IMG/VR virus record: IMGVR_UViG_3300033143_001476 | Coordinates: 1-40,256 of that record | Length of the DNA: 40,256 nt | Source: a virus | Direction: 5' to 3' (one strand) | Part shown: one piece after another, positions 1 to 40,256 of the stretch | Position numbering within the stretch: position 1 is the stretch's first letter | Layout: each line of letters opens with the position of its first letter | Program-made: the position numbers and the translations under genes | The notes under the pieces: generated by a model | Seen by the model: the letters and a program-made list of their open reading frames with translations, nothing else | What the model was told of the DNA's origin: nothing | Database searches by the model: none

Positions 1-342
1 TGGGTTCCTACTGCTGGAAAGTTTACTCTCAAAGAAGGCGACCTAAAAGCCTATGTCAAAGAAGGTGCTAGTATTTTGTTTATCTACAATAGTGTGAACT
101 GTGGCACAAACATGAGAAAACCCAAAGATTATGATCTTGATAAGTATAAAAAATTAGTGGAAAGCAAGAGCGACCAGATTCGGTGGGGCGTTATGTGGAG
201 CGATATGGTTGAAAGATTTTACAACAATGCTAAAGAAAACGATTTATTTCGCCCGATAAATTACATGGGTGGAAAAAGCGGAGTAGTATTGAAGTCGAGT
301 GATTTTGGTAAATGGTTTACTGAACACGTTTGGAATGTTTAA
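1..342 (+). CDS. Unknown protein, 5'-truncated by the window edge
   Basis: The reading frame is open from base 1 to the stop at 340-342, so the gene probably starts upstream; a TTG at 76 is the first internal alternative start and has no good ribosome site. About 113 residues are visible. It has no motif I recognise; it is rich in Lys, Trp and aromatic residues, with no membrane segment. Its last 16 codons and the ribosome-binding leader of the next gene are repeated at 1349-1414, which makes this gene's 3' end a recombination landmark. The next gene starts 19 bases downstream. Function unknown. Confidence 0.7.
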   Translation, partial: WVPTAGKFTLKEGDLKAYVKEGASILFIYNSVNCGTNMRKPKDYDLDKYKKLVESKSDQIRWGVMWSDMVERFYNNAKENDLFRPINYMGGKSGVVLKSSDFGKWFTEHVWNV

Positions 343-360
343 TTTTAGGAAAAGTATTTT
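294..360 (+). repeat. Direct repeat A, copy 1 (3' end of first gene plus leader)
   Basis: This covers the last codons of the first gene, its stop, and the SD-bearing leader in front of the SPFH gene. The first 34 bases are identical to 1349-1382, and the rest matches with a few substitutions and small indels, up to and including the following ATG. It pairs with repeat B (1281-1348 and 1857-1924) to show that two different cargo genes have the same flanks. Confidence 0.9.
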
Positions 361-1278
361 ATGAAAAATTTTATTAAGTTTGGTACGGGGGTTGGAGTAG
401 TTTTGGGTTTGATCTTTTTGACTTGGTTTTTTGGAACCGTCAATGTGAATCGAGGTAGAGTTGGAGTTAAGACAACTTGGGGAGCGGTTGTGGGTTCAGA
501 ACTACAACCGGGAATGCACTTCAGAATTCCAGTAATGTCTGCGATTACCGAAATTTCCGTTCAAAAAGAAACCGCTGTAGCCAGTTGTCATGGGGCAAGT
601 AAGGACTTGCAGCAAGTTGACACTGACGTTAATTTGCTTTACACTATCAATCCAAGTCTAGTTTGTGACGCTTACAACAAAGTGGGCGACCGAGATGACA
701 TTGAAAACAAGATTATCCAACCTGCCATCAACGAAACTTTTAAAGCTGTTAATGCTCGATATACCGCAGAAGAATTGATCACGAAACGTGCAGAGGTAAG
801 TCTTGAAGTACAAGAAGAACTTGAGGCTTTTATTGAACGCTCTTGTAAAGATGCTGAGTTGGACGGGCTTGTTTTGTTAAGCAATATGGCGATTGAGGAT
901 TTTAGATTTAGTCCTGAATTCAATAATGCCATTGAAGCTAAGGTTACAGCAGAACAAGAGGCTTTACGAGCAGAGGAAGAAAAAAATCGCACCATTACTC
1001 AAGCTGAGGCAAAGAAGGAAGAGGTTCGACTAGCTTCTGAAGCTCAAGCCCTTCAAATTGAAAACGAAGCTAAGGCTGAAGCAACAAAAATCGAGTTGCA
1101 AAGTATTGCAAGAGCCGAGGCGATTGAGCGTGAAGCTCTAGCAATCAAGAGTAACCCAGAGTTACTCACATTGCGTCAGATTGAGACTTGGGATGGAAAG
1201 TTACCAGTCTACATGATGGGTAACGGATCAGACTCAAATGTGCTTCTTAGTCTACCCAGTGCAGGGGCAAGCAAGTGA
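361..1278 (+). CDS. SPFH/prohibitin-family membrane protein
   Basis: 305 residues. It has an N-terminal membrane anchor (residues about 6-26), then an SPFH/band-7 domain (about 27-190) with the family-type NxGxVGVxTTWG and LxPGxHFRIP segments, then a long Ala/Glu/Lys coiled coil (about 190-270) and a short tail. This is the standard prohibitin/HflC architecture and length. Cellular prohibitins form large membrane rings that scaffold or regulate membrane proteases such as FtsH; a phage copy may shield phage proteins or alter host membrane domains (inference). The leader 343-360 holds an AGGAAAAG-type ribosome site. It is the cargo of one of two tandem alleles sharing the same flanks. The family call is firm; the role is not known. 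Confidence 0.9.
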   Translation: MKNFIKFGTGVGVVLGLIFLTWFFGTVNVNRGRVGVKTTWGAVVGSELQPGMHFRIPVMSAITEISVQKETAVASCHGASKDLQQVDTDVNLLYTINPSLVCDAYNKVGDRDDIENKIIQPAINETFKAVNARYTAEELITKRAEVSLEVQEELEAFIERSCKDAELDGLVLLSNMAIEDFRFSPEFNNAIEAKVTAEQEALRAEEEKNRTITQAEAKKEEVRLASEAQALQIENEAKAEATKIELQSIARAEAIEREALAIKSNPELLTLRQIETWDGKLPVYMMGNGSDSNVLLSLPSAGASK

Positions 1279-1348
1279 ATAACAAAGTAGAACTGATTGG
1301 TTTCTATGGGTCAGACGAGACGATTGCTTGTTCGGCCTAGACAAGCAC
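1275..1348 (+). pseudogene. 5' fragment of thyX (dead duplicate)
   Basis: Bases 1281-1348 match 1857-1924, the start of the intact thyX, with 4 differences in 68. Read from a GTG at 1275, the frame reproduces thyX codons 3-21 almost exactly; the Trp codon of the intact gene is TAG here (1338-1340), so the fragment stops after 21 residues. At 1349 the sequence switches abruptly to a copy of the 3' end of the first gene in the window. The GTG overlaps the end of the SPFH gene, the position a translationally coupled thyX would have had. It is a relic of a recombination or duplication event, not a working gene. Confidence 0.85.
1281..1348 (+). repeat. Direct repeat B, copy 1 (thyX 5' end)
   Basis: A 68-base copy of the thyX start, 94% identical to 1857-1924. 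It abuts repeat A copy 2 with no spacer, so the junction at 1348/1349 is a recombination breakpoint. Confidence 0.9.
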
Positions 1349-1414
1349 GTCGAGTGATTTTGGTAAATGGTTTACTGAACACAATTGGAATATTTAATTT
1401 TAAGGAAAGTATTT
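1349..1414 (+). repeat. Direct repeat A, copy 2
   Basis: Second copy of 294-360: the end of the first gene's coding sequence, its stop codon, and the AAGGAAAG ribosome-binding leader. Here the leader serves the unknown ORF starting at 1415. Divergence from copy 1 is concentrated after the first 34 bases. Confidence 0.9.
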
Positions 1415-1849
1415 ATGAGTAACGCAACCGTACAGGTTATTTGCAAGGTAGACGAAGATTGCATCAAGCCAAAAGTACCTTCGGATCAAATTTATTTTAA
1501 GGTGAATAGTAAAAAATGCACTCAAAGCGTTGTGACTCCACCAAGTGACCACCCTGCTTCTATTGGTACAGACCAAGTTCTTAGTGCTGTAACTTACTCT
1601 GGATGCCCGTTCAACAGTTGTTGCTACAAAGACAGTGATATTAAATGGGATTTGTACTATATTGATGATGCTGGCGAAGAGGTAAAGATTTGCCGCATAC
1701 ATTTTCATCAACCTTGGAGTACAAGCTGGCATCTTAGCGAAACTACCTATTATGACCCAGATAATGGAAAATATGACGTAATGATTAAGACTGTTGATGA
1801 CGTAACAAAAAGCCTAAAATGCGAACTACACGTAAGACCAAAGGGGTAA
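1415..1849 (+). CDS. Unknown 144-residue cysteine-containing protein
   Basis: ATG at 1415 is chosen over an upstream in-frame TTG at 1385 because the bases before it form an AAGGAAAG Shine-Dalgarno at the right distance, the same leader that serves the SPFH gene. The protein has about nine Cys, including a C-PFNSCC cluster near residue 65, and alternating polar/hydrophobic stretches suggesting beta structure. There is no membrane segment or signal peptide. It resembles no family I know. It is the second cargo in the duplicated A-cargo-B arrangement and ends one base before thyX. Confidence 0.75.
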   Translation: MSNATVQVICKVDEDCIKPKVPSDQIYFKVNSKKCTQSVVTPPSDHPASIGTDQVLSAVTYSGCPFNSCCYKDSDIKWDLYYIDDAGEEVKICRIHFHQPWSTSWHLSETTYYDPDNGKYDVMIKTVDDVTKSLKCELHVRPKG

Positions 1850-1850
1850 G

Positions 1851-2528
1851 ATGAAAAACAAAGTAGAACTAATTGGTTTCTATGGGTCAGACGAGACGAT
1901 TGCTTGTTCAGCTTGGACAAGCACCTCTCGCAACCTAACAGAAAAGAAAAGGGCAAGAATTGGAAAACTCATTAACATGCTATGGAGCGAAGGACATGAA
2001 ACGCCTTTCGAAAAAGGTGTTGTTCATTTTCTTGTTGACACTGATATTGCATCCCATATCCATCTTCTTAAGCACCGTATTAGTAGTCTTAATGCTGAGT
2101 CTGCTAGATACAAGGAATTGAAGGAAGATAAGTATTATCTACCAGAAGATTGGGAAGGTATACAAAGAAAACATACTGGAGCGATCAGTGGAGAGGATTA
2201 TTCTGAACCTTGGCTTGAAACTTTAAGGCGTTACACAGAACAGGGTAATAATTTATACCATCAATGTATCACAGACCTTGAGCCAGTATTGGGACGTAAA
2301 CGAGCAAAAGAGTCAGCAAGATTTTTCAAAACTTACAATTCGCAGATTCAAGCAGATGTGATGTTCAACATGCGTAGCTTTGCTAACTTTATCAAACTGC
2401 GAAACAGTGAACATGCTCAGTTAGAAATCAGAGATATTGCACAGGTGATGTGGGATTTGGTTGAAGGTATCGAAGGTCAGCCATTCAAACACACTCTTGA
2501 AGCCATTGCAAAAAGGATTAAACAATGA
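1851..2528 (+). CDS. thyX: Flavin-dependent thymidylate synthase ThyX
   Basis: 225 residues, a normal ThyX length. It makes dTMP from dUMP with FAD, NADPH and methylene-tetrahydrofolate. The ThyX signature RHRxxSxNxxSxRY is present near residue 64 as KHRISSLNAESARY, with a conservative Arg-to-Lys change at its first position; the upstream His-rich helix and the C-terminal Arg-rich FAD/dUMP-binding region are also present. The start overlaps no neighbour; the stop overlaps the next ATG (ATGA). Together with RNR, MazG and dNMP kinase it forms the phage nucleotide-supply set. Its first 25 codons are duplicated at 1281-1348. Confidence 0.96.
   Translation: MKNKVELIGFYGSDETIACSAWTSTSRNLTEKKRARIGKLINMLWSEGHETPFEKGVVHFLVDTDIASHIHLLKHRISSLNAESARYKELKEDKYYLPEDWEGIQRKHTGAISGEDYSEPWLETLRRYTEQGNNLYHQCITDLEPVLGRKRAKESARFFKTYNSQIQADVMFNMRSFANFIKLRNSEHAQLEIRDIAQVMWDLVEGIEGQPFKHTLEAIAKRIKQ
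1857..1924 (+). repeat. Direct repeat B, copy 2 (inside intact thyX)
   Basis: The intact thyX 5' segment that is duplicated at 1281-1348 with 4 mismatches; the copy upstream carries a nonsense codon. Confidence 0.9.
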
Positions 2529-2827
2529 TTGGATGGATCTGTATAGGAACACTCTGCTTGGCATGGGCTTTACTGGGAATACTCGTAGCTTGCAAAACGT
2601 GGAAGGATTATAATCACGATGAATATTGGAAGGAGTATATGACGATGAATATTGAAAGGAGTTTAATGACGATGAACATTTACCAACAACAAGAATATTT
2701 AGAAATACTACGAAAAATGTACGCAAAAGTTCTTCGAACTTGCGGTGAAGGCAGCAGGCAAGAAAAATCTTTTTTAGAAATTCTCGTAAGAGAAACTGAA
2801 ATTTTAGATGAAATGGAGTCACAATGA
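2525..2827 (+). CDS. Small membrane protein with tandem-repeat linker
   Basis: 100 residues: an N-terminal membrane helix (about residues 3-24, Trp/Leu/Cys rich), then a short linker encoded by an imperfect 26/27-base tandem repeat, then a charged helical region (residues 50-100). The start overlaps the thyX stop by four bases (ATGA) and the stop overlaps the next start, so translation is probably coupled. Function unknown. Because each repeat unit contains AAGGAG followed by ATG, a shorter cytosolic form starting at 2668 is possible. Confidence 0.7.
   Translation: MIGWICIGTLCLAWALLGILVACKTWKDYNHDEYWKEYMTMNIERSLMTMNIYQQQEYLEILRKMYAKVLRTCGEGSRQEKSFLEILVRETEILDEMESQ
2617..2680 (+). repeat. 26/27-base tandem repeat carrying SD-ATG units
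   Basis: Two full units (2617-2642 and 2643-2669) and a partial third (from 2670). Each full unit reads CGATGAATATTG, then AAGGAGT, then ATG. The first unit is 26 and the second 27 bases, so the two copies are read in different frames of the host ORF. Each provides a purine-rich Shine-Dalgarno followed by an ATG. Confidence 0.8.
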
Positions 2828-3291
2828 ACAGGCAAACTATCGAGTCGTATTTACTGACGTTTTATGCGGGTTCGGCGATTACCGTAGGATTCTTGCTTAT
2901 TGCGTTAGTCATCAATCGTCCGCAACCGTCAAGTGACACCGACAATAACTTAACGCAAGATGTTGTTGCTACGCAAAGGTATGGCACAGAAACTTATTGG
3001 CAGGATATAATCCAAAAAGAGATTGGTGGAGAAAAAGAATACCGACTGGATGATGGTACGCGAGTTGACTTGCTGTTTGAGGACAAAGCCTGTGAGATTG
3101 ATTGGGCAAGCAAATGGGCTGAAGGAATCGGTCAGTCAATTTATTACGGTCTTAAAACCGAGCGTCCACCGCTAGTAATTCTTCTTGCAAAGAAAGATGG
3201 TTGGGAAAAATACCGCGACCGAGTTGAGTATTGCGACATTGAATGTTGGGTATACGACACAAGAATTGAGGGATGGGTTGATGAAGAATAG
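2824..3291 (+). CDS. Membrane-anchored PD-(D/E)XK-fold nuclease-like protein
   Basis: 155 residues. A membrane helix lies at about residues 11-30, then a polar linker, then a compact C-terminal domain (about 55-155). That domain contains RVDLLFEDKACEIDWASKWAE followed by GQSIYYG and a PPLVILLAKK strand, the pattern of a restriction-endonuclease-like fold (acidic residue on a strand, E-x-D/K on the next, then a helix with a Gln). This small family is common in phages and bacteria and uncharacterised. If active it would cut DNA near the membrane, perhaps incoming phage or host DNA (inference). Starts in an ATGA overlap. Confidence 0.6.
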   Translation: MNRQTIESYLLTFYAGSAITVGFLLIALVINRPQPSSDTDNNLTQDVVATQRYGTETYWQDIIQKEIGGEKEYRLDDGTRVDLLFEDKACEIDWASKWAEGIGQSIYYGLKTERPPLVILLAKKDGWEKYRDRVEYCDIECWVYDTRIEGWVDEE

Positions 3292-3532
3292 TCTTATTTC
3301 TGACCTTACGTGGATTACCATTGGTGCGTTGATAGGGGTTTGGATTGCCGCAATTACATCCATTGCGATCAAATCATCACTTCCTCCAAGTCCAAAACCA
3401 AAAGATTATATTTTGCACAGCATAACAGCAGACGGTACAGAATTTTACGTGTACATGAACGAAGAAGAATACGGTAAATGGATTTCTGAAAACCACATTA
3501 AAATTAAAAAACTAAGACTGGAGGATAAATGA
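3281..3532 (+). CDS. Small membrane protein, 83 residues
   Basis: ATG 3281 lies 11 bases before the end of the preceding gene and is preceded by a GAGGGAT ribosome site; an upstream in-frame start at 3185 would need an extended overlap with no good ribosome site. One membrane helix at about residues 8-29, a Pro-rich hinge (LPPSPKP), then a soluble tail of about 50 residues ending in Lys/Arg. No recognised domain. It overlaps the following MazG-like gene by four bases. Confidence 0.65.
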   Translation: MKNSLISDLTWITIGALIGVWIAAITSIAIKSSLPPSPKPKDYILHSITADGTEFYVYMNEEEYGKWISENHIKIKKLRLEDK

Positions 3533-3840
3533 ACTACCTAGAGCATTTAGAAAATAACATAAAGGCTTGGCATCACGACCGAAACTTGATTGATGGGTCA
3601 ACAGACAAAGATCAGTATCTAAAACTCATTCAAGAGGCTGGAGAACTTTCTGACAATATCTGTAAAGGCCGAGATATCGCTGACGATATTGGAGATATGA
3701 TCGTCGTTTTGATCAATATTGCAGAGCGAAACGGTTTAAGTCTAGCCACCTGTATGGAAAAAGCGTGGCAAGATATTAAAGACCGAAAAGGCAAAATGGT
3801 AGATGGAGTTTTTGTAAAGGAAGAAGACCTTGATAATTAA
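3529..3840 (+). CDS. MazG-like nucleoside triphosphate pyrophosphohydrolase
   Basis: 103 residues, the size of a single MazG domain. Such enzymes hydrolyse (d)NTPs, or ppGpp-like nucleotides, to monophosphates. The metal-binding ExxE is EAGE near residue 37, followed by a second acidic motif DDIGD near residue 52 (usually ExxGD; the first Glu is a conservative Asp) and a hydrophobic helix. A C-terminal KGKMVDGVFVKE segment is also typical of phage MazG-like proteins. It lies between small membrane genes and GMP reductase, in a nucleotide-metabolism run with thyX. Confidence 0.8.
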   Translation: MNYLEHLENNIKAWHHDRNLIDGSTDKDQYLKLIQEAGELSDNICKGRDIADDIGDMIVVLINIAERNGLSLATCMEKAWQDIKDRKGKMVDGVFVKEEDLDN

Positions 3841-4015
3841 AAAAGTTGGCTTGAAAATTGCTGCCGAATGTAACGATATTACCTGCAATAATTGCCAGTC
3901 AGAACTTTTATGTTTTCCAAATGAGTTCAGAACAGAAAAAGTCCAGAGTATAATTTATCAGGTAATAAAATGTCCTGTTTGCAAAAATAACATTTGGATC
4001 AAGAAGGAAGATTAA
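3830..4015 (+). CDS. Small zinc-ribbon protein
   Basis: 61 residues from a TTG start at 3830 preceded by AAGGAAGAAG, a strong ribosome site; no in-frame ATG is available nearby. Two Cys pairs, CNNC (about residues 19-22) and CPVC (about 48-51), with beta-type sequence between, are a zinc ribbon. It overlaps the MazG gene end by 11 bases and ends four bases before guaC. Role unknown; such proteins often bind nucleic acid or RNA polymerase. Confidence 0.6.
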   Translation: MIIKKVGLKIAAECNDITCNNCQSELLCFPNEFRTEKVQSIIYQVIKCPVCKNNIWIKKED

Positions 4016-4019
4016 AGAA

Positions 4020-5081
4020 ATGAAAATTTCAGAGGACGTAAAACTAGATTTTGAAGACGTGTTACTAACTCCGGCAAGATCGACTACATCAAGCAGAAAG
4101 GACGTTGAACTTTACAGGCCATTTAAATTCTATCATTCTAAAAAAGAATGGCATGGTGTTCCTTTTATGGCAGCAAATATGCCGCACACGGGGAACGTTA
4201 AGATGGCTCAGGAATTGCTTAAACACAGCATGGTTACTTGTCTACATAAATACCATACTCACGAACAATTAGAATCTTTTTATTCTTACTTTGATATAGC
4301 ACCATTCGCTTGGGTTTCTATTGGCATGTGTCATGATGACGTATTAAAGTTAGAAAAGTTAAGTGATAGTTTAGGCTACACCCCTAATATCTGCATTGAT
4401 ATAGCCAACGGTTACACGGACAGATTTGTTTCTTTTTGTAAGTCTGTTAGAAGCAAGTTTGGTAAAGAGCCAATTATCATGGCTGGAAATGTATGCACTC
4501 CAGAAATGGTTCAGGAATTAATCATTCACGGCGGTGTTGATATAGTAAAAGTTGGAATTGGTCCGGGAAGCGTCTGTTCCACTAGACTTAAAACAGGCGT
4601 AGGTTATCCTCAGTTCTCTGCTATTGTTGAGTGTAGTCATGCAGCACATGGTCTCAAAAGCGGTGATGGAAGAATGGGGTTGATTTGTGCTGACGGTGGT
4701 TGTAGAACTCCTAGCGATGTAGCTAAATCATATGCTGCTGGTGCAGACTTTGTGATGGTTGGAGGTATGCTGGCAGGAACAGATGAATGTGAGGGTGAGT
4801 GGGAACGCTTTAGTGATGGTAAAAAGAGAAGCCTACTTTTCTATGGTATGTCCTCAGAAGAAGCTCAAGTCAAGCATAACGGAGGTATGAATGACTATGC
4901 TACCAGCGAGGGAAAGGTTAGGAAAATTCCATATAAAGGAAAAGCAGACAAGGTAATTAGAGATATTAAAGGAAGTGTCAGGAGTGCTTGCAGTTATATC
5001 GGTGCTAAATATCTTGCAGATATGTCCAAATGTGCAAACTTTATTAAAGTAAATAGGACTCATTATGATACAAACCTATAA
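4020..5081 (+). CDS. guaC: GMP reductase
   Basis: 353 residues, matching bacterial GuaC (about 347). It converts GMP to IMP and ammonia using NADPH. The TIM-barrel catalytic loop GPGSVCSTR contains Cys186, the same number as the E. coli nucleophile. Further GuaC-specific stretches are present: ICADGGCRTPSDVAKS, GGMLAGTDECEGEWE, FYGMSSEEA, and SEGKVRKIPYKG. The CBS domains and length of IMP dehydrogenase are absent, so GMP reductase is preferred. A phage copy is unusual; beside mazG and thyX it would move guanine nucleotides toward IMP and AMP, suiting an AT-rich genome (inference). Confidence 0.93.
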   Translation: MKISEDVKLDFEDVLLTPARSTTSSRKDVELYRPFKFYHSKKEWHGVPFMAANMPHTGNVKMAQELLKHSMVTCLHKYHTHEQLESFYSYFDIAPFAWVSIGMCHDDVLKLEKLSDSLGYTPNICIDIANGYTDRFVSFCKSVRSKFGKEPIIMAGNVCTPEMVQELIIHGGVDIVKVGIGPGSVCSTRLKTGVGYPQFSAIVECSHAAHGLKSGDGRMGLICADGGCRTPSDVAKSYAAGADFVMVGGMLAGTDECEGEWERFSDGKKRSLLFYGMSSEEAQVKHNGGMNDYATSEGKVRKIPYKGKADKVIRDIKGSVRSACSYIGAKYLADMSKCANFIKVNRTHYDTNL

Positions 5082-5559
5082 AAAACTCAAAGATTGGCTG
5101 GGGAGTTACAGGATAATTACAAAAGCCCAGCTTCTACAGGAAAAAAAGTCATATGCCGATGCCGTTGTAGAAGAACTCAATAGGGAAGCCCTAGAGGGTT
5201 TAGAAGCCGAAGAAGGTTTGGTTCCAAACAAAAGTGGTTCGATCCTAATAGAATTTGACGGTGAAAGCGGTGATTTTGGAGTTATGGTTGAGATAGATGA
5301 TTTAAGTGACTCTTGCGTAAAAATACTAGGTCTTTTAATGCTTCACATGGCACGAGGCGATATTGTACCGTTTGTGTACGAATCTCTTGCTGGATGGGCA
5401 GAAGAGGACGATTTTGGTGAAAGAATGGAATTTAACTCAAAACTACTAGCAGAAATAGCAGAAATAACGAATATTTTAACAGAAGAACTAAAAGCAAGCA
5501 AAAAAACAGCCGCCATCAGAGCGTCCGAAGTTTTTAACTACAGAAAGAGAGAGCATTAG
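5065..5559 (+). CDS. Unknown acidic 164-residue protein
   Basis: Overlaps the guaC end by 17 bases; ATG 5065. It has a charged helical N-terminus (1-50), a beta-rich middle (SILIEFDGESGDFGVMVEID), then a helical hydrophobic stretch (about 83-105) and a charged Lys/Arg tail. No signature residues recognised. Position after guaC suggests the same transcript. Function unknown. Confidence 0.7.
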   Translation: MIQTYKKLKDWLGSYRIITKAQLLQEKKSYADAVVEELNREALEGLEAEEGLVPNKSGSILIEFDGESGDFGVMVEIDDLSDSCVKILGLLMLHMARGDIVPFVYESLAGWAEEDDFGERMEFNSKLLAEIAEITNILTEELKASKKTAAIRASEVFNYRKREH

Positions 5560-5635
5560 GTATTGGCTGGTACAAACATAAGGTGTATTCATAATGTAGA
5601 AGTTCTTTTTTTAGATGTGAATAGAGAGGTGCGAC

Positions 5636-6091
5636 ATGTTAGACGATATTGAAGAATACCAAGAGGGTTCAGACCCTATTTACGATATTCATTGGGAGGC
5701 TTGGGTTGATGCTTACGATAATGATACTATTGAAAGTCTACAGCAGATTATATCTGAAGAAGACGAGCAGTTGGCAGAATTTGGCATTGAGCCAGAACAA
5801 AAATACTCTCCTCCAATTAAAACAATTATGACTCCATTTGGAATACTTCCTTTAACAGAAGACTCACTAGCGAGCAAGTCGTTTAAATTTTGGGTCGGTC
5901 ATTCTAACTTTAAGTTGGTAGAAGATTTTTATGATTTGATTGAATCTTGCGATGGCGTTGAGAGTGTAGACATTATGACACCGTACAGGTTTAGAATAGC
6001 TGTTGGAAAAATGTTCCAAGACAGAGATGTTATGTACAATGTAAAACTAAAACTAACTAGCTGGATGGTGGAAAATGAGCGGACTAAGTAA
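5636..6091 (+). CDS. Unknown 151-residue acidic protein
   Basis: ATG 5636 follows GAGAGGTGCGAC, a ribosome site after a 76-base gap that is the longest since 1415 and may hold a weak promoter. The N-terminal 60 residues are strongly acidic; residues 60-75 hold a Pro-flanked segment, and the C-terminal half (about 85-150) has an FWVGHSNF and a GVESVDIMTPYRFRIAVGKMF stretch. Phage proteins of this type, with a two-strand FKVE/FRI pattern, are often uncharacterised. Overlaps the next gene by 17 bases. Function unknown. Confidence 0.7.
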   Translation: MLDDIEEYQEGSDPIYDIHWEAWVDAYDNDTIESLQQIISEEDEQLAEFGIEPEQKYSPPIKTIMTPFGILPLTEDSLASKSFKFWVGHSNFKLVEDFYDLIESCDGVESVDIMTPYRFRIAVGKMFQDRDVMYNVKLKLTSWMVENERTK

Positions 6092-6761
6092 TAGAAATAG
6101 AGTTTCTAAAGGATATATTGTAGACGAAGCACATAGATTTAATATAGTGCTGGACACCAGAGAGATTTTTATACACGGTGATTTTGACCCAGACGAAGAC
6201 GCTGGTGTTGATTTCAAAATGGCAAATACCTTTGTAAAAAACATGACACTTTTACAAAGAATGGATAGTCTGAAACCTATTGTGGTACATCAGAATTCTA
6301 TCGGAGGAGACTGGACTGCTGGAATGATGATGGCTGATGCTATAGCTACCTGCACATCTCCAGTCGTGGTCATCACTCACGGTGCTGCACTTTCTATGGG
6401 CAGCATCGTTCCTTTGGCGGCAGATTTAGTAGTCACAATGCCTTCCTGTTGGTGGATGCTACACGAAGGTCAGACAGATGTGTGTCAGAATATATTCCGA
6501 CAAGCAAAGTCTTGGATCGCTTGGGAGGATGAGACAAACAACATAATGCTATCTTACTATATCTCTGCTATGAGTGGTGCTTCAATATTTAAAGGCAAGT
6601 CTGAGAAGCAAATAGAGAACTACATTAAAAAACAGTTCAACGAAAAAGAAGACTGGTGGATTTCTGCGGAAGATGCGGTAAAATATAATTTGGCACAAGG
6701 GATTTTTGGAACCAAGGGTGATTTTGCAAACATAGAAACAATTAAAAATTATGTATCTTGA
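6075..6761 (+). CDS. ClpP-fold serine protease homologue
   Basis: 228 residues with a ClpP/crotonase fold. Visible family marks are the oxyanion segment SIGGDWTAG (residues 75-83), nucleophile Ser107 in GAALSMGS, and the active-site His130 in MLHE. The third residue of the triad, Asp in ClpP's YGLVD, falls on Gln208 in YNLAQ, so the triad is incomplete. An acidic/helical insert (about 140-195) replaces the usual handle. It could be a stand-alone protease, a prohead protease or a catalytically altered relative. It overlaps both neighbours, forming one operon with the aldolase-like gene; the likely virion gene follows 73 bases after that. Confidence 0.8.
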   Translation: MSGLSNRNRVSKGYIVDEAHRFNIVLDTREIFIHGDFDPDEDAGVDFKMANTFVKNMTLLQRMDSLKPIVVHQNSIGGDWTAGMMMADAIATCTSPVVVITHGAALSMGSIVPLAADLVVTMPSCWWMLHEGQTDVCQNIFRQAKSWIAWEDETNNIMLSYYISAMSGASIFKGKSEKQIENYIKKQFNEKEDWWISAEDAVKYNLAQGIFGTKGDFANIETIKNYVS

Positions 6762-7371
6762 ATATTGTAACTATAACAGGCCGATTGAAAACTATTCTGA
6801 TGAGCTAAAAAGTGTATTCTCTGCTATAGACTATGGTATTAAAGGGCTTAATCTCCCCATACATATGATAAAAGAGACAAGAGAGTACATGCCAAAGGAT
6901 ATGGTAATGTCTGCTCCTATAGACTACCCTATGGGACACTCGTCCTCAAAAGTAAAATATGCTATGGTTCTTAACAGCCTGAAGTCGGGTGCTAACGCCA
7001 TCGACTATGTTCCAAACCACTACTTTTTAAAAAATAAGTTTAGCTTGCTAGTCGAAGAGATCGAGGCGATATTAAATATTTGCGAAGATTACGATGCTTC
7101 TTTTAGACTATTTCTAGACTACAATAACTCTGATGCAATTACGGTTACAGCCAAGATATACGACAATATTGGAGTAAACCTGTTTTTCCCATCTCTCGGC
7201 TATCATCACGAAGATTTTTTTGATAATTTAATAAATTGTGCGATGCTAGAGCAAGAATCCTATGTTTTTTCTATATTTAACGGGCAAATGTGGAGAAAAG
7301 AGCAGGTAAAAACGGTCATGGATTCTGGGATATTTGGTGCTAGAATATACAATCTAAACCTTTTGGTGTAA
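6751..7371 (+). CDS. Aldolase-like TIM-barrel protein (DeoC-related, divergent)
   Basis: 206 residues. The stretch VMSAPIDYPMGHSSSKVKY (about 51-69), then SGANAIDYVPN and a helix LLVEEIEAIL, follows the order and spacing of deoxyribose-phosphate aldolase (glycine-rich strand end, GA-E/N-x-D-x-V-x-N, then conserved helix). The later motifs that carry the Schiff-base lysine and GGIRT phosphate loop are not recognisable; SIFNGQMWRKEQVK and IFGARIYN occupy their place. So the fold is likely but the reaction is not. Overlaps the ClpP-like gene by 11 bases. Alternative: a TIM barrel of another class. Confidence 0.5.
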   Translation: MYLEYCNYNRPIENYSDELKSVFSAIDYGIKGLNLPIHMIKETREYMPKDMVMSAPIDYPMGHSSSKVKYAMVLNSLKSGANAIDYVPNHYFLKNKFSLLVEEIEAILNICEDYDASFRLFLDYNNSDAITVTAKIYDNIGVNLFFPSLGYHHEDFFDNLINCAMLEQESYVFSIFNGQMWRKEQVKTVMDSGIFGARIYNLNLLV

Positions 7372-7444
7372 ATAAAAGTATTAGGACAGGATTTTTATAG
7401 AGGAATTACAGGGATTATTTAAATAGCAAGTCGGAGATTTTATT

Positions 7445-8044
7445 ATGACTGCTTGGAATATTTCAGCAGGTGCAGACGCACCAAACATCAACGGTCTACC
7501 TAGCGGAGTAGACAACGACCTTGGAACAATTCGTGCTGGTGGAAACGTCAGTGATACAGACAGGTTTGTTGCTGACGCAGTAAACTTGGGCAGAAGCACG
7601 AACATCACAGTTCCTTCAGGCTCACCTTACATCGACTCACCTTTAGCAGCAGGTGCTTTTAACGCAGGTGATCAAGTTATTGTGAGAGTAACAAACGATC
7701 TAGCAGGAGTTTCAAACAATTACCTATTGGGTGGTGCTTCTAACTCAGCAAACGCTGGATCATCTATTCATCAAGTACAAAGAGTTTCAACATACTTCTA
7801 CAAGACTGCGGTTCGCACTGGTGGATGGAATGAATACTCTGGCGTATTCGATCCTGCCGTTACAGTATCCAACAGTGGTGCTTGGGACATTTCACTTACT
7901 GGTGATGTTTCTGCTGCTGTAGCAACAAGTGGAACTGACAACGCTGCAAACCCAACTCAATTAGTTCCGGGTGAACTTGTTTATCGTGATGGTTCTCCTG
8001 AGCCTGTACAAGACGAGTACAAAGAGAAGACTAACTGGGGTTAA
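7445..8044 (+). CDS. Probable virion (structural) protein
   Basis: 199 residues, rich in Gly, Ala, Ser, Asn, Thr and Val, low in Lys and Cys, with repeated short beta-strand patterns (VIVRVTND, WDISLTGDVSAAV) and a C-terminal VYRDGSPEPVQDEYKEKTNWG-like tail. The composition, and codons such as AAC, GGT and GCT used more evenly than in neighbours, resemble highly expressed phage structural or decoration proteins. It has its own leader (7372-7444) with CGGAGA before ATG. No homology to a named capsid or tail protein was recognised, so this is a composition-based call. Confidence 0.45.
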   Translation: MTAWNISAGADAPNINGLPSGVDNDLGTIRAGGNVSDTDRFVADAVNLGRSTNITVPSGSPYIDSPLAAGAFNAGDQVIVRVTNDLAGVSNNYLLGGASNSANAGSSIHQVQRVSTYFYKTAVRTGGWNEYSGVFDPAVTVSNSGAWDISLTGDVSAAVATSGTDNAANPTQLVPGELVYRDGSPEPVQDEYKEKTNWG

Positions 8045-8069
8045 TTGGTTTTAGCGTGGGGAGTTTGAC

Positions 8070-8372
8070 ATGGAAGATATGTTCACAACTATCAAAGTAG
8101 TTCTTGAGGTTGCTGCTTTACTGTTTCTTCCGATGATAGTTTGGTTATTAAAGACCGCAACCACTCACGGAAAAAAACTTGTTCTTCTGGAAGAAAAGGT
8201 TAACGCCGAAATTACCAGAAGGCTCGACTTAATGGAAAGAAAAATAGACAATTTTGATAACAAAATAGAGACAAAAATAGATAGGCTTGAAGCAAATCTA
8301 AACTCTAAAATAGATATAATGACTTCAGTTCTAAGCAGCATGGCTTCGAGCAACTCGTCAAACAAAAAATAA
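8070..8372 (+). CDS. Membrane-anchored coiled-coil protein
   Basis: 100 residues: membrane helix at about 8-27, then an extended charged coiled coil (about 33-90) made of repeated Lys-Ile-Asp/Glu heptads such as MERKIDNFDNKIETKIDRLE. The ribosome site GGGGAG lies just upstream of ATG 8070. This architecture is seen in phage spanin-like, holin-associated and superinfection-exclusion proteins, but none can be claimed. The gene is followed by a hairpin with a U-tract (8397-8439). Confidence 0.65.
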   Translation: MEDMFTTIKVVLEVAALLFLPMIVWLLKTATTHGKKLVLLEEKVNAEITRRLDLMERKIDNFDNKIETKIDRLEANLNSKIDIMTSVLSSMASSNSSNKK

Positions 8373-8396
8373 TTTATTTTGCTTCCAAAGTGAATG

Positions 8397-8439
8397 AAAC
8401 GGAGTATAATTCTTTAACGAGGATTTGCTCCGTTTTTTT
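8397..8439 (+). terminator. Rho-independent terminator with a -10 box in its loop
   Basis: Arms AAACGGAG (8397-8404) and CTCCGTTT (8428-8435) pair over 8 bp; the 3' arm runs into a T-tract to 8439. The 23-base loop opens with TATAAT (8405-8410). Read-through RNA from upstream can form the hairpin; RNA started at the internal promoter would lack the left arm. Confidence 0.6.
8401..8410 (+). promoter_or_regulatory. Promoter-like GGAGTATAAT element
   Basis: A perfect TATAAT at 8405-8410 preceded by GGAG, 47 bases before the next start codon. No convincing TTGACA-type -35 is seen. The same GGAGTATAATT sequence occurs at 25878-25888, and close variants occur at 8712-8721 and 16237-16246. Confidence 0.5.
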
Positions 8440-8456
8440 ATTTTACAGGGAAAATT

Positions 8457-8675
8457 ATGGCACAACTGGATATTGACGATTTAAGTTTATGGGCAAACAC
8501 AAAATGTAAAACTTGCTACGGTAGAGGGTATTACTTAACCGAGTTAGGGTCAACATTCAACCATAAAACACTGAAGCATAACGTAACAATAAGAAATGAC
8601 AGAAAAGATCAGATTAGAACATACGGTACTGCGTGTTCTTGCGTGGCGAAAAACAAAGCAAAGTACAAAAAATAA
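8457..8675 (+). CDS. Small DnaJ-type zinc-finger protein
   Basis: 72 residues. CKTCYGRGY (about residues 17-25) is a CxxCxGxG DnaJ-style zinc motif, and a second pair CSC lies near residues 60-62. The C-terminus is Lys-rich, suggesting nucleic-acid binding. ATG 8457 follows CAGGGAAAATT. The gene sits alone between a terminator/promoter and the long non-coding region. Role unknown. Confidence 0.6.
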   Translation: MAQLDIDDLSLWANTKCKTCYGRGYYLTELGSTFNHKTLKHNVTIRNDRKDQIRTYGTACSCVAKNKAKYKK

Positions 8676-8710
8676 ATAATTTTTATAGGGTCACTTTTAA
8701 ACCAAAATAA

Positions 8711-8721
8711 CGGTGTATAAT
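8711..8721 (+). promoter_or_regulatory. Promoter-like CGGTGTATAAT element
   Basis: TATAAT at 8716-8721 preceded by CGGTG. It matches the other GGAGTATAAT sites except for one base. The left flank AACGGTG (8709-8715) is complementary to CACCGTT at 8762-8768, an inverted repeat whose left arm touches the -10 box, as at 8397-8404. Confidence 0.5.
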
Positions 8722-8957
8722 AAAGTAGCTGGAAATTAAAGAGCGATTAATATTAGATATTCACCGTTAAAGCGACACACACCCAGCTATTCATTACATC
8801 TTATAACTACTAGATATTTAATTTAAAATTAATGGTTGATTTTTATTTTCACTTAACAAAATAACAACGTAAAACTTACCAATTCTAGCTTATAAGAACT
8901 CAACAGTGTCGCTTCTAAAATCACGACCCATCCTAATTTCGGGGTGGGTCTTTTTTA
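8722..8957 (+). ncRNA. Candidate structured RNA upstream of nrdA
   Basis: The 294-base region 8676-8969 has no credible ORF. It is bounded by a TATAAT site (8716-8721) and a terminator (8925-8957). Complementary pairs inside are: TAGCTGG (8726-8732) with CCAGCTA (8783-8789); AAGCGACAC (8770-8778) with GTGTCGCTT (8906-8914), a perfect 9 bp; CTTATA (8800-8805) with TATAAG (8891-8896); and CTAGA (8810-8814) with TCTAG (8884-8888). The last two nest inside the second; the first crosses it, an H-type pseudoknot. This could be a free-standing regulatory RNA or an nrdA leader. I recognise no known RNA family. Confidence 0.45.
8925..8957 (+). terminator. Rho-independent terminator before nrdA
   Basis: Arms 8925-8933 (GACCCATCC) and 8942-8950 pair over 9 bp with one G-U, followed by TTTTTT (8951-8956). 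It ends 13 bases before the nrdA start, so it either ends a small RNA or acts as an attenuator for nrdA. Confidence 0.85.
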
Positions 8958-8969
8958 TAAAGGATTACA

Positions 8970-11234
8970 ATGCAAGTAGAGAAAAGAGACGGTTCTAAAG
9001 AAGATTTTTCAGTAGAAAAGATTCATCAAGTAGTAGAGTGGGCTACGAAAGGAATTAAAGACGTTTCATTTAGCGACATAGAAATGAACGCAAACCTGTC
9101 AATTTATGACGGAATATCCACGGTTGAAATTCACAACATACTAATCAAGTCCGCAAGTGACCTGATTGATCTATCCTCCCCAAACTATCAGTATGTTGCT
9201 GCCAATCTTGCGAACATGCAGTTAAGGAAAGATGTTTGGGGTTCTCATGATACACCACCAGACTTCGTTACGTTTCTACAGAACAATGTAGACAATGGAG
9301 TGTATGACGGAATACTAAACCCTGACCGAGAAGGGGGTTGGACTCAAGATCAAGTCAGAAGTTTGGGAAACTACATAAATTACGAAAGAGACAGTCTTTT
9401 TACGTTTTCTGGACTGCAACAGATGATAGATAAGTATCTTGTTAAAAACAGAAACACAGACAAGATATATGAAACACCTCAGCAGGCGTACATGTGCATC
9501 GCCATGTGTCTTTTTAACACAGAGGCAGAAGTAAAAGCGGCATATGACGCTTTCTCTACATTCAAAATAAATCTAGCAACCCCTGTGATGTGTGGTGTTA
9601 GAACAGTCAAGCGGCAATTTGCAAGCTGCGTTTTGGTTGATGTTGAAGACGACCTAGACGCTATCTTCTCATCAGTTCATGCCGTAGGAAAATATACGGC
9701 AAACAGGGCAGGTATCGGTCTTAATGTTGGAAGAATACGCCCAATGAACTCCCCGATTAGAGGTGGAGAAGTCATCCATACAGGCTTGATTCCATACCTA
9801 AAGTGTTTTGAAACTGCTGTAAAATCAACAACCCAAAACGGAATTCGCGGTGGAAGTGCCACGGTTCATATTCCTTTTTGGCATTACGAGATTGAAGATA
9901 TTATCGTTCTTAAAAACAACGCAGGAACAGACGACAATCGTGTTCGTAAGCTAGACTACAGTATCCAGTTCTGCAAGCTGTTCTACGAAAGATTAATGAA
10001 CAACGAAGAAATTACTCTGTTTAGTCCGCACGAAGCAGAAGGTTTGTATGAAGCATTTGGAGATAACGAAAAGTTTGAAAAGCTATACTTAAAGTACGAA
10101 TCTTCTAGGTCTATAAAGTTTAAGAAAAAAATTCCGGCAAGCAAACTCGCTTCTTCTTTTGCAAAAGAAAGGCTGGAAACTGGCAGAATTTATTCTATGA
10201 ATATTGATACTGCTAACGAGCATGGGTCTTGGAACGTGCCTGTTAAAATGAGCAACCTTTGTCAAGAAATTATCCATCCCACAAAGCCGATCTCATCAAT
10301 TGACGACGATGATGCTGAAATTGGCATTTGTATTTTGTCTGCAATTAATCTTTTAGAGTGTTCAAGCGAAAGAGAAATTGAAAAGGCTTGTGATATTGCA
10401 GTAAGGTCGTTGGACTCTATCATCGACTATCAAGATTACCCCGTAGTTGCCGGAGAAAGTTTTACAAAAAACAGAAGGTCGCTAGGTGTGGGAATAACAA
10501 ATCTAGCGGCCTTTTTAGCAAAACACAAGCTGGCCTACGGCGACCCTGAAGCACTAGAGCTAGTCCACGAAACAATGGAACAAATCCAATACTACCTAAT
10601 TAGTACGTCTTGCGATCTAGCAGAAGAGAAAGGTGCTTGCCCTAAATTTTCTGAAACCAAATATGCTGACGGGCTACTTCCCATCGACTGGTACAAGAAA
10701 ACCGTAGATGAGTTGGTAAAACCAGAGTATAATATGGACTGGGAAGGTTTACGAAAAAGAATTAGTGAAGTAGGAATGAGGCACTCCACCGTTTCTGCGA
10801 TGATGCCTTGCGAATCGTCAAGCGTGGTTCAAAATACAACTAACGGAATAGAACCGATTAGAAGCCACTTAACGTACAAAAAAGCTAAAAACGGAATGTT
10901 AAAAGTTATAGTCCCTAACTACAAGACTAGAAAGAAGTATTACACTATGGCTTGGGATATTACCGACAATAAGGTGCTGATGGACACAGCCGCTGTAATA
11001 CAAAAGTTTACAGACATGAGTATGTCAACCAACCTTTATTATAACTACGAGCACTATATTGCAGAAGGCGAAACTGAAGGTAATATTCCTCTCAGCGTGT
11101 TAATTCGAGATCAAATTTACGGATATAAATATGGCTTAAAGAATTTCTATTATGCAAATACTCCAGACGGAGATGGCGACACAGAAGAAGAACAGCAAGA
11201 CATGGGGTGCGAGTCAGGAGCGTGTGCGATATGA
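8970..11234 (+). CDS. nrdA: Class I ribonucleotide reductase, large (alpha) subunit
   Basis: 754 residues (E. coli NrdA 761). Reduces ribonucleoside diphosphates to deoxy forms together with NrdB. An N-terminal ATP-cone (about 1-90) suggests allosteric overall-activity control. Catalytic residues line up: redox pair Cys220 (FASCVLVD) and Cys454 (GICILSAIN); radical Cys431 with Asn429 and Glu433 in NLCQEI; radical-transfer Tyr727-Tyr728; and C-terminal redox cysteines 747 and 752. AAGGA ribosome site precedes ATG 8970. Its stop overlaps the next start (ATGA). No intein or intron interrupts it. Confidence 0.97.
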   Translation: MQVEKRDGSKEDFSVEKIHQVVEWATKGIKDVSFSDIEMNANLSIYDGISTVEIHNILIKSASDLIDLSSPNYQYVAANLANMQLRKDVWGSHDTPPDFVTFLQNNVDNGVYDGILNPDREGGWTQDQVRSLGNYINYERDSLFTFSGLQQMIDKYLVKNRNTDKIYETPQQAYMCIAMCLFNTEAEVKAAYDAFSTFKINLATPVMCGVRTVKRQFASCVLVDVEDDLDAIFSSVHAVGKYTANRAGIGLNVGRIRPMNSPIRGGEVIHTGLIPYLKCFETAVKSTTQNGIRGGSATVHIPFWHYEIEDIIVLKNNAGTDDNRVRKLDYSIQFCKLFYERLMNNEEITLFSPHEAEGLYEAFGDNEKFEKLYLKYESSRSIKFKKKIPASKLASSFAKERLETGRIYSMNIDTANEHGSWNVPVKMSNLCQEIIHPTKPISSIDDDDAEIGICILSAINLLECSSEREIEKACDIAVRSLDSIIDYQDYPVVAGESFTKNRRSLGVGITNLAAFLAKHKLAYGDPEALELVHETMEQIQYYLISTSCDLAEEKGACPKFSETKYADGLLPIDWYKKTVDELVKPEYNMDWEGLRKRISEVGMRHSTVSAMMPCESSSVVQNTTNGIEPIRSHLTYKKAKNGMLKVIVPNYKTRKKYYTMAWDITDNKVLMDTAAVIQKFTDMSMSTNLYYNYEHYIAEGETEGNIPLSVLIRDQIYGYKYGLKNFYYANTPDGDGDTEEEQQDMGCESGACAI

Positions 11235-11836
11235 ATAATTTAAGCAGAAGAGATTTTGGCAAGTGGATGGGGTCTTTGTGGGCTGCGGCGATGGCTCCAA
11301 TATCTGCCGTAAATGCCGTGTTGCCGAGCGTAGCAACGAAAACCTTTACTGATCCTAAAATTCTTAGCGTGAATGTGCATTGTTGTATTGATTTTGATGG
11401 ATTGTTTCAATTTCCGACCTCCCTAGAGTTGTATGACGATGATTGTATTCAGAACCAGAAAGTCGAAGTAAGCGTGGATTATTTATCAGAGGATGGTGAA
11501 TATTTTTACACGCTAGAATTCGCACGCACACTTTGTGAAAATATATGTGTTTTATCGCACAAGAAACTTGATAGCCATGTTTCGCAAAGCAGCGTTGTTG
11601 TTTACGATATACTTGGTAATCAGGTCTCATTTGAAAAATTAACGATAGGAGACCGCTACGATTTAGATGTGATTGTACCAGATTATGAAAATTCGTCTAG
11701 CTTGCTTATCATTAAAGACATGGAATTAGTAAAAATTACTGTCAAATCTACAGAAGAAGAAGAAGAAGAAGAAGAGGAAGAACAGGAAGATGATGAATAT
11801 TATAATGATTATGATCGTGATTACAACGAATACTAA
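11231..11836 (+). CDS. Tat-exported protein with polyglutamate tail
   Basis: 201 residues from ATG 11231, which overlaps the nrdA stop as ATGA; an upstream GTG/ATG start would spoil the leader. Residues 1-30 form a twin-arginine signal: SRRDFGK (residues 5-11), a moderately hydrophobic stretch, then a VNA cleavage-type site near 29. The mature part (about 35-165) looks beta-rich with several Cys, and the last 40 residues are almost all Glu/Asp/Tyr, including a (GAA)7 tract at 11753-11773. Tat substrates are exported folded, so this phage protein should act in the periplasm or at the cell surface. It sits between nrdA and nrdB. Function unknown. Confidence 0.75.
   Translation: MNNLSRRDFGKWMGSLWAAAMAPISAVNAVLPSVATKTFTDPKILSVNVHCCIDFDGLFQFPTSLELYDDDCIQNQKVEVSVDYLSEDGEYFYTLEFARTLCENICVLSHKKLDSHVSQSSVVVYDILGNQVSFEKLTIGDRYDLDVIVPDYENSSSLLIIKDMELVKITVKSTEEEEEEEEEEQEDDEYYNDYDRDYNEY
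11753..11773 (+). repeat. (GAA)7 trinucleotide tract
   Basis: Seven GAA codons in a row inside the acidic tail of the Tat-exported protein, continuing as a GAG/GAA/CAG mix. Slippage here changes the number of Glu residues without a frameshift. Confidence 0.85.
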
Positions 11837-11887
11837 AATCTAATGTCTGGGACTATAAAGCGATAAAAAGAACGGAGGACGAATAGG

Positions 11888-11992
11888 ATGGTAGCTTGGT
11901 GGCATTGTCCTGATTGCGGCAAGATAACAGATGAGTATGAGAGTTCAAGGTCAATTAAATGCCCTGAATGTAGGAAGAAAAATGAAAACTGA
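11888..11992 (+). CDS. 34-residue zinc-ribbon microprotein
   Basis: ATG 11888 is preceded by AACGGAGG (a strong ribosome site) and a frame of 34 codons ends in TGA at 11990-11992. It encodes two CxxC knuckles, CPDC (residues 7-10) and CPEC (25-28), spaced as in a minimal zinc ribbon, with a Lys-rich end. It overlaps the next gene by 11 bases. The combination of a strong ribosome site, regular Cys spacing and tight packing supports a real gene. Role unknown. Confidence 0.7.
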   Translation: MVAWWHCPDCGKITDEYESSRSIKCPECRKKNEN

Positions 11993-12284
11993 TAAACATG
12001 ATTTTATTAAGGTCAGCAACAAGGCACAACTAAAACTTATTAAAGATTTAAAAATAAAGCCTAAATTTTTAATACATAAAACCAAACCTAGTAAAAAAAT
12101 TCATATTTGGGGTTATGGCGACACATGGTGTAATTCGATAAAGTCTGGAGGCGTTTACCTTTCGGACTGGGATATTCTGCAAGATGATCTAGATTCAAAT
12201 CAGTCAGAGGCCGGACTTTGCAAAAACTGTACAAATAAAATTTTAAAAGAAAATATGGAGCACCTGTATGAAAACTATCTTTAA
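11982..12284 (+). CDS. Small zinc-binding-like protein, 100 residues
   Basis: ATG 11982 follows AGGAAG within the preceding microgene; an upstream in-frame start at 11931 lacks a ribosome site. The first 40 residues are Lys-rich and basic. The second half has HIWGYGDTWCNS and GLCKNC near residues 53-85, giving three Cys and a His that could form a treble-clef or ribbon zinc site. It overlaps nrdB by 17 bases, placing it in the nrd transcript. Function unknown. Confidence 0.6.
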   Translation: MKTDKHDFIKVSNKAQLKLIKDLKIKPKFLIHKTKPSKKIHIWGYGDTWCNSIKSGGVYLSDWDILQDDLDSNQSEAGLCKNCTNKILKENMEHLYENYL

Positions 12285-13341
12285 TACAAAAAACGTAGAC
12301 CCCTTGTCCCAACCTCTTTTTTTAGGTAAGGACTTAGGGGTTCAGCGTTACGATAAATTAAAATACCCTATCTTTAAACAGTTGGATTCAAAACAAATGG
12401 AAAAGTTTTGGAGGCCAGAAGAAATTGAGCTTAAAAAAGATAGAGCAGATTTTGCAACATTAAACGACAATGAAAAGTTTATTTTTACGAGCAATCTAAA
12501 ATATCAAACAATGCTAGATAGCGTTATTTGCAGAGGTGTGCCTACGCTTTTGGAATTCGTAACCAATTCTGAGCTTGAGGCGTGTTTAATGACATGGCAG
12601 TTCTTTGAAAAAATCCACAGCCAGTCTTACTCTTACATCATTCAGAATGTTTATTCTGATAGTAACGAGGTGTTTGATGGAATTTACGAAGATAAAGAGA
12701 TCATGAAGCGAGCAAAAAGTGCTATTGCTGACTATAATAATTTGATGGGCATGGCTTGCGATTCAAACAAGACCTCAGATATTAAAAAGCAAATCTACAT
12801 GACAGTAGTCAGCATTAACATACTTGAAGCCGTAAGGTTTTACGTTAGTTTTATATGTAGCTTTGCGTTTGCGGAAAATAAAAAGATGATTGGAAACGCA
12901 GATATAATCAAGCTGATCAAGCGTGACGAAGCATTGCATCTTGCAAATACGCAAGAGATACTAAAAATACTTCACAAAGAAGAAAGTGAAGGTTTTATAA
13001 CTACAGCAAAGCAATGTGAAGAGTCTGCCATACAGATGTTTGAAAGTGCTGCGAGGGAAGAAAAAGAATGGGCTAGTTACCTATTTAAAGATGGCTCTAT
13101 TATTGGACTCAACGAGCAAGTTTTACACCAATACATTGACTGGTTGTGCATGTCTCGTAGAAAAGCTATCGGCCTGCCTTACGAGAACGTAGGCAAAAAT
13201 CCGTTGAGGGGCTGGACTGAGCCTTGGATGAAATCCGAGAGTGTTCAGGTTGCACCTCAAGAAACAGAAATTTCAGCTTATAAAATCGGTGCTAGTAAAA
13301 ACGATATAGCTGGGATGGACTTTGGAGATATTAAATTGTAA
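12268..13341 (+). CDS. nrdB: Class I ribonucleotide reductase, small (beta) subunit
   Basis: 357 residues. It carries the di-iron/tyrosyl-radical cofactor that activates NrdA. Metal ligands are all visible and close to E. coli numbering: Asp84 (MLDS), Glu114 and His117 in EKIHSQSY, Glu187 (ILEAVR), Glu221 and His224 in DEALH. Radical Tyr121 is present, so it is the classical Tyr-radical type. The C-terminus GMDFGDIKL resembles the tail that docks NrdB onto NrdA. ATG 12268 overlaps the previous gene; its stop shares a base with the next ATG (TAATG). Confidence 0.97.
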   Translation: MKTIFNTKNVDPLSQPLFLGKDLGVQRYDKLKYPIFKQLDSKQMEKFWRPEEIELKKDRADFATLNDNEKFIFTSNLKYQTMLDSVICRGVPTLLEFVTNSELEACLMTWQFFEKIHSQSYSYIIQNVYSDSNEVFDGIYEDKEIMKRAKSAIADYNNLMGMACDSNKTSDIKKQIYMTVVSINILEAVRFYVSFICSFAFAENKKMIGNADIIKLIKRDEALHLANTQEILKILHKEESEGFITTAKQCEESAIQMFESAAREEKEWASYLFKDGSIIGLNEQVLHQYIDWLCMSRRKAIGLPYENVGKNPLRGWTEPWMKSESVQVAPQETEISAYKIGASKNDIAGMDFGDIKL

Positions 13342-13436
13342 TGAGACTCTTAAAGTATTTAGAGTTGATAATCTGGGTTAGCGTAATTATAGCTGCGTTC
13401 AGTCTGTTTCTGAACATACATTATGCTAACCTGTAA
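13341..13436 (+). CDS. 31-residue membrane microprotein
   Basis: ATG 13341 overlaps the nrdB stop (TAATG), the classical arrangement for translational coupling, and the frame runs 31 codons to TAA at 13434-13436. It encodes MRLLKY followed by a single strongly hydrophobic helix (about residues 7-27). The next gene starts 14 bases after its stop with its own GGGAGAAAG ribosome site. Small single-helix proteins of this kind are frequent in phages and usually unannotated. Function unknown. Confidence 0.6.
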   Translation: MRLLKYLELIIWVSVIIAAFSLFLNIHYANL

Positions 13437-13450
13437 AAAGGGAGAAAGAT

Positions 13451-14377
13451 ATGGAAGATTATTCTAGTCCAGAAGAATTGCTAAAAGCATACTCAGACGG
13501 ACTTCAAGGTGCGTTTTGCGACCCACAAGAGGTTGCGAAGCTAATGGGAAAGCTGAAGCATCCGCTATTTGGCGTTTCTGCTTACTCATTAAAAGAGTCT
13601 GGTGAAGGCAAGCTAAGTCTGCCTTTTAAGTCTCTGCTAAAGTTTGATCCAGAATTTGGCCCATCAGAAGCACAAACAACTGGTGATTGTGTTGCTCATG
13701 CTACTAGAAACGCTATTGATGTGACTAGGGCGGTTGAAATTGACGTTAAAGGCGAAGCCGAGTCATTTGAAGCTAGAGGGGCAGTCGAAGCAATCTACCA
13801 GTCTAGGAGTCACAGAGGTCAAGGAATGACATGTTCTGGTGCGGCAAAATACGTTTCACAAACAGGTGGGTTGTTAATCAGAAAAGACTACGGTGCTGTA
13901 GACCTTTCTAAATACAACTCCTCATTAGGTGCTAGTAAAAAAATTCCTAAAGATATATTTTCTAAGGAAGCCAAAAAGCACCAAGTTAAAACTGTGTCTA
14001 TGGTAACAACAGTAGAAGAAGCTAGAGACGCACTCGCTAACGGCTATGCACTTGCCTGCTGTAGCGGAGTAGGTTTCACGTCTGTAAGAGACAGGTATGG
14101 AATTTGCAAAAGACACAAAGGTTGGAACCATGCTATGGCTTGGATCGCATGTGACGATACAAGAGAGGTATACGACGAAATGCTCTTCCTCATACAAAAT
14201 AGTTGGGGTAAATATCTATCTGGGCCAAGACGACATGGACAACCCGAAGGTAGTTTCTGGGTTCGTGAAAAAGACGCTAGAACAATATTAAACTCTAACG
14301 GTTCTTTTGTTTTCTCAGACGTAGACGGTTTTGAGGCTAGACAGTTACCAGATTATGGTTTAGGAGGGTGGATTTAA
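13451..14377 (+). CDS. Papain-like (C1-type) cysteine peptidase
   Basis: 308 residues. The papain catalytic set is visible in order: oxyanion Gln75, nucleophile Cys80 in QTTGDCVAHA, His227 in GWNHAMAW, and Asn250 in the classic QNSWG motif. There is no signal peptide or propeptide-like extension beyond about 70 N-terminal residues, so it should be cytosolic or packaged. The target is unknown: it could be a virion maturation enzyme, a host-takeover protease or a cross-link hydrolase. It is translationally coupled to the next gene (TAATG), suggesting they act together. Confidence 0.85.
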   Translation: MEDYSSPEELLKAYSDGLQGAFCDPQEVAKLMGKLKHPLFGVSAYSLKESGEGKLSLPFKSLLKFDPEFGPSEAQTTGDCVAHATRNAIDVTRAVEIDVKGEAESFEARGAVEAIYQSRSHRGQGMTCSGAAKYVSQTGGLLIRKDYGAVDLSKYNSSLGASKKIPKDIFSKEAKKHQVKTVSMVTTVEEARDALANGYALACCSGVGFTSVRDRYGICKRHKGWNHAMAWIACDDTREVYDEMLFLIQNSWGKYLSGPRRHGQPEGSFWVREKDARTILNSNGSFVFSDVDGFEARQLPDYGLGGWI

Positions 14378-15315
14378 TGGAAAACAATAGACTAAGAATG
14401 GTTGCGGCAGCTTTTCTTTTATTTGTGGCTTTATTTTATAATGCAGAAGGCGTTACGCCAGAAGCTCCAAAGCTAGAAAAACCCCAAGAAGATATAGTAA
14501 AGATGGTTGAGGAGCTTGCTCCAATCGACAACGAAGAAGATTCTTCTAAGGTTGCCGGTATGTTTAACGCTCTATCTGAGAAACTCAAAGATAGTAAGGT
14601 AGAATCCAACCTTCAGCTACAATATCTTTTAGATTACGTTGGCAAAGATGTATTTGGTTCAGAACTGCTGGGTAAATACCCACTGTTTGCTCCGTCTGCT
14701 GCAAAGCTGATTGAGAAAGTTGTTGGAAAGCAGACTGAAGAAGAACCAATGACTTCTGAAGAAAAAAAGAAGCTGGCAAGGTTATTTTATGGGTTTTCTT
14801 GGAAATTATACAAAAAAAATCAAGAAAATCTGTTCGATGAGTATAAAAATAAAGCATTATCGTCAATAGCAAAGTATAATAGAGAAGATGAAAAACCCGA
14901 ACCCAATCCAGAGGTCGAGGATTGTCCGTGTAAAGGAAAAGGCTACATTGTTCATGGGGACGGTCACGTTACAGACTGTCCATGTATACAGGCCGGTGGA
15001 GACTGTAAGCATAATCCTAAGTGTAAGCAAGCCGAACTTCCTCCTGTGGACGTTTCTACTTCTGTTTTAAATCAGTTAGGGTTAACTTCTATTCCGAATA
15101 TTCAAAATTACAGACCCGTAGTCGGGATACGAGGAATGACTATCACATGGCATCTGGAAAACGGTGCTGCCGGTGAACACGCACCACTTCCTTCTGGATT
15201 TGTAAGTAAATTAACTACAAACCAGAAGTATTGGTTGCATGATTATCTTCATGGGTACGCTGGTAATAAATCTAACAATGTAAGAAGTAGAGGGATATTA
15301 AGATGGACGACATGA
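14377..15315 (+). CDS. Membrane-anchored or secreted protein with Cys cluster
   Basis: 312 residues from ATG 14377, which shares a base with the previous stop and follows TAGGAGGG, a very strong ribosome site. A hydrophobic N-terminal segment (about residues 8-24, after a basic start) is a signal peptide or anchor. Residues 40-170 are helical and charged. A Cys-rich segment (about 188-222) with CPC, CPC and CxxxxxC steps resembles a DnaJ-like zinc or disulfide module. The C-terminal 90 residues end in an H-rich WLHDYLHGY stretch. Its partner is probably the upstream peptidase. Function unknown. Confidence 0.65.
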   Translation: MENNRLRMVAAAFLLFVALFYNAEGVTPEAPKLEKPQEDIVKMVEELAPIDNEEDSSKVAGMFNALSEKLKDSKVESNLQLQYLLDYVGKDVFGSELLGKYPLFAPSAAKLIEKVVGKQTEEEPMTSEEKKKLARLFYGFSWKLYKKNQENLFDEYKNKALSSIAKYNREDEKPEPNPEVEDCPCKGKGYIVHGDGHVTDCPCIQAGGDCKHNPKCKQAELPPVDVSTSVLNQLGLTSIPNIQNYRPVVGIRGMTITWHLENGAAGEHAPLPSGFVSKLTTNQKYWLHDYLHGYAGNKSNNVRSRGILRWTT

Positions 15316-15617
15316 AGATAAGACGTATTAGCTCGCAGTTAGCGATCAATATGTTCTCCGCAGGCATGGATAAATATAAAATTGATCCAGCCACGGTATT
15401 GGCTATCATAGAAATTGTTATGGAGATTATTGAATTTATTCAAAATAACTACAGCAGACGGACAGCAAAAAGAATTTTTACACGTCCAGACACTAAGAGT
15501 AAGATCAAAATGATTTCTTTGTTTAGAAAGGTTAGGTTGAGTCCTATAGAGAAGGTCTCAGCTATTCGGATTGTATGGGATACTATCCGAGACCTACGAC
15601 TTGCAAAAGTAATTTAA
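15303..15617 (+). CDS. Unknown small helical protein
   Basis: 104 residues; ATG 15303 overlaps the previous gene by 13 bases. The middle (about 29-46) is a strongly hydrophobic Ile-rich helix (ALIEIVMEIIEFI-like) flanked by basic residues, followed by Arg/Lys-rich helices. It could be a peripheral membrane or DNA-associated protein. It lies in front of a holin-like gene. No domain recognised. Confidence 0.65.
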   Translation: MDDMKIRRISSQLAINMFSAGMDKYKIDPATVLAIIEIVMEIIEFIQNNYSRRTAKRIFTRPDTKSKIKMISLFRKVRLSPIEKVSAIRIVWDTIRDLRLAKVI

Positions 15618-15643
15618 TTTAATAACATATTGGAGAGTAAAAA

Positions 15644-15829
15644 ATGGATGAAAAAAATAAGATTCAGTCACTGTTAACGTCAAGAAGATTCTGGGTAGCA
15701 GCGGCAGGTTTAGCGGCAGTTGTTTCTGAAGATGTATTTGGTGTTACCTTAGACACAGAACAGCTAGTTGCTGTTTCTACCATTGTAGTCGCATGGATTA
15801 TTGGCGATACCGTAAGAAAAACTAATTAG
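15644..15829 (+). CDS. Holin-like small membrane protein
   Basis: 61 residues with two hydrophobic helices (about 16-31 and 39-55) separated by a short polar turn, a charged N-terminus with SRRFWV, and a basic C-terminal end. This is the common layout of small phage holin-type proteins annotated by the SR-x-FW-A...DTEQ...VVAWIIGD pattern. GGAGAG ribosome site precedes ATG 15644. If a holin, it would set lysis timing; no endolysin is recognisable beside it, unless the papain-like peptidase or an unseen gene fills that role. Confidence 0.5.
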   Translation: MDEKNKIQSLLTSRRFWVAAAGLAAVVSEDVFGVTLDTEQLVAVSTIVVAWIIGDTVRKTN

Positions 15830-15838
15830 GAGTAGGAT

Positions 15839-16147
15839 ATGGATCAGCTTTTGGAATTTTTTAAACAAATGTCGCCTCTGCAACTTGTGATGCTTGCTGG
15901 TGGTGTTGTAATAGCTTGGCCTGTAATCAGAGACAATTTATTCAAATCTCCCTCTTCTGTTGATTATGTAATTGACGAAGAAGTCGAAGGGGAAGATGAA
16001 GATGATCTTGAAGACCTTGAAGGCGAAGAAAAAATGCAAGCGTATTGGTTTTTACTAATTAGTTCTATATCGGATATTACCGACACCGATGAGCAGGAAA
16101 ATGTTCGTCGTAAACTTGTAGAAATTTCAAGCATAATTTTTAAATAG
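15839..16147 (+). CDS. Small membrane protein with acidic linker
   Basis: 102 residues: a membrane helix at about 13-29, then a run of Glu/Asp (about 43-62), then a helical C-terminus (about 65-100) ending in a hydrophobic Ile-Ile-Phe-Lys tail. Preceded by TAGGAG. It follows the holin-like gene by nine bases and is the last gene before a strong terminator. It could be a holin partner or antiholin (inference only). Confidence 0.6.
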   Translation: MDQLLEFFKQMSPLQLVMLAGGVVIAWPVIRDNLFKSPSSVDYVIDEEVEGEDEDDLEDLEGEEKMQAYWFLLISSISDITDTDEQENVRRKLVEISSIIFK

Positions 16148-16195
16148 ATCATGGGCATTGCCTCGGGGTTTGCCATTGCGAGCCGAAATTTTACG

Positions 16196-16233
16196 AAAGC
16201 CGTACAAAAATATTTGTGCGGCTTTTGTTTTTT
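16196..16233 (+). terminator. Rho-independent terminator
   Basis: A 13-bp hairpin with one G-U pair: arms 16196-16208 and 16213-16225, loop AATA, then TGTTTTTT. It closes the operon ending at 16147 and is followed at once by a promoter-like site at 16237. Confidence 0.92.
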
Positions 16234-16236
16234 CCA

Positions 16237-16245
16237 GAGTATAAT
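16237..16245 (+). promoter_or_regulatory. Promoter-like GAGTATAAT element
   Basis: TATAAT at 16240-16245 preceded by GAG, directly downstream of the terminator hairpin and 30 bases before the HNH gene start. One of four or more intergenic sites sharing this core. No clear -35 hexamer. Confidence 0.55.
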
Positions 16246-16274
16246 TTGATATAGAATAACCCACCGGAGTCTTT

Positions 16275-16844
16275 ATGAAAATCACAAAAAGCGTAGAACA
16301 CAAACCGTGTTTAGTTTTAAATCAAGATTATTCACCGCTTTCTGTTATTAGCTGGAAGCGAGCAATTTGCTTGGAGATAATCGGTAAAGAAATAATTGGA
16401 GAAGGTGTCCGAGTTATAGAGTGGTATAGCGACGATTTTATCAAATCCTCTGGAGGGCATGATGATTGGATTCAGGTTCCTGCCGTTGCTGTATCAAATA
16501 GATTTGTAAAAAAGAGAAGAAAAATCAGGGTAAAGAAAAAGAATGTTTTGATTCGTGACAATCATCGTTGTCAATACTGCGGAACAAAGCTAGACAACAG
16601 GTCTGCTACAATTGACCATATCATTCCCAAGAGTAGGTTTAAGTCTAAAAAAGACAGTCATACGTGGGAAAATGTTGTTATATCTTGCACAAGATGTAAC
16701 TCAAGAAAAAGAGATAGAACTCCAAAAGAAGCAAATATGAAACTTCTTTCAGTCCCGAAAAAACCAGATTTAGTTTACTTTTTTTCAAAGCAACTTGCTT
16801 CTAAAAATATACCAAGCGAATGGAGGCTGTATGTTTCTTCATAG
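16275..16844 (+). CDS. HNH endonuclease
   Basis: 189 residues. The C-terminal HNH domain (about 85-155) shows CQYCG, DHIIPKSRF, the HNH Asn in ENVV, and a second zinc pair CTRCN, i.e. a zinc-stabilised beta-beta-alpha metal site. The N-terminal third carries a VLNQDYSPLSVISWKRAI stretch typical of a widespread chromosomal HNH family rather than of intron homing nucleases, so it may be a DNA processing, packaging or defence-type nuclease. It is the first gene after a terminator and promoter. Confidence 0.85.
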   Translation: MKITKSVEHKPCLVLNQDYSPLSVISWKRAICLEIIGKEIIGEGVRVIEWYSDDFIKSSGGHDDWIQVPAVAVSNRFVKKRRKIRVKKKNVLIRDNHRCQYCGTKLDNRSATIDHIIPKSRFKSKKDSHTWENVVISCTRCNSRKRDRTPKEANMKLLSVPKKPDLVYFFSKQLASKNIPSEWRLYVSS

Positions 16845-17055
16845 ACGGTGCGACAATTGCCACCGAATGTTAAATAACGGTGATAAAGTCACCGTGATTA
16901 TTCCAGATGTTGAGATTGAAGGAAGGTATAGAAAAAACAAAGAGGGGTTCAGGTTGAAGCTATCAAATGATGGCGTAGAAATCAGAACCTCTAAAGTTTA
17001 CTGCCAAAAATGCTTGAGCGTTGATAGGCACTTTTTAACAGGTGAAGAAAAATAA
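16831..17055 (+). CDS. Small zinc-ribbon protein, 74 residues
   Basis: ATG 16831 follows TGGAGGCTGT, a good ribosome site; an in-frame start at 16795 lacks one. Two Cys pairs, CDNC (about residues 7-10) and CQKC (about 59-62), frame a beta-rich basic middle. It overlaps the HNH gene by 14 bases. Role unknown; possibly a nucleic-acid-binding partner of the HNH protein. Confidence 0.6.
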   Translation: MFLHRRCDNCHRMLNNGDKVTVIIPDVEIEGRYRKNKEGFRLKLSNDGVEIRTSKVYCQKCLSVDRHFLTGEEK

Positions 17056-17071
17056 AAAAGGAAAGAAAAGA

Positions 17072-17410
17072 GTGACAGATAAAGAGCTATACGACAGAAT
17101 CAAACAGAGTGTTGACAATGACATTATGGTTTTCGATCCAGAAGCCTTCAACACGATAACAAAGAGGCTGGTATACTACATGTATGATGTTAGCGTCGAT
17201 AAGATGCAGAAATTATACATACCTACCGACGTTTATCCAGACTTTGACTTTGCACAACCTCAATACGGCGTTGAGGTCATCCGTGATAGACGACTTAACT
17301 ACGATGAAAGCAAAAAGATGATAGAGGAATTCGGCATAACATTACCAAGAGTCAAAACGCAACTTGTGCTTGGGGCTTGGTGGGATAAGAGTCTTTTGGG
17401 TTCTGTCTAA
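17072..17410 (+). CDS. Unknown protein with GTG start
   Basis: The preferred start is GTG 17072, which follows AAAGGAAAG at proper spacing; GTG 17042 in the same frame would add ten Lys-rich residues but has a weak ribosome site. About 112 residues: helical N-terminus (DKELYDRIKQSV), a Tyr-rich middle, then a YGVEVIRD strand and a C-terminal WWDKSLLG. No known motif recognised. Confidence 0.6.
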   Translation: MTDKELYDRIKQSVDNDIMVFDPEAFNTITKRLVYYMYDVSVDKMQKLYIPTDVYPDFDFAQPQYGVEVIRDRRLNYDESKKMIEEFGITLPRVKTQLVLGAWWDKSLLGSV

Positions 17411-17490
17411 ATAATTTAAAGTGGTCGTTTAAAATATATTCATTAACAAGCAATGTAAGGGTGTAAAAAACACCGAAAGGAAAAGATAAA

Positions 17491-17859
17491 ATGCCAGAAT
17501 ATAGTTTTCGGTGTGAGAGATGCGATGCAATGTTTTCTAAAAAATTCTCTATCGCAGATTATGATACCGAAATAAAAAAGGTAAAATGTATGGTATGTCA
17601 TTCTAAATCAAAAGTTTCTAGAAGATATGATGAAGATAATGTAACAGTCAATTATATCAAGGGGCTGCATGAATGCACCACCGTTGGTGAATATGCAGAC
17701 AAGCAAACCAAGAAAATGTCGTCTGATCACGTTGACGAAAAAATGGCAGACTTTAAAACTAAGAAAAACCAAAATAGCGGCATGAAAGAATTACCTCAAG
17801 GCATGTCTAGAGCAAAAGAGGACGGAGACTTGGTTAACAAAACAAAGAAAAAAGGTTAA
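17491..17859 (+). CDS. FmdB-family zinc-ribbon protein
   Basis: 122 residues. The N-terminal 45 residues match the FmdB regulatory zinc ribbon: MPEYSFRCERCD, then a CMVC pair. From residue 85 the sequence reads MADFKTKK, an in-frame near-copy of the start of the next gene, followed by a Lys-rich disordered tail, so the last 40 codons may have been added by a duplication. The leader contains a short GGTGT/ACACC hairpin just before the ribosome site (GAAAGGAAAAG). Confidence 0.7.
   Translation: MPEYSFRCERCDAMFSKKFSIADYDTEIKKVKCMVCHSKSKVSRRYDEDNVTVNYIKGLHECTTVGEYADKQTKKMSSDHVDEKMADFKTKKNQNSGMKELPQGMSRAKEDGDLVNKTKKKG
17742..17766 (+). repeat. Internal copy of the next gene's start
   Basis: 25 bases, 23 of them identical to 17862-17886 and exactly 120 bases (40 codons) apart in the same reading frame. 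The copy includes an ATG and encodes MADFKTKK, versus MADFKIKK in the downstream gene. Confidence 0.75.
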
Positions 17860-17862
17860 ATA

Positions 17863-18255
17863 ATGGCAGACTTTAAAATTAAAAAAGACAAAGAAGAAGA
17901 TAGTAGCTATCGAGAGGTGGCAGTCTATACTTTTATGGGAAAACATGATGTGCTAGACGTTAAAGGGTATCCTTTGCTGGCTTGCGAGGGAGATATTTTT
18001 TCGCATCCTGACGCTTACGCAGTAAAAATCATAAAAGGAAAAAGAACTAACTACTGGGTGCGACGAAACAAAACAGGTTCGTTGTTTAACCCTATCGGCT
18101 TGTATTCTGAAGGAATGAGCCAAAGAAGACTAAGGCACGCAGGTAGACCAGAGTGGAGACTGGAACCTACCAGTGCCAAAGTCTTTGATTTCTACGTAAA
18201 TTTTTTAAAAAGTAAGAACAGTGCATGGCTTAATAATGCCGAAAGGGAAGTGTAA
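17863..18255 (+). CDS. Unknown 130-residue protein
   Basis: ATG 17863, four bases after the previous stop. Charged N-terminus, then a beta-rich region (VAVYTFMGKHDVLDVKG) and an aromatic/basic middle (KGKRTNYWVRRNKTG), then RRLRHAGRPEWRLE and a helical end. Basic and Arg-rich in the C-terminal half. No recognised fold. Its start is duplicated upstream (17742-17766). Confidence 0.65.
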   Translation: MADFKIKKDKEEDSSYREVAVYTFMGKHDVLDVKGYPLLACEGDIFSHPDAYAVKIIKGKRTNYWVRRNKTGSLFNPIGLYSEGMSQRRLRHAGRPEWRLEPTSAKVFDFYVNFLKSKNSAWLNNAEREV

Positions 18256-18256
18256 T

Positions 18257-18637
18257 ATGAGTAAAGTAACCGATAAAGAAATGTTTGAAATGCTGGGAAT
18301 GTTTGTTTCTGGCAAAAGCGTAACAGAAATTTCCAAAGCAACAGGTCGCTCTAAACCTACAGTTGAAAAGTATATCCGTGAGCTTAAAGCAGAGCAAAAA
18401 GAATCTAGCACATATGATGCAGAAGAAACTGAACCCGAACCTGAAGTAGAACCGGAAGCCCCAAAAAGCAACAGAAAAAACACAACTCAGTTTATCAGAA
18501 AAACTGGAGAAAAGAAAATCAAGGGTGTGTCTATTATGACTGGTGCAGAGTCCGCTAGAGGTGAGGCTTCACCTAGACATTCAGGAGCTAAAAATCCCAA
18601 GTATTTGAGTACCATTCACAAAATTAACGAAGACTAA
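18257..18637 (+). CDS. HTH DNA-binding protein with acidic linker
   Basis: ATG 18257 is chosen because the bases before it (GGGAAGTGT) give a ribosome site; an in-frame start at 18221 would overlap the previous gene by 35 bases. Residues 1-47 are a resolvase/sigma-region-4-like helix-turn-helix (VSGKSVTEISKATGRSKPTV), followed by a Glu/Pro linker (about 58-72) and a basic C-terminal tail (about 75-126). Likely binds DNA; could be a transcriptional regulator or a small-terminase-type protein. Confidence 0.65.
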   Translation: MSKVTDKEMFEMLGMFVSGKSVTEISKATGRSKPTVEKYIRELKAEQKESSTYDAEETEPEPEVEPEAPKSNRKNTTQFIRKTGEKKIKGVSIMTGAESARGEASPRHSGAKNPKYLSTIHKINED

Positions 18638-19077
18638 TGGCAAAAAAACGAACGCAAAAAAGCAGATACCCTTCCCGTTATTCTCCTGACGGGTGGGTTC
18701 ATGCTGGGCAATACATAACAGAATTAATTTGTGAAAAGAAAGCTAAAGCCGATGGTCTTGGTGAACTTCCATTAAAGTTTTGGGAGTTAAAAGACTGGCT
18801 AAAGTTTTACAAATATCAAATTACATTGGCAAACAAGCTGATCAAGCAATATGGCGAACATGTCATAATATCTGCATTGAACGACAAAAGGATGTGGAAA
18901 ACTTGGTCTCTTCGAAGTTCTTTTTTAAAGAAGGTTATTGAAGAATATAAGCAAAAGGAAGAGCTTGCAAAAAGCATTGCTAAGAAAATGGAGTATGATT
19001 TTTCTGAAAAGAAAACATTTGAAAGCAGCAACAATAAAAAAACTATAGTGTCAAAACTTAGAGATTTGGATTTATAA
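18637..19077 (+). CDS. Unknown basic 146-residue protein
   Basis: Overlaps the HTH gene and the recA start by one base each (TAATG type), so it is translated with them. N-terminal Lys/Arg-rich segment, a GWVHAGQYITELI stretch, then long charged helices (about 45-125) and a Lys-rich C-terminus. The position directly before the recombinase suggests a recombination accessory role, but no family is recognised. Confidence 0.6.
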   Translation: MAKKRTQKSRYPSRYSPDGWVHAGQYITELICEKKAKADGLGELPLKFWELKDWLKFYKYQITLANKLIKQYGEHVIISALNDKRMWKTWSLRSSFLKKVIEEYKQKEELAKSIAKKMEYDFSEKKTFESSNNKKTIVSKLRDLDL

Positions 19078-20129
19078 TGGCAAAAAAGAAAAAAGAAACT
19101 GCTATAGCAGTAGTTGACGATATTGGATATTATCCTGCGAGCGAGAACAAAGACATTATCAAAGCGTTTGGCGACTGCCTATTGGACGCAAGGATGATTT
19201 TAGAAAACCCTCCTCCTCTTATTTCGGTAACACCAAAGCTAGATATCGCTTTAGGTGGAGGCGTTCCAGAAGGCTCCCTGTTTATTATGACAGGCCCAGA
19301 AAAGGTAGGAAAAACCGTACACGCATTGCAGTTTGCAAAAAACTCACAGGATGTGCAGGTTCCAAAAGATGAAGCAAGAAAAGTTTGGTATGCAAATATC
19401 GAAGGTCGATTGAAGAAAAGAGATATTGAGGGAATTCTTGGACTAGACTATTCTACAGACAAGTTTGAGATTGTTGGGTCAACCAAAGGAAACATACTCT
19501 CTGGAGAAAAATATCTAGGCGTTTTGGATAATATTATTCATACAAAGCCTCATTCAATTGCTATTATAGATTCTTTTTCTGCACTTTGTTCAGAAGCAGA
19601 ACTGACTAGTAACATCGAAGATCAGCACGTTGCTGCTATGAATAGGTTTATAGCAAAGTTTACAAGACGATTTGCAAACGTTCTTCCTATCAACAGAGTT
19701 ACTCTTGTTGGAATTACTCACCTTATGGCTAATATCAATAAGTTTGGTAGAGGCAAGGCTAAGGTGGAGAAGTCTGGTAACGCCTTAAAGTATGCACAAG
19801 ACGTAAAGCTGTGGGCTACCCATAGAACCCCTTTGCTTCAGGGTGAAACTCAGATAGGTCAGGAAGTACATTGGGTTGTTGAAAACTCAGCAATAGGCCC
19901 ACCCGGACAAAAATGTTCTACTTACATTAAGTATGGTAGAGGAATCTGGAATGAGCGAGAAGTAGCGGAGCTTGCAAAGGACTTTGGTCTAGTAGAGGGA
20001 AGCACATGGTTAAAATTGCCTAGCGGCAAAAAGGTTCAAGGTATGAACAACTTCGCAATATACCTAGAGGAAAACCCAGAAGCATACAAGGATTTGAGGT
20101 CGCAAGTTTTTGAATTAGTGGGGATGTAA
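19077..20129 (+). CDS. RecA/UvsX-family recombinase
   Basis: 350 residues, close to RecA length. Promotes ATP-dependent strand exchange on single-stranded DNA. Walker A GPEKVGKT (residues 73-80) and Walker B IAIIDS (161-166) are intact, and the C-terminal part carries a GKKVQG basic patch. The N-terminal oligomerisation segment is diverged from cellular RecA and the L2-like region is reminiscent of phage UvsX-type proteins. It heads a recombination/replication block with no intron. Confidence 0.92.
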   Translation: MAKKKKETAIAVVDDIGYYPASENKDIIKAFGDCLLDARMILENPPPLISVTPKLDIALGGGVPEGSLFIMTGPEKVGKTVHALQFAKNSQDVQVPKDEARKVWYANIEGRLKKRDIEGILGLDYSTDKFEIVGSTKGNILSGEKYLGVLDNIIHTKPHSIAIIDSFSALCSEAELTSNIEDQHVAAMNRFIAKFTRRFANVLPINRVTLVGITHLMANINKFGRGKAKVEKSGNALKYAQDVKLWATHRTPLLQGETQIGQEVHWVVENSAIGPPGQKCSTYIKYGRGIWNEREVAELAKDFGLVEGSTWLKLPSGKKVQGMNNFAIYLEENPEAYKDLRSQVFELVGM

Positions 20130-20130
20130 T

Positions 20131-20541
20131 ATGAAGGTTATAGACCTAGAGGGAAATCAAGTAAACTGGAAAATGGAGGGGGTGATCGGAGCTAACGCAA
20201 TAATGCGTTCGAGATCAAAGCTCCACATCCGATGCAGAGATATTCTTTATGAGATGTTTCCTGCTATGCAGATTGCTGAGGAGGTTTTAGTTAATGTGCG
20301 ACCTACAAGCAGACAGTTCTTTGATTTCTACATAAATAAAATAAAGCTGGTTGTAGAAGTAAACGGACAGCAACATTACAAATTTAATAGTCTATTTCAT
20401 TCAACACCACGGGACTTTTTATATCAAAGAAAGCTCGACAACGACAAAAGAGAATGGTGTGCGATAAATAATATTTCTATTGTAGAACTACCATACAACG
20501 AAGGGGATGAAGCATGGATTCAGAGAATCAAGAACAGATAG
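20131..20541 (+). CDS. Vsr/DUF559-like PD-(D/E)XK nuclease
   Basis: 136 residues. FFDFYINKIKLVVEVNGQQHY (Asp65, Glu76, His82) followed by a basic helix RKLDNDKREW is the signature of Vsr-like single-domain nucleases. It lies one base after recA and overlaps the next gene by 28 bases. It could be a free-standing homing endonuclease targeting a neighbouring gene or a recombination nuclease; nothing in the sequence decides between them. Confidence 0.7.
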   Translation: MKVIDLEGNQVNWKMEGVIGANAIMRSRSKLHIRCRDILYEMFPAMQIAEEVLVNVRPTSRQFFDFYINKIKLVVEVNGQQHYKFNSLFHSTPRDFLYQRKLDNDKREWCAINNISIVELPYNEGDEAWIQRIKNR

Positions 20542-21014
20542 AAAAAAACTTAGCACTTCAGCGGATGCAACATCTTGACTCTGCTTTAGATGAATACGAA
20601 ATCTCTGTAGGTCTTAGTGTTTTTCAAGAAAAAAGCTGGGAAGACACTAAGCTACTTTTAAATCTTTCCAGAAGGGAAATGGAAGCAATGACACCTCAAC
20701 AGTGCGGAGAAGCAGCACTAATGCTTGGAGGTTTTAGCTTTTATATCCAAAGAGCCTTTAATAGAGAAACAGCAAGAGTAAAGTGGGCTGACTCTAATCT
20801 TAAAAAAATGCTTGCTGGTCAAGAATCTCAATTTAGAGGATCGTGGGATAGTCAGTTTTATCAAGCTGTCAACCAAGATGATTATGCTAAAAAAATGTTA
20901 AAGCTAAGAGACTATGCGAAGCAAAGGGAGCTTAGATTGACATATCTTGGAACCTCTATCAAAAACATGTCAGATTTATTTGTTAACTTACAAAGAGCGA
21001 AAGGAATGAAATAA
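20514..21014 (+). CDS. Unknown helical 166-residue protein
   Basis: Overlaps the nuclease gene by 28 bases and the next gene by one. All-helical, charged, with Met/Gln-rich segments (AMTPQQCGEAALMLGG) and an Arg/Lys C-terminal helix. Its place between recombinase and helicase resembles that of phage recombination mediator or helicase-loader genes, but there is no recognisable signature. Confidence 0.55.
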   Translation: MDSENQEQIEKNLALQRMQHLDSALDEYEISVGLSVFQEKSWEDTKLLLNLSRREMEAMTPQQCGEAALMLGGFSFYIQRAFNRETARVKWADSNLKKMLAGQESQFRGSWDSQFYQAVNQDDYAKKMLKLRDYAKQRELRLTYLGTSIKNMSDLFVNLQRAKGMK

Positions 21015-21424
21015 TGAGCAATAAAGAGATGCTAATTAAACTAGCTAAACTTTTAGATACACTTTCGGAAGAAGAAATTGACGCACTTTTAGAATCTCAA
21101 GAAAAGCCTAAAAAGAAAAAGAAAAAAGCTAGACACAGAGACACGCACAAAAAACAAGGTTCGAACACAAGAGAAAATAAGTTCGAAAACATACTGGAAA
21201 ACATGAATCTGACGAGAGCAGAACAGAAAGAACTATCAAAAGCGACACAGGATGACGTTGAAGTTAGAGAAAATTTACAGATTTTTTCAAAAGCACCTAG
21301 AAAGAACAGTAAAATTGATATGAGGTGCAGAAGTTGCGGGCAAGACTTTAAGGTTTCAGCCTCGCTAATTTTTGACCGCAAGCGTTGGAGATGTAATACT
21401 TGTTCTTGTAGTGCTGGAGAGTAA
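21014..21424 (+). CDS. Lys-rich zinc-ribbon protein in replication block
   Basis: 136 residues: an N-terminal acidic helix (TLSEEEIDALLES), a Lys-rich linker (about 31-50), a middle helix, and a C-terminal zinc ribbon CRSCG (about 108-112) with CNTC (about 130-133). It is four bases upstream of dnaB and overlaps the gene before. The architecture suggests binding to DNA or the helicase/primase complex. Name not assignable. Confidence 0.6.
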   Translation: MSNKEMLIKLAKLLDTLSEEEIDALLESQEKPKKKKKKARHRDTHKKQGSNTRENKFENILENMNLTRAEQKELSKATQDDVEVRENLQIFSKAPRKNSKIDMRCRSCGQDFKVSASLIFDRKRWRCNTCSCSAGE

Positions 21425-21427
21425 CTT

Positions 21428-22882
21428 ATGATATTGTCGGATGCAGCAGCAGAGCGTGCTGTTTTAGCAGGTGTTATTAGACATGGGGCAGAGGCGTATT
21501 TTGATATTGCCGACATTGTAGATTCCCAGTCTTTTACAATCGAGTCTAATACTGTTATATTTAGCTGTGTAAAAAACTTGTTAGAGGATGATGATAGTAG
21601 GAAAATTGATGTTCCTTCTATTCTGTCTGCTGCAAAAGAGATGGGCTTTGGCGATTGGTTTTTAAACAAACAAGAAGTCGCTCACCTTTCGGCTATTATG
21701 CGTTACCCTGTTCTTGTAGAGAATGTGCGTAGATTTGGTGCTAAGATCAGGAAGCTGCAAATTGCAAGAATGATGCACGACCAATTAGGCCAGACCCAAG
21801 AAAAGTATCTTGAGATTAAAGGGGACGAATCTATATCTCATATTTTGGGGATGGCAGAAGAGTCCATCTTCGACTTTACTTCATTGCTGAACGATCAGGA
21901 CGATGCTCCCGAACTGCTGTTTGGAGACTTGGAAGATTACCTTACTGATCGAGCAGAAAACCCTGTAGATCAAATCGGAATTGCGACAGGCTTTCCTAAG
22001 TACGACTTTGCTATTGGTGGTGGCCTGAGAAAAGGAACTGTTAATGTTATCGGGGCTAGAACCAAGGTAGGTAAAAGTTTGATTGGTCTTAATATGGGTG
22101 AGAATATCGCCAGCGGAGGCGTTCCTGTTCTTTATATGGATACAGAAATGACCAAGAAAGACCAGCAGAACAGAGGCGGCTCTATGGTTTCTTATGGAAC
22201 CAATGGTTCTTCAACCATCAATCAAATTGAAACTGGAAAGTTTGCAGATAACGACTACAGAAAGAACTCTCTGTTTCAGCTTGCAAAAGAAAAGAAGAAT
22301 GTCCCATTCTATCATAAAAATATTGGAGGAAGGCCGTTTGAAGATCAAGTCTCTATAATGAGAAGATGGATCGCAAAAACAGTAGGATTGAATGACGAAG
22401 GAAAGGCGAATGACTGCGTTATCGTTTATGATTATGTAAAGCTGATGGAGGCATCTGAATTAGCCAAGTCAGACCTTAAAGAGTTTCAGCTTCTAGGTTT
22501 TATGATGACATCGCTTCATAACTTCTCTCTGAGATATGAGGTTCCTATTCTTGCGTTTATTCAGCTAAATAGGGATGGAATTAACAAAGAGTCTACAGAT
22601 GCAGCTAGTGGTTCTGACAGAATCATGTGGTTATGCTCTAACTTCTGCATCTACAAAATAAAAAGTGACGAAGAGATAGCTAATGATGGGCCAGAGCATG
22701 GAAATAGAAAGATGGTTCCTATTATCGCTAGACATGGAGAAGGTTTAGACGCTGGAGACTATATCAATATAGATATGAAAGGTGCTTACGCTAAATTAAC
22801 CGAAGGTATGACAGCTAGAGAAATAGCAGAAGGGGGATCGTATACAGATGAAATCAGTGCAGAAGAAGACGTGGCGTTCTAA
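21428..22882 (+). CDS. dnaB: Replicative DNA helicase, DnaB family
   Basis: 484 residues. N-terminal DnaB domain (about 1-110) then a RecA-like ATPase: Walker A GARTKVGKS (209-217), Walker B VIVYDYVKL (about 333-341, with Tyr in place of the usual Ser/Gly), and a C-terminal arginine-finger region. Unwinds DNA ahead of the replisome as a hexamer. It overlaps the primase gene by 35 bases, a typical helicase-primase pairing. Confidence 0.93.
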   Translation: MILSDAAAERAVLAGVIRHGAEAYFDIADIVDSQSFTIESNTVIFSCVKNLLEDDDSRKIDVPSILSAAKEMGFGDWFLNKQEVAHLSAIMRYPVLVENVRRFGAKIRKLQIARMMHDQLGQTQEKYLEIKGDESISHILGMAEESIFDFTSLLNDQDDAPELLFGDLEDYLTDRAENPVDQIGIATGFPKYDFAIGGGLRKGTVNVIGARTKVGKSLIGLNMGENIASGGVPVLYMDTEMTKKDQQNRGGSMVSYGTNGSSTINQIETGKFADNDYRKNSLFQLAKEKKNVPFYHKNIGGRPFEDQVSIMRRWIAKTVGLNDEGKANDCVIVYDYVKLMEASELAKSDLKEFQLLGFMMTSLHNFSLRYEVPILAFIQLNRDGINKESTDAASGSDRIMWLCSNFCIYKIKSDEEIANDGPEHGNRKMVPIIARHGEGLDAGDYINIDMKGAYAKLTEGMTAREIAEGGSYTDEISAEEDVAF

Positions 22883-24017
22883 GTACGAAGATCAAGGTAA
22901 GATCAATCAACTTAGCGACCTAGTTCTGAAAAACGTAGATGATATATACGACCTCTTTGGGGTAGAGCATAGGCGTGGAGAAAAGATTATATTCTCTGAG
23001 TGCTTTATACACGGCGGCGATAACGCTAACGCATTAAACTTGTATCATAATGCAGACTACAGGGTTCATTATAAGTGCAGAACCCACCAATGCGAAAAGC
23101 ATTTTGGAACATCTCTGTTGAGCATGGTTCGCGGTGGGCTTTCTAAGATAAAGTATGGATGGTCTAGCGTTGGGGATAAGACTGTTTCATTTGATCAGAC
23201 TATTGATTTTTTATTAGATAGATATAAAATTAAGTTTAACAATCTAAATAGTGAAGAAATTAAAGTCGGAAACTATGAGTTTTGCAAGACTATCAATGCT
23301 CTGGGGCAATCCAAAAAAGAAAAGGGTAAAATTACTAGAGATTTCTACAGAGATAAAGTAGATATTCCCTCTAAGTATTACTTGGATCGCGGTTACTCGA
23401 TAGAGGTTTTGGATGACTATGATGTTGGAACCTGCAAAAGATACGGTAGGCAAATGTTTAATCGTGCGGTCGTTCCCATTTACGATGAAGATGGAGAAAC
23501 GATAGTCGGATGTACAGGTAGAAGTCTTTTTGAAGAGTGCAAAAAGTGCCGGTCTTACCACGACCCAAGTAAAGATTGCTTTGATCCAAAGAACGAAAAG
23601 AGCTTTTTTATTCCTAAGTGGAGGCATAGTAGCGGCTTTAAAAAAGAAAAGCATTTGTACAACTTTCACAAAGCAAAAGAACATGTATTGAAAAGCGGCG
23701 TTATTATATTGGTAGAGTCGCCCGGAAATGTATGGAGACTTGAAGAAGAAGGTATTCATAACTCTGTGGCTATTTTTGGAACCACCTTAAATGACGAGCA
23801 GAAATATCTAATAGATAGTTCTGGTGCGTTGACTATTATTCTGATTATGGATAACGACGATGCTGGTCAAGAAGCAGCAGAAAAAATAATCAAGCAATGC
23901 AACAGAACCTACCGAGTCTACAATATCAAAGTTGGTTCTGACGTAGCAGATATGAATACAAACGAAATAACGGAAGACATTCTTCCAATAATAAATAAAG
24001 CTAAAGGAATTTTATAA
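22848..24017 (+). CDS. DnaG-type DNA primase
   Basis: 389 residues. N-terminal zinc site Cys52, His55, Cys77, Cys82 in CFIHGG ... CRTHQC. The TOPRIM domain has Glu290 in ILVESPGN and Asp335/Asp337 in MDNDDAG, the metal-binding acids. An extra Cys/His cluster (about 231-244, CKKC...H...C) is inserted before TOPRIM. ATG 22848 is preceded by a GGGGG ribosome-like tract. Makes RNA primers; next to dnaB. Confidence 0.92.
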   Translation: MKSVQKKTWRSKYEDQGKINQLSDLVLKNVDDIYDLFGVEHRRGEKIIFSECFIHGGDNANALNLYHNADYRVHYKCRTHQCEKHFGTSLLSMVRGGLSKIKYGWSSVGDKTVSFDQTIDFLLDRYKIKFNNLNSEEIKVGNYEFCKTINALGQSKKEKGKITRDFYRDKVDIPSKYYLDRGYSIEVLDDYDVGTCKRYGRQMFNRAVVPIYDEDGETIVGCTGRSLFEECKKCRSYHDPSKDCFDPKNEKSFFIPKWRHSSGFKKEKHLYNFHKAKEHVLKSGVIILVESPGNVWRLEEEGIHNSVAIFGTTLNDEQKYLIDSSGALTIILIMDNDDAGQEAAEKIIKQCNRTYRVYNIKVGSDVADMNTNEITEDILPIINKAKGIL

Positions 24018-24794
24018 ATGACTCAGATAATTGGATTTTCTGGAAAAAAGCAGTCGGGAAAAAATACATGCTGTAATTTTATAGTTATGTTAAAGCTCAT
24101 AGAAAACGGGGTGTGCAGAAAAGCTAAGTTAGGAGATGACGGGCTGATCTATGTCTCTGACGTTTTCGGAGAGTCATCAACAGGCGAAGAGTATATGCCG
24201 TTTAAACAACCTCATGTCCATGTAGATACGCTATTAAATGACATGGGAGAAATTAAGATATACGCTATGGCTGATGGACTAAAAGAAATAGCTATGAATT
24301 ATTTTGGACTAAGCTATGAGTCTGTATATGGTACTGACGAACAGAAGAATCAGATTCAAGAGCATTTGCGATGGGAAAACATGCCCGGAGTATCTAGCTC
24401 CCCATCTATGAGTCAATTTCATGAAGCGGGAGCAATGACTGCCCGTGAATTTCTACAATACTTTGGAACGGACGTTATGCGTAAAATGTTCCAAGATGTT
24501 TGGGTGGCAAACTGCATGTCTAGAATTAAAAAAGAAAAGCCAAAGATAGCCTTGATTTGCGATGTAAGATTCGACAATGAGTTTGCGGCAATTCATAAAG
24601 AGGGCGGCATTACTTTGGGTTTAACAAAAGATATTCGCTCTGGCGACAATCACTCAAGTGAAAACGTAGACATAGACAAAGCGTCAAAAATTATTAATAA
24701 CCATAACATTTCAATCAAAGAGCAAAACAGGCTGATATACCTTGCTCTTAAAGAATTGAATTGTAAAAACTTAACAGACTTGGAGAAAGTATGA
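24018..24794 (+). CDS. Deoxynucleoside monophosphate kinase
   Basis: 258 residues. P-loop GKKQSGKNT (9-17) and the C-terminal DVRFDNEF segment match phage dNMP kinases (T4 gene 1 family), which raise dNMPs to dNDPs. Length fits. It follows primase with no gap and overlaps the next gene by four bases, so it sits in the replication operon. Confidence 0.85.
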   Translation: MTQIIGFSGKKQSGKNTCCNFIVMLKLIENGVCRKAKLGDDGLIYVSDVFGESSTGEEYMPFKQPHVHVDTLLNDMGEIKIYAMADGLKEIAMNYFGLSYESVYGTDEQKNQIQEHLRWENMPGVSSSPSMSQFHEAGAMTAREFLQYFGTDVMRKMFQDVWVANCMSRIKKEKPKIALICDVRFDNEFAAIHKEGGITLGLTKDIRSGDNHSSENVDIDKASKIINNHNISIKEQNRLIYLALKELNCKNLTDLEKV

Positions 24795-25876
24795 TTCCAA
24801 TAGTTTATTTTAGAAGTAGCTCTTTTAATGCTCATAGAAGTTGCCCCACTAGCTTTTATGGAGAATACGTTCTGGGGATTAGAGGAAACTCTGGAAAAAA
24901 AGCAGACAAGGGGACTATCACCCATAAAATCCTAGAGCTTATGGCGTTGTGTAAAAAGGCAGAGCAGGACGGAATCCATGAAATTGACGATGAAGAAATT
25001 GGCTTGGTTTTTGCTGACGTTTCTGATCCTGAATATGTAAACACGATAGCCACCAGAGTTTATGAGTATTATGTTAGAAAGTGCGACTATCATGTAGGAA
25101 AGAACGCTTGGTGCGACAAGGACTTTAAAGATTGTCTAAGTTGGGCATGGAAAGCTCTAGACTTTAACGATGGGCAATTCGACCCTCGCAAGAGAGATGT
25201 TATTGCGGCAGAACCGCACTTTGACTTTGAGATAGAAAGACCGTGGGCTAAATACTCATACAAGAAGCAAGGGTTGGATGGCTACCTCAAGCTAAAAGGA
25301 ACCATTGACTTAGTAACAGACTTAGGAGATGGTGTTTATGAGGTAATTGACTGGAAAACAGGAAGAAGAAGTGACTGGGCGACTGGAAAAGAATATACTC
25401 AGGCAAACATGAAAGACAATCCTCAGATGAGATTATATCACTGGGCTTGCAAAACACTATATCCAGAAGCTCACACCCTTCTTATGACTATGTACTTCAT
25501 CAATGAAGGTGGCCCATTTACAGTTCACTATGAGGATGACGATCTAAAGAAAACAGAAGAAATGGTTCGTGACAGATTCCAAATCATTAAAGCGACAGAA
25601 CATCCAAAATATCTTCCGCAAATAGATAAGTCTATGTGTTGGAAGTGTCGTTATGTTTGTGATCTAGGAAAAACTACATTCGAAAATACCCACATAAAGC
25701 CAGAAATCGAACAAAGGTACGGACAGCGAACTAGGTATGGCGAATACATGACTAAGTGCGAGCAGATTAGATACATGATAAAAAGGCATGGGATCGAATG
25801 GGTGACGGAAAATTACATTGACCCAGAACACACTCATGGAAGATATGGTCAAGGCGGTGGGAAAATTCAAGATTAG
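24791..25876 (+). CDS. Cas4/RecB-like PD-(D/E)XK exonuclease with iron-sulfur cysteines
   Basis: 361 residues. RecB-nuclease motifs in order: His45 (GTITHK), Asp173 (GTIDLV), Asp187-x-Lys189 in VIDWKTG, and QMRLYHW (Gln212/Tyr216). Cys18 and a C-terminal trio Cys283, Cys286, Cys290 are spaced like the [4Fe-4S] site of Cas4/AddB. Probable role: resection of DNA ends for recombination. No Cas1, Cas2 or repeats are nearby, so CRISPR adaptation is not implied. ATG in an ATGA overlap with the kinase. Confidence 0.85.
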   Translation: MIPIVYFRSSSFNAHRSCPTSFYGEYVLGIRGNSGKKADKGTITHKILELMALCKKAEQDGIHEIDDEEIGLVFADVSDPEYVNTIATRVYEYYVRKCDYHVGKNAWCDKDFKDCLSWAWKALDFNDGQFDPRKRDVIAAEPHFDFEIERPWAKYSYKKQGLDGYLKLKGTIDLVTDLGDGVYEVIDWKTGRRSDWATGKEYTQANMKDNPQMRLYHWACKTLYPEAHTLLMTMYFINEGGPFTVHYEDDDLKKTEEMVRDRFQIIKATEHPKYLPQIDKSMCWKCRYVCDLGKTTFENTHIKPEIEQRYGQRTRYGEYMTKCEQIRYMIKRHGIEWVTENYIDPEHTHGRYGQGGGKIQD

Positions 25877-25877
25877 C

Positions 25878-25887
25878 GGAGTATAAT
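25878..25887 (+). promoter_or_regulatory. Promoter-like GGAGTATAAT element before DNA polymerase
   Basis: TATAAT at 25882-25887 preceded by GGAG, starting two bases after the Cas4-like stop; the polymerase ATG follows at 25924 with TTGGAGGA as ribosome site. It shares GGAGTATAATT with the site at 8401. Confidence 0.55.
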
Positions 25888-25923
25888 TGATTAGAGGATT
25901 TTTGGAAACAAATTGGAGGATAA

Positions 25924-27807
25924 ATGTATACACCGCTTCACGTACACTCAGAATACAGTCTTTTGAACGGCTTGAGTAAATGCGATCAGATCGCAGAAAG
26001 AACAGAGAAAATCGGAGCAAAGGCATGTGCCTTGACCGATCACGCATCGGCTTCTGGTGCTGTTGATTTTTCCAGACAAATGAAAGACAGCGGACTAAAA
26101 CCTTTGCTGGGTTGCGAACTGTATGTCTGTATGGATGATCTAGCTGCAAACAAAGACCAAGCCAACAGGATCGGTCATCAAGTTATCATTGCTAAAAATT
26201 TACAGGGCTGGAAAGACCTACTTTGGGTGGTGTCAGAGTCGAACCTTAAAAAGAACCACAAAATTATTCCAAGGTCAGACATGGACATGATTGCTAAAGC
26301 TGGCAGTCAAAAGAATTTAATATCTTTTAGCGGTCACGCTGGCTCTATTCTAGCAAAAGCAATATCAGAAAATGACAGACTGACTCCAGACTGGATGAAG
26401 AATGGTTGCTATATGGCTAGACAGCTTGAGACCATGTTTGGAAAGGGAAACTTCTTTATTGAAATCCAAATGATAGATGCTAAAATAAACAAGTTTGCAG
26501 GTATGCTCGCAAACGCACTAAGGCAGATATCTAAAGCTACTGGCATCCCGTGTGTTGCTACTCCCGATGCCCATTATTGCGAAAGAGACGATGCAGAAGA
26601 TCATCATGTTCTTTTATGCACCAAAGAGAAAAAGAGCAAAGATCACCTGATTCGTGACATTAAGATGGGTAGAGGAAGCAAGACCATTGATACTTTCTTC
26701 AGGTCTAACAACTACCATATTCCATCCTACGAAGATATGGTTCAAGTTCATACAGCAGAGGAACTAGCTAACACTAATCTGATTGCAGACATGTGCGAGG
26801 ACTTTAGTATTCTAAAGCCACCTGCACCGCCAGAATTTAAATGTCCAAACGGAATGTCTCCAGCAGAATACTTGAGAAAGTTAAGCAGAGATGGTTGGGC
26901 AAAAAAGATGGGTCACATTACATCGGAACATCCTGACTTTGAAAAGTACGGCGAACGAGTCAATAGTGAACTAGACATTTTTACTTCTATCGGACTATCT
27001 AGTTACTTCTTGATTGTTAATGATATTCTTAACTTTGTAAGAAGCAAGGGATATATTGTTGGCCCGGGAAGAGGTTCTGCTGCTGGATGTATGGTGTCAA
27101 ACCTACTAGGCATCACTCAAGTTGATCCTATTAAGTACAATCTAATCTTTGAGCGTTTTTATAACGCAGGAAGAAACTCGCCCGGAAAAATATCTTGGCC
27201 TGACATTGACTTTGATATTCCAAAGATCGCTAGAGACGATACAATCAACTACATTAAAGATAAATACGGAGAGTATAATGTTGCTCAAATCCAGACTTTC
27301 CAAAAACTAAAAGGAAGGGCTTCTTTAACAAGGGTTATGGCAGCAAGAGGCAATATCGGATTTGCCGAACAAAAAGAAATTACAAAATGTATTCCAGAAG
27401 AACACAAGGTTACAGATGAATTGAAAGAAATTGAAGATGAGCATGGTTTTTCTTCAAGTATTCTGTGGGCGTTGGAGTATAATTCCAAAGCGGTAAAGCC
27501 TTGGTGTCACTTAGGAAAAGACGGCAAACTTGAAGGGCCGATGGCAAAAATCTTCGAGCAGGCAATTAGGCTTGAAAATACTAAGATTCAATCGGGTACT
27601 CATGCTGCTGGAATTGTTATTTCCAACAATCCAATTAGCGAGTCTTGTCCGATGGTTTTAGATGTTAAGGGAAAGGCTTATCTTGCTGGATATGATGGGC
27701 CAAGTTGCGAGGATTCAGGATTACTTAAACTAGATTGCTTGTCGTTAAGCTCTCTGGATAAAATAATGGACGTTGTTAAAATAGTTGGAGGAGATCATAA
27801 ATGTTAG
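25924..27807 (+). CDS. DNA polymerase III alpha, N-terminal part (PHP + palm)
   Basis: 627 residues. N-terminal PHP domain: His6/His8 in LHVHSEYSLL, Asp39/His40 in LTDHA, and a PDAHY motif near 214. Then the family-C palm: GPGRGSAAG (380-388), catalytic Asp427 and Asp429 in PDIDFD, and Asp604 in LLKLDCLSL. It stops 23 residues after the third catalytic Asp, before the fingers. The remaining motifs are in a separate gene at 28695. Both chains must associate for activity (inference). No intein motif at the break. Its end holds the next gene's ribosome site. Confidence 0.93.
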   Translation: MYTPLHVHSEYSLLNGLSKCDQIAERTEKIGAKACALTDHASASGAVDFSRQMKDSGLKPLLGCELYVCMDDLAANKDQANRIGHQVIIAKNLQGWKDLLWVVSESNLKKNHKIIPRSDMDMIAKAGSQKNLISFSGHAGSILAKAISENDRLTPDWMKNGCYMARQLETMFGKGNFFIEIQMIDAKINKFAGMLANALRQISKATGIPCVATPDAHYCERDDAEDHHVLLCTKEKKSKDHLIRDIKMGRGSKTIDTFFRSNNYHIPSYEDMVQVHTAEELANTNLIADMCEDFSILKPPAPPEFKCPNGMSPAEYLRKLSRDGWAKKMGHITSEHPDFEKYGERVNSELDIFTSIGLSSYFLIVNDILNFVRSKGYIVGPGRGSAAGCMVSNLLGITQVDPIKYNLIFERFYNAGRNSPGKISWPDIDFDIPKIARDDTINYIKDKYGEYNVAQIQTFQKLKGRASLTRVMAARGNIGFAEQKEITKCIPEEHKVTDELKEIEDEHGFSSSILWALEYNSKAVKPWCHLGKDGKLEGPMAKIFEQAIRLENTKIQSGTHAAGIVISNNPISESCPMVLDVKGKAYLAGYDGPSCEDSGLLKLDCLSLSSLDKIMDVVKIVGGDHKC

Positions 27808-28010
27808 AATTTAGAAATGATATGCTAAAATTATCACAAAAGTACCCAAGTATACTCAAGGTTGTTGTTACAAAAGAAGCGTGGACTCTTCTTTGCTCTT
27901 CTTTCGACTCTACTCTTGGAAATGCTGAAGGTGAGGTTGAGGCTCATATCAAAGAAAACAGTGGGTCTATGCGATTCGAAAATTTGTTCGTGGAGGCTGA
28001 AGATGCCTAA
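27801..28010 (+). CDS. Unknown 69-residue protein in the polymerase gap
   Basis: ATG 27801 follows GGAGGAGATC, a strong ribosome site inside the end of the polymerase N-part; it overlaps that gene by 7 bases and the exonuclease by 8. Hydrophilic, helical at the N-terminus, acidic at the C-terminus. Its fixed place between two polymerase pieces suggests a replication accessory or a spacer, but no motif is visible. Confidence 0.6.
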   Translation: MLEFRNDMLKLSQKYPSILKVVVTKEAWTLLCSSFDSTLGNAEGEVEAHIKENSGSMRFENLFVEAEDA

Positions 28011-28698
28011 AAACACAAGATGGATATTAACTTTTGACTTTGAAACAGATTTGCCAGATTCAGAACTGTGCAACCCTGTGCAGCTTGCGGCTGTTCCAAT
28101 CAATCCAGAGACCTTGGAAGTCAAAAAAGAAAACGCTTTTAATGTAATGATCAAGCCCGAAGGAATTGATTCTCCAGAATATTTTGATCATCCTAAAAGA
28201 CAGGGGACAATCGACTGGCACGCTAAAAACTATGGTGTTACTTCTGACGAAATCATAGAGAGGTGGAAGAACGGCGTTGACCCCAAGGTTGCTTGGAAAA
28301 ACTTTTGCACATATTGCAGCAAGTATGAAGTTGACAAAAAACGTGGGCAATGGTATACTGAGCCAATTCCGGCAGGATATAATATTGTTGGGTTTGATAT
28401 TCCGATTGCAGAAAGACTTTGTAAAAAATATAAGACAAAGATGCCTTTCTCTAAGGTAAACAAGCTGGATGCGATGGACATGCTTTTCTGGTGGTTTGAA
28501 AGTCTTGAAGAACCTAACGACTTTAAGATGGATACATGGAGAGATTTCTTTGCTATCAAGCGGATGGGTGGTATTGCTCACGATGCCGTTACTGATGTTC
28601 TTGAAGAGTCTGCAATTATTACTAGATTTATGAAGTTTCACAGGATGCAATCGTCTGTTGCTAAGTTTAAGCACTCTTTTGCAGGGGTTAAAATATGA
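28003..28698 (+). CDS. DnaQ-type 3'-5' exonuclease (DEDDh)
   Basis: 231 residues from ATG 28003, preceded by GGAGG. The exonuclease acids are Asp12 and Glu14 (FDFET), Asp132 (GFDIP), and the His193/Asp198 motif HDAVTD, i.e. the DEDDh proofreading type. It lies exactly in the gap between the two polymerase III alpha parts and overlaps the second by four bases, arguing for a proofreading role in the same holoenzyme. Confidence 0.88.
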   Translation: MPKNTRWILTFDFETDLPDSELCNPVQLAAVPINPETLEVKKENAFNVMIKPEGIDSPEYFDHPKRQGTIDWHAKNYGVTSDEIIERWKNGVDPKVAWKNFCTYCSKYEVDKKRGQWYTEPIPAGYNIVGFDIPIAERLCKKYKTKMPFSKVNKLDAMDMLFWWFESLEEPNDFKMDTWRDFFAIKRMGGIAHDAVTDVLEESAIITRFMKFHRMQSSVAKFKHSFAGVKI

Positions 28699-30323
28699 TA
28701 GAGTTTGAGTGCGGTTGTAAGTTTAAAAAAAACGAACAGGGATTTTATGAGTTCAATCCAAACATCGAATCTCTTCCCCTTGAGTGCGAAGCAACTTGGG
28801 ATATGATTTGCGATGGTAACACCAAAGGTGTTTTTCAGCTAGAGTCGCAGCTTGGTCAAAGCAAAGCCAAGCAGGTTGCTCCTAGAAGTATTGAAGAATT
28901 GTCTGACCTTGTTGCTATTATTAGGCCGGGATGTGGAGACGCTATAGTTAAAGGAAAGTCTTTGACCCAGCACTACATCGACCGCAAATCTGGATTAGAC
29001 CCTGTGGAATACGAACCTGATGTTAGGTTGAAACCTATTCTGGAGCCTACCTATGGTATTTTGGTTTATCAAGAGCAGGCGATGCAGATAGCTCAGTTAG
29101 TAGCAGGTTTCTCTTTGCAGCAGGCTGATAATTTAAGAAAGGCTATCGGTAAAAAGAACGTAGAACTTATGGCTAAGGTTAAGTCAGACTTCTTGAAAGG
29201 TGCTGAAGAATCAGGTGATTACACGGAAAGAGATGCCGAAGAGATTTTTAGCTGGATTGAAAAGTCTCAAAAGTATTCTTTTAATAAATCTCACTCTATC
29301 AGCTACGCACTTAACGCCTATCAAACAGCCTACGCAAAGCACCACTTTTCTGACGAGTTTTTTACTTCTTATTTAAGACACGCGAAAGACAAGCAGAAGC
29401 CATTTATCGAGGTTGCGGAACTTATAAACAACGCAAAGATCATGTCGGTGGAAGTGAATCCTCCTAGTATTAAAAACATGAACGCCAATTTCTCTTACAT
29501 TAATAATGGGCCAACATTTGGTCTCGTAGATATTAAAAATGTAGGACAGTCTGTTTATGACAAGCTATATGGCTATATCGAAAGCAAAGGACTGGATATT
29601 GAAAATATGAATTGGGAACAGTTTTTGATGCGATGCGGAAGACACATCAAGTCTAATTCGTTCCAATCCATGATTATCTCTGGTTCTCTAGACTGCTATA
29701 AGGTAGATAGAAATGAAATGCTTCATCATTTTAGCATATATAAAGAGCTTAAAGACAATGACAAGGTTTTCTTGGAAGAGTGTCAGTCTACCAGTCTTGT
29801 TGAATGTATAGCTCAAAGAATTGCTTGGGTTATGGAAAATCAAAATGATGGAGTTAATAGAAGAAAGAAACTAGCATTACTAGAAGGCTCTTTATCTTCT
29901 ATCGAAAACCCGCCCTACAGCCTAAAAGACTCTTGGGGTTGGCGGGCTAAAGGCGAGAGAGATAATTTGGGAATTGAAGTTACATGCTACGAGCTAGACG
30001 AGTACAACATGTTCGGTTCAAATTGCACCTGTAGAGAGTATTACTCAGGATTTACCGCTGATTCTATATCAATAGCTGCAAGAGTAGACGACATACGCGA
30101 ATGGAAAATTCGTGGAGGTCAGCATAAAGGTGAAGTTATGGCATTTTTAAAAATATCTGATTCAACTTGTGCTTTGGATAATGTGACTGTTTTTTCTGAC
30201 GATTGGGCAAAAATTAAAAAGAACACCAATATAGGGTCTTTTTTGATGCTTAAAGGCGAAAGAGACAAAAAAAGAGGAAGTTTTTTGGTTAAGAGAGTAC
30301 AAAAGCTGAAACACTGTATATAA
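28695..30323 (+). CDS. DNA polymerase III alpha, C-terminal part (fingers + OB)
   Basis: 542 residues. Begins just before the fingers: GVFQLES (about 46-52), then the RPG segment, the EPTYGILVYQEQAMQIAQL stretch, and FNKSHSISYALNAYQTAY. The helix-hairpin-helix-like region and a C-terminal OB fold (about 445-530) follow. It supplies the nucleotide-binding and DNA-binding parts missing from the gene at 25924. A Cys-containing N-terminal extension (CGCKF) fills the junction. Starts by ATGA overlap with the exonuclease. Confidence 0.9.
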   Translation: MIEFECGCKFKKNEQGFYEFNPNIESLPLECEATWDMICDGNTKGVFQLESQLGQSKAKQVAPRSIEELSDLVAIIRPGCGDAIVKGKSLTQHYIDRKSGLDPVEYEPDVRLKPILEPTYGILVYQEQAMQIAQLVAGFSLQQADNLRKAIGKKNVELMAKVKSDFLKGAEESGDYTERDAEEIFSWIEKSQKYSFNKSHSISYALNAYQTAYAKHHFSDEFFTSYLRHAKDKQKPFIEVAELINNAKIMSVEVNPPSIKNMNANFSYINNGPTFGLVDIKNVGQSVYDKLYGYIESKGLDIENMNWEQFLMRCGRHIKSNSFQSMIISGSLDCYKVDRNEMLHHFSIYKELKDNDKVFLEECQSTSLVECIAQRIAWVMENQNDGVNRRKKLALLEGSLSSIENPPYSLKDSWGWRAKGERDNLGIEVTCYELDEYNMFGSNCTCREYYSGFTADSISIAARVDDIREWKIRGGQHKGEVMAFLKISDSTCALDNVTVFSDDWAKIKKNTNIGSFLMLKGERDKKRGSFLVKRVQKLKHCI

Positions 30324-30324
30324 T
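30315..30324 (+). promoter_or_regulatory. Promoter-like TGTATATAAT element before sigma gene
   Basis: TATAAT at 30319-30324, preceded by TGTA, immediately at the end of the polymerase C-part and 12 bases before the sigma-factor ATG. Too close for a long leader, so any transcript would be nearly leaderless; it could equally be chance AT richness. Confidence 0.3.
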
Positions 30325-30335
30325 AAGGTATAGAT

Positions 30336-30782
30336 ATGGAAGATATTATTGAAGAAAATATGGGGTTGGTCGTTTCTATAGTAAACACGTTTAATCCTAA
30401 AAACGATACAGAAAGACAAGACCTAATAGATGCTGGCAGAATTGGGCTATGGAAAGCAATTAGGAAGTACAACCCAGACAGTAATGTCAAAGTTTGTACT
30501 TTTGCATGGAGACCAATTAGGTGGGCAATTATACGAGAGCTACAACGCAGAAATAATTGCGTGTCTTTAAGCGAGGTTGCAGAACCTCTAGTTCATAATA
30601 AAGAGAGAATTTGGGAGCTTCTACCGTCAGATACGCCAGACTTAGAAAGGGAAATAGTTCGTATGCGTTGCGAGGGATATCGCTTTAAAGAAATTTCCGA
30701 AAAAATGCAGGAAGAGCCTGACGTAATCAAAAACAAATTCTACAAACTTATAAGAAAGCTAAAAGAAGAAAACAATGACTAG
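30336..30782 (+). CDS. Small sigma-70-family factor
   Basis: 148 residues. Region 2 (about 6-70) shows the core-binding and -10-recognition pattern: VVSIVNTF, RQDLIDAGRIGLWKAIRKYNP, and FAWRPIRWAIIRELQRRN. A short linker leads to a region 4-like HTH (about 100-145, with GYRFKEISEKMQ). Regions 1 and 3 are missing, as in small phage sigma factors. It would redirect host RNA polymerase, perhaps to the shared GGAGTATAAT sites (inference). Its end overlaps the next gene by 8 bases. Confidence 0.8.
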   Translation: MEDIIEENMGLVVSIVNTFNPKNDTERQDLIDAGRIGLWKAIRKYNPDSNVKVCTFAWRPIRWAIIRELQRRNNCVSLSEVAEPLVHNKERIWELLPSDTPDLEREIVRMRCEGYRFKEISEKMQEEPDVIKNKFYKLIRKLKEENND

Positions 30783-32427
30783 GAAAAAGAAAATATTGTT
30801 TGTGACAGAATCACACAAACTAGCTTCTGGATTTGGTACATATGCCAAAGAGATACTTCAAAGGATTTATGATACTGGCAAATATGAGATAGCACAGTTT
30901 GCTTGCTATAGCCCACCAACAGCTTTTGAGAATACTGACTGGTTGACTTACGGCGTTGCACCAATGCCGCACGAAGAAGAGTATTCAAAGCAACATACTC
31001 AAAATCCTGCTGTACAATGGGGCGTAACTAGATTTGAACATGCCTGTCTAGACTTCAAGCCAGATATTGTAATGACATATCGAGACCCTTGGATGGATGC
31101 TTTTATAGCTGATAGCTCTTTGCGTCCGTTTTTTCATTGGGTTTGGATGCCTACAGTAGACAGCGAGCCACAAAAAGACGAGTGGCTTTACCAGCTATTT
31201 AACAGGTGCGATGGCCTTTTGGGATATTCTGAATTTGCCAAGAAGGTAATTGAAGATAGAACTCAGGGTAGAGTTAAAGTGCAAGGTTTTGCTTCTCCCG
31301 GAATTAATCCTGAAGACTTTTATATTATATCAAATAAAGAAAAGCATAAGCAAAAGATGGGTATTGCCTCCGACAGCTTTGTTGTCGGTACTGTAATGAG
31401 AAACCAAAAAAGGAAAATGTTTCCAGAATTGATGAAGTCTTTTGCAGAGTTTGTAAAAACTGCACCAGCAGACATAGCCAACAAGTCTCTACTCTATCTT
31501 CACACAAGCTACCCTGAAAAGATGGGGTGGAATATTACGTCTCTAGCTCATGAGCTTGGCGTAGGTTCTAAGTTAGTTACGACTTACGTATGTCGTAGTT
31601 GTGGCAAATACTTCTGCTCTCACTACAGAGATGCTATCACTCAGTGTAATCATTGCGGAAAAATTTCTGCTGTTTTGCCCGGAGTTGCAAATGGAATAGA
31701 CCACTCTGAACTTGTTAATATTTATAATGTAATGGACATTTATGTTCAGTATGCGATCTGCGAGGGCTTTGGTATGCCTCAAGTAGAAGCTGCGGCGTGT
31801 GGAGTACCTATTGCTTCTATAGATTATAGTGCTATGGAAGATGTGGTTAGATACTGTAAAGGCTTTCCAATCACCCCTAATCTGCAAAGAGAAATGGAAA
31901 CTAATGCAGACAGGTCAGGTGCAAACAACCAAGAGTTGGTAAAAATATTGAAGAGCTACGCTAAAAAAGACGTTATGCAAAAAAATAAAAAAAGAATTGA
32001 AACCAGAGAGGGTTGTATTTCAAGGTATACTTGGGATATCGCAGCAAACGTTTGGGAAAAATATTTTGACGCTGTGGAATTGAAGGGGCTACAAGGAAAA
32101 TGGGACGCACCTCCTATGATCAAACAGCCACCAAAAGAAGCACCAAAAAATATTAATCATGTTAATTTTTGCGAATGGGTATGGACTGCTTTAGTGCAAG
32201 ATCAATACAATGCTTGGAACTATAGAATGTTGGCAGATTTAAGAAATTTAAATTTTGGTGCTGATCTAGGAAAAGCCCTTCAGCCCGTAACACAAGAATT
32301 GCTTTTCAAGGAATACTACATGCTTGCGGAAAAGAGACATGTATTTGACTGTCTTAGAACAGGAATTTTAAGGCAAAATAAACCAGAAGAATTTATACTG
32401 CAAGCTCACAATAGGATGAAAAAATGA
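30775..32427 (+). CDS. GT-B glycosyltransferase with inserted zinc ribbon
   Basis: 550 residues. N-terminal GT-B half starts ILFVTESHKLASGFGTYA. The C-terminal donor-binding half has the GT4-type EX7E motif, Glu330 and Glu338 in EGFGMPQVEAAACG. Between them is a four-Cys insert (Cys273, Cys276, Cys291, Cys294; CRSCG...CNHCG) that looks like a zinc ribbon, which is unusual in GT4 enzymes. A C-terminal extension of about 120 residues follows. Transfers a sugar to an unknown acceptor. First of a glycosyltransferase run. Confidence 0.8.
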   Translation: MTRKKKILFVTESHKLASGFGTYAKEILQRIYDTGKYEIAQFACYSPPTAFENTDWLTYGVAPMPHEEEYSKQHTQNPAVQWGVTRFEHACLDFKPDIVMTYRDPWMDAFIADSSLRPFFHWVWMPTVDSEPQKDEWLYQLFNRCDGLLGYSEFAKKVIEDRTQGRVKVQGFASPGINPEDFYIISNKEKHKQKMGIASDSFVVGTVMRNQKRKMFPELMKSFAEFVKTAPADIANKSLLYLHTSYPEKMGWNITSLAHELGVGSKLVTTYVCRSCGKYFCSHYRDAITQCNHCGKISAVLPGVANGIDHSELVNIYNVMDIYVQYAICEGFGMPQVEAAACGVPIASIDYSAMEDVVRYCKGFPITPNLQREMETNADRSGANNQELVKILKSYAKKDVMQKNKKRIETREGCISRYTWDIAANVWEKYFDAVELKGLQGKWDAPPMIKQPPKEAPKNINHVNFCEWVWTALVQDQYNAWNYRMLADLRNLNFGADLGKALQPVTQELLFKEYYMLAEKRHVFDCLRTGILRQNKPEEFILQAHNRMKK

Positions 32428-33500
32428 AAAAAGTTTTATTTATAGCACCATACCGACAAACGGATGAGTGGGGAGAGAAGTCTAGGATTCTAGTTTCTAT
32501 GCTGCAACAGCTTTGCGATCTAACAATTAGGCCAATTTGGTTTAACTCTGAAGTTAACCCCAATATGAGTTTAGGCTTAATGGAACAGCTAGAGAACAAA
32601 AACGAACAAGAGTTTGATATTTTAATTCAGTTTGGGTTGCCAAGTCATTTTGCTTACGATGGAAGGTTCAAGAAAAATATCGCAATAACCTCTTTTGATT
32701 GCGTTCACAAAAACATAGACGTTTCCTCTGTGTTGAGTTTGTTTGACAAGGTTGCAGTATTCTCTACTGGAATACCTAATAACAAAATAGTAAATTTTGG
32801 ATGCGACCCTTTCATTCTGCCCTCTTATCCCGAGATCGCTTTTGATTTTTTTGGGGTCGAAGGTATTACCTTTTATACTATGGCTGGTTTGTCTCCAGAT
32901 TCTGGACTAAGAGAAACGCTGGCTGCATATTTATCTATCCCAAGAGACGAAGGCAAAAGTACCTTGGCGGTTGTTACTAACAACCCAGAAGAGGTAAAAA
33001 AGCAAATACAAGCAACTCAAGAGATATTAGGTATATGTGCTCCTACAGAGTATCGTAAAATTGCAATATGCAATCCTACTAATGCTAAAGACTCGCGTCA
33101 TTATAAAAACCAAGCACACTTAGCGTTTGATGTTTTTGTAAACGTAGGTTACAATGCACGCCAATGTCAAGATACGCTTTTGGCTTACTCTGCCGACAAT
33201 AGAGTGATATCGCCTCGTAGCAATAATTTTTATAAAAATTATACAGACAGAGTAAAGACTATAGAAGAGATTTGTCTTCATCCAAACAAACCTCTACCGT
33301 ATATGTTTACAGGAAATACGACTTGGCATATGCCAATTATTAGAGACCTACAAGAAACAATGAAAAGAATAATGAAAGCAAAGCATAAAACCTTTTCTGG
33401 CCTTATGGGGGTAGATCAGAGAGACAAGGGACGGCTGAGATTAAATGGATGCTTAGGGGGTTTTAAGAAACAACTGGAGGATTTACTATGCACTCAGTAA
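32424..33500 (+). CDS. Glycosyltransferase-like protein
   Basis: 358 residues with the same N-terminal strand as the previous gene (KKVLFIAPYRQTDEWGEKSRIL) and Rossmann-type patterns, but the EX7E site is not obvious. It lies in an ATGA overlap with the GT-B gene and overlaps the next gene by 13 bases. Could be a GT-B relative that lost catalysis or uses another donor. Function inferred from neighbours and N-terminal pattern only. Confidence 0.5.
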   Translation: MKKVLFIAPYRQTDEWGEKSRILVSMLQQLCDLTIRPIWFNSEVNPNMSLGLMEQLENKNEQEFDILIQFGLPSHFAYDGRFKKNIAITSFDCVHKNIDVSSVLSLFDKVAVFSTGIPNNKIVNFGCDPFILPSYPEIAFDFFGVEGITFYTMAGLSPDSGLRETLAAYLSIPRDEGKSTLAVVTNNPEEVKKQIQATQEILGICAPTEYRKIAICNPTNAKDSRHYKNQAHLAFDVFVNVGYNARQCQDTLLAYSADNRVISPRSNNFYKNYTDRVKTIEEICLHPNKPLPYMFTGNTTWHMPIIRDLQETMKRIMKAKHKTFSGLMGVDQRDKGRLRLNGCLGGFKKQLEDLLCTQ

Positions 33501-34417
33501 AAAGTATAATAAATAACGCTATCGAATCTAGAGGTCAAGGTAAGTCGATACTAATAATTAATGATAACGAAACAGAATATCTAAAAGGGTTTGCTGACTT
33601 ACATCAACACAGATTCTTTGTACTTGAAAAGCAGGGTTCTCCATCATGGGCAATACCCCATAACTTCACAAGGCTAAGGTCTTTGACACACCTAAACGAA
33701 TTAGATTTAATTATTTGTTGCAACAGAGGAGAGGCTTTTGATGAGGCAAAAAAAATATCGCTACATCAGCATGTGCCTATGGTGGTTATAGACTTTTGCG
33801 GAGCAAGCAGTATGACACCGCACCCGTTTTCTTCTTCGCTTCTTGATAAAGAGCCAGCTTCATACATCAGAAAAAATGGAGATGTTCACGTCTCCGTTCA
33901 TGAGTCGATTGAAAACTCATGGCTTCCAACATCAAATTATTTAAGTATTACTATACCTCCTAAGATTTTTTCTGAAGGTAGACGTAGAAAAGACGAAAGT
34001 GGAAAGTACAACATAGCTATTGAGCCGTTTCCTAGACAATATCTACAAAGCTTAAACATACAGGTTCCTCCAAACGCAGTATTAACAACAGACCTTTCTA
34101 GTGCGGACATTTTTATAAACCTTTGGGGACATGTATCATGCACAACTCTAAAAGCTATGACCTTGGGGGTTCCTGTTGTTTGTATGAAAACAGAAGATGA
34201 GCATGTAAAATACCTTTCAGAAAATCAGTGTTGCATTATAGTAAATCAAATTCAAGATATCAAAGGTTTAGGGTTTGTTGAAGAAATATTAGAATTGCAC
34301 AAAAAACATGATATGAAAGACAAGGCTTTATCAGAAGTTTTATATTCAAAAGATTTTGCGTCTGATTGGAATAGCATTATCGACTATTCCACAAACAAAT
34401 GTTATATAAGGAACTAA
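33488..34417 (+). CDS. Glycosyltransferase-like protein
   Basis: 309 residues. The C-terminal half has ADIFINLWGHVSCTTLKAMTLGVPVVCMK (about 215-243), the strand-helix pattern of a GT-B donor domain with a Cys in place of the usual Glu. The N-terminal half has alternating Rossmann strands. Starts inside the previous gene. Donor and acceptor unknown. Confidence 0.5.
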   Translation: MHSVKSIINNAIESRGQGKSILIINDNETEYLKGFADLHQHRFFVLEKQGSPSWAIPHNFTRLRSLTHLNELDLIICCNRGEAFDEAKKISLHQHVPMVVIDFCGASSMTPHPFSSSLLDKEPASYIRKNGDVHVSVHESIENSWLPTSNYLSITIPPKIFSEGRRRKDESGKYNIAIEPFPRQYLQSLNIQVPPNAVLTTDLSSADIFINLWGHVSCTTLKAMTLGVPVVCMKTEDEHVKYLSENQCCIIVNQIQDIKGLGFVEEILELHKKHDMKDKALSEVLYSKDFASDWNSIIDYSTNKCYIRN

Positions 34418-34420
34418 GAC

Positions 34421-34831
34421 ATGATTATTGACAAAAAAATGAGACTTATTCCAGATTTTTACGCGACTTCCGAAGATTCTAGCACTGAAGTAAAAGAAGA
34501 ACAGCTTCAAGAAGTTCCAAACGGTTATCTTGAAGTGTTAGAAGTTCAAGACGCTTTAGAAACCTCGAAAGACGATCAAATTATAGAAATGGTTTGTTCT
34601 AAAATTCAAAGTGGAGGTAGACTTATTATGTCGGGAGTTGATGGACACTCGCTTGCTATGGGAGTAGCACACGGTTCTAAAAGATTAGACGAGTTTGGAA
34701 ACTATATTAAGGTAGCCAATAGGCTTAATTCACTTTCTGGCCTGAGCGAATACTTTATGGTAAGAAAGTGGGAGGTTATGTCGGCATCCGTAACAACAGA
34801 GTCATACAGTTTAGAGGTTAAAAAACCATGA
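34421..34831 (+). CDS. Methyltransferase-like small protein
   Basis: 136 residues. An acidic N-terminus (1-45) is followed by SGGRLIMSGVDGHSL and a C-terminal TTESYSLEVKKP, which resemble the last strands of class I SAM-dependent methyltransferases; the SAM-binding GxGxG is absent, so this is either a truncated relative or a coincidence. It overlaps the next gene by four bases. Confidence 0.35.
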   Translation: MIIDKKMRLIPDFYATSEDSSTEVKEEQLQEVPNGYLEVLEVQDALETSKDDQIIEMVCSKIQSGGRLIMSGVDGHSLAMGVAHGSKRLDEFGNYIKVANRLNSLSGLSEYFMVRKWEVMSASVTTESYSLEVKKP

Positions 34832-35661
34832 GTAAAGAAGATATAACGGTTAGTCAAGTACATACTACTTGTAAGAATTGCATATTTGCTGTTTATTCGG
34901 GGAATACACAAACAAGTTGCAAGCTAGAAAAAATTAAGGATTATAAAGATGCTGATATATCCGTAATTGAAGTTCATGACGGAGAAAAAGATTTCTTTGT
35001 TATAGACGGAAGATTCTGCATGTTTTACAGAAACGAAGAAATTATGGAGAGGTACTCTCAAGACTCTTGGGAAAAAATGGTAAAGCTGCAAACCAAAGTA
35101 CCTTATCACGCAATTATTCTTATAGGAGAAGAATCTACGTTTAAAGAGGTTAAGTCTGCCTGCAATAAACTTAAAAGGCAAGACGTAAAACCTAACATGG
35201 TTACTTTTGTTAACAAGCAATATCCGAACTACACAAAAGATCAGGAAAAATACCTAAAGCCTAGCGTTCTGCTTGAGCTACTTGTTGACTCTGGTTTTCA
35301 TAAGTATAATTTAAAAAATGTTTATAACGACTCTATGGATGACAGATCGCTAATTGATCTTGTGTTTGATGGATCAAAAGATGAGCCGTATCCTTTTTAT
35401 GTGGTATTCGAGTCTAGCTTTGATATTCCTGAGTCATTCAGCAAAGACTTGAACGATGCCATTCTAATAAAAATGATGCAAATAGGGTTTGCAAAGCCTG
35501 TAGACAATATCAACGGAATGATTGTAAATAGGGTTGCACACAAAAAACATGCAGGTAATAGCTTTTTTGTAAACCTAGAAGACAAAATAGAAAAATTCGA
35601 AGACAATGGAACTAAATTTATTTATGAGGCTACCGAAATATGTCCGAACCTAAAAGGATGA
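34828..35661 (+). CDS. Unknown protein with N-terminal Cys cluster
   Basis: 277 residues. Four N-terminal Cys (CKNC at about 15-18, then Cys31 and Cys63) could bind zinc or an iron-sulfur cluster. Residues 92-230 have alternating strands and helices (HAIILIGEE..., FYVVFESSFDIPESF) suggesting an alpha/beta, possibly GT-A-like, fold. Sits inside the glycosyltransferase run and overlaps both neighbours. Function unknown. Confidence 0.5.
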   Translation: MSKEDITVSQVHTTCKNCIFAVYSGNTQTSCKLEKIKDYKDADISVIEVHDGEKDFFVIDGRFCMFYRNEEIMERYSQDSWEKMVKLQTKVPYHAIILIGEESTFKEVKSACNKLKRQDVKPNMVTFVNKQYPNYTKDQEKYLKPSVLLELLVDSGFHKYNLKNVYNDSMDDRSLIDLVFDGSKDEPYPFYVVFESSFDIPESFSKDLNDAILIKMMQIGFAKPVDNINGMIVNRVAHKKHAGNSFFVNLEDKIEKFEDNGTKFIYEATEICPNLKG

Positions 35662-36044
35662 ATGTGTACGAAAGTTGCGTAACAAATAGTATCGACAAGG
35701 AACTTTGGCATAAAATTCCAGAAGGTGAAATAGTTTATATTACGCCTTCAACGGAATACCACAGAAATGGAGTGTGGGATGATTTAGTTTTTCACAGATT
35801 CAATAAAGACAGTTTTATTGGGCTGATATATTCTGATATTCAAGTCAGTATAGGTGACAATTATTATACGGAATTTTTGAATGACGATAACAGAATCGGT
35901 GAGGATGCTCCAGTATTTGTTGTTAAATATTCCAATATAGATATTTCAACATGCAATACAACTGTTGAGATTTTTAACAAATACATCTCTAGTGGCAAAA
36001 GAGTGGAACACATAGCAGAAACACTTTCCAGCCGCCGAGGGTAA
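35640..36044 (+). CDS. Unknown 134-residue protein in the glycosyltransferase run
   Basis: ATG 35640 overlaps the previous gene by 22 bases. Begins with SEPKRMNVYESCVTN, then a mixed alpha/beta pattern (VYITPSTEYHRNGVWDDLVF, FIGLIYSDIQVS). No signature residues that identify an enzyme. Its location suggests a glycan-related role. Confidence 0.5.
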   Translation: MSEPKRMNVYESCVTNSIDKELWHKIPEGEIVYITPSTEYHRNGVWDDLVFHRFNKDSFIGLIYSDIQVSIGDNYYTEFLNDDNRIGEDAPVFVVKYSNIDISTCNTTVEIFNKYISSGKRVEHIAETLSSRRG

Positions 36045-36047
36045 CTT

Positions 36048-36752
36048 ATGACAATAAGATATATTAAAGAAATCAATAAGCCTACAGGTATTGATATAAT
36101 AATACCGGCAGCAGGCTTAGGCAGAAGAATGAAGTCGTATGGTGCAAAACCTCTGATTAAAATCAAGGGAAACACATCAATAATCGACAACCAAATAAAA
36201 ATATTAAAAAAGTTTCTTCCTGACTCAAACATAATAATAGTCTGTGGGTTTGACGCAGACAACCTAATGAACAAGACAGACGAAAGTATAGTTAAAGTAG
36301 AAAATGAGAACTATATTGAGACTAATGTTGTTAGGTCGATTGGTATGGGTTTGAGGGCAGCGAGCAGGGATGTTCTGATTGTCTATGGAGATTTAGTATT
36401 TAATGAAAAATGTATTGAAGAAATGAACTTCAATAAGTCTTCGCTTTTGGCAGGTAAGGGAATTATGTCAGAAGGTGAAGTCGGCTGTACTTTTAACAAG
36501 AAAGGTCAGCTAGAACACATGATGTATGACCTAGAGTATAAGTGGGGTCAAATGGTTTTTTTAAAAGGAAACGAGCTAAAAATATTTAAAAAGATATGCT
36601 TCGACAGGGAAAACCAAAATATGTTTGGGTTCGAGGCAATCAACAAAACTATATCTCAGGGTGGTGTCTTTTATTACTCTGGACACGATAGAGCAAAAGC
36701 GTTAGATATTGATAGTTCTAAAGACTTAGAAAGAGTATCGGAAATAATATGA
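36048..36752 (+). CDS. Sugar/phosphocholine-type nucleotidyltransferase
   Basis: 234 residues. The nucleotide-binding loop IIPAAGLGRRMK (about 18-29) followed by KPLIKI, then an acidic GDLVF metal site (about 114-118), is the NTP-transferase (GT-A-like) signature seen in sugar-1-phosphate and phosphocholine nucleotidyltransferases. It would make an activated donor for the glycosyltransferase-like genes around it. Confidence 0.85.
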   Translation: MTIRYIKEINKPTGIDIIIPAAGLGRRMKSYGAKPLIKIKGNTSIIDNQIKILKKFLPDSNIIIVCGFDADNLMNKTDESIVKVENENYIETNVVRSIGMGLRAASRDVLIVYGDLVFNEKCIEEMNFNKSSLLAGKGIMSEGEVGCTFNKKGQLEHMMYDLEYKWGQMVFLKGNELKIFKKICFDRENQNMFGFEAINKTISQGGVFYYSGHDRAKALDIDSSKDLERVSEII

Positions 36753-37528
36753 AGAAAATATTTTACACAAGCGAAAACGAACCGGCAAAAAAATTATTAG
36801 GAATGATGTGGGCTGTAGATGGAATATCTGGGCATAACTCTTTCCTATGGGATTATAAAAAGATTTCTATTTTTGAATTGTATCAAGAGCATCGAGATTG
36901 CTCTGCGATACTTGTTTCAGAAAATACAGTTCCAGTAAAACATTGCGAAATGTTCGCCGCACAATACCCAGAAGTTAAATTGATTTACGTCCACAACGAT
37001 TCTAAAATGACCGACGAAATAAAAGGGGTAGGATTTAGCGGAGAAATAAATCTCAAAGACGTTCCGTTTATGACTGAAAATAGATTAATGTTTGGGCAAA
37101 ATCAAGAATATTTAAAATCTGACTTTGTGGTGTTCTCAGACAACTTGTCAAAAGAACAAATCACATGGCTAAATACAATTGGTGGAATTGCAAGCCTCAG
37201 AGTTTACGGCAAAAGACCTCAGTTTAAATTAAACAACTATTGCGGCATACTACTTAATTCGCAAATGAAAGACTGTATGGCTTCGGTAAAAAATGTTATT
37301 ATGTTTGAGCCATCATTAGCACCTACAGTAAAATCACTAGGACTAAAGGCTATCGTGTGTCCAGACCATTTTAAAAGTCTCGAAGAGCTTGTAGGTATAG
37401 TTAAAGCTATAAAGGGTGGGTTAGATATTAACTCATATGATTGGTCAAACCTAGAATATCGTGGAGAGACTTTAGACAAGACCAGTCTTGAAAGTTACCA
37501 AGACTACGTAATGCAGAAAATAATTTAA
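36749..37528 (+). CDS. Unknown 259-residue protein, GT-B-like pattern
   Basis: Starts in an ATGA overlap with the nucleotidyltransferase. Rossmann-like alternation (SAILVSENTV, VKLIYVHND, VIMFEPSLAPTVKSLGLKAIVCPDH) suggests a nucleotide-sugar fold; no catalytic residue is certain. Likely part of the same pathway. Confidence 0.4.
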   Translation: MKKIFYTSENEPAKKLLGMMWAVDGISGHNSFLWDYKKISIFELYQEHRDCSAILVSENTVPVKHCEMFAAQYPEVKLIYVHNDSKMTDEIKGVGFSGEINLKDVPFMTENRLMFGQNQEYLKSDFVVFSDNLSKEQITWLNTIGGIASLRVYGKRPQFKLNNYCGILLNSQMKDCMASVKNVIMFEPSLAPTVKSLGLKAIVCPDHFKSLEELVGIVKAIKGGLDINSYDWSNLEYRGETLDKTSLESYQDYVMQKII

Positions 37529-37537
37529 GGAAAAACA

Positions 37538-37984
37538 ATGATAGGAATTGTAACAGATCACATATCTAATAATGTTAAGAACTACTTAATGTTTAGAGAA
37601 TTAAATAAATTGTCGAAGACACAAGACTGCTACCTGTTCGCTAATTCAATTGAATCTCTTCCGATGAAGAACGAATTTTGCATATTGCAGCAGGTAGAAG
37701 CAATGTCTCACGCAGGAACTCTAATGTCAACCAGTCTTATTACTACTCAAATCGTTCAAAATGCACTACCCGCAAAAAGAAAGATTTTTTATATGTGGTA
37801 TCCTGACTGGTCTGATTATGACAACGTAAGAACAACTCAGTTGACGAATATATTGACAGATAAAAATATAGAAATAGTCACAAGAGGCACTGATCAAGCA
37901 AAACTTATGGAAAGTATGTTTGGTAGGGAGTGCGGTATACTTCGCAACTGGGATTCAGAATCTTTAGAAAGGTTAGTATCATGA
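37538..37984 (+). CDS. Unknown 148-residue protein
   Basis: Alpha/beta protein with TDHISNN near the start and a SHAGTLMSTSLITTQIVQ helix, then FYMWYPDW. It resembles the N-terminal half of a GT-B enzyme. Its stop overlaps the next start (ATGA). Last gene of the glycosyltransferase-like run; identity uncertain. Confidence 0.45.
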   Translation: MIGIVTDHISNNVKNYLMFRELNKLSKTQDCYLFANSIESLPMKNEFCILQQVEAMSHAGTLMSTSLITTQIVQNALPAKRKIFYMWYPDWSDYDNVRTTQLTNILTDKNIEIVTRGTDQAKLMESMFGRECGILRNWDSESLERLVS

Positions 37985-38775
37985 ATTCAACAGACTTCTT
38001 TAAGAAATCAGAAGAAGAAAGGCTTGTATACTACAAGACTAGCTACATAACCAACAATCAAAGTTGGGGTGAGATAGCAAAAAATCTAGAAACATACCCA
38101 AATAAGGTTCGCAGGGACGCGACAAAGCTAGGTGTTGTTTCGAGAGATAAGTCACAAGCTCAAAAAACAGCCATTCAGCAAGGAAGGCACGAACACCCTA
38201 CTGCCGGAAAAAAGCAGTCAGACATAACAAAGATGAAAATCAGTGAGAGCCAAGGCAAGGTCTGGGACTCTATGACAGAAGAAGAACGTCAGTATAGGTC
38301 TAAAATAGGCAATGAGTCTTGGAATAAAAAGACAGAAGAAGAAAAGGCTGAGTTTTTTAAAAAATCAACGCAGGCTATTCAAGAAGCGTCTAGGAATGGC
38401 TCTAAAATGGAACGCTATATATTCGAACATCTTACGAAGCTAGGATATAAAGTAGATAGACATAGGGAGTTCTTGGTTCAAAATGAAAAATTTCACATCG
38501 ACCTGTATATCCCATCGTGCAGATTAGCCATTGAGGTTGATGGGCCGATGCACTTCGAGCCTGTATTTGGCGAAGAAAGGTTAAAAAAGCGTCAAGCTGC
38601 GGATTCTCAGAAAAATGGACTAATTTTATCGTCGGGAATGGTACTTCTCAGAGTAAAATTGTTAAAGAGAGAATCGCAAAGATATTTCAGGCAGATATCT
38701 GAACAGATTCAAGAAGTAATAAGTAACATAGAAACTGAATTTCCTAAAGAAAATGAGAGGTACTACGAAATATGA
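37981..38775 (+). CDS. EDxHD/Vsr-like homing endonuclease with NUMOD3-type linker
   Basis: 264 residues from ATG 37981 (in-frame ATG 37930 would overlap the previous gene by 55). A short HTH-like N-terminus (NQSWGEIAKNLETYPNKV) is followed by GKKQSDITKMKISESQGK (about 76-93), a NUMOD3-type DNA-binding repeat, and a C-terminal nuclease domain with Glu144, Asp174 (HIDLYI), Glu185, His191 and Asp208, matching the EDxHD pattern. Typical of free-standing phage homing endonucleases that spread into neighbouring genes. Confidence 0.8.
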   Translation: MNSTDFFKKSEEERLVYYKTSYITNNQSWGEIAKNLETYPNKVRRDATKLGVVSRDKSQAQKTAIQQGRHEHPTAGKKQSDITKMKISESQGKVWDSMTEEERQYRSKIGNESWNKKTEEEKAEFFKKSTQAIQEASRNGSKMERYIFEHLTKLGYKVDRHREFLVQNEKFHIDLYIPSCRLAIEVDGPMHFEPVFGEERLKKRQAADSQKNGLILSSGMVLLRVKLLKRESQRYFRQISEQIQEVISNIETEFPKENERYYEI

Positions 38776-39509
38776 GCAAGAAAAAAGGAACAGCAAAGAC
38801 AGAGATCGCAGAAATGGTTGATCAAGTCGTGGAAGATTCTATTGTCGAGGAAAGCACTGATCCTGCAAAGCCGCTTTCTAGTGATCCAAAGTGGGTTGAT
38901 TACGTAATTGACCAGCTTACAGACAATGAGTTGGTTAACGGTGCTCCGACTACGGACGGACTAAGAAGGGTTTGCGAAAAAGAATTCGGAGAGATTGTTG
39001 CCTCTCAAAGTTCTCCTGTAGATGTTTTATGCACAAATACTGGAAGATGTGCTGTTAACCATACTCTTCACATTTTAAAATATGAAACTGGTTCTGAGAT
39101 TTTGGTGAGTGCATGTGTTGATGTTCTTCACAACAAGCTGCCATCACCATTCAATGAGCATATGCTTGCTACTGCATGTACTAGAGCAGAAGGAAAAGCT
39201 CTTAGACGAGCTATGAAGATCAAGGTTCATACATCAGAAGAACTGAACAACGAAGACCCAGAAGATGCTTCGTCAGGTGAGCCTGTGAATGATCAGCAAA
39301 TCTCAGCCATCAAGGTTATGAGCAAAAGGAATAATGTAGACTTGGAAGGCTTCTGCAAGTCACAGTCAGACGGTGCTAATAGCATCCGAGACCTTACAAA
39401 TCTAGAAGCACGTTTAATCATTAATAAACTTTCCAGCTTTCAAAGAAAAGGTGTTCCAGAAGAGTATTCTGGATACGATTCTGGCTGGGAAGAATCATTT
39501 GGAGTTTAA
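38772..39509 (+). CDS. Putative ssDNA-annealing/recombination protein
   Basis: 245 residues. The central region (ILVSACVDVLHNKLPSP, then ATACTRAEGKALRRAM) and the C-terminal module (QQISAIKVMSKRNNVDLEGF ... LTNLEARLIINKL) follow the pattern of phage Rad52/Erf/RecT-type proteins, with an acidic linker between. No catalytic motif is expected. It is followed by a zinc-binding gene often found beside such proteins. Family call is tentative. Confidence 0.4.
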   Translation: MSKKKGTAKTEIAEMVDQVVEDSIVEESTDPAKPLSSDPKWVDYVIDQLTDNELVNGAPTTDGLRRVCEKEFGEIVASQSSPVDVLCTNTGRCAVNHTLHILKYETGSEILVSACVDVLHNKLPSPFNEHMLATACTRAEGKALRRAMKIKVHTSEELNNEDPEDASSGEPVNDQQISAIKVMSKRNNVDLEGFCKSQSDGANSIRDLTNLEARLIINKLSSFQRKGVPEEYSGYDSGWEESFGV

Positions 39510-39512
39510 AAA

Positions 39513-39905
39513 ATGTCAATTAAAGCTATAGTCAAAGCCAATGAAAACCTTTCTTTTGAAGTAAGTGCGGATACTGAACCCGAACTATTCCGTCAGGTTG
39601 CAAGAGTTCACGAAGTTTTTGCTGTAAAAAAATGCGGCAAATGCGGATGTGATGATGTTAAGTTCGTAGTTCGAGCAGCATCCAAGAAAAGCAAGTGGAT
39701 GGAAGTCGTTTGTCAAGACTTCAATTGTCGAGCAAAACTTGTATATAGTTCTACGGAAGACCAGTCGATGGTCTATCCTAAGACTAGATGGACTCATCTT
39801 TCAGACGCACAAAAAGAAGAAAGAAAAGACGAACAAGAATACGCAGATTCCCACGCAGGGTTTTTACCCAACGGTGGATTCTACGTATGGAAAAAGAAGA
39901 ATTAA
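39513..39905 (+). CDS. Zinc-binding phage protein
   Basis: 130 residues. CGKCGCDD (about residues 41-48) and CQDFNC (about 67-72) form a zinc ribbon between two beta segments (FVVR, KLVYS). The C-terminus ends GFYVWKKK. Phage proteins of this kind commonly sit by single-strand annealing or binding proteins. It is the last plus-strand gene; a terminator follows inside the convergent gene. Confidence 0.7.
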   Translation: MSIKAIVKANENLSFEVSADTEPELFRQVARVHEVFAVKKCGKCGCDDVKFVVRAASKKSKWMEVVCQDFNCRAKLVYSSTEDQSMVYPKTRWTHLSDAQKEERKDEQEYADSHAGFLPNGGFYVWKKKN

Positions 39906-39911
39906 CTTCTG

Positions 39912-40247
39912 TTACTCTTCGTTCGTTTCTTCAGCCTCGCTTTGCGGGGCTTCTTTTTTGCCGTAAGGGAATATTGTATTTAGAAACTCGCGTGCTTTGT
40001 CACAGCCACAGCCAGTTTTACCCTGAGTCTTTGAGATAGCTTCCTCCGTAACCCCGAACTTACTAAATACCTTTGCTATGGTGTCTCCGACCCCCTTTGA
40101 ATCTCTGTATTTATAGTTCTTAGAAGTAATATTTTCATCCTCTTCAATGTGCTTGATGGCTGATTCTATTTTTTTTCTATCTTCTAGGTCTTTTCTTTTT
40201 TTTTCAGCTTCTTCTTTAGTTATTGTTCTAGCTACTCGTCGAGCCAT
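39912..40247 (-). CDS. Unknown minus-strand protein (phage GCGC-type)
   Basis: 111 residues from ATG at 40247-40245, reading leftward to a stop at 39914-39912, six bases from the plus-strand gene's stop. An N-terminal basic coiled coil (about 5-40) and a C-terminal GKTGCGCDKAREFLNTIFPYGKK (a motif recurrent in uncharacterised phage proteins) are visible. It is the only minus-strand gene, so the right edge marks an operon boundary. Confidence 0.65.
   Translation of the reverse strand: MARRVARTITKEEAEKKRKDLEDRKKIESAIKHIEEDENITSKNYKYRDSKGVGDTIAKVFSKFGVTEEAISKTQGKTGCGCDKAREFLNTIFPYGKKEAPQSEAEETNEE
39933..39959 (+). terminator. Rho-independent terminator inside the convergent gene
   Basis: GCCTCGC (39934-39940) and GCGGGGC (39944-39950) pair over 7 bp with one G-U around loop TTT, followed by TTCTTTTTT (39951-39959). 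It ends the long plus-strand operon while serving as codons of the minus-strand gene. Confidence 0.85.
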
Positions 40248-40256
40248 TCTAATATC

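Follow-up and report, generated by a model that had tools for sequence, protein, structure and literature searches.

Organization of the locus

The window is a whole contig of 40,256 bases from a viral metagenome (IMGVR_UViG_3300033143_001476), and the locus is known from this single contig. The gene content is that of a phage, i.e., thyX, MazG-like, IMPDH/GMP-reductase-like, nrdA/nrdB and DNA polymerase III-like genes (some names were given by reading translations). The order at the locus is geneX, SPFH and a thyX 5' stub, then, beyond a joint, a geneX 3' stub, ORF144 and the complete thyX:

1..342, + strand: geneX, conserved phage protein (3' part, 113 codons; the contig begins inside the gene)
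294..360, + strand: repeat A, copy 1, the last 16 codons of intact geneX plus the leader with ribosome-binding site, leading into SPFH (repeat search, self-BLAST)
361..1278, + strand: cargo 1, SPFH/Band_7 (HflK/C- or prohibitin-like) membrane protein, 305 aa (Pfam PF01145, 2.2e-23; phrog_200, 4e-50)
1275..1348, + strand: repeat B, copy 1, the thyX 5' stub, GTG start, TAG at codon 22 (1338-1340) (repeat search, self-BLAST, alignment)
1348..1349, + strand: illegitimate joint of thyX codon 25/26 to the geneX 3' end, in frame (0-4 nt of possible microhomology)
1349..1414, + strand: repeat A, copy 2, the geneX 3' stub plus leader and ribosome-binding site, now serving ORF144 (repeat search, self-BLAST)
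1415..1849, + strand: cargo 2, ORF144, Cys-rich protein of 144 aa of no known family (97% aa and 90-91% nt to the copies in L082/L083)
1851..2528, + strand: complete thyX, FAD-dependent thymidylate synthase (Pfam Thy1, 3e-32; TIGR02170, 102 bits, above cut-off)

The geneX stub proper covers 1349-1397 (the last ~15 codons) and is followed by the leader of 17-18 nt with its ribosome-binding site. The 5' end of the complete thyX (1852-1924) is the second copy of repeat B. The 5' part of geneX lies on another contig, IMGVR_UViG_3300033143_002446 (L092), whose positions 5001-5114 are identical to window positions 1-114, an overlap of exactly 114 bases within geneX. L092 appears to continue the window genome, or that of a near-identical strain, in the upstream direction. 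The base composition along the window has no sharp step at either cargo.

Direct repeats

Repeat A (294-359/364 vs. 1349-1414/1418; 92% identical, E 3e-21, repeat search and self-BLAST) consists of the geneX 3' end and the leader. Repeat B (1276-1351 vs. 1852-1927; 92% identical, E 5e-25, self-BLAST) consists of the first 25 codons of thyX. An earlier note had described two repeats flanking two unrelated cargo genes in the same order, and both searches confirm it. The junction that it placed at 1348/1349, where the start of thyX meets the 3' end of geneX, also stands, except that the copies of repeat B begin 5 nt earlier than it had noted (1276/1852). The two cargos are unrelated, SPFH being a Band_7 protein (Pfam PF01145, 2e-23) and ORF144 a protein without family. 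Self-BLAST of the 40,256 bases gave no direct repeat at E<1e-4 other than A and B, and exact-pattern scans of viral contigs with A (27 nt) and B (33 nt) gave no second contig.

The A copies offer 34 identical bases for recombination, and the B copies 38. It is very improbable that the tandem is a reversible merodiploid, by which the population could switch between two cargos from one stored genome. If it were, recombination of A with A would remove SPFH and keep ORF144, and recombination of B with B would remove ORF144 and keep SPFH.

The thyX stub and the joint

The stub comprises 25-26 codons and its GTG at 1275 overlaps the SPFH stop (..AAGTGAATAAC). Overlapping stop and start codons are a common spacing of adjoining phage genes. 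This overlap makes it probable that a functional thyX once began here, downstream of SPFH. It now contains TAG at 1338-1340 where intact thyX has TGG; Trp is found at this position in 63 of the 65 other distinct thyX 5' ends and a stop in 0/65. A recoded TAG was rejected, as 8 of the 54 genes of the window end in TAG.

Across the joint, thyX codon 25 runs directly into geneX codons, by chance in frame (ACG TCG AGT GAT TTT). The microhomology is at most 3-4 nt (..ACAAGCAC on the left side, GTCGAGTGA.. on the right), in agreement with the earlier view of an illegitimate, not homologous, joint. Partial copies of both conserved neighbours meet at it. A right, homologous joint inside thyX would not be visible without the parental sequences.

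The flanks occur as two variants, 92% identical, on a single metagenomic contig, as would be found in an assembly or library chimera of two strain variants from one metagenome. Such an origin is nevertheless quite unlikely: (i) the common sequence of k-mer length expected at the joint of an assembly chimera is absent, and 3-4 nt are too little for k-mer collapse, far below an assembly k-mer, so that real molecules must have spanned the joint; (ii) the nonsense codon of the stub is not expected in a working strain variant and, together with the short microhomology, argues against a chimera; (iii) a similar thyX stub exists in an unrelated contig, L077.

Divergence of the two thyX copies

Over codons 2-25, stub and intact thyX have six differences, in addition to the start codon: four synonymous, one Lys/Asn and one Trp to TAG. 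The synonymous proportion (4/6, against a neutral expectation of 22%; P about 0.02, few sites) is a mild departure from neutral drift and suggests earlier divergence under selection. Among the informative thyX 5' ends, 61/62 are nearer to the intact copy than to the stub, which is thus the derived copy. This fits a decay after joining, and also an in-place duplication followed by decay.

The second possibility is that geneX-cargo-thyX was duplicated in tandem within the genome (slippage or unequal crossing-over during replication of the phage DNA), after which one cargo was replaced and the stubs decayed. The derived state of the stub and its nonsense codon agree with it. However, a second event would be needed, an exchange of one cargo bounded exactly by the leader and the start of thyX. 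The synonymous excess also speaks against it, as does the derived-looking residue at HVW/HNW, which is in the intact geneX end and not in the geneX stub (small numbers in both cases). Such a duplication is considered unlikely.

geneX and the variable slot before thyX

The proposal that the geneX-thyX boundary is hypervariable is borne out by the relatives. The slot is empty in L003, L005 and L111, where thyX comes immediately after geneX. The slot contains a cupin, a cytidylyltransferase and a GNAT gene in L006, a cupin and a cytidylyltransferase in L109, and other small ORFs in L117. In many other relatives the next gene after geneX is IMPDH-like, or the cupin pair comes next with no thyX. 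Grouping of the genes that precede thyX at about 85 loci (some duplicate records) gave >40 clusters. These empty or variously filled slots and the many upstream clusters mean that the boundary is truly variable.

geneX has a D...E-x-K motif like that of PD-(D/E)XK nucleases, invariant in the full-length relatives (motif only). It has no family in Pfam, PHROG and NCBIfam, and no credible PDB match. Two unrelated-looking families with D...E/D-x-K motifs (PD-(D/E)XK-like) recur immediately upstream of thyX, with no Pfam or PHROG family: the ORF just before thyX in L012, L015-L020, L024, L027, L029 and L055, and the geneX family. It must also be mentioned that L080 has a direct repeat of 108 nt (5671-5778 vs. 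7022-7129; 88%, about 1.35 kb apart), a similar partial-gene duplication in which the beginning of a small gene located after thyX is repeated.

In L077 (4166-5004) and in L060, L062 and L063 (about 4254-5008), the ORF directly before a complete thyX is homing-endonuclease-like (NUMOD3-like motif, phrog_314). On its left are thyX remnants, i.e., codons 1-17 in L077 and the FEK..VHF codons 53-62 in L077 and L060. L077 thus reads thyX codons 1-17, a piece resembling codons 53-62, the ORF (phrog_314, 2e-5) and the entire thyX. This ORF has the look of an endonuclease that disrupted thyX and carried a complete copy in with it. The L077 stub is an independent parallel to that of the window. In fungal mitochondrial genes, homing endonucleases are known to insert together with a replacement for one end of the target gene; as there, L077 has a truncated piece of the target gene beside the insert and the intact gene behind it, whereas neither window cargo is a recognisable endonuclease.

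These contigs, and the invariant motif of geneX, raise the question of whether the window was formed likewise: thyX would have been cut near its 5' end and the repair would have captured a donor segment, as happens with homing endonucleases of the free-standing type. Little probability is given to this, since no homing endonuclease lies between the window stubs (SPFH is a Band_7 protein and ORF144 has no nuclease match), the nuclease assignment of geneX is by motif only, and the break points in thyX differ (codon 25 in the window vs. codon 17 and about 62 in L077).

Origin of the two cargos

Homologues of ORF144 were found in four other contigs (L082-L085), always directly behind nrdB; that of L084 has an in-frame deletion of 27 nt. 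None was found in bacterial genomes or in sequenced phages. ORF144 and the L082/L083 copy are 90-91% identical in nt and 97% in aa, whereas the common flanking genes are just 64-79% identical, which means that ORF144 was transferred. The DNA match runs almost exactly from start codon to stop codon. To judge by these comparisons, ORF144 moves between phages and between slots.

ORF144 has no family and no nuclease match in Pfam, PHROG and NCBIfam. A profile match to phospholipase A2 (8e-5) was rejected: it reflects a common cysteine spacing over residues 8-72 only, and, by eye, the catalytic His is missing from the aligned CKVDEDC. A match to aegerolysin was weak (E 0.18) and was set aside.

In the phages of L082/L083, with ORF144 behind nrdB, geneX is followed by an IMPDH-like gene and there is no thyX on the contig. 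A thyA-type thymidylate synthase is seen, by reading the translation, in L216 (3673-4551; same record as L082). The type of thymidylate synthase may have been swapped within this phage group.

A single-protein scan gave no relatives of SPFH. An alignment-based search gave 80 loci with 29-41% aa identity, so its phage relatives are distant (at most about 41% aa). SPFH is beside thyX or geneX in 0/80 of these loci.

Neither SPFH alone nor ORF144 alone was found between geneX and thyX in 80 thyX, 33 geneX, 80 SPFH and 4 ORF144 loci. The closest relatives available for comparison do not exceed about 80%, so the single-cargo parents may simply be unsampled. ORF144 stands behind nrdB in every relative found; we thus infer the donor allele geneX-ORF144-thyX. 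A pattern in which all relatives carry both genes with the repeats was not seen among the loci inspected.

Proposed formation of the locus

The locus is probably a scar left by recombination in the geneX/thyX cargo slot, which varies naturally; a geneX'-ORF144-thyX segment would have been joined into geneX-SPFH-thyX. The fusion of two alleles put forward in the earlier note is thereby retained in part: the anatomy, the variability of the slot, the recent transfer of ORF144, the illegitimate joint and the nonsense codon of the stub agree with it; the single-cargo relatives that it predicted were not found. The following steps would account for the locus: (i) one lineage would have had geneX-SPFH-thyX and a close relative geneX-ORF144-thyX, both being putative parental alleles; (ii) in a co-infection, a fragment starting in the geneX 3' end of the relative would have been joined to thyX codon 25/26 without extensive homology; (iii) the right side would be either the relative's own DNA or the result of homologous recombination inside thyX, i.e., one homologous end and one illegitimate end; (iv) nothing would be lost, as the product would still have geneX, the two cargos and an intact thyX; (v) the stranded thyX stub would then have begun to decay. 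We infer both the direction of joining and the side that recombined homologously.

Mosaicism of tailed phages arises by illegitimate recombination at gene boundaries. The window resembles it in that cargo is inserted neatly between conserved neighbours, the joint is without homology, and the sequence match across ORF144 stops near the two ends of its reading frame. It differs by the still legible stubs of thyX and geneX and by the two cargos in tandem.

A one-sided mechanism, homology-facilitated illegitimate recombination, was demonstrated experimentally in bacteria taking up DNA (PMC3240628) and was invoked for tandem arrays of immunity genes (PMC5361080). Here too, the thyX end could be homologous and the other end illegitimate, and the new gene pushes the older one aside, the two remaining in tandem. 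The difference is that the bacterial case is experimental, whereas the homologous end in the phage is deduced.

The event would thus be ordinary phage mosaicism, unusually readable. Exchange intermediates are seldom seen in mosaic phage genomes, the losing fragments being trimmed away; here an intermediate is preserved with the stubs of both neighbours and both cargos, and the sequence of its joint is legible to the single base. In this phage group, the region on the 5' side of thyX would be an exchange hot spot, where several nuclease-like genes recur.

What the first reader, a model, noticed from the sequence alone, without database searches (positions are those of the whole stretch)
25924..30323. 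Polymerase III alpha split in two, with an exonuclease gene in the gap and no intein
The sequence shows PHP domain and all three palm Asp (427, 429, 604) in one gene, fingers and OB fold in another, and a DEDDh exonuclease plus a 69-residue ORF between them. The break falls just after the third catalytic Asp, not at the known cyanobacterial intein site near the FNKSHS motif, and neither terminus carries intein blocks. So two chains and a proofreading subunit probably assemble into one enzyme, a natural split-polymerase design.
Basis: partly seen in the sequence, partly recalled or inferred. Interest (0 to 1): 0.85.

Follow-up and report, generated by a model that had tools for sequence, protein, structure and literature searches.

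The report
Phage replicase in two genes, proofreader between
A large group of uncultured phages encodes its DNA-copying enzyme as two separate proteins, broken between two of its domains, with the gene for an error-correcting exonuclease always lying between the two halves, so the working enzyme very probably assembles from three chains.

Summary
In this 40-kb virus fragment the DnaE-type polymerase III alpha is encoded by two genes: N chain 25924-27807 (PHP, palm, all three catalytic Asp) and C chain 28695-30323 (fingers, HhH, OB). A DEDDh exonuclease (28003-28698) and a 69-aa ORF lie between. Nothing of the canonical polymerase core is missing at the break, which falls in a variable-length loop between palm and fingers. 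There is no room for an intein, no Rfam intron, and a frameshift cannot bridge about 0.9 kb. The arrangement is not a one-off. In 93 IMG/VR contigs (56 non-redundant sets, down to about 35% identity) the same break always holds the same exonuclease. Catalytic residues are invariant, dN/dS is 0.01-0.08, and 16 contigs of 92-224 kb carry no detectable Pol A, Pol B or separate DnaE. The likeliest reading is a non-covalent heterodimeric replicase plus a proofreading subunit. Assembly itself was not tested. The 69-aa ORF is not conserved. A sister group shares the break with other genes in the gap. A second abundant lineage has an exonuclease inside a different break (PHP | palm). Split phage Pol III alpha has been reported before; the lineage-wide polymerase-exonuclease-polymerase operon appears new in the papers I could search.

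The parts
25924..27807 (+). DnaE N chain: PHP + palm/thumb, catalytic D427, D429, D604; 627 aa; own Shine-Dalgarno (GGAGG)
   Evidence: AF2 pLDDT 85.6, pTM 0.85, Foldseek to M. tuberculosis/Taq/E. coli alpha
27801..28010 (+). 69-aa ORF overlapping the N stop by 7 nt; kept only in close relatives, replaced by other small ORFs elsewhere
   Evidence: no Pfam/PHROG match
28003..28698 (+). DEDDh (DnaQ-like) 3'-5' exonuclease, 231 aa; D12 E14 D132 H193 D198
   Evidence: always in the gap of the clade
28695..30323 (+). DnaE C chain: fingers (YQEQ, FNKSH), HhH, OB; 542 aa; starts ATGA-overlapped with the exonuclease stop
   Evidence: AF2 pLDDT 90.0, pTM 0.82, Foldseek to alpha fingers to OB
28695..28790 (+). 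new N-terminal cap of the C chain with CxC...C (C6, C8, C31), about 20 residues more than intact DnaE
   Evidence: 48 of 56 sets by pattern; 3 more with other spacing

Best explanation
This is the replicative polymerase of a phage lineage: a C-family DnaE enzyme whose gene was broken in two at the palm/fingers boundary. Shown: two separately started, overlapping, co-directional genes that together hold the whole polymerase core, with a DEDDh exonuclease gene between them, conserved throughout the lineage. Inferred: the N chain (PHP, palm, catalytic Asp) and C chain (fingers, HhH, OB) fold as separate domains and dock non-covalently through the palm-fingers interface that is intramolecular in ordinary DnaE; the Cys-rich cap on the C chain stabilises the new terminus; the exonuclease binds this complex as its epsilon-like proofreading subunit; and the overlapping operon keeps the three chains in step. 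In the window the PHP nuclease is probably dead (N15 at the M. tuberculosis D23 position), leaving the DEDDh enzyme as the proofreader.
For: Same break and same exonuclease in 93 named IMG/VR contigs, 56 non-redundant sets, and 71 of 78 loci in a wider scan. Catalytic residues invariant in N, exo and C. dN/dS 0.01-0.08 in all three. Exo and C genes overlap in 38 of 50 non-redundant loci. Pairwise distances of N, C and exo correlate at 0.92-0.95, permutation maximum 0.29. One DnaE per genome and no Pol A, Pol B or beta-clamp family in 16 contigs of 92-224 kb; where found, the RNase_T exonuclease is the gap gene. Both chains modelled alone with confidence and matching alpha structures. The junction is a variable-length loop in intact phage DnaEs. 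Precedent: split gp43A/43B of Aeromonas phage 25 co-purify and polymerise (PMC2988022).
Against: No complex was modelled or tested. N-chain confidence is low around residues 410-430 and after 610, so part of the active-site side may need the C chain. Correlated distances are also expected from simple co-inheritance. In a sister group with the same break the gap holds other genes (RNase HII; dUTPase + thymidine kinase), so adjacency does not prove that the exonuclease is a subunit. Records are linear fragments of unknown completeness.
Confidence: 0.8

Rival explanations
1. The halves assemble into the polymerase, but the exonuclease in the gap is cargo: a gene that entered the break and stayed through operon linkage, acting elsewhere (recombination, nucleotide scavenging).
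For: The gap is a general insertion site: homing-endonuclease-like genes, a GT47-like gene and MazG/UDG-like ORFs in clade A; RNase HII in L092, dUTPase and thymidine kinase in L281/L283. The homologous exonuclease in Bacteroides phage SJC03 lies beside a terminase-like gene.
Against: In clade A the exonuclease is never missing, keeps DEDDh residues without exception and co-varies with the polymerase; it matches PHROG 'DNA polymerase exonuclease subunit'. A second lineage has a DEDDh exonuclease in a different DnaE break.
Confidence: 0.15
2. The two chains are joined after all, by a trans-splicing intein, an intron, or recoding, giving one ordinary alpha subunit.
For: Split inteins are known in cyanobacterial DnaE, and this family does carry an intein elsewhere (L281, GPGRG motif).
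Against: 8-22 and 14-44 terminal residues leave no room for intein halves; no Rfam family in the gap even at E<=1; 0.7-2.9 kb with other genes between; separate Shine-Dalgarno sites.
Confidence: 0.03
3. The locus is a decaying or repurposed polymerase and the phage is copied by the host replicase.
For: No beta-clamp binding motif recognised and no tau-binding C-terminal domain; N15 in the window PHP site.
Against: Invariant catalytic residues and dN/dS of 0.01-0.08 over deep divergence; DnaB-like helicase, primase, UvsX and RNR in the same window.
Confidence: 0.04

Closest known systems
Split minimal Pol III alpha of group 2.2 jumbo phages (Iyer et al. 2021, PMC7824862)
   Same: C-family phage polymerase in two chains predicted to reconstitute
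   Different: There the genes are distant, only the catalytic and template-binding cores remain (no PHP), and a family B polymerase coexists; here full-domain halves, one operon, nested exonuclease, no Pol B found
Microbacterium cluster EF phages (AnnaSerena gp56/gp57, PMC7302621, L266)
   Same: DnaE encoded by two adjacent genes in an isolated phage
   Different: Break is PHP | palm, no exonuclease between
Rossellomorea phage phiT1 gp20/gp18 (PV767480, L086)
   Same: Break at the same palm/fingers boundary, annotated as two alpha subunits
   Different: Only a 50-aa ORF in the gap, no Cys cap; lies elsewhere in the tree, so an independent split
T4-type genes-in-pieces (gp43A/43B, Aeh1 NrdA; PMC2988022)
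   Same: Essential phage enzyme split into chains that reassemble
   Different: Family B polymerase or RNR, linked to homing endonucleases or untranslated insertions in few phages; here C-family, deep and lineage-wide, exonuclease in the gap
PolC and Bacteroidetes DnaE1 with fused exonuclease (PMC3919608)
   Same: DEDDh proofreader tied to a C-family polymerase
   Different: Exonuclease is inside or fused to one chain; here a separate gene between two polymerase chains

Membership tests
DnaE-type C-family polymerase | PHP + palm with three catalytic Asp and GPGRGSAAG | tested here: met
   N chain
DnaE-type C-family polymerase | fingers with YQEQ/FNKSH, HhH, OB | tested here: met
   C chain; OB weak in Pfam but clear in model
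DnaE-type C-family polymerase | single polypeptide | tested here: not met
   two genes
DnaE-type C-family polymerase | beta-clamp binding motif | tested here: not met
   no conserved QxxLF-like motif in C chains; consensus scan only
DnaQ/epsilon DEDDh proofreading exonuclease | DxE...D...HxxxxD motifs | tested here: met
   D12 E14 D132 H193 D198 invariant; profile hits PolC exo, ExoI, DnaQ structures
DnaQ/epsilon DEDDh proofreading exonuclease | binds alpha | not testable with these tools
   no complex prediction offered
Split DnaE intein (cyanobacterial type) | intein halves at the break | tested here: not met
Group I/II intron | ribozyme in the gap | tested here: not met
Homing-endonuclease genes-in-pieces | homing endonuclease at the break | tested here: not met
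   none in the window gap; present in a few relatives only
Jumbo-phage minimal split Pol III alpha | unlinked genes, no PHP, Pol B present | tested here: not met
   adjacent genes and PHP present; no Pol B in 16 relatives

The most novel reading that the evidence does not exclude
The exonuclease is not only a proofreader but the assembly factor of the enzyme: made between the two halves, it bridges them, so that a polymerase without its proofreader cannot form and fidelity is built into assembly. The recurrence of an exonuclease inside two different DnaE breaks (palm|fingers here, PHP|palm in lineage B) would then be selection for co-translational assembly.
Probability: 0.15. Interest if true: 0.85.

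Novelty: new variant of a known kind. Interest (0 to 1): 0.62.

Why it matters
It would be a deep, lineage-wide and apparently obligate split of a family C replicative polymerase at a domain boundary, with its proofreader in the same operon. That gives a natural set of split points for building split polymerases, and a way to ask whether gene order drives assembly of multi-chain enzymes. It also warns that one-gene marker searches will read such phages as carrying truncated polymerases.

Tried and rejected
(1) Intein, intron or recoding at the break: rejected. (2) Assembly error: rejected by recurrence in independent metagenomes. (3) The 69-aa ORF as a theta-like third subunit: not conserved beyond close relatives. 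(4) Close relatives among isolated phages: none; best INPHARED identity about 34% for N and about 31% for C, and no hit for the window's exonuclease. (5) Host from GTDB contigs: hits are short phage contigs binned with unrelated MAGs, not informative. (6) In one search I used a wrong exonuclease frame; corrected. (7) Common origin of the exonucleases of lineages A and B: both are DEDDh (profile-profile probability 87.5%), but shared descent specific to the two was not established. (8) Paper searches found no description of this operon; the library omits most subscription papers.

Full report
THE OBSERVATION. The window is a linear IMG/VR virus fragment of 40,256 bases. Four co-directional genes with overlapping ends lie at 25924-30323: N chain, 69-aa ORF, exonuclease, C chain. 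Each of the four starts is preceded by a Shine-Dalgarno-like stretch. Pfam finds PHP and DNA_pol3_alpha in the N chain, and DNA_pol3_finger, HHH_6 and a weak OB fold in the C chain. Against solved structures the N chain aligns to Taq alpha up to residue 634 and the C chain from 645 on. The core is therefore covered without loss, and the split protein has about 20 more residues at the junction than an intact one.

WHERE THE BREAK IS. D427, D429 and D604 match the three catalytic aspartates, and the N chain ends 23 residues after D604. In intact phage and bacterial DnaEs the corresponding stretch is a loop of variable length between the last palm helix and the first fingers motif, a permissive place for a break. 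The two chains, modelled separately, give confident folds: C pLDDT 90.0, pTM 0.82; N pLDDT 85.6, pTM 0.85, low near 410-430 and after 610. Both match bacterial alpha structures.

NOT SPLICED. After the last conserved N-chain motif 8-22 residues remain, and 14-44 precede the first conserved C-chain motif, over 56 non-redundant sets; intein halves do not fit. Rfam finds nothing in the gap at E<=1. Real mobile elements in this family are recognised elsewhere. L281 carries an in-frame intein at GPGRG. L029-L032, L035, L044 and L045 carry a LAGLIDADG gene that breaks the N chain once more at the PDIDFD motif.

LINEAGE-WIDE. A scan of IMG/VR with the C chain, and another with a divergent member, gave 93 differently named contigs with both halves. 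All are split at this place and all have the exonuclease in the gap. The scans keep only the best 80 matches, so this is a sample. A wider alignment-based scan gave 71 split with exonuclease out of 78 newly scored loci, partly the same contigs. In 56 non-redundant sets the polymerase Asp residues and the DEDDh residues are invariant. dN/dS is 0.01-0.08 where dS is measurable. Most loci have the exonuclease stop overlapping the C start, 38 of 50. In 16 contigs of 92-224 kb no family A or B polymerase and no beta clamp was found, while DnaE was found in every one. L149's record is frame-broken. The RNase_T match in these contigs lies in the DnaE gap; in two contigs Pfam misses it, though the clade profile finds it.

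RELATIVES. A maximum-likelihood tree puts the clade together at 100/100. A sister group, 96/95, holds L092, L280, L281 and L283, split at the same boundary but with RNase HII, or dUTPase and thymidine kinase, or unassigned ORFs in the gap. It also holds one unsplit member, L284. Either the break is ancestral to both groups (92/91) and L284 re-fused, or the break arose more than once; the tree does not decide. No RNase_T exonuclease was found in the sister-group records, the largest 177 kb. Reading their N chains by eye, L092, L280 and L283 appear to keep the canonical PHP metal ligands including a Cys where clade A has His138; this was not tested formally.

A SECOND, DIFFERENT BREAK. Lineage B (L093 and relatives) has PHP fragment | DEDDh exonuclease | small ORF | palm-fingers-OB, complete in 70 of 80 loci. 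It is placed next to clade A and its sister at 95/91 in one tree and 91/73 in the other. Among isolated phages, Rossellomorea phage phiT1 is split at the same palm/fingers boundary with only a 50-aa ORF between, independently by the tree. Bacillus phage vB_BauM_KLEB27-3 and Alicyclobacillus phage MMB025 are broken further in by endonuclease genes. Microbacterium phage AnnaSerena is split PHP | palm.

MECHANISM. The best-supported reading is a heterodimeric polymerase whose halves dock through the palm-fingers contact, with the exonuclease as proofreading subunit. The C chain has gained a short cap with CxC...C in 48 of 56 sets by one pattern, and in three more with other spacing; a metal site is a guess. 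The window has Asn at the position of M. tuberculosis Asp23, whose D23N change abolishes PHP nuclease activity (PMC5636811), whereas 51 of 56 members keep Asp. So in this phage the DEDDh enzyme is the likely proofreader. What remains inference: that the chains bind each other, that the exonuclease binds them, and that gene order matters for assembly.

WHAT IS KNOWN. A split minimal Pol III alpha with distant genes and a co-resident family B polymerase was described in jumbo phages (PMC7824862). Two-gene alpha subunits were noted in Microbacterium cluster EF phages (PMC7302621). Split family B polymerase chains of Aeromonas phage 25 co-purify and are active (PMC2988022). So the idea of a split phage polymerase is not new. 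The conserved operon with a nested exonuclease, and its depth, appear to be.

Noticed in passing
L093, L186-L265: Second abundant uncultured lineage with DnaE split PHP | palm and a DEDDh exonuclease plus small ORF in the gap.
   Followed up: partly
L030:4396-5247 (also L029, L031, L032, L035, L044, L045): LAGLIDADG gene inserted at the PDIDFD palm motif; the following piece restarts at ATG 5217 with a ~90-residue new N-terminus, so the polymerase would be in three pieces; no intron found by Rfam.
   Followed up: partly
L281:649-3900: In-frame intein with LAGLIDADG motif inside the GPGRGSAAG motif of the N chain.
   Followed up: partly
L284:4108-7089: Unsplit DnaE nested among split relatives: possible natural re-fusion.
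   Followed up: partly
L281:3890-5899, L283:4076-5941: dUTPase, PD-(D/E)XK-like ORF, zinc-ribbon ORF and thymidine kinase occupy the same DnaE gap instead of the exonuclease.
   Followed up: partly
window 25924-27807, residue 15: N15 where nearly all relatives have Asp at a PHP metal-ligand position; PHP nuclease probably inactive in this phage.
   Followed up: yes
L269, L270: Two phage contigs with this operon (about 70% exonuclease identity to the window) binned in a Lokiarchaeota MAG; probably misbinned, host unknown.
   Followed up: no
L088:7983-10307: Bacteroides phage SJC03 has a distant homologue of the exonuclease directly upstream of a terminase-like gene.
   Followed up: no
window 16275-16844: HNH endonuclease gene near the UvsX and helicase region.
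   Followed up: no
window 8970-13341: Class I ribonucleotide reductase large and small subunit genes with small unassigned ORFs between them.
   Followed up: no
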